This document shows, one piece after another, positions 1-20,424 of a DNA stretch of 20,424 nt; the first letter of the stretch is position 1; each line of letters opens with the position of its first letter. The stretch spans positions 1 to 20,424 of IMG/VR virus record IMGVR_UViG_3300042453_001334. One strand, 5' to 3'. The notes below the pieces were generated by a model. It made no database searches. It was not told the origin of the DNA and worked only from the letters and a program-made list of their open reading frames with translations. Origin of the DNA: a virus. A program made the position numbers and the translations under genes.

Positions 1-651
1 GCGTGCCCCGAGAAACAGCACCTCGCCCTTCTCAAACATTCGCCACGACGCATTGTTGATCTTTCCCGTAAGACCGTAGACGTTGGCAAGATACTTCTTG
101 ACCACAGACTCCGAAGGGAACGTCCACGTCTCTGAAAACGTGAACGCTGGTATGGTCACGTCGACGCCGCGGACCTGGTCGCCCTCGATGTCTATAGCAC
201 CCTCTACGTCTGGTGCCGTCCCAGGTGCGACCGCATATTTCGACTGGCCAGTGCCGTCCGTAAGGCCGACGACATTCTTCGTATTCGCCTGCGTGATGTG
301 TCCCGTGCCGCTGGTCGTGTCAAACGAAATACTTCCAGATACACCGTCACCGCCATCATCCTGCGAATCCTGGTCAGGTTGCTCTTCGTCGGACTCGATC
401 GCAAGATTGACGTACTGGGCCGAAACCTCCCACCAGTAGTTGCCCAGCCCGCGAATGTCGATCCTGGTTCGCTTGTGGCCGTACTGGTAGAGCGGGGAGT
501 TTTCTGTCGCCCACTGTTCGGCCTCTAGGTAGCCGGCCTTCTGCGACACAAGCCACCGCAGCGTGACCTCACGCTCGAGGCCGCCCTTGTCGTTGGTCGT
601 CAGCCCACCGGAGCCGGAGTCGAATAGCTCGATTACTTCTGGATATGCCAT
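1..651 (-). CDS. Tail protein downstream of tape measure, N-terminal part (runs off left edge)
   Basis: An uninterrupted reading frame of 217 codons starts at ATG 651 and is still open at base 1, so only the N-terminal part is seen. It begins MAYPEVIELFDSGSGGL and starts 8 bases after the tape-measure stop. Its place directly after the tape measure is where distal-tail or baseplate-hub proteins sit in siphovirus-like operons. Around residue 105 there is an acidic Gly/Asp linker (DDGGDG). Near the left edge comes FSETWTFPSES followed by YGLTGKIN and FEKGEVLFLGA, a pattern I recall from planctomycete prophage tail proteins without a known function. The N-terminal part is rich in Trp and Tyr. 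The reading frame is certain to be coding; the role is inferred from position. Confidence 0.8.
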   Translation of the reverse strand, partial: MAYPEVIELFDSGSGGLTTNDKGGLEREVTLRWLVSQKAGYLEAEQWATENSPLYQYGHKRTRIDIRGLGNYWWEVSAQYVNLAIESDEEQPDQDSQDDGGDGVSGSISFDTTSGTGHITQANTKNVVGLTDGTGQSKYAVAPGTAPDVEGAIDIEGDQVRGVDVTIPAFTFSETWTFPSESVVKKYLANVYGLTGKINNASWRMFEKGEVLFLGAR

Positions 652-659
652 TGTTTCAC

Positions 660-2972
660 TTATGCAAACGCGAGCCCGCCCGAACGGGCTAGGCCAACAA
701 GCTCTCTTAGGTGCCGCGTAGATTCGGCCACCGATGCTGCCGTCTGCTCCATGGGGGTTACAAGTGCTTCGTCACCGCCGGCAACCGGGGCGGTTTGCAC
801 GCGGGCCGCAGCCGCGATCGCACCATTCACGGCGTTGATGTCTCCCAGCGGGTTGGCGTTATTGGAGTTGCCCTGCAGCATCCCTTCAAGCGCGTCCGCA
901 GCCCTTCCGGTGTTGTCAGCAATTGAGTTCATTACTTGGATTTCGGGTCCGACCCCGATGCGTCCGGCGAGAGCCGCGGAAAATGTTCCAACCGACTTGG
1001 CGGTCACACCGCCGGCCGCGGCGTCCATCATGGGCATTTGAAGATCGCCACGCTTCGCTTCGTTCTTGCGAACCTCGTCCGCCTTCTTGCGATTATCCTC
1101 GCCCTGCTTCTTGATCCGTTCTCGCTCTGCCTTTAGTTCGTCGATCGTGCCTGGGAGGTTGTCTTTTGTCGCAGCATCGGCCGCCTCACGCTCCTTGGCC
1201 CTCCGGTCTCGCTCTGCGGCCCTATCCTGCGACCTGGCATCCGCATTCGGGGACTTTGCCCTCTCGCCCTCAACGCGCTCGTCGACGGCCTTGAGGGCAT
1301 CCGTCAGTCCGTTCATGGCGAAATCCCAATCAAACGCGGCTTTGAAATACTGCCCGAGCCGCTCAAGCTGCCCCTGCAGCCAAAGAATGTCGCTCCCGAA
1401 AAGACCGAGGAAACGGTCGAGTCCCTCGATCAGCATGTCTCCGATCCAATCGCTAACGCCCATGACGGTGTTCTTCACTGCGGAAAACGTGTCATGGAAA
1501 TACTGCTGCATCTCAACCAACGCGATGGCGAGGTTGATATTCATGAGCTGCCACGCGGTGCCGAAATCAAGCGACATAGCGGCCGCCATGATCGCGTCCA
1601 TTTCGCCCCGGAATGCCGGGGAGAGTCCGTACATATTCGCCAGCATGATCGCCACGCCGGCCGTCAGGGCGGCGGCCGCGATTCCGATTGGCGACGTTAG
1701 TAGTGCCAAGGCCGCCGACAGCACAGCCACCCCAGCGGCGAGCGCCTTGAATGCGAGCCCGGTGGCTATGAGCACGACACCCATCCCGACGAGTGCCACC
1801 GTGGCACCGACCGCTGCCGTTGTCACGCCTGGGAATGCCGAGATGAGGGCTGCCACAATGTCGATGAACTTGGCCGCGGCCGCGGCCGCATAGCCGATGT
1901 TTGGCCCGAGAGCCTTCGCAAACGCGATCGTCAGCCGCTCGACGGCCGCATACATCGTTTGCAGCGCACCAGTGATTCCGCTCATGAGGATCTGGAACTT
2001 GAGCGACACCGGAAGGTTTGATTCCATCGCGTCTGCAATATCCTCAAACCCAGCAACGCCAACATTCAGAAAAGCACCGACCACCCGGATGCCGCGGTCG
2101 CCGAACACCTGTCCGAGAATCCTGTCACGCATGACATGGTCGACGCCCATCAAGGCATCTTCGAGAACTCCGACAATCTGGACGAGCGGCAGAAGATCGC
2201 CGTCGGCATTGCGGAAGCTCTCCACGGTGAGCCCGATTTGGGCCAGTGCGTCCTCGGACTCCTTGGCCGGAGACGTAAGCCGCATCAAGGCCGTTTTGAT
2301 GCCCGTGCCGGCCTCCTCGCCCTTGATCCCAAACCTCGCCAAGACCGCGAGGCCTTGCGAAATATCAAAGAGCGATTGGTTGAACAGAGCACCGGCGGAC
2401 CCGACTAGGCCGAACGACTCAACCATTGCGGCGATCGACGTTTCGCTGGCATCCGCGGCGGCAGAAAGAGTATCGACGGCCTCGGTGGCAGAGACACCGA
2501 ACGTGTTCATGCTCACCTTCATAAACACGGCCGCTTCCGCCATCTCAACGCCCGAGACTCGTGCAAACTCCACCGCAGCCTTGCCAGCACCCTCGAGCAC
2601 TTGCTCGAGCGACATTCCGGCTTTCAGCAGTTCAAGGAAAGCCTCCGCGATTCCGGACGGGGCGATATTCATGGCCTTAGATAGGCCGATGGCCGCCTTC
2701 TCGACGGCCTGCAGCTCGCCGTCCGTAAGGCCGGCCGCGGCCTTCATGCCGAGCATGGCATCCTCAAACTTGGCGGCCGTCTTTGCCGCGAGCACCATCG
2801 GAATCCCGAGGGCCGTTCCGACGAGAGACATAGACGTGCCGAGAGCCTGCATCGTCGAGCCGATAGCCTTGAGCCGGCCCTGGACGCGAGCCATGGCTTG
2901 CTGGAATCGTGTGTCCTTGGCGTAGATTTCTACGAAGGCACCACCGGCACGAACTCCACCGGCGCCAGCCAT
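660..2972 (-). CDS. Tail tape measure protein (TP901-like)
   Basis: This 770-residue protein is the ruler that sets tail length and is carried inside the tail tube. Residues about 70-330 look like the TP901 tape-measure core: Ala/Gly-rich helices with FEDAMLGMKAAAGLTDGEL, SMNTFGVSATEAVDTLSAAAD and RFGIKGEEAGTGIKTAL. Residues about 371-445 form a long hydrophobic stretch, as expected for the segment that reaches the host membrane at DNA entry. Residues about 560-643 are highly charged (RAAERDRRAKEREAAD; ELKAERERIKKQGEDNRKK) and probably coiled coil. It begins 2 bases after the stop of the chaperone extension and is followed after 8 bases by the next tail gene. By the usual rule of about 1.5 angstrom per residue, a tail of roughly 115 nm is expected; this is inference. 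Confidence 0.93.
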   Translation of the reverse strand: MAGAGGVRAGGAFVEIYAKDTRFQQAMARVQGRLKAIGSTMQALGTSMSLVGTALGIPMVLAAKTAAKFEDAMLGMKAAAGLTDGELQAVEKAAIGLSKAMNIAPSGIAEAFLELLKAGMSLEQVLEGAGKAAVEFARVSGVEMAEAAVFMKVSMNTFGVSATEAVDTLSAAADASETSIAAMVESFGLVGSAGALFNQSLFDISQGLAVLARFGIKGEEAGTGIKTALMRLTSPAKESEDALAQIGLTVESFRNADGDLLPLVQIVGVLEDALMGVDHVMRDRILGQVFGDRGIRVVGAFLNVGVAGFEDIADAMESNLPVSLKFQILMSGITGALQTMYAAVERLTIAFAKALGPNIGYAAAAAAKFIDIVAALISAFPGVTTAAVGATVALVGMGVVLIATGLAFKALAAGVAVLSAALALLTSPIGIAAAALTAGVAIMLANMYGLSPAFRGEMDAIMAAAMSLDFGTAWQLMNINLAIALVEMQQYFHDTFSAVKNTVMGVSDWIGDMLIEGLDRFLGLFGSDILWLQGQLERLGQYFKAAFDWDFAMNGLTDALKAVDERVEGERAKSPNADARSQDRAAERDRRAKEREAADAATKDNLPGTIDELKAERERIKKQGEDNRKKADEVRKNEAKRGDLQMPMMDAAAGGVTAKSVGTFSAALAGRIGVGPEIQVMNSIADNTGRAADALEGMLQGNSNNANPLGDINAVNGAIAAAARVQTAPVAGGDEALVTPMEQTAASVAESTRHLRELVGLARSGGLAFA

Positions 2973-2974
2973 TC

Positions 2975-3382
2975 TTAGTCCCCAAACATTTCAGCGAATG
3001 ATTTCTCGTCGAGCATCTTTGGTTTTGGCTTGTCGTAGAACGGATTGAACTCGTGAGGCTGGTAAGGCTCCCGCCTCTTCTTGGGATCCCGGTGAATCGA
3101 GTAGTGCTGTGCTACGACGGTTGAGGTGTGACCCCACGCTTCCTTTTGCTTTGCTGTTGCTGCCCAGACGAGGCCGCGGAGCGTCCATTCTCCGGGGTGG
3201 ACTCCGATGACGCCGGCAAGCTCGTAGCAGAGCTGGTAGAGGTCAAGAGGTTCTCGATCACGAGGTCCATCTCCTTCTCCATGTGATGCACCCTCGACTG
3301 CATCGTCTCCACCACCATCGCGTCGGCCTGCCTCGCCTTGTCGAGAGCCATCTGGAGCGCTGGCCTCAGATCCTTCCGGCAA
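2975..3382 (-). CDS. Tail assembly chaperone extension (gpT-like), read by frameshift
   Basis: This frame lies -1 relative to the upstream chaperone gene and ends 2 bases before the tape measure. The convincing part runs from about 3250 to 2975: DLYQLCYELAGVIGVHPGEW, then TLRGLVWAATAKQKEAWGHTS, RDPKKRREPYQPHEFNPF and a charged C-terminus. I recall this W-TLR-LV...W-HTS...DPKK...F-P pattern from planctomycete phage genes next to the tape measure. No ATG or GTG lies in this frame between 3382 and the conserved region, so independent initiation is unlikely and a G/GT frameshift, as in lambda, is inferred. With slippage at the T9 run (3381-3389) the fusion would have 231 residues: 96 from the upstream frame plus 135. 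The linker so made is Gly/Asp/Glu-rich. The exact slip site is not proven. Confidence 0.72.
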   Translation of the reverse strand: MPEGSEASAPDGSRQGEAGRRDGGGDDAVEGASHGEGDGPRDREPLDLYQLCYELAGVIGVHPGEWTLRGLVWAATAKQKEAWGHTSTVVAQHYSIHRDPKKRREPYQPHEFNPFYDKPKPKMLDEKSFAEMFGD

Positions 3383-3669
3383 AAAAAAACCACTTCGTCT
3401 AGCAGGGCGTTGCTGGCCTCGTGCAGCGTGTCGGCATTGAACCCGTCTGCAAACTGCTCCGGAGTGAGGCCACGCGACTCGACCTGGTCCTGACACATCG
3501 CGTAGAGAACGCGGCCGAGCGTGAAGACGTTGTTGATTTCTTTGAGGCAGTTTTGCGTAGTGGGGAGGTCGAGCATGTCCACGCCCGTTAGCGTCTTGGC
3601 ACGCTCAAAAGCCCCGAGGCTTCCGCGAATGCTCCACAGCCGACCCTCAGTGTCCGTAAACGCCTTCAT
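3112..3669 (-). CDS. Tail assembly chaperone (gpG-like)
   Basis: This 185-residue product lies between the tail tube genes and the tape measure, the fixed place of the tail assembly chaperones that coat the tape measure before tube polymerisation. It starts at ATG 3669 (MKAFTDTEGRLW) behind a short AAGG overlapping the preceding stop region. The N-terminal 140 residues look folded and helical, with LGAFERAKTLTGVDM, LTPEQFADGF, ALLDEVVFFCRKDLRPAL and HHMEKEMDLVIENLL. The last 45 residues are Ser/Gln/Pro-rich and basic (TSTSSATS, SGQQQQSKRKRG). They lie where the -1 frame becomes convincingly coding, so that tail may only be by-product sequence of a frameshift gene. No database comparison was made; the role is from position and overlap structure. 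Confidence 0.78.
   Translation of the reverse strand: MKAFTDTEGRLWSIRGSLGAFERAKTLTGVDMLDLPTTQNCLKEINNVFTLGRVLYAMCQDQVESRGLTPEQFADGFNADTLHEASNALLDEVVFFCRKDLRPALQMALDKARQADAMVVETMQSRVHHMEKEMDLVIENLLTSTSSATSLPASSESTPENGRSAASSGQQQQSKRKRGVTPQPS
3381..3389 (-). promoter_or_regulatory. Candidate -1 frameshift site (T9 run)
   Basis: On the minus strand nine consecutive T follow GTGG. The upstream chaperone frame reads GTG GTT TTT TTT TGC, which contains the canonical X_XXX_XXX heptamer. A -1 slip gives TTT TTG CCG and enters the open frame of the gpT-like extension. It is the only canonical slippery heptamer I found in the overlap. Against it, the site lies at residue about 95 of 185, earlier than in lambda G. 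RNA-polymerase slippage on T9 would act the same way. Confidence 0.45.
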
Positions 3670-3678
3670 TAGTTCGCC

Positions 3679-4044
3679 TTAGTGGCCCCACTGCCTAAGA
3701 GTAAATCTGGCAACCACCGCGTCGTCGATGCTTTCGTCGGCCGAGATTTCGTGAATCGTGAACTGTGCCAAAACCGGCATCAGCCCATTCTGCGTTGTCA
3801 CCTCAATAGGGGTATCTGAAAACTCGGCGGATCGGAGAACTGCGACATCCTGCGGATCAAAGACCTCGACCTCCACCTCATACGTTCGATGAATGACCAC
3901 CGACGATCTGCATAAGTGCCCGTAGCCCGTGGCGTCCACCTCATTGGTGGTACGCCTCACGCCTACGTCACGCACGCTTTCAAGCGTGAAACCGTTGACC
4001 CTAAATACGCACTCGCGGCCGAGGACAAACTTTTCAGTGGGCAC
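3679..4044 (-). CDS. Tail tube-like protein, second copy
   Basis: A 121-residue protein beginning at GTG 4044, with AAAGGTGA just upstream. It appears to be a diverged paralogue of the gene before it (4069-4437): both have a G+D/E...F.VNG/SNG opening, a V..V.V.R.T...E.DATG/DVTTRG element, a central V..T..V.V.D strand pair, and a C-terminal block with I....S.DDAV/LDNAV ending in an LR..G tail. The alternation of short polar and hydrophobic stretches suggests a beta-barrel of the tail-tube type. It could be the major tube protein, with its neighbour as a variant or a tube-initiator, or the reverse. Next downstream is the tail chaperone. Confidence 0.62.
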   Translation of the reverse strand: MPTEKFVLGRECVFRVNGFTLESVRDVGVRRTTNEVDATGYGHLCRSSVVIHRTYEVEVEVFDPQDVAVLRSAEFSDTPIEVTTQNGLMPVLAQFTIHEISADESIDDAVVARFTLRQWGH

Positions 4045-4068
4045 GGCTCACCTTTTGCGACGAGCGGA

Positions 4069-4437
4069 TCACCCAGCGGTCTTGCGGAGGTTGACCGTCC
4101 ACTCGACCGCGTTGTCCAAATCCTGCGACTCAGAGATGCTCATAACCTGGAATACGCCAGTCGGGCTCACGAATGGGCCGGTCGGCGACAGCGTGCAGGT
4201 GATCGTGCCGGTCGCCCCAAGCCCCGGAATGTCATGGTCGAGCACCGTTACGTCAATCGTCGTGTTTTTGCGAACAAAAGCGAACTCCTGCTCGTCACCG
4301 CTTCCGCGGGTGGTGACATCAGTCTCAGCCGCGGTCTCGCGATTCACCGAGACGGTTTTCACGTCCTTGTTGGCGATGCCGTTCGAGAACGTGAATGTGC
4401 CATCTTTGCCGAGGTAGTAGGTGTGGGCAGTAGCCAT
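4069..4437 (-). CDS. Tail tube-like protein, first copy
   Basis: A 122-residue, beta-rich protein starting MATAHTYYLGKDGTFTFSNG, with AGGAG a little upstream of ATG 4437. Thr, Val and Gly content is high, with VKTVSVNRETAAETDVTTRG, TTIDVTVLDHDIPGLGATG and SQDLDNAVEWTVNLRKTAG. Position between the tail-completion gene and the tail chaperone, size and composition fit a tail tube subunit. The following gene is a recognisable paralogue with 24 bases between them. A 66-base gap precedes this gene; it is AT-richer than its surroundings and may matter for expression of an abundant protein, although I see no clear promoter in it. Confidence 0.66.
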   Translation of the reverse strand: MATAHTYYLGKDGTFTFSNGIANKDVKTVSVNRETAAETDVTTRGSGDEQEFAFVRKNTTIDVTVLDHDIPGLGATGTITCTLSPTGPFVSPTGVFQVMSISESQDLDNAVEWTVNLRKTAG

Positions 4438-4503
4438 TTTGTCGCTAGCTCCTGATGCAATGCGGTTAGGTTAGTGTACCTATACGCCAGTATACCTGTA
4501 AAC

Positions 4504-5274
4504 CTACGATCCCCTGATGAACGTCCCCCGGCCAGACTGCGACGCGCTAAACTGACCGCCGAACGCTTTGGCGAGGTCGCCATTGGCGACGGCACGCATG
4601 AGTGCCGGGTACATGTAGGGCCGTTCCGGATACCTCACCACCCGCCGCTGCGACGTGGCCTGCCACATCGCCCCATTGACCGGACGGCTTCCTGGAGCAC
4701 CAGTCCTGGTGATGACCTGGCCGCCAGGATAGCGGTTGCGAAATACCCACACGGATAGGGTTTGCGTGCCCCCGAACTCGTGCAAATAGGGCAGCATCTT
4801 GCCCTTCTTGCTTGGGCCGACGACGGCCGACCTGGTCTGTGCGTCGAAGTAGTTCCAGAGGTTTCGACGGAAGCCGAGCATGTGCGAGTAAGGGACGTGC
4901 GTGTGCGGAGGTGTGCCCGGAGGTGACGGCGGCCTCGTCTGTATTTCCATCACTCTGGTCTCGATCGCACGGCGAGTCCGGTTGTTCGTCCCCGGCCTGT
5001 TCGCCAGCTCTCTCAGTCCCACGCCAGGGTTGTCCTTCATGATTTTCAGCCTCGGCCTGGCAGACCCCATCTTGCGAATCGACCTCCTGGCATAGTCCTT
5101 GATTCGCAGCGACCCCCTTGAGAGGGCTTTGTATTCCATCGCACTCAGCGCCGACTTCACTGCCGCCCGGTCAAAGAACATGCTGGTGCTGACCCGCAGC
5201 GAAACGCTTGGGATTTGGAATCCGCCGCCCATGGCTGCGGCAAACGGGTTTCCGCCCATCGGGAAAAATGCCAT
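4504..5274 (-). CDS. HK97 gp10-like tail completion / connector protein
   Basis: A 256-residue protein. The middle and C-terminal parts carry the pattern I know from HK97-gp10-like proteins: PSPPGTPPHTH (residues 116-125), a Trp/Tyr segment (LWNYFDAQTRSAVVGPSKKG), LPYLHEFGGTQ (161-171) and YPERPYMYPALMRAV (215-229). In such phages the protein acts at the head-tail or tail-tip junction during assembly. The N-terminus is Gly/Phe/Met-rich (MAFFPMGGNPFAAAMGGGF) and precedes a helical basic segment (SRGSLRIKDYARRSIRKMG). It begins 2 bases after the stop of the tail-terminator candidate, as gp10-like genes commonly do. It is longer than HK97 gp10 because of the N-terminal extension and the insert around residues 170-215. 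Confidence 0.72.
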   Translation of the reverse strand: MAFFPMGGNPFAAAMGGGFQIPSVSLRVSTSMFFDRAAVKSALSAMEYKALSRGSLRIKDYARRSIRKMGSARPRLKIMKDNPGVGLRELANRPGTNNRTRRAIETRVMEIQTRPPSPPGTPPHTHVPYSHMLGFRRNLWNYFDAQTRSAVVGPSKKGKMLPYLHEFGGTQTLSVWVFRNRYPGGQVITRTGAPGSRPVNGAMWQATSQRRVVRYPERPYMYPALMRAVANGDLAKAFGGQFSASQSGRGTFIRGS

Positions 5275-5276
5275 GA

Positions 5277-5726
5277 CTATACCCCGTCGTTCTGTCGTGG
5301 AACTCGGTACGCAACCTCGATTTGAGCCGTGAAAATGCGACTGTCGTTCAACGCATCACGGTCAAACATTGTCTGAAACGACGACGAGTAGTATTTCGCG
5401 TTTTCCGGCATGATCTTGGCCGAGATTGTTTCGCCGCGGATCACGTCGATTATTTCTTCGCACAGCCGCATGAGCGGATCGACTTGCCCATTGCTGCCGT
5501 CGGTCGCCTTGGCGACGATCACCATGATCGAGTGGGTGAATAAGTCCTGGCCTCGCGAAACCCTCTCGGTCTCGGCCGGCCCCGGAACCACAGAGACACG
5601 AAGCTCTTGCAGGTCCGGCCGGTCGTAGTCCGGCACATACTTCCGTGACGCAACGAACGGCACCGAGAAAATGTGCGATGTCAGTGCGGTGGCGAGCGAG
5701 TCTGCGATTTCTACGGCGACTGACAT
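5277..5726 (-). CDS. Tail terminator-like protein
   Basis: A 149-residue protein starting at ATG 5726, two bases after the glycosyltransferase stop and two bases before the gp10-like gene. Its plan fits a tail terminator (gpU-like): an N-terminal helix (MSVAVEIADSLATAL), a strand-rich section with LQELRVSVVPGP and a helix of the kind DPLMRLCEEIIDVIRGETI. It ends with a beta strand (IFTAQIEVAYRVPR). Such proteins cap the finished tube and bind the head. Identification rests on size, fold pattern and position in front of gp10-like and tube genes, not on a strict motif. It resumes the virion-assembly genes after the three-gene carbohydrate cassette. Confidence 0.6.
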   Translation of the reverse strand: MSVAVEIADSLATALTSHIFSVPFVASRKYVPDYDRPDLQELRVSVVPGPAETERVSRGQDLFTHSIMVIVAKATDGSNGQVDPLMRLCEEIIDVIRGETISAKIMPENAKYYSSSFQTMFDRDALNDSRIFTAQIEVAYRVPRQNDGV

Positions 5727-5728
5727 TG

Positions 5729-6784
5729 TTATTCGGCCTTGGGGCCGTCCTCCGATTCCATTGTCTCTAGTATGCGGACGTTTTTCTTGAGTCTCTCGTC
5801 ATTCGGGTTTCGGCTGACCGCTTCCCTGGCGTGCAGCAAAGCCTCGCTGTAGCGACCCATCTGCATGGCAGCGGAGCACGCTAGATCGGGGACGGCATCC
5901 GAGTAGGCCGCCGGATCGCTCGCGTGCGAACGGTTTTCGTCGGAGCAGTTGAGGGCTTGCCGTGCCCAGTAAAGCGTGCCGACCGGATCCCCCTTCGCCC
6001 ACGCCAGCCCAGCGACGTGGAAAAAAGCCTCCGGCTCCAGCGGGCTCTCCAGCATGGACCCGAGGATATGCAGCTCCCCACGCTTCCCGTCCCGGCGAGA
6101 CAGCGCCCGGCGGGCGTAGGATCGCTCGTTGGGAGCCCCTCCCGGCATGGCAAGGTATTTCGCAAACTCATCCACGCACGCCGGATCGTCGGCGTAGTCC
6201 ATTTCGCGGGCGAGATACCACTGCATCCGGGCGTCGGTCGGATTCTCGCGGACGGCTTGCCGCAGCAGCGTCAGGTCGGTTTTGTGGACCTTGCCGGGTT
6301 GCCGGTGATGGCGGATCACTACGCCGTCGGACACCGTCTGCACTTCCTCACCGTCCCACCGCACCAGCCCCTCGTGCGTCGCACCGGTCCACCGGTAGCC
6401 CGTGCGGGTGTGAATGCGGTCGCACCGAAACCGGACCTCGTGCGACCACCAGTACCAGTAGCGGAGTTTGGTGGTCTCCGGCTTCCAATCACGCTCTAGG
6501 GCTTCCCGCCAGCCGGGGTCGATGGCTTCGTCGAGGTCCAGCCGGATCACCACGTCGGCGTCGGCCGGGGCGTGCATCAGCGAAAGGTTGTGGGCGTCGT
6601 CCCACCGCCACGGGATCGGAGACCCGCGGGCCACGGTCACGCCAGCGGCCTCGAGCAGCTCCACCGTGTTGTCGGTGGAGCCGGTGTCGGTGACCACGCG
6701 AACGTCGGCCTCCCGGCACGACGATTCCCACCGCTCGACGTTGGCGGCTTCGTTGCGGGCGAGGGCGTAGATGGCGACTTTCAT
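5729..6784 (-). CDS. GT2-family glycosyltransferase with TPR-like C-terminus
   Basis: A 351-residue protein with a GT-A type transferase domain at residues 1-165 and helical repeats after it. Visible motifs are IYALARNEAANVERW (residues 5-19), DTGSTDNT (33-40) for nucleotide-sugar binding and RLDLDEAIDPGW (81-92), whose DLDE supplies the metal-binding DxD-like site. Residues about 170-335 contain tetratricopeptide-like pairs (LLRQAVRENPTDARMQWYL; ALLHAREAVSRNPNDERL). Similar two-part enzymes transfer sugars to proteins or surface glycans; donor and acceptor cannot be read from the sequence. ATG 6784 overlaps the methyltransferase stop (ATGA), and the next gene is a tail terminator, so it is expressed with late genes. 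No signal peptide or membrane segment is seen, so it is cytosolic. Confidence 0.88.
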   Translation of the reverse strand: MKVAIYALARNEAANVERWESSCREADVRVVTDTGSTDNTVELLEAAGVTVARGSPIPWRWDDAHNLSLMHAPADADVVIRLDLDEAIDPGWREALERDWKPETTKLRYWYWWSHEVRFRCDRIHTRTGYRWTGATHEGLVRWDGEEVQTVSDGVVIRHHRQPGKVHKTDLTLLRQAVRENPTDARMQWYLAREMDYADDPACVDEFAKYLAMPGGAPNERSYARRALSRRDGKRGELHILGSMLESPLEPEAFFHVAGLAWAKGDPVGTLYWARQALNCSDENRSHASDPAAYSDAVPDLACSAAMQMGRYSEALLHAREAVSRNPNDERLKKNVRILETMESEDGPKAE

Positions 6785-7341
6785 GTAAGGATCGCCCCCT
6801 TCCGAAGCCCGTCATCGAAATACTCCACCGCCCTAGCTTGCTCCTTGGCGAACGTCTCGACCGCCGCCCTCACCTCCCGGTTGTCGCAGTCGTCGGCGAG
6901 GATCACCCGGCTGCCGGCCACCAGCCGGAGGTCGGCCAGTGCCCCGGCGTAGGAGTGGTCGCCGTCGACGTGAGCGAAGTCTGCCGGCGGCAGCGACTTG
7001 ATCGCGTGGGAGTCCACCACGACCAGGTCGGCGTCGATCTGGTGCTTCGCCACCAGCCGCCGCCAGTGGGCGAGGCAGTCGTAGGAGTCGGCGTCCATCG
7101 CCCCGTCGATGCAGAGGTAGTGGGCACCGGGGGCCGCGGCCTCAAACGTCAAGAGCGAGTAGCCGCAGCGGGTGCCGATCTCGATCACGCTGGCCGGCTT
7201 GTAGCGGCGAAAAACCTCGCCCTTCATCGCGTAGTGGAAAATCACCCGACTGTCGCAGCCGAACCAATCGTCTTCCCGCCAGTTGCTTTCCAGCAGTTTG
7301 CGGACGGAGTCGGTCCATGCCACCGATGCTGTCACTCCCAT
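6781..7341 (-). CDS. Class I SAM-dependent methyltransferase
   Basis: A 186-residue protein with a compact Rossmann methyltransferase fold of the Methyltransf_24 / CmcI-like group. Motif I is VIEIGTRCGYSLLTF (residues 52-66), followed by HYLCIDGAMD (74-83), VVVDSHAIKSLP (107-118), the acidic DFAHVDGDHSYAGALADL (121-138) and VILADDCDN (146-154). HVDGDHSY is typical of the group, many members of which modify sugars or small metabolites in surface-polysaccharide clusters. It lies between a glycan-active beta-propeller and a glycosyltransferase and overlaps both, so an O-methyl cap on a sugar is a reasonable inference. The substrate is unknown. It is unlikely to be a DNA methyltransferase, since no DPPY/NPPF-type motif or target-recognition region is present. 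Confidence 0.85.
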   Translation of the reverse strand: MGVTASVAWTDSVRKLLESNWREDDWFGCDSRVIFHYAMKGEVFRRYKPASVIEIGTRCGYSLLTFEAAAPGAHYLCIDGAMDADSYDCLAHWRRLVAKHQIDADLVVVDSHAIKSLPPADFAHVDGDHSYAGALADLRLVAGSRVILADDCDNREVRAAVETFAKEQARAVEYFDDGLRKGAILT

Positions 7342-8393
7342 GCGTCACCCATGATGTTGAGTACGTCGGCGATCGGAACGTAGGCCAGCCACGCCTCGGC
7401 GTCCCGCACGCCGAACGATGCCACGAGCGTGTCCTGGCCGCTGACCGCGAGGCCGGCGGCGAACTCGATGCTGCGGGTTTCTCGGAACGCGAACGGCTGG
7501 GATACCCGCGTGATCCGCCAGTCGGCACCCTCGTCGAACATGACGAACCGGTGTTCGTAGACCCGCCGGCCGCCGGAGACGGCCACCTCGTGGACGATCG
7601 CCCACCACAGACCAGGAGCCCATGGGTGCTCGACGAGCTGCGAGCCGCCGCGGAACCCGCGGGCCACCAGCGGAGCCTCGGCGTGTGCCGTCACAGTCCA
7701 ATCGTCGCCGCACTCATTGACGATGCACGTCCGGCCTTCGTGGCTGCACGAATACAGCCACTCCCTCCGGCCGGTGATCGGCATCCAGTTTTTTTCGTGC
7801 CGGCCGCTCACGGTGTCGTGGCAGCGGAGGTCTTGGATCCGGTCGAAGGTCTCCAGCTTCCCGACGCCGATACGGCAAGTCCCATCGCGGTCCGCCCAGT
7901 TGCGGATCGTGGCCGACGCGATCAGCTCGCCTTCTACGGAGTTGAGCCGCACGTCCTCGAGCCCGGTCACCGCGAACCCGCTGGCTTCGTAGTCTGCGGC
8001 CCAATAGCGTGCGTGCCCGTCGCCTGGTTCGACGAGGCAGTTGAACGTGCGGATCGCTTCGCGGTCCTCCGGCGGAATGACGTAGCGACCGTTTTCGTCG
8101 ATCGAATAGTTGCTTGACCGCACGTTGACGAGCAACCGGTCGCCGTGACTGACGACCGAAGGATTGAACAGCGACCATCCGACGCGGGCCGGCGGCACGT
8201 CGATCTTCGTGAACTCCGCGGCGACGCCCTGGTCGGACAGCGTCCGCGTGTACCAGGTGCGATTGGACCGGACCTTCTCCTCTTTCTCCGCGGAGAGCGG
8301 AAGCCGCATGAGCCGTTCGCACGCCCGGCGGCCAGCGTCGTGCTCGCCGCAGTAGTAAGCGTGGGCCGCGAGTCGGTGTAGGTGTTCGATCAT
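7332..8393 (-). CDS. GH130-like beta-propeller glycan-active protein with N-terminal helical repeat
   Basis: A 353-residue protein. Residues 1-50 are helical with a TPR-like look (LHRLAAHAYYCGEHDAGRRA). The rest has blade motifs of five-bladed propellers related to GH130 and allied glycosidase or phosphorylase families: FNPSVVSHGDRLLVNVR (76-92), GLEDVRLN (144-151), KNWMP (201-205), FRGGSQLVEH (247-256), YEHRFVMFD (279-287) and IEFAAGLAV (309-317) followed by ASFGVRD. The strongly conserved Glu-Asp-Val-Arg and Lys-Asn-Trp-Met-Pro elements suggest a working sugar-binding site, but I cannot assign catalytic residues. I chose ATG 8393, which has AGGTGA about eight bases upstream, over GTG 8405. 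The stop overlaps the methyltransferase start by ten bases. Role is probably synthesis or trimming of a glycan. Confidence 0.72.
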   Translation of the reverse strand: MIEHLHRLAAHAYYCGEHDAGRRACERLMRLPLSAEKEEKVRSNRTWYTRTLSDQGVAAEFTKIDVPPARVGWSLFNPSVVSHGDRLLVNVRSSNYSIDENGRYVIPPEDREAIRTFNCLVEPGDGHARYWAADYEASGFAVTGLEDVRLNSVEGELIASATIRNWADRDGTCRIGVGKLETFDRIQDLRCHDTVSGRHEKNWMPITGRREWLYSCSHEGRTCIVNECGDDWTVTAHAEAPLVARGFRGGSQLVEHPWAPGLWWAIVHEVAVSGGRRVYEHRFVMFDEGADWRITRVSQPFAFRETRSIEFAAGLAVSGQDTLVASFGVRDAEAWLAYVPIADVLNIMGDAWE

Positions 8394-8472
8394 GCCGGTG
8401 TTCACCTGTTCACCGGTTAGCCTAGCGGGATCGGCGTGGGCGTAAACCCCGGATTTTCGCGCCGGAAGTCCA

Positions 8473-8823
8473 CTAGCTCACAGGGCTAGGGGACTCCTCT
8501 GGCACCAGTTGCGGCACGGCGTCGGTGGCAAACTCAAGGTCTGCCAGCGGCACCACTTCCACACTGGCGAAGTTGCTTGCATCCAGCCGTGCGAATCCCG
8601 CAGCGTAGATTCCGCCTTCCGCGATGCACTGCGGCAGGATGTCAGCAACGTGGCACCACCGGCCATCAGCGAGTGCGGCAGGGTACACGGTGCAGCGAGG
8701 GTCGCCGTACCAAGAATGGTAGTTGAGCATCTTCTGGGCGAGGGGGGTGTCGAACACAATCGCCAACGTCTGGAGCGTGGCGGTGTCGGGCAGCGGCTGC
8801 GAGAGGAAGCCTGCGAGGGTCAT
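8473..8823 (-). CDS. Unknown protein coupled to the lectin-like structural gene
   Basis: A 116-residue protein whose ATG overlaps the stop of the upstream structural gene (ATGA at 8820-8823). It starts MTLAGFLSQPLPDTATLQTL and contains NYHSWYGDPRCTVYPAAL, then ADGRWCHVADILPQ, followed by a glycine/aromatic turn (EGGIYAAGF) and a strand-like segment (SVEVVPLADLEF). The last 15 residues are Pro/Glu/Ser-rich. I do not recognise the family. Strict coupling suggests that it works with the lectin-like protein, either as a minor virion component or as its assembly partner. A 79-base non-coding gap separates it from the carbohydrate cassette. Confidence 0.6.
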   Translation of the reverse strand: MTLAGFLSQPLPDTATLQTLAIVFDTPLAQKMLNYHSWYGDPRCTVYPAALADGRWCHVADILPQCIAEGGIYAAGFARLDASNFASVEVVPLADLEFATDAVPQLVPEESPSPVS

Positions 8824-9692
8824 GCTCTACCTAGTGCTGATTGGAATGCGTTCACAGCGTTTGTTAGCGACGTAACTTCCGCAGCCGACAAGCCAGTGCC
8901 TATGGAATAAAACCCATAGGTGCGCGGATCAAAGAACGTATTGCTGATGGTGCTGTTTCGGCTGACAAATACTGCGGCATTTAGAGTGCTGGCGGTTGGA
9001 GTTGTCGGTGTGGAGTTTGGGGCGATTGCTGTGCCTGCGGCATACGCCACCAGCGATGTCGCAGAAGTCCGCGAAGCAACCAGCAGTCCGTTCGCGTTGT
9101 TGGTCACGTTCGCAAACGCACCCCACTGAGCGTAGACGGTTCCATCTGTGGCAACACCGAAACCACTCCCGCCCGCCAAGTTCACGCCAACCATCCCATG
9201 AAAAGAAGAAGAACTTGAGCGGTTTCTGCAATACACAGCCGCGTGCCCGCTGGTGGTGCTTGGCAGCGTGTTCATCGGGAAGCCGGTGTCTAAATACTTG
9301 CTTGTCCCATTCCCCGTCAGCCCACCGCTCGCCCCCGTCTCCGCGTAGTCGGTGCCGACGCCGACGAATGCGTTGTTGGTATCAGTCGCCCCGCCATACT
9401 GCGTCCCGCCAAGCGAAGGCCCCCGATAGAGCGGCACCAGTGCGGCGTTGAGATTTGAGCCGCAGAAGAGATTGAGCCGGTAGAAGCGGTCGCGTAGCGA
9501 TGCCGCGTCTATTCTGCCGCAAAAATCAGAGACCGCACTCAATGTTGTGGCACTGACTGAACCGCCGTTAGACAAAACTCTCGTTTGCCACGCAGAAGCA
9601 TCGGGGTGCGTAGACACAGACGACTTTTTATGGAACACCACCGGCAGCCGCGTCCGCACACCACCGCGGGGCCACGATCCTCGAGGGGTCAT
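8820..9692 (-). CDS. Lectin-like (LamG/concanavalin-type) virion structural protein
   Basis: A 290-residue protein starting at ATG 9692, which overlaps the stop of the head-tail joining candidate (ATGA). The core from about residue 120 reads like a jelly-roll sugar-binding domain: GLTGNGTSKYLDTGFPMNT, HAAVYCRNRS, GVATDGTVYAQWG, SLVAYAAG, TLNAAVFVSRNST, and RTYGFYSIGTGLSAAEV leading to NAVNAFQSALGR. The last block, in which a strand is followed by a closing helix, is typical of LamG-like phage proteins. It is unusually rich in Ser, Thr, Asn and Gly and less GC-rich than the neighbouring head genes. Likely roles are a head fibre, decoration or adsorption protein. Five N-x-S/T triplets occur. 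It sits just before the glycan cassette, so it is a candidate acceptor; that is inference. Confidence 0.66.
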   Translation of the reverse strand: MTPRGSWPRGGVRTRLPVVFHKKSSVSTHPDASAWQTRVLSNGGSVSATTLSAVSDFCGRIDAASLRDRFYRLNLFCGSNLNAALVPLYRGPSLGGTQYGGATDTNNAFVGVGTDYAETGASGGLTGNGTSKYLDTGFPMNTLPSTTSGHAAVYCRNRSSSSSFHGMVGVNLAGGSGFGVATDGTVYAQWGAFANVTNNANGLLVASRTSATSLVAYAAGTAIAPNSTPTTPTASTLNAAVFVSRNSTISNTFFDPRTYGFYSIGTGLSAAEVTSLTNAVNAFQSALGRA

Positions 9693-10069
9693 GCCGTCAC
9701 TCCCACAAAGGTCGTGTGAATCCTTCGCACCCGCTGGGAGCGGTCGCCCCACTGCCACGGGTTGCCGGCACCAGCCGGCAACGCGACTTCGTACACCCGC
9801 TTGACGCCGCTTGCGTCGGTCTCGGTGATGCGGTCGCCACGCACCGGGGCGTCCGGCCAATCCGATACGCCAATGAAATAGTCGCGGGTCTCGTACCGGA
9901 TGATCTGTCCGGCGGCATCGGCAGCCTCAAACCGCGACCCGCCGATCGTCGCCGGCACCACGGATGGAATGAGCGACCCAAGAGCACGGTACTCGACGTT
10001 CACGGCCATGTGGAGCTTGCGTTGCTCCTCAAACCACGTCACGCCCTTTGCTATGAGGTCTTGCATCAT
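9689..10069 (-). CDS. Head-tail joining protein candidate
   Basis: About 126 residues, starting MMQDLIAKGVTWFEEQRKLH. In-frame candidates are GTG 10075, ATG 10069 and ATG 10066; none has a strong Shine-Dalgarno, and I chose the first ATG. The protein has an N-terminal helix, then strands: VEYRALGSLIPSVVPATIGG, RFEAADAAGQIIRYETRDYFI, RGDRITETDASGVKRVYEVAL and a Trp/Gln/Arg C-terminus (GNPWQWGDRSQRVRRIHT). The D-R-I-T...G-V-R-V-Y-E-V-x pattern followed by P-W-x-W-x-D is what I know from head-tail adaptor or neck proteins that follow capsid and decoration genes. Position after DUF2190 and before the tail set supports it. It is coupled to the next gene by ATGA. Confidence 0.65.
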   Translation of the reverse strand: MMQDLIAKGVTWFEEQRKLHMAVNVEYRALGSLIPSVVPATIGGSRFEAADAAGQIIRYETRDYFIGVSDWPDAPVRGDRITETDASGVKRVYEVALPAGAGNPWQWGDRSQRVRRIHTTFVGVTA

Positions 10070-10130
10070 GTTCACATTGGTGCCACAAGCCGATGGCGAT
10101 CACGTCACGCATGAGTCACCAGGTGCGAGA

Positions 10131-10167
10131 GGGGCGGGCACGGCCGGTAGCTGGCCGCACCCGCCCC
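10131..10167 (-). terminator. GC-rich hairpin after the decoration gene
   Basis: Bases 10131-10145 (GGGGCGGGCACGGCC) pair with 10153-10167 (GGCCGCACCCGCCCC), leaving only two central mismatches and a seven-base loop. It begins 16 bases past the stop of the DUF2190-type gene in the direction of transcription. No run of T follows on the minus strand, so it is not a classical intrinsic terminator. It may be a partial terminator, an mRNA 3' stabiliser or a processing site. Confidence 0.5.
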
Positions 10168-10182
10168 CTTGCGTGGGGTCGA

Positions 10183-10506
10183 TCACGAACCCGGCCAGAG
10201 GAGCACCGACACGGTCGTGTCGGCAGCAGCACGGGCACGGGCGAGGTAACCGCAGTTGGTGCCGGTCGTGGCGTGAAACACGCCAGAGACCGAATACCAC
10301 TTGATCGCGTCGCCTTGAGCACCGGTTGCGCCAGTGCCGCACGGGCCGGTCACGATGCCGTTGGTCAGCACCGCACCGAGTTCGTTCGCGGCAATCGCCC
10401 GGTCGGCGAGTGTCACGAGGGAGCCCAGGACAACGATGTCGCCCGCTGCCACGGCGGAAGCCGGCGTGTAATCGAGCTTGTCGCCATCACTACGATAAGA
10501 AGCCAT
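10183..10506 (-). CDS. DUF2190-type capsid decoration protein
   Basis: A 107-residue protein of the DUF2190 kind, which in several phages binds the outside of the capsid as a decoration or stabilising protein. The visible signature is LDYTPASAVAAGDIVVLGSL (residues 11-30), then LADRAIAANELGAVLTNGIV and, near the end, GYLARARAAADTTVSVLLWP. The length is usual for the family. ATG 10506 has AAAGG about ten bases upstream. The gene is isolated by two strong hairpins (10548-10580 before it, 10131-10167 after it) in an operon otherwise almost without gaps. This suggests that its transcript level or stability is set separately, as would suit a protein needed in stoichiometric amounts with the capsid. 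Confidence 0.86.
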   Translation of the reverse strand: MASYRSDGDKLDYTPASAVAAGDIVVLGSLVTLADRAIAANELGAVLTNGIVTGPCGTGATGAQGDAIKWYSVSGVFHATTGTNCGYLARARAAADTTVSVLLWPGS

Positions 10507-10547
10507 TTGGAGAAACCTTTCAAAACAGGGTGGTTGTTGTTTGTTAC

Positions 10548-10580
10548 CCCGGCCGGCGGGTTTTTGGCCCGCCGGCCGGG
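10548..10580 (-). terminator. Perfect 13-bp hairpin between capsid and decoration genes
   Basis: CCCGGCCGGCGGG (10548-10560) and CCCGCCGGCCGGG (10568-10580) are exact inverse complements with a seven-base loop that reads CCAAAAA on the minus strand. The stem lies 20 bases past the capsid stop and about 40 bases before the decoration start. No T run follows on the minus strand. An attenuating terminator or an mRNA-stabilising or processing hairpin is likely. Confidence 0.65.
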
Positions 10581-10600
10581 AACGATTTTCACGTCACTTA

Positions 10601-12436
10601 TCAGGCAGTCGCCATCCGGTAGGCACCGCGGGCTTCGGCCTTGGCAACGCCGTAGCTGAAGTGACCGCGAACCTGGATGCCGAGCATGTTGAAGTCCGCC
10701 TCGGCCTGCTGCACCGTCGGCAGCCGCTGGCCGTTGAGGAACGCGACTTCCATCGCCGGCAGTTCGGCCGGGTTCGCCATGAGCCACCAGGTCGTACCGC
10801 TGGTGAGGTACGCACTGGAGACCACGCGGAACCGACCGGCGAACACGTTCACATTTCCGCGAGTCGCGTTCTCTCCGGTGATGAGCACCGACGAGCCCAT
10901 CAGCTCCTCGGCCGTCATCTCCAGCTCCGGCGGGACGAGCAGGAGCTGCGGCGTGATGCCGAGCGGGTTGCCGTCGGGGTCGGTCAACTTCCGGTAGGAA
11001 GCCACCGCCGTCCGCAGGGACGAAATCTGCAGGGCGTTGCCGGCCGCGGCCGACTCAGCCCGGTAGAACGACGAGTTGGACGCCTGGAACTCTGTCCAGA
11101 AATCCTTGTTGAGCTTGACCGCGGCCCCTCTCCCCAACCTGGCAGGCACTTGGGTCAGAGCACCGAGGTCGTCGTTCACGATGTCGACCATCGTGATCGA
11201 ACTCATACGGCCGGTCAGCTTGGCCCGGATCGTCCGCGTCTCGTCCGAAGCGTCGGCCGACTTCAGTTCGCCGGAAGGTCCAACGTCCTCGAAATCGAAA
11301 CCGCCGTTGAGCCGCACGCCGGTGACCGTCTTGTAGTCACTGACGCTGCGGATCGACGCGATCTGGTCCCACGCCGCTTCGACAGCGGTGTAGCCCTGGA
11401 GCAAGAACTTGCCGTAGGTCGCGGCGAGCACGTTGGAGATCGAGTGAGTGGCGAAACCACTCGCAAGAACCTCCCGCACGTTGCCAGCCGAGACGCGGGC
11501 GGGGCCGTGATACCCGTTGGCACGGGCGGCCTCGACGAGCACCTCCTGCAGCGACGTGCTGCCACGCCGACGGTCAGCCGCCTCGAGGGTCTTCTGGTCG
11601 AAGACCTTCTCGACGTTGCCGAGTCCGCCGTTGAGGCAGAGAGCCGCTTCGATCACCCGCGGGTCATGAGCCGCCGAAGCGTCCACGACGTGGGCAGCCG
11701 GAGCCTTGGGCCGCTCGGCACGCACCTCGGCGAGCCGGTCGGCACGGAGCCGTTCCAGCACGATGTTGGCGACGGCCTCGGCGTCAACGGTGTTGGCACC
11801 GTCGTTGCCGGCAATCACCTTCTGGTCCGCGGCGACAATCGCCGTGGCTTCCGTCGTTGGCACGGCGGCCTCGACGGGCTTCTCGTTGAGCTGCTCGCTC
11901 ATAGTGGAAACCTCATTCGCCTCGGCGGCGATAGCCGCGGACGTTGCAGAGTCCGCACCGAACAGGACCACACTCGTCTCGCGGAGAACCGCTCCACGAG
12001 CAACGCTGATTGGGCCAGGGAACTCGCGACCGTTGACGGCCACGCTTGCTCCCGCGGCGATGTTTTCGATTGAGCCCACGTCGGCACCGATGCTCGCTTG
12101 CAGCGGCACCCCGGCCTTCGCGAGAGCGATGAGCTTGTCGGCCGCTGGCGTGCCGCGGATCAGTTCCCCGCGGAGCATGAGCTGGTTGCCGTCGTTGGTG
12201 GCTTCAAGACTCTTGCCGATCACGCTGTCGAGCAGCGGCATCTCCTTGCCGTGGGCGTAGAGAATCGGGATCGGACGCGAAGCGTCCATGTGTGCGAGGT
12301 CCACCACCAGCGGGTTTCTCGACCAGCCCTGGCGGATCGACGCCCCGGTGTAGGCCACCAACTCAAACGTCGGCACAGCGGCCTCGTCGGCCGCTTGCAC
12401 GTTGAGGGCCGCTGACAGTTCGATGCGATTGCTCAT
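10601..12436 (-). CDS. Prohead protease / major capsid protein fusion
   Basis: A 611-residue polyprotein. Residues 1 to about 175 are a HK97-type (U35/S78-like) prohead protease: IRQGWSRNPLVVDL, then ILYAHGKEMP with probable catalytic His62, and PLQASIGADV with probable catalytic Ser115, ending in LRETSVVLFGAD. Residues about 176-300 are Ala/Glu-rich and likely a scaffold or delta-domain linker. Residues about 300-611 are a HK97-fold capsid protein (REVLASGFATHSISNVLAA; MVDIVNDDLGALTQVPARLG; ITPQLLLVPPELEMTAEEL; NVFAGRFRVVSSAYLTSGT; a basic, aromatic C-terminus). The protease presumably frees itself and trims the scaffold during maturation. ATG 12436 overlaps the portal stop (ATGA). A hairpin follows the gene. 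Such fusions are a known variant of head gene organisation. Confidence 0.93.
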   Translation of the reverse strand: MSNRIELSAALNVQAADEAAVPTFELVAYTGASIRQGWSRNPLVVDLAHMDASRPIPILYAHGKEMPLLDSVIGKSLEATNDGNQLMLRGELIRGTPAADKLIALAKAGVPLQASIGADVGSIENIAAGASVAVNGREFPGPISVARGAVLRETSVVLFGADSATSAAIAAEANEVSTMSEQLNEKPVEAAVPTTEATAIVAADQKVIAGNDGANTVDAEAVANIVLERLRADRLAEVRAERPKAPAAHVVDASAAHDPRVIEAALCLNGGLGNVEKVFDQKTLEAADRRRGSTSLQEVLVEAARANGYHGPARVSAGNVREVLASGFATHSISNVLAATYGKFLLQGYTAVEAAWDQIASIRSVSDYKTVTGVRLNGGFDFEDVGPSGELKSADASDETRTIRAKLTGRMSSITMVDIVNDDLGALTQVPARLGRGAAVKLNKDFWTEFQASNSSFYRAESAAAGNALQISSLRTAVASYRKLTDPDGNPLGITPQLLLVPPELEMTAEELMGSSVLITGENATRGNVNVFAGRFRVVSSAYLTSGTTWWLMANPAELPAMEVAFLNGQRLPTVQQAEADFNMLGIQVRGHFSYGVAKAEARGAYRMATA

Positions 12437-14211
12437 GAGTTGGCGTCCTCGGTTTCTCGCTTGTAGACGCCTTCGGCCCACGAACGGCCGGCGTCACCGC
12501 CCCACAACAGCCACGCAATCTTGCCGGCCGACGGGTAGCCGTCCTCGCCCTCCGACCACCCTTGGCCTTGCTTATCAACTTCGTGGCGTGCGAAGTAACT
12601 CACCATCCGCCCGATCGTGTCGAGCGACAGCGATCGGCCGTTGGCAATGTCACGGGCACGAGCCACGCCGATCGCCGTGCCGCCACGCCCGTACTCGCGT
12701 CGCAACTCAAGACCGCGACGGGCCGCGTCACGAGCGGCTTGCGGGGGCCGGTAGCCGTCGGCGGCCTCGATGCCGTCCTCGTCGTCCTCGGCGGCCATTG
12801 CCGCCGGTTGGGCGTCAACGCCAAGCTCACGCTCCATCGACTTCTCAATCGCCCGCTGCCGCAGCACGATCCGCCAGTCGCGGCCACGCTTGGCACAGAC
12901 TTCGGCGAGACTCGCCATGTTGCTGCCGATCATTGCGGCGTCGGCGTCGGCTTCCTTGAGTGGATCGACGTGTTCAAACCCGTCCCACGTCCACGTCCAG
13001 TTCCATGTGGCGAACGGCGGGAGACCACGCGGGAGGATGCCGGCGGTCACGGCCTCGTCGAGCCACGACATGAGCAGCGGGTCGAGGAACACCCGTTCCA
13101 TGTCCGACCGCTCGACGGCGATCCGCTTGCGATACACGAGGTAGTCGCCACGCATCGACGAGTAGTTCGCGGTAGACGAATCCATCGCGGCGACGATGTA
13201 CGGCATATCCAGCGACCGGGCGATCTCGTTGAGCATCCGACGCACGAATGCGTCGTGCGACGAGGTCGGGTGCTCGGCCCGCATCTGGACCGGCTCCCAC
13301 CCGTCGGGGGCGGCGATCGCCATCCCGCGGACGATCGGCATCGTCTCGAGGGTGGAGAGACTCGCGGCACCGGACCCGTCGGCCGGCATGGTCGTTTTCA
13401 AGATCGCGGCGAAACTGGCGGCCGTCTCGGCCGCCGTCACCACCGCGAGCGTGTAACGCCGCAGAAGGGCGAACAGCTCTAGCGAAGGGGCGATCTCCGG
13501 CACACCGCGGTGCTGGCCTGGTCGGGTGGCGTGATACCAGTGGCAGACATAATCCGAGTCGATCCACTGGCCGTCCAGCGTGAATCCCGGCAGCAGCGAT
13601 CCGGGGTGAGACCTCGCAACCCAGTAGTCGGTGACGTTGCCGTCCTCGTCGAAACGCACGCCGTCAACGTCGTTCTCGGTCAGGTAGCCGACCGGCGAAA
13701 TGACTTGGTCGGCCTCGACGAGTTTGAGGTCCAGTTGCACGCCGCGGAGTTTGGAGTTGTTCGTCTTGAGTCCGAATACTTCGCCGTCGGAAATCTTGGA
13801 GGTCTTAGCGATCCGCAGCTTGCGGGCGAGGTCGATCCGGTCAGCCCAGTCGAGGAATGCCGTCTCAACCGACCGCACCGCGTCGGGGGACACGTCGGGG
13901 CCGAGATCGAGTTGGAGACGCGGGCCGGTGCCTACGAGGTCGTTGGACCAGGTGGACGCGATGCCGGCCGCGTATGAGTTATTTCGAAGCTCGTAGCGGG
14001 CACGATTGCGAAGGATCTGGCGGATCTGCGGCTGGAGTCCGGCGTCGGCCGAGAGGTTGTCGGCCCGCGACCAGTGGTTGCGGTTCAAGTCGGTCGTTTG
14101 GGCGGAATCGTACTTGGCACGCACCATCGTCGAGATCGCCGCCTTTTGGGCGTCGATCGTCGACTGCATGGTGGACCGTGATGGCCCAAGAATGCGTGAG
14201 AATAGGCCCAT
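12433..14211 (-). CDS. Phage portal protein, lambda family, with extra C-terminal domain
   Basis: A 592-residue protein. Residues 1-465 are a lambda-gpB-type portal, the dodecameric ring through which DNA enters: RARYELRNNSYAAGIASTW (70-88), NDLVGTGPRLQ (90-100), KLVEADQVISP (163-173), HWYHATRPGQHRGVPEIAPS (224-243), and SLDMPYIVAAMDSSTANYSS (333-352) followed by MRGDYLVYRKRI. Residues 466-487 are an acidic linker. Residues 488-585 form a separate domain: AARRGLELRREYGRGGTAIG, VARARDIANGRSLSLDTIGR, MVSYFARHEVDK, SAGKIAWLLWGGDAGRSWAE. This recurs on other phage proteins as far as I recall but is not part of lambda gpB. ATG 14211 follows the gpW-like stop by two bases; its Shine-Dalgarno is weak, suggesting coupling. 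Confidence 0.92.
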   Translation of the reverse strand: MGLFSRILGPSRSTMQSTIDAQKAAISTMVRAKYDSAQTTDLNRNHWSRADNLSADAGLQPQIRQILRNRARYELRNNSYAAGIASTWSNDLVGTGPRLQLDLGPDVSPDAVRSVETAFLDWADRIDLARKLRIAKTSKISDGEVFGLKTNNSKLRGVQLDLKLVEADQVISPVGYLTENDVDGVRFDEDGNVTDYWVARSHPGSLLPGFTLDGQWIDSDYVCHWYHATRPGQHRGVPEIAPSLELFALLRRYTLAVVTAAETAASFAAILKTTMPADGSGAASLSTLETMPIVRGMAIAAPDGWEPVQMRAEHPTSSHDAFVRRMLNEIARSLDMPYIVAAMDSSTANYSSMRGDYLVYRKRIAVERSDMERVFLDPLLMSWLDEAVTAGILPRGLPPFATWNWTWTWDGFEHVDPLKEADADAAMIGSNMASLAEVCAKRGRDWRIVLRQRAIEKSMERELGVDAQPAAMAAEDDEDGIEAADGYRPPQAARDAARRGLELRREYGRGGTAIGVARARDIANGRSLSLDTIGRMVSYFARHEVDKQGQGWSEGEDGYPSAGKIAWLLWGGDAGRSWAEGVYKRETEDANS

Positions 14212-14213
14212 TC

Positions 14214-14423
14214 TCAGCCGGCCCCCGGATACTGGCACTGGGCATACCGGATGCACGCGAACGGCGAAGCCGTGCTCGCGGCCCGCGAACCCAACACGAA
14301 CTTCGCGGCCTCGACCTGGCGGTCGAGTTCGTGCTGTTCCACCTCACCAGCGTCGGTACGAGCACGTCGCGGCTGCGTCAGATTCGCAGCGATCGCGTCG
14401 ATCACCTCGTCGTTGGTTGCCAC
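14214..14423 (-). CDS. Small gpW-like head-tail joining candidate
   Basis: A 69-residue protein starting at GTG 14423 (VATNDEVIDAIAANLTQP), with GGAG about seven bases upstream. It directly precedes the portal gene with two bases between them, the position and size of lambda gpW (68 residues), which joins the filled head to the tail. Visible features are an N-terminal helix, a turn region (RTDAGEVEQHELDRQVEAAK), and a C-terminal segment (FACIRYAQCQYPGAG). I recall related small proteins with GS-V-QH and an R-x-x-x-x-PPG ending before portals in planctomycete phages. The sequence itself is not clearly gpW, so the name rests on position. A longer start upstream is possible but would overlap the 26-codon ORF and has no better ribosome site. 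Confidence 0.55.
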   Translation of the reverse strand: MATNDEVIDAIAANLTQPRRARTDAGEVEQHELDRQVEAAKFVLGSRAASTASPFACIRYAQCQYPGAG

Positions 14424-14497
14424 ACGGTTGCTCCGGTGCTTGAGAGCCGCAAAACGGCCCCTAACACCAGTGTACCAATGTCTACTACCACGACCGG

Positions 14498-14578
14498 CTA
14501 GAGAAACTCGATGAAGACATCGCACTCGATCTCGTCATCGACCTCATCCCAAAATGCGTCGTCGAGATAGGCTGGCAT
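14498..14578 (-). CDS. Putative 26-residue acidic peptide
   Basis: ATG 14578 follows AAGGAG at nine bases and opens a 26-codon frame starting MPAYLDDAFWDEVDDE and ending in FIEFL and TAG. It has ten acidic residues and no basic residue. The good ribosome site in an otherwise non-coding gap is the main support. After the TAG the same frame stays open for about thirty codons with a Val/Leu-rich stretch (VVVDIGTLVLGAVLRL), so amber readthrough is conceivable but unproven. Function unknown; it could also act as a leader for the downstream gpW-like gene. Confidence 0.42.
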   Translation of the reverse strand: MPAYLDDAFWDEVDDEIECDVFIEFL

Positions 14579-14758
14579 GGCGGTGTCTCCTTACCGCCAT
14601 TTTACCCAAGCCGATACGGGCGTTCAGTAGGCCCGATTCGTATGTCAAAACGTCGCAGATTAGTAGTTTTGTGTATACGTTCGCGGCTTATGTCGCGAGT
14701 GGCGACAAGCGGGCCGCTGCGTTATTGCAGATATACGGGTCCGCGTATTCACTAGTTC
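14579..14758. other. Non-coding gap between accessory array and head genes, with inverted repeat
   Basis: This 180-base stretch is AT-richer than its surroundings and is the longest gap between called genes. It holds a six-base-stem inverted repeat, TGTCGC-GAGTG-GCGACA at 14691-14707, which could be an operator or a weak hairpin. On the minus strand a perfect TTGACA lies at 14648-14643, but no -10 box is recognisable 16-18 bases further. A promoter for the head genes is a reasonable guess from position; the sequence does not prove it. Confidence 0.4.
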
Positions 14759-15187
14759 TCAGACCAATCGTTCCAGCATGGCCCGCAACGCAACCGCCCG
14801 TTTTCCATCCTCAACGTGGCCCATCTGCTTTGCGCCTTGTTCGTAGATCAGGGCCGCAGTCTCAACCGCCTCCCGCTCCTCGTCGGTGAGGGCGTGTTGG
14901 CCGGAAAGGCCATCAATGATTTTCTCGCGATCCGCGTCTGTCACCCACAGCATGACGCTGTACGGTGCCTCATCACGCGGAGGTGCAGGAAGACGCATCC
15001 AGTGAGTTGGCCTGCCTGACTCATTCCAGCGCAGGCCGGGTTGAGATTCATCGTCGATCTCTCGCCACGCCATGCCGTATGCGGCGTTTCCCCAGTGCTG
15101 GTCTGCATCGCGGAATCCCAGCACGGCCCCGCCCTTTTCGGGCAGGGATTCTTCAACAGAAATCCACATCGAAAGTAATGTCCTCAT
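14759..15187 (-). CDS. DUF551-like protein with C-terminal LTDEER module
   Basis: A 142-residue protein. Residues 7-70 fit DUF551, a small phage-borne domain of unknown function: MWISVEESLPEKGGAVLGF at the start and RPTHWMRLPAPP at the end. Residues 100-140 carry the shared module, LTDEEREAVETAA, then a variable part with LIYEQGAKQ, and VALRAMLERLV. ATG 15187 overlaps the stop of the previous gene (ATGA), and its Shine-Dalgarno (GGAGAGGA) is the DNA that encodes the LLERTK end of that gene. The LTDEER DNA (14865-14890) is identical over 26 bases to part of the gene at 15381-15710. An alternative start is Met7. It is last in the small-gene array; function unknown. Confidence 0.72.
   Translation of the reverse strand: MRTLLSMWISVEESLPEKGGAVLGFRDADQHWGNAAYGMAWREIDDESQPGLRWNESGRPTHWMRLPAPPRDEAPYSVMLWVTDADREKIIDGLSGQHALTDEEREAVETAALIYEQGAKQMGHVEDGKRAVALRAMLERLV
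14865..14890. repeat. 26-bp direct repeat (LTDEER module), copy 1
   Basis: This segment, coding for LTDEEREAV on the minus strand in the 142-residue gene, is identical over 26 bases to 15466-15491 in the 109-residue gene. Weaker copies lie at 15276-15294 and 16091-16107 in the other two module genes. Identity across synonymous positions points to recent duplication or recombination rather than convergence. Confidence 0.9.
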
Positions 15188-15384
15188 TTCGTCCTCTCCA
15201 GTAGTGCGCGGAGCGTAGCGGCTGCGCTGTCTGCGCGAATGTATTTCATTTGGTTGATCGCAAACTTCAGAGAATCCCGTTCCTCGTCGGTGAGTGTCAA
15301 GTGTTCCTGCGAAGAATCTTGACACGGCCCAGTACCCCAGACCGTTTTTCGCCACTCGGTCATCTGGTCGTCAAGGTCGCTCAT
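15184..15384 (-). CDS. Small protein with C-terminal LTDEER module
   Basis: A 66-residue protein, MSDLDDQMTEWRKTVWGTGP at the N-terminus, that consists of a 30-residue variable head and a 36-residue shared module: LTLTDEERDSLKFAINQ, a variable middle, then ATLRALLERTK to the end. ATG 15384 overlaps the preceding stop (ATGA), and its ribosome site GGAGAGGA is formed by the codons for Leu-Glu-Arg-Thr of the preceding gene. Its own end repeats that arrangement for the next gene. It is the most minimal form of the array and is mostly module. No catalytic or metal-binding motif is seen, and the family function is unknown. Confidence 0.72.
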   Translation of the reverse strand: MSDLDDQMTEWRKTVWGTGPCQDSSQEHLTLTDEERDSLKFAINQMKYIRADSAAATLRALLERTK

Positions 15385-15710
15385 TTTGTCCTCTCCAGTA
15401 GGTTGCGAAGCGTGTCAACGCGATCAAACTCTTCGCAGTTTCCAGCGAGTTCTTCCGCCCACTCCACCGCCTCCCGCTCCTCGTCGGTGAGCGTGGGCTG
15501 AAAAATCCTCGCAATCCTCCGCGCCGCAAGCCTCGCCCTGTCTTCGGCGTAACTGTTGCCGCCCTGCCACTTCTTTGTGGTGCCCTCGCGATACCACCGC
15601 ATGGCGCAGTGGACGATTTCGGCACCCCGCTCCAGTTGGGATTCCCCGTGAGAACCAGCGGATGCAGGAGACATCGCCTTGTCGTCCTGCGGTGTAGTTT
15701 CGTCACTCAT
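15381..15710 (-). CDS. Small protein with SPASAGS linker and LTDEER module
   Basis: A 109-residue protein in three parts. Residues 1-20 (MSDETTPQDDKAMSPASAGS) share leader DNA with the zinc-ribbon gene upstream. Residues 21-70 are a unique helical, basic segment with ERGAEIVHCAMRWYREG and EDRARLAARRIARIF. Residues 74-109 are the shared module (LTDEEREAVEWAEELAG ... DTLRNLLERTK). ATG 15710 has AGGAG six bases upstream, within a 21-base repeat also found in front of the zinc-ribbon gene. Its stop overlaps the next start (ATGA). This mosaic build suggests assembly from exchangeable pieces. Function unknown. Confidence 0.74.
   Translation of the reverse strand: MSDETTPQDDKAMSPASAGSHGESQLERGAEIVHCAMRWYREGTTKKWQGGNSYAEDRARLAARRIARIFQPTLTDEEREAVEWAEELAGNCEEFDRVDTLRNLLERTK
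15466..15491. repeat. 26-bp direct repeat (LTDEER module), copy 2
   Basis: Identical to 14865-14890. It encodes LTDEEREAV in the 109-residue gene. A second shared element follows downstream in each of the first two array genes: the stop/Shine-Dalgarno block at 15381-15401 matches 15184-15204 at 20 of 21 bases. Confidence 0.9.
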
Positions 15711-15736
15711 GCGATGCTCCTGATCCTGCGTGTTCT
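15651..15736. repeat. Leader/N-terminus direct repeat, copy 1
   Basis: Matches 15891-15976 at a constant offset of 240 bases. The first 22 bases (15651-15672, coding SPASAGS) and the last 21 bases (15716-15736, carrying the AGGAG ribosome site) are identical between the copies, while the middle that codes for the MSD start region has diverged. The repeat therefore moves a ribosome site and an N-terminal peptide together. Confidence 0.88.
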
Positions 15737-15737
15737 A

Positions 15738-15947
15738 TTACTCGCTCCAGCCACACCATGCGCATTGACCAGTAGCGACCACAGGACTCCAGTTCTCTCG
15801 CCCTCGCACGCCCTCGCACGCATAGCACCGGACAAGAAATAAACGGCCTTTGCTGTCCCGAAAGTTTGGCGACCGATCCTGCAACGTCATAGAACCAGCG
15901 GATGCAGGAGACGGCTCGGAACCGCCCTGCGTGTTGTCATCGCTCAT
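15738..15947 (-). CDS. Small zinc-ribbon-like protein
   Basis: A 69-residue protein with two CxxC pairs, CYAC (residues 41-44) and CAWC (62-65), 17 residues apart and linked by a strand/turn region with GRENWSPVVATG. This fits a treble-clef or zinc-ribbon metal site, so nucleic-acid or protein binding is likely. Residues 1-20 (MSDDNTQGGSEPSPASAGSM) are a disordered leader with SPASAGS, the peptide also found in the next gene. I chose ATG 15947, behind AGGAG, over an upstream in-frame ATG that would overlap the preceding gene. It is the only soluble member of the small-gene array without the LTDEER module. Function unknown. Confidence 0.68.
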   Translation of the reverse strand: MSDDNTQGGSEPSPASAGSMTLQDRSPNFRDSKGRLFLVRCYACEGVRGRENWSPVVATGQCAWCGWSE

Positions 15948-15976
15948 AGTTCGCCGCTCCTGATCCTGCGTGTTCT
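15891..15976. repeat. Leader/N-terminus direct repeat, copy 2
   Basis: Second copy of 15651-15736. The 22 bases at 15891-15912 and the 21 bases at 15956-15976 are exact matches. The right end falls at the first base of the stop codon of the preceding gene, so the copied unit begins just at a gene boundary. Confidence 0.88.
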
Positions 15977-16290
15977 CACTTGTCGGCACAATCTGACGCT
16001 ACGGCCGCTAGAGTCCGCTCTAGCAGACCGCGAAGCGTCGCTCCTGTACGAGTGCCGATGTAGAAATCGCTCGCCTCCGTAATCGCCTTTCGCTCCGCGT
16101 CGGTGAGCGCGAGCGGCGTGAGGGAGCAGTGCAGAGTTGTCTTGCCGACAACGTGCGGACACTGCACCGTTTCGCGTCTCTCTACTGCACCGTTCCGCAG
16201 CCGCTCGATCTCGTCAGCCGCCTCGCGGGCCGTCGCGTACTGCGAGTCGGTGTAAACCCACGCCCGCAGCCGCTCCACGATATCACTCAT
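15976..16290 (-). CDS. Small protein with DIVERLR head and LTDEER-type module
   Basis: A 104-residue protein. Residues 1-33 (MSDIVERLRAWVYTDSQYAT, AREAADEIERLR) match a short N-terminal motif that I recall from many small phage proteins of unknown role. Residues 34-60 hold two Cys and a His (CPHVVGKTTLHC), which could bind metal. Residues 62-93 are the shared module, LTDAERKAITEAS followed by GATLRGLLERT, here followed by 11 more residues instead of ending at once. ATG 16290 overlaps the stop of the membrane protein by eight bases. This is the first and most diverged of the four module genes. Confidence 0.72.
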   Translation of the reverse strand: MSDIVERLRAWVYTDSQYATAREAADEIERLRNGAVERRETVQCPHVVGKTTLHCSLTPLALTDAERKAITEASDFYIGTRTGATLRGLLERTLAAVASDCADK

Positions 16291-16537
16291 ACCGCCACCG
16301 CACCGTGATGTACGTCCCCACAAAAGCACCGGCCGCCAGAGGCACGACATACGCCACGTTCTTCGCGTAGGTCACGACGCCGAACGCTAGGAGCGAGTAG
16401 ATCACCGACGAGAGGGCCGCGGCCCGAACCGCCCGCCGGTCACCAACCGCGATGATGTAAGCGGCGTACAGAACGTCAACGACGACATACGTCACAAACA
16501 CGATCGCAGCGGTGACCGGCGAGAAGTCGGAGAACAT
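16283..16537 (-). CDS. Small three-helix membrane protein
   Basis: An 84-residue protein starting MFSDFSPVTAAIVF, with three predicted membrane helices: about residues 7-32 (VTYVVVDVLYAAYIIAV), 40-57 (AALSSVIYSLLAFGVVTY) and 62-79 (VAYVVPLAAGAFVGTYITV). The loop between helices 1 and 2 is charged (GDRRAVR) and the C-terminus is basic (RWRYE). The layout of a charged loop, an SS-x-IY-x-L helix and a GA-x-x-GTY helix is like the N-terminal part of small DUF5698/DUF2179 membrane proteins; I do not claim family membership. Its ATG overlaps the stop of the CHG-repeat gene (ATGA). A holin-like role is possible from size but nothing else supports it, and no endolysin is nearby. Confidence 0.68.
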   Translation of the reverse strand: MFSDFSPVTAAIVFVTYVVVDVLYAAYIIAVGDRRAVRAAALSSVIYSLLAFGVVTYAKNVAYVVPLAAGAFVGTYITVRWRYE

Positions 16538-16794
16538 CAGCGGCACTCGCACGCCGCGGCCACGGGCTCGCCGTGGCACGACGCCTTGGCGGCACGCTTG
16601 GCCGCTCGAGCATCCTGCCGTGCGGTCTGCCTGGCCGCGACCCGCTGGGCCACCGTCATCCGCCCATGGCACGCAGCGGCCTCGCCGTGGCAGCCGGCAA
16701 CCGCCGGAGCGGCCTCCGGCGATGCACCAGCGAGGGCCACGCCCACGAGGCCAAGAAACGCCGCCATCGAAATACCCAGGATCAGACGAAACAC
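16537..16794 (-). CDS. Exported CHG-repeat protein
   Basis: An 85-residue protein. Residues 1-24 are a signal peptide or membrane anchor (FRLILGISMAAFLGLVGVALA, then GASP). The mature part has three CHG motifs at residues 35, 42 and 73 and a final CEC, separated by an Ala/Arg/Lys helix (RVAARQTARQDARAAKRAAK). Cys-His pairs could bind metal or haem, though no CxxCH haem site is present. I chose GTG 16794, eight bases after AAAGGA. An in-frame ATG at 16833 has no ribosome site and overlaps the preceding stop. The preceding exported gene has a very similar leader (CCGAAAGGA). I recall CHG-repeat small proteins from planctomycete genomes, without a known role. Confidence 0.62.
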   Translation of the reverse strand: MFRLILGISMAAFLGLVGVALAGASPEAAPAVAGCHGEAAACHGRMTVAQRVAARQTARQDARAAKRAAKASCHGEPVAAACECR

Positions 16795-16822
16795 GATCAC
16801 CGTCCTTTCGGGGAAAGAGAAA

Positions 16823-17149
16823 TCACCGACCATACCGGCGGCACGCGAACCACCGGCCGTGGCCGAAGGCCACGCCCTGGTCGATCACGGGCCACCCGTT
16901 TCGCGAGAAGCAGCAGTTAGCGAGTGCGGCCTGCGGGGTAGGGCCGGACCCGCACCCCTCGTATCCGCTGTTGCCCCCATGGTGGCCCACGCGGCCTTGG
17001 CGGGCCTGGATCTCAGCGACCCCTTGGGCCGTCGAGGTGTCACTGACCATGCGGCACTGACCGTTGGCACACGACCGGCTGGCGTAGATCACGTCCTGGC
17101 CGACGGCTGTACTGCAAACGAGAACCGCGAGAAGCGTAAGAAGTCGCAT
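16823..17149 (-). CDS. Secreted HHGG/Cys protein of planctomycete type
   Basis: A 108-residue protein with a clear signal peptide (MRLLTLLAVLVCSTAVGQ). The mature part contains SCANGQC, then EIQARQGRVGHHGGNSGYEG, CGSGPTPQAALANCCFSRNG and GVAFGHGRWFACRRYGR. The order HHGG...YEG.G.G.T...A...CC...G..GVA.G..GW.A...YGR is a pattern I associate with planctomycete genomes and their prophages. Function is not known to me; conserved Cys and His suggest disulfides or metal binding in the periplasm. ATG 17149 follows AAGGAA by seven bases. The gene lies 73 bases past the terminase stop, so it is a moron-like insert between packaging and portal genes. Confidence 0.72.
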   Translation of the reverse strand: MRLLTLLAVLVCSTAVGQDVIYASRSCANGQCRMVSDTSTAQGVAEIQARQGRVGHHGGNSGYEGCGSGPTPQAALANCCFSRNGWPVIDQGVAFGHGRWFACRRYGR

Positions 17150-17222
17150 CGGTAGTTCCTTTCGGAATGAGGAATCGAACCGCCCGCAGTCTGCCCAATA
17201 GTGTACGGGCGTCAACCTCGCC

Positions 17223-19343
17223 TTACCTACCCATCTTGTCAAGCAACGCGGCCCGTCGGGCGGCCATTTCCTCGCGTGTGATGACCTTTCGCGGCGGTGC
17301 TTTCGGTGCCTCCGCACCAACGGCCGACACTCCGGCCACGCTGGCAGCCACCGCGGAGCCGATCAGGCAGTCGAGGAAATGGTTGTCGCGGCCGGGGATC
17401 AGTTGCCACTCGTCCACCGTGCGGCCGGTGGATTTGTTCTCTGTGCGAGTTGGAAACTCTGCGGCGATGTGGTCGAAAAGCATTTCGTGCTTGCCCGCGT
17501 GAAACGTGAATGCCATCGGGTCGGCCGAACCGAGTTTCATGCGACCGGCGATCAGCGATTTCCAATAGTTCGTGTCAAAAAGAATGTGCCGCTGCTTCTT
17601 GATCGTCGAGGTTCGCCAGTGGGCACCGACCCGCTCCCCCGGCTCCGGCTTCGCGTCCGACATTGTCCGCCGGCTGGCACCGACGTAGCGACCGTGAGAC
17701 GGCAGAAGCCGCGTGCCGTGGGTCGACCGGCGGGCGAAGTCCCGCGTCACGTCTGCGGTCTGTGCCCAGTTGGCGTCCACCAGGAGAAGGGCTACGCGGT
17801 GGACCGCGTCGGAATCCTCAGACTGAAACTCGCGGCCGAGTATTTCGCGAGCGACCACCTCGAGACCAAGGTGCATCGCGTCCGCCAGCGGGGCGTTGCT
17901 GGCCGCCAGCCGCAGCGTCCGATCGACCTCGCGGAGCGTGAAGTACGAACGGTTCTGGTCCGGGTAGGTGCCGTATCCCACGACGTGCCCGCGAAGCTGC
18001 GAACCCCACGCACAGATCGCCCAGTAGAGACACGCTTCCTGCACGTCGACGAACGCGGTGAGCGTGCTGCAGCCGGCCGGGACCACGAAACGCGGCACGT
18101 TGATCGCGTGATCCGCCAGGTCAGCCGGCCGGACGGCGTCGGTCCGCGACTCGTCGGCGATCGGCTCCTGCTGATACTCACTCGCGAACACCTCCGGGCC
18201 GTCGTCGATGAGGGCGTTATAGAAGTGCTGGACCGCCGACAACTCTTGGTCGCGGTCGTAACAGTGCTCCCAGTAAACCTCGCAGCCATCATCCATCGCC
18301 GCCTGGTTGGACCGATAGAACTCGGTGGCTTCACGCCACGCCCGGAGCTGGTCGCCGTCGATCTCTTTGTCGTAGGTCTGCCGGATTCGCTTGTAGTCGC
18401 CCATCCAGAGGTCATCGTGCCGCTTCGACCATGCCCGAACGGCCTTCACGCGAACACCTTGCCATGCCGGGTCCGCGAGGAGCTGGTCGATCACGTCGTC
18501 GCGTGCGATCACCGTGGCGTTGCAGACCACGGCGAGAGTCTTGCCGTGACCGCCAAGTTTCAGAATGTTTTTCTTGATGATCGCCAGCCGCTTGGCGATC
18601 TGCACAGCGGATGCCGCCGACTCGTCGGTCTGAATGTCGTCGAGGATCACGAGGTCCGGCCGGGCCTGGACGCCGTCGGCCCGCTTGTAGCGAAGACCTC
18701 GAGACGACGCCATGAGACCGTGGCACGAGACGATCGCACCGCTGGCCTTGCTGCCGGGAATCTTCGGCAGCACGATCGTGTCGGCGGTCCACTCGATGTG
18801 GGTCGACTCGCCGTTGTACGTCTGCCCGGAGCACCGCTGCGGCTTGCCTTCGAGAGCCCGCACGGGGTGGCAGACTTCGGGGAAGTCTTCGTAGAGTAGA
18901 TCGTTCTCGTTCAGTTCCATCTTGATCGAGTCGATCGACATTTGGGCCTTCGTCGACTCGCTGCCGAACACCGCGACGAACGACCGGCGACCGGTGAGGC
19001 CGCACCAGATTGCGAACACCTCGGAGCGGGTCGTCTTACCGCTGCCACGCGGGAGGGCTTCGATCGACCGGCCGCCGTTGTCGGCCGCGTCCTGGCACCG
19101 CGTGTTGCCACGCTGGTGGTCGGGGGACATGGGCCACTGCCCGGTGGAGTGCGGGAAGTAGGTGACAGCGAAATACTCAAACGACGCTTCGGCTTGCCGG
19201 CGTCGGTCGGGGTTTTGCACCGGCGGGATCTCGCCAATGTCGGCACCGCGGCGGGTCCGCTCGCGTGTCCGCTCGATGTCTTGGACACGTTTGCGCTCGG
19301 CCGCGGCGACCTGGTGCTCCGGGGCGGATTTGGGTCTACCCAT
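17223..19343 (-). CDS. Terminase large subunit (GpA-like)
   Basis: A 706-residue protein that packages DNA into the prohead. The ATPase half has Walker A PRGSGKTT (residues 98-105), Walker B LVILDD (231-236) and the coupling motif VVCNATV (272-278). An adenine-binding or Q-motif region probably lies around SPDHQRGN (73-80). The nuclease half, about residues 425-670, is RNase-H-like with AFVDVQE (Asp433), LLLVDANW (Asp523) and GRDNHFLDC (Asp653, Asp658). The last, DNHFLD, is typical of lambda GpA-like terminases. A basic N-terminus (AERKRVQDIERTRERTRR) may bind DNA or a small subunit. ATG 19343 overlaps the stop of the RuvC-like gene by eight bases. No small terminase subunit is recognisable in the window. 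Confidence 0.94.
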   Translation of the reverse strand: MGRPKSAPEHQVAAAERKRVQDIERTRERTRRGADIGEIPPVQNPDRRRQAEASFEYFAVTYFPHSTGQWPMSPDHQRGNTRCQDAADNGGRSIEALPRGSGKTTRSEVFAIWCGLTGRRSFVAVFGSESTKAQMSIDSIKMELNENDLLYEDFPEVCHPVRALEGKPQRCSGQTYNGESTHIEWTADTIVLPKIPGSKASGAIVSCHGLMASSRGLRYKRADGVQARPDLVILDDIQTDESAASAVQIAKRLAIIKKNILKLGGHGKTLAVVCNATVIARDDVIDQLLADPAWQGVRVKAVRAWSKRHDDLWMGDYKRIRQTYDKEIDGDQLRAWREATEFYRSNQAAMDDGCEVYWEHCYDRDQELSAVQHFYNALIDDGPEVFASEYQQEPIADESRTDAVRPADLADHAINVPRFVVPAGCSTLTAFVDVQEACLYWAICAWGSQLRGHVVGYGTYPDQNRSYFTLREVDRTLRLAASNAPLADAMHLGLEVVAREILGREFQSEDSDAVHRVALLLVDANWAQTADVTRDFARRSTHGTRLLPSHGRYVGASRRTMSDAKPEPGERVGAHWRTSTIKKQRHILFDTNYWKSLIAGRMKLGSADPMAFTFHAGKHEMLFDHIAAEFPTRTENKSTGRTVDEWQLIPGRDNHFLDCLIGSAVAASVAGVSAVGAEAPKAPPRKVITREEMAARRAALLDKMGR

Positions 19344-19803
19344 TGCCAGCCCTCGCGTACCAGTGGGCCAAGAGGGCCGCGTCGGCCCGCCCGTCGTCCT
19401 TCACGCGGGCGAAGACGTGGGCGTACCGCGGCCACAAGCGGCTTGCCACCAGCCGGTGCTCGCCCTTGTCGCGGCTGACGCCGATCGCTTTCGTCCAGCT
19501 TTGCGGCCGTACCAGCGTCAGCGGGAATCCGAGGGCCGAGATCACGCCCTCGACCAACCCGAAGCCGCGGCCGAAGTTGAACGCGGACGTGGCTCCGGAC
19601 CCTTGCACTCCTTGGACGTGCTCGAGGACGACGTGATTGGGCATATACGGGAAGCCCCGCTGTACGAGGTGGGCCAGCCGGGCCGCGTCGATCACCCGCT
19701 TGCCGCGGACCTCCGCGACCGGCATATCGAGGACGTGAAGCTCGTCGCCGTTGAGGAGGGCGAGGGCACCGGAGAGGCCGGGGTCGATGCCGAGGATGGT
19801 CAT
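19336..19803 (-). CDS. RuvC-like Holliday junction resolvase
   Basis: A 155-residue protein with a RuvC/RNase H fold. Catalytic acids are visible: GIDPGLSGALAL with Asp7, VVLEHVQGV with Glu61, and DDGRADAALLAHW with Asp137 and Asp141. The middle has FNFGRGFGLVEGVISALGF, leading to RPQSWTKAIG, the usual core of RuvC-type enzymes. In phages such enzymes resolve branched DNA before packaging, and here the gene directly precedes and overlaps the terminase. I chose ATG 19803, which overlaps the preceding stop (ATGA) and has GGAGGTGA upstream. A much longer open frame upstream of it is unlikely, since it would run through the wHTH gene. The length is somewhat shorter than bacterial RuvC. Confidence 0.88.
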   Translation of the reverse strand: MTILGIDPGLSGALALLNGDELHVLDMPVAEVRGKRVIDAARLAHLVQRGFPYMPNHVVLEHVQGVQGSGATSAFNFGRGFGLVEGVISALGFPLTLVRPQSWTKAIGVSRDKGEHRLVASRLWPRYAHVFARVKDDGRADAALLAHWYARAGNG

Positions 19804-20054
19804 TGGGTCACCTCCACCACCCGCAGCGATCGGCACACCCCCGGATCCCACACCACCAGCCCGTCGCGGTGCAGCCTGGTGATCTTCTGGTACACGTCGT
19901 TGACGTTGACGCCGAAATGATTCGCGAGATCGCGTATCGACGGCGGGTAGCCGCGGGCAGCGGTCAGCTCCACGATCGCGTCCATGACCGCACGCTGCTT
20001 CGCGGTAGTGCCCGCGGAGCGGGCACGGCGGATTGAGGTTGAGGTGACGGTCAT
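19800..20054 (-). CDS. LexA-type winged-helix DNA-binding protein without peptidase
   Basis: An 84-residue protein. Residues about 17-80 are a winged helix closest to the LexA N-terminal domain: TAKQRAVMDAIVELT, GYPPSIRDLANHFGVNVNDV and YQKITRLHRDGLVV. The PPSIRDLA element and the recognition helix are well kept. There is no self-cleavage domain, so it cannot be a complete LexA. A phage repressor or activator of late genes, or the DNA-binding part of a small terminase, are both possible given that it is two genes before the large subunit. ATG 20054 overlaps the preceding stop (ATGA) and has GGAGGAG five bases upstream; longer forms would overlap the previous gene heavily. Confidence 0.8.
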   Translation of the reverse strand: MTVTSTSIRRARSAGTTAKQRAVMDAIVELTAARGYPPSIRDLANHFGVNVNDVYQKITRLHRDGLVVWDPGVCRSLRVVEVTQ

Positions 20055-20424
20055 GCGGCTCCTCCGGCGGTTGCACGTTGCTTCTCGATCGTGGCTTGTA
20101 GACGGGCTGCGTCGCTGCCGCTCCACCCGACGGCCTTCGGCCGCTCGTCGGCCGCTGGGGCACCCTTCGGGGTCTTAGGGGCGTCGTACTGACCGCCAAG
20201 CACCTTGGTGACGAACCCGTCGACCGTGAACTGGTGCAGCGTCACCGGGCTATCGAAATACCGGCAGCCGGCCAGCCGGGGGATCGCTTCAAGGGCGGCG
20301 GCCAGCCACCCGTCCTGGACGATCACCGCAGCGGCGTGATCCGGGGGGTTCGCCAGCTTCCACGGATTGCGGCGGGTTGCCGGTCCGGCACCGGTGTTCC
20401 ATGCCCGCCGGAGGGTTTCCCATG
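20051..20424 (-). CDS. Unrecognised protein, C-terminal part (runs off right edge)
   Basis: The frame is open from the right edge to TGA at 20051, giving at least 123 residues of the C-terminus. The first visible stretch is WETLRRAWNTGAGPATRR, then NPWKLANPPDHAAAVIVQDG, WLAAALEAIPRLAGCRYFD, SPVTLHQFTVDGFVTKVLGG and a disordered Lys/Pro-rich part (YDAPKTPKGAPAADERPK) before a short helix. An internal GTG at 20326 could be taken as a start but has no good ribosome site, and the coding pattern continues upstream of it. I do not recognise the family. It is coupled to the wHTH gene by ATGA and is probably one of the early or DNA-metabolism genes next to the packaging block. Confidence 0.65.
   Translation of the reverse strand, partial: WETLRRAWNTGAGPATRRNPWKLANPPDHAAAVIVQDGWLAAALEAIPRLAGCRYFDSPVTLHQFTVDGFVTKVLGGQYDAPKTPKGAPAADERPKAVGWSGSDAARLQATIEKQRATAGGAA

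Follow-up and report, generated by a model that had tools for sequence, protein, structure and literature searches.

Organization of the portal locus

The window, that is, the whole stretch of 20,424 nt taken from IMG/VR virus record IMGVR_UViG_3300042453_001334, carries a portal gene followed by a single ORF for head maturation protease and major capsid protein (Table 1). The ATG of the latter overlaps the portal stop codon (ATGA), and its product matches phrog_4523, 'major head and protease protein', with E 7.2e-58 as well as PF25209. For the portal itself, Met16 at 14211 is, judged by eye, a more plausible start than the GTG.

Table 1. Features of the portal region, with residue numbers counted from the GTG of the portal ORF.
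Feature	Position	Strand	Description	Basis
Portal ORF	12433..14256	-	607 codons from GTG	PF05136 and structure comparison
Lambda-family portal core, complete	12766..14073	-	residues 62-497	Pfam, gpB alignment, VIA
Acidic linker	12763..12810	-	residues 483-498, QPAAMAAEDDEDGIEA	pLDDT <50
Accessory domain	12451..12759	-	residues 500-602, ~103 residues	phrog_2859 match, predicted model
Stretch between helices 3 and 4	12529..12582	-	EVDKQGQGWSEGEDGYPS	two alleles among related portals
Head maturation protease and major capsid protein, one ORF	10601..12436	-		PF25209, phrog_4523

Residues 62-381 of the portal match Phage_portal_2 (PF05136) with 194.3 bits against a Pfam cut-off of 32.9, whereas the NCBIfam equivalog TIGR01539 portal_lambda gives 144.7 bits, which is under its curated cut-off of 172.7. 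The gpB protein of lambda can be aligned as far as portal residue 497, equivalent to gpB residue 520 of 533. When compared with the lambda virion portal 8xow in VIA, the predicted model reaches Z 27.8 over 384 aligned residues (rmsd 5.4, model range 37-487), and in this model the portal fold is present, crown included. Pfam, gpB and the structure model together confirm what the preliminary description had proposed, i.e., an extra C-terminal domain that follows the lambda-type core behind an acidic linker, and the three motifs quoted there are found in the last ~100 residues. The linker has a pLDDT below 50 in the full-length model, as do several stretches elsewhere in it, and is probably disordered.

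The possibility that the C-terminal segment is the crown or barrel of the portal was ruled out, as the alignments stop at or before residue 495 in the 50 VIA rows listed and 30 of the 80 nearest portal relatives are complete without it, ending at the point where it would start (49 carry it and one has a cut 3' end). The segment is a separate domain, independent of the portal fold, and it is foreign to classical portals as first described. The preliminary description had left it facing either terminase or the capsid interior; from its position after the crown and the general architecture of portals, we infer that it would face the capsid interior and not terminase.

Properties of the accessory domain

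The 5' limit of the domain lies 9 bases beyond the interval 12433-12750 first assigned to it, and 12433-12450 hold a brief tail and the stop codon on its 3' side. In isolation the domain is predicted with a mean pLDDT of 96.8 and a pTM of 0.88 as an all-helical unit of five helices with GGT, RH and WGGD motifs. The best solved-structure comparison of the isolated domain in VIA has Z 5.0, Foldseek against the PDB returned zero matches at E <=0.001, and a sequence search of the PDB gave no credible match. Because these comparisons gave no clear structural match, the activity of the domain cannot be read from its fold. The net charge is +3 in the window and ranges from -13 to +14 over 63 members, with a median pI of 9.84 (63 sequences). 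The family member in halovirus HRTV-4 is acidic by appearance. Two related portals (L207 and L234) differ in their domains mainly in the stretch between helices 3 and 4, while the differences between a third (L201) and the window extend beyond this loop and are spread over the whole domain.

The only family matched by the domain is phrog_2859 (PHROGs v4, function unknown), with E 5.9e-30, which is also hit by every one of the 30 relatives in alignment A1. This entry represents the same domain, but its profile is far longer (the window domain spans ~163-264 of 740 positions), is built from viruses only and has no assigned function. At least 596 relatives were confirmed in IMG/VR and 322 in genome_contigs; judged by profile comparison, the family match is far above chance, and residues are invariant from phage to bacterial copies. 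Searches of Pfam, NCBIfam and PHROGs gave no match of the domain to catalytic, anti-defence or effector families. Depositor labels on phage matches (DNA methyltransferase, DNA-binding protein, coil protein, 'DUF2945') were excluded as evidence. A 150E35-1 protein considered as a TUDOR fusion was rejected, since its 127 aa, with the domain at 27-125, leave no space for a TUDOR. The available excerpt of the PaBG paper (PMC7412058) is without DNA-binding, gyrase or gp148 and gives no information on the domain-bearing product, the accessible portion of a jumbo-phage overview (PMC7824862) has no mention of the domain, and a limited literature search on phrog 2859 and on DUF3140 found nothing.

DUF3140 (PF11338), a family of small proteins found in actinobacterial genomes, shares colinear R, M, Y/F..RH and W...WG.D motifs with the domain. 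In hhalign, the two score 25.3, which exceeds every one of 60 column shuffles (highest 22.2; P 7e-4), at a probability of just 26%. HMMER searches run both ways were empty up to E 10, and PF11338 appeared for none of the 30 members of alignment A1 in Pfam scans up to E 1. DUF3140 adjoins Hva1_TUDOR in 9 of 17 places. It had no match in 10 + 6 domain-bearing genomes, where the controls were also silent; among other genomes the same search turned it up in 1 out of 185 and in 14 out of 198. Based on these profile comparisons, kinship between DUF3140 and the domain is a weak lead only.

Mobility and optional presence in phage head genes

Across 80 IMG/VR loci, the domain lies mostly at the junction between the portal or MuF gene and the protease gene, fused to one side or both. 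With '=' for a single ORF and '|' for separate ORFs, and with partners called by local profiles, the arrangements were portal|DOM=protease (23), MuF|DOM=protease (20), portal=DOM|protease (15), portal=DOM=MuF (12) and others (10). Portal, MuF, protease and capsid partners were verified in representatives by Pfam and PHROGs, the Mu_F match of the L076 partner being under its cut-off; the same pattern does occur on other phage proteins, as the preliminary description had suggested. In Vibrio phage 1.123.O the domain is encoded by a free gene. Among 14 annotated loci, the local profiles were blank for the neighbours at 11, including two on plasmids (out of three plasmid matches), and the annotation was used there instead. 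Of 12 annotated phage loci, 3 are situated away from any evident head cluster, and these three belong to large genomes. All 47 virus records searched for copies hold exactly one, and so do all 8 additional records that bear the domain. The window likewise has one copy, and its protease-capsid ORF holds none. The domain tree gives 10 partner changes over 92 phage rows and 2 changes between cells and phages, but it is poorly resolved (174 rows, 99 columns; 16 rows left without label; labels taken from the local-profile calls and by eye), and its well-supported branches force far fewer. These results show that the domain moves among head genes, namely those for the portal, the prohead protease and the capsid.

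The relatives listed above also show that the domain is optional on the portal. In one pair (L232 and L233), flanks that are 98.4% and 99.0% identical enclose 34 and 355 bp, respectively, a difference of ~320 bp. A quick portal tree, for which 78 of 81 rows passed the coverage filter and 77 remained after removal of L222 for its cut 3' end, has 7 changes of domain presence. A search of 22 domainless records, many of them fragments, found the domain elsewhere in none. Where present, the domain has a median dN/dS of 0.16, compared to 0.26 for the portal core (871 non-independent pairs), and this sequence comparison shows purifying selection.

Cellular copies of the domain

At 27 of 80 genome loci, the free bacterial copy is adjacent to Hva1_TUDOR, with distances taken between profile matches rather than gene ends. 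Within the DNA examined, no Hva1_TUDOR was found near the phage copies at 80 IMG/VR loci or in the window. Portal, protease, capsid and MuF profiles had no match near 65 of the 80 genome loci. Among the best 25 of 105 neighbour families at 27 cellular loci (104 ORFs from a crude caller, spurious ORFs included), none was of phage type and none recurred in more than 4 ORFs. All 15 Xanthomonas copies carry a histone-H1-like, Lys/Ala-rich basic tail with a net charge of +49 to +70. Of two Xanthomonas proteins scanned, one has a tail resembling histone-like HC2 below the cut-off (E 2.2e-4) and the other had no match, and the tail may be an addition in Xanthomonas alone. Fungal Hva1 has been tied to NADPH or protein binding rather than to DNA. 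A limited literature search found no bacterial role for Hva1_TUDOR; DUF2945 appears in a Pfam update, and one paper listed in the search is reportedly a catalogue of proteins released by the bacterium Asaia.

Relation to known head-associated proteins

Small accessory domains that are expected in the capsid are also found among the portal- and MuF-fused polyvalent effectors (Iyer et al., 2017; PMC5512222, available portion). The present domain is outside the enzyme families described in that portion, is found attached to prohead protease and to protease-capsid fusions as well, in a single copy per record, and has a free bacterial form often paired with Hva1_TUDOR. SPP1 gp7, one of the MuF head proteins, is associated with the portal; it binds the portal, which, according to a title cited for gp7, targets a DNA-binding protein to the procapsid (PMC5576092, in part). 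Unlike MuF proteins, the domain has no Phage_Mu_F match in Pfam, and it is often found beside MuF as an extra domain. The internal proteins of T4 are small, dispensable and carried in the head, and their targeting peptide is cleaved. Here, in contrast, the domain rides whole structural proteins and cleavage is putative.

Possible functions of the domain

The domain looks like portable head cargo and not like a component of the ring. Our leading but tentative interpretation is that it is an accessory cargo of the head interior that associates with DNA or the nucleoid. Twelve copies would hang on probably flexible acidic tethers past the crown, where the ring faces the DNA inside the head. The head proteins would be the ticket that carries the domain into the capsid. 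Inside, it would associate with packaged or entering DNA; alternatively, the prohead protease would free it, and it would enter the host with the genome and act early on the nucleoid. Action on DNA or DNA-bound proteins, release and ejection are all putative. As the domain is optional, it would tune infection in some hosts rather than contribute to head building. The link to DNA is argued from the basic tails in Xanthomonas, the median pI, the title cited for SPP1 gp7 and the contact between portal crown and packaged DNA (PMC7617512, in part). It is weakened by the charge of only +3 in the window, the wide charge range of the family and the apparently acidic HRTV-4 member, by the lack of Hva1_TUDOR at the phage loci and the NADPH or protein binding of Hva1, and by the absence of a clearly resembling fold, the single HC2 match below cut-off and the 3 of 12 loci outside a head cluster. 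It is unlikely, in our judgement, that phages share a small bacterial nucleoid system, with the domain plus Hva1_TUDOR or a histone-like tail, and load it into the head by fusion to any gene beside the portal-protease junction. Such a histone-like passenger would travel with the genome and either organize and shield the incoming DNA or remodel the host nucleoid.

Somewhat doubtful is a role as an ejected effector or counter-defence protein comparable to polyvalent proteins; the domain would be released within the head, co-ejected and directed at a host target other than DNA. An optional cassette recently gained or lost would suit such a role, as would one stretch with two alleles in related portals, a single copy regardless of carrier, which points to a function independent of copy number, and the effector domains of other kinds fused to portal and MuF in the accessible part of PMC5512222. 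However, Pfam, NCBIfam and PHROGs gave no catalytic or anti-defence match, an uncleaved portal fusion would remain in the virion, and a free chromosomal role exists, since most genome loci are without recognised head genes and their listed neighbours are non-phage. The preliminary description had also considered packaging. Position at the portal-protease junction with fusion to either is the pattern of two meeting parts, and strong purifying selection agrees with a cofactor that joins portal with protease or capsid and aids portal incorporation or head filling. Still, this is quite improbable: phages that lack the domain can be 98-99% identical in portal and downstream DNA to phages that have it, which makes it unlikely that packaging or assembly requires it, the 22 domainless records searched do not have it elsewhere, and the 65 genome loci are without a recognised portal, protease, capsid or MuF gene. 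A great gap in copy number would also be expected between carriers, with 12 portal copies and capsid subunits in the hundreds. Least probable by far is a selfish or neutral hitch-hiker that does the phage no service; repeated gain and loss would fit, but the dN/dS below that of the portal core, the residues invariant between phages and bacteria and the pairing with Hva1_TUDOR speak against it.

Annotation usually treats phage head genes as fixed structure; here they share one small moving domain. The natural pairs of phages with and without it make tests of accessory head cargo possible. Furthermore, a bacterial protein family without annotation, together with Hva1_TUDOR, is now linked to phage heads.

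A separate domain at the end of the portal protein

The last ~105 residues of the window portal form a domain of their own. The Phage_portal_2 match (Pfam) covers residues 62-381 and the alignment with lambda gpB reaches residue 497, while the last ~105 residues match phrog_2859, a family of unknown function (E 5.9e-30), and give no credible match in Pfam or NCBIfam. The AlphaFold2 model of the domain (48 relatives) has five helices and a mean pLDDT of 96.8. The full-length portal model (27 rows, mean pLDDT 75.5, pTM 0.57) contains several weak stretches, and pLDDT is below 50 at residues 483-498, between portal and domain. The lambda portal 8xow aligns to this model with a Z of 27.8. The preliminary description had proposed an extra domain that classical portals lack, and this holds, since solved portals, that of lambda included, stop aligning by residue 495 in the 50 rows listed; for the same reason, the alternative that the segment is the normal barrel or crown of this family does not apply. 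The portal stop codon and the ATG of the following protease-capsid gene overlap in the window (ATGA).

Features of the window, a virus record of 20,424 bases, around the portal domain
Feature	Position	Strand	Annotation
GpA-type terminase	17223-19343	minus	Pfam/PHROGs
Portal ORF	12433-14256	minus	
C-terminal domain of the portal (residues 500-602)	12451-12759	minus	
Head maturation protease and major capsid protein, single ORF	10601-12436	minus	phrog_4523
Tail protein		minus	PhageMin_Tail family
Two genes among the tail genes	5729-6784, 6781-7341	minus	one methyltransferase-like (Methyltransf_24 over cut-off), the other with weak, sub-cut-off Glycos_transf_2 and TPR
	7332-8405		no match

Presence and constraint

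The domain is optional on the portal. Among the 80 nearest portal-core relatives (65-100% identity) it is present in 49, one of them cut by a contig end, and absent in 31. Thirty of these 31 portals stop 1-17 residues past the aligned core and the other (L222) is cut; the domain was found elsewhere in none of 22 domainless records (6-49 kb). A quick portal tree (77 rows) requires 7 changes of presence, and a tree including L222 requires 8, of which 4 are forced by starred branches. The loci L232 and L233 differ in a segment of 34 vs 355 bp, where the 34 bp encode a short, different tail; the preceding 1,946 bp are 98.4% identical between them and the following 2,146 bp 99.0%. Four more pairs have a similar gap, at 78-85% identity. 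The median dN/dS of 0.16 for the domain vs 0.26 for the portal core (871 non-independent pairs) indicates that the domain evolves under constraint. The stretch that separates helices 3 and 4 has two forms (29 and 19 of the 49 domains, one being cut) and is the main difference between the domains of L207 and L234.

Mobility among head genes

The domain is mobile among phage head genes, as is seen when the 80 IMG/VR loci are sorted by local profiles.

Arrangement of the domain (DOM) in 80 IMG/VR loci (= same ORF, / separate ORFs)
Arrangement	Loci
portal/DOM=protease	23
MuF/DOM=protease	20
portal=DOM/protease	15
portal=DOM=MuF	12
DOM=protease, left neighbour unseen	3
portal=DOM, right neighbour unseen	2
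portal/DOM, right neighbour unseen	2
protease=DOM/capsid	1
portal=DOM/capsid	1
portal/DOM/protease	1

Most of the 15 phage-type loci from genome_contigs, a separately searched genome collection, have the same junction. Pfam and PHROGs identify the partners or neighbours in representatives as Phage_portal, Phage_Mu_F (over the cut-off in L024, below it in L076), Peptidase_S78 and Phage_capsid. Nine of 12 annotated phage loci carry the domain in the head-gene region, at portal-MuF in HRTV-4, at protease-capsid in CRP-811 and S-CBS1, and free or attached to other proteins in the remainder; the loci of PaBG, 150E35-1 and SCTP-2, all large genomes, are not evidently in such a region. BFVD proteins with the same fold go by the names portal, prohead protease, XkdF, HAD-like, ParB/sulfiredoxin and Dps.

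The portal ORF of locus L120 has a second small motif after the domain (RGIGAYRTNPQSVRPNVRSEEQWAYARVNAFL...DKDLLP), which we take to be one that occurs in other phage proteins. In protease-fused forms (L019 and relatives; L013, L014, L080 and L104), the short motifs MPSPGPTENEDEFISRCMSDEEAM... and ..CSGWAVEKEDGEVVGCH.. lie N-terminal to the domain. These two other motifs suggest that small accessory domains may have a hot spot at the portal-protease junction.

At E <=0.001, one domain match was found in each of 47 records (36 from IMG/VR, many of them fragments, and 11 from named phages, 30-440 kb in length). All of another 8 records that bear the domain likewise hold one match, although a strongly diverged second copy could escape in both sets.

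Cellular copies and Hva1_TUDOR

Relatives of the domain in genome_contigs number 322; 80 were kept, of which 64 are labelled cellular. Of these, 49 are small free genes with uncertain start codons, found in Rhizobium, Mesorhizobium and Henriciella, among others; the remaining 15 are Xanthomonas genes with a long tail. The gene is patchy, occurring in 2 of 101 genomes of one order, the seed genome included.

Hva1_TUDOR (PF11160) adjoins the domain gene on the same strand in 27 of the 80 genome_contigs loci, upstream in 16 and downstream in 11, with 18-83 nt between profile matches; in another locus it lies 1.5 kb off. Pfam confirmed its identity in three loci. The pair is also found in one of two plasmid copies examined (L095), and L100, L164, L173 and CRP-811 carry fusions of the two, each above the Pfam cut-off. 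Hva1_TUDOR was found neither in the 80 IMG/VR loci nor in the window. DUF3140 has weak motif similarity to the domain by hhalign and none by HMMER, and Hva1_TUDOR lies directly upstream of it at 9 of 17 places (our own count, 20 loci, L178-L197). Hva1_TUDOR is thus a partner common to DUF3140 and, in other bacteria, to the phage-head domain.

In all 15 Xanthomonas loci (L106, L109, L112, L114, L115, L118, L122, L123, L125, L126, L131, L134, L138, L139 and L147), the domain gene has a Lys/Ala-rich tail with a net charge of +49 to +70 and a conserved AKAAGRPYPNLVDNMAVA-type motif near its end. Two tails were scanned; one resembles the histone-like HC2 below the cut-off, and the other gave no match.

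Proposed role

The crown of the SPP1 portal gp6 is described as residues 421-470 of 503, at the top of the tunnel that admits DNA to the capsid interior (PMC9701221), and packaged DNA is reported to be touched by the portal crown (PMC7617512). Tethered past the crown, the domain should sit in the head interior. The median pI of the domain is 9.84, with charges ranging from -13 to +14. The basic tail, the basic pI and the DNA-side position together suggest that the domain associates with DNA or the nucleoid. The Hva1_TUDOR partner is compatible with such an association without proving it; fungal Hva1 has been linked by its structure to NADPH or protein binding (PMC5008624).

The change of carriers, the single copy and the loss from near-identical phages suggest that the domain travels with the head as a passenger and is not one of its building blocks; head-interior delivery would be the factor common to its carriers. 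It may stay attached to the portal or be released and ejected. Presumed injected effectors fused to MuF and portal are already described (PMC5512222), as are MuF toxins (PMC5576092), and the window domain would be a variant of the same kind.
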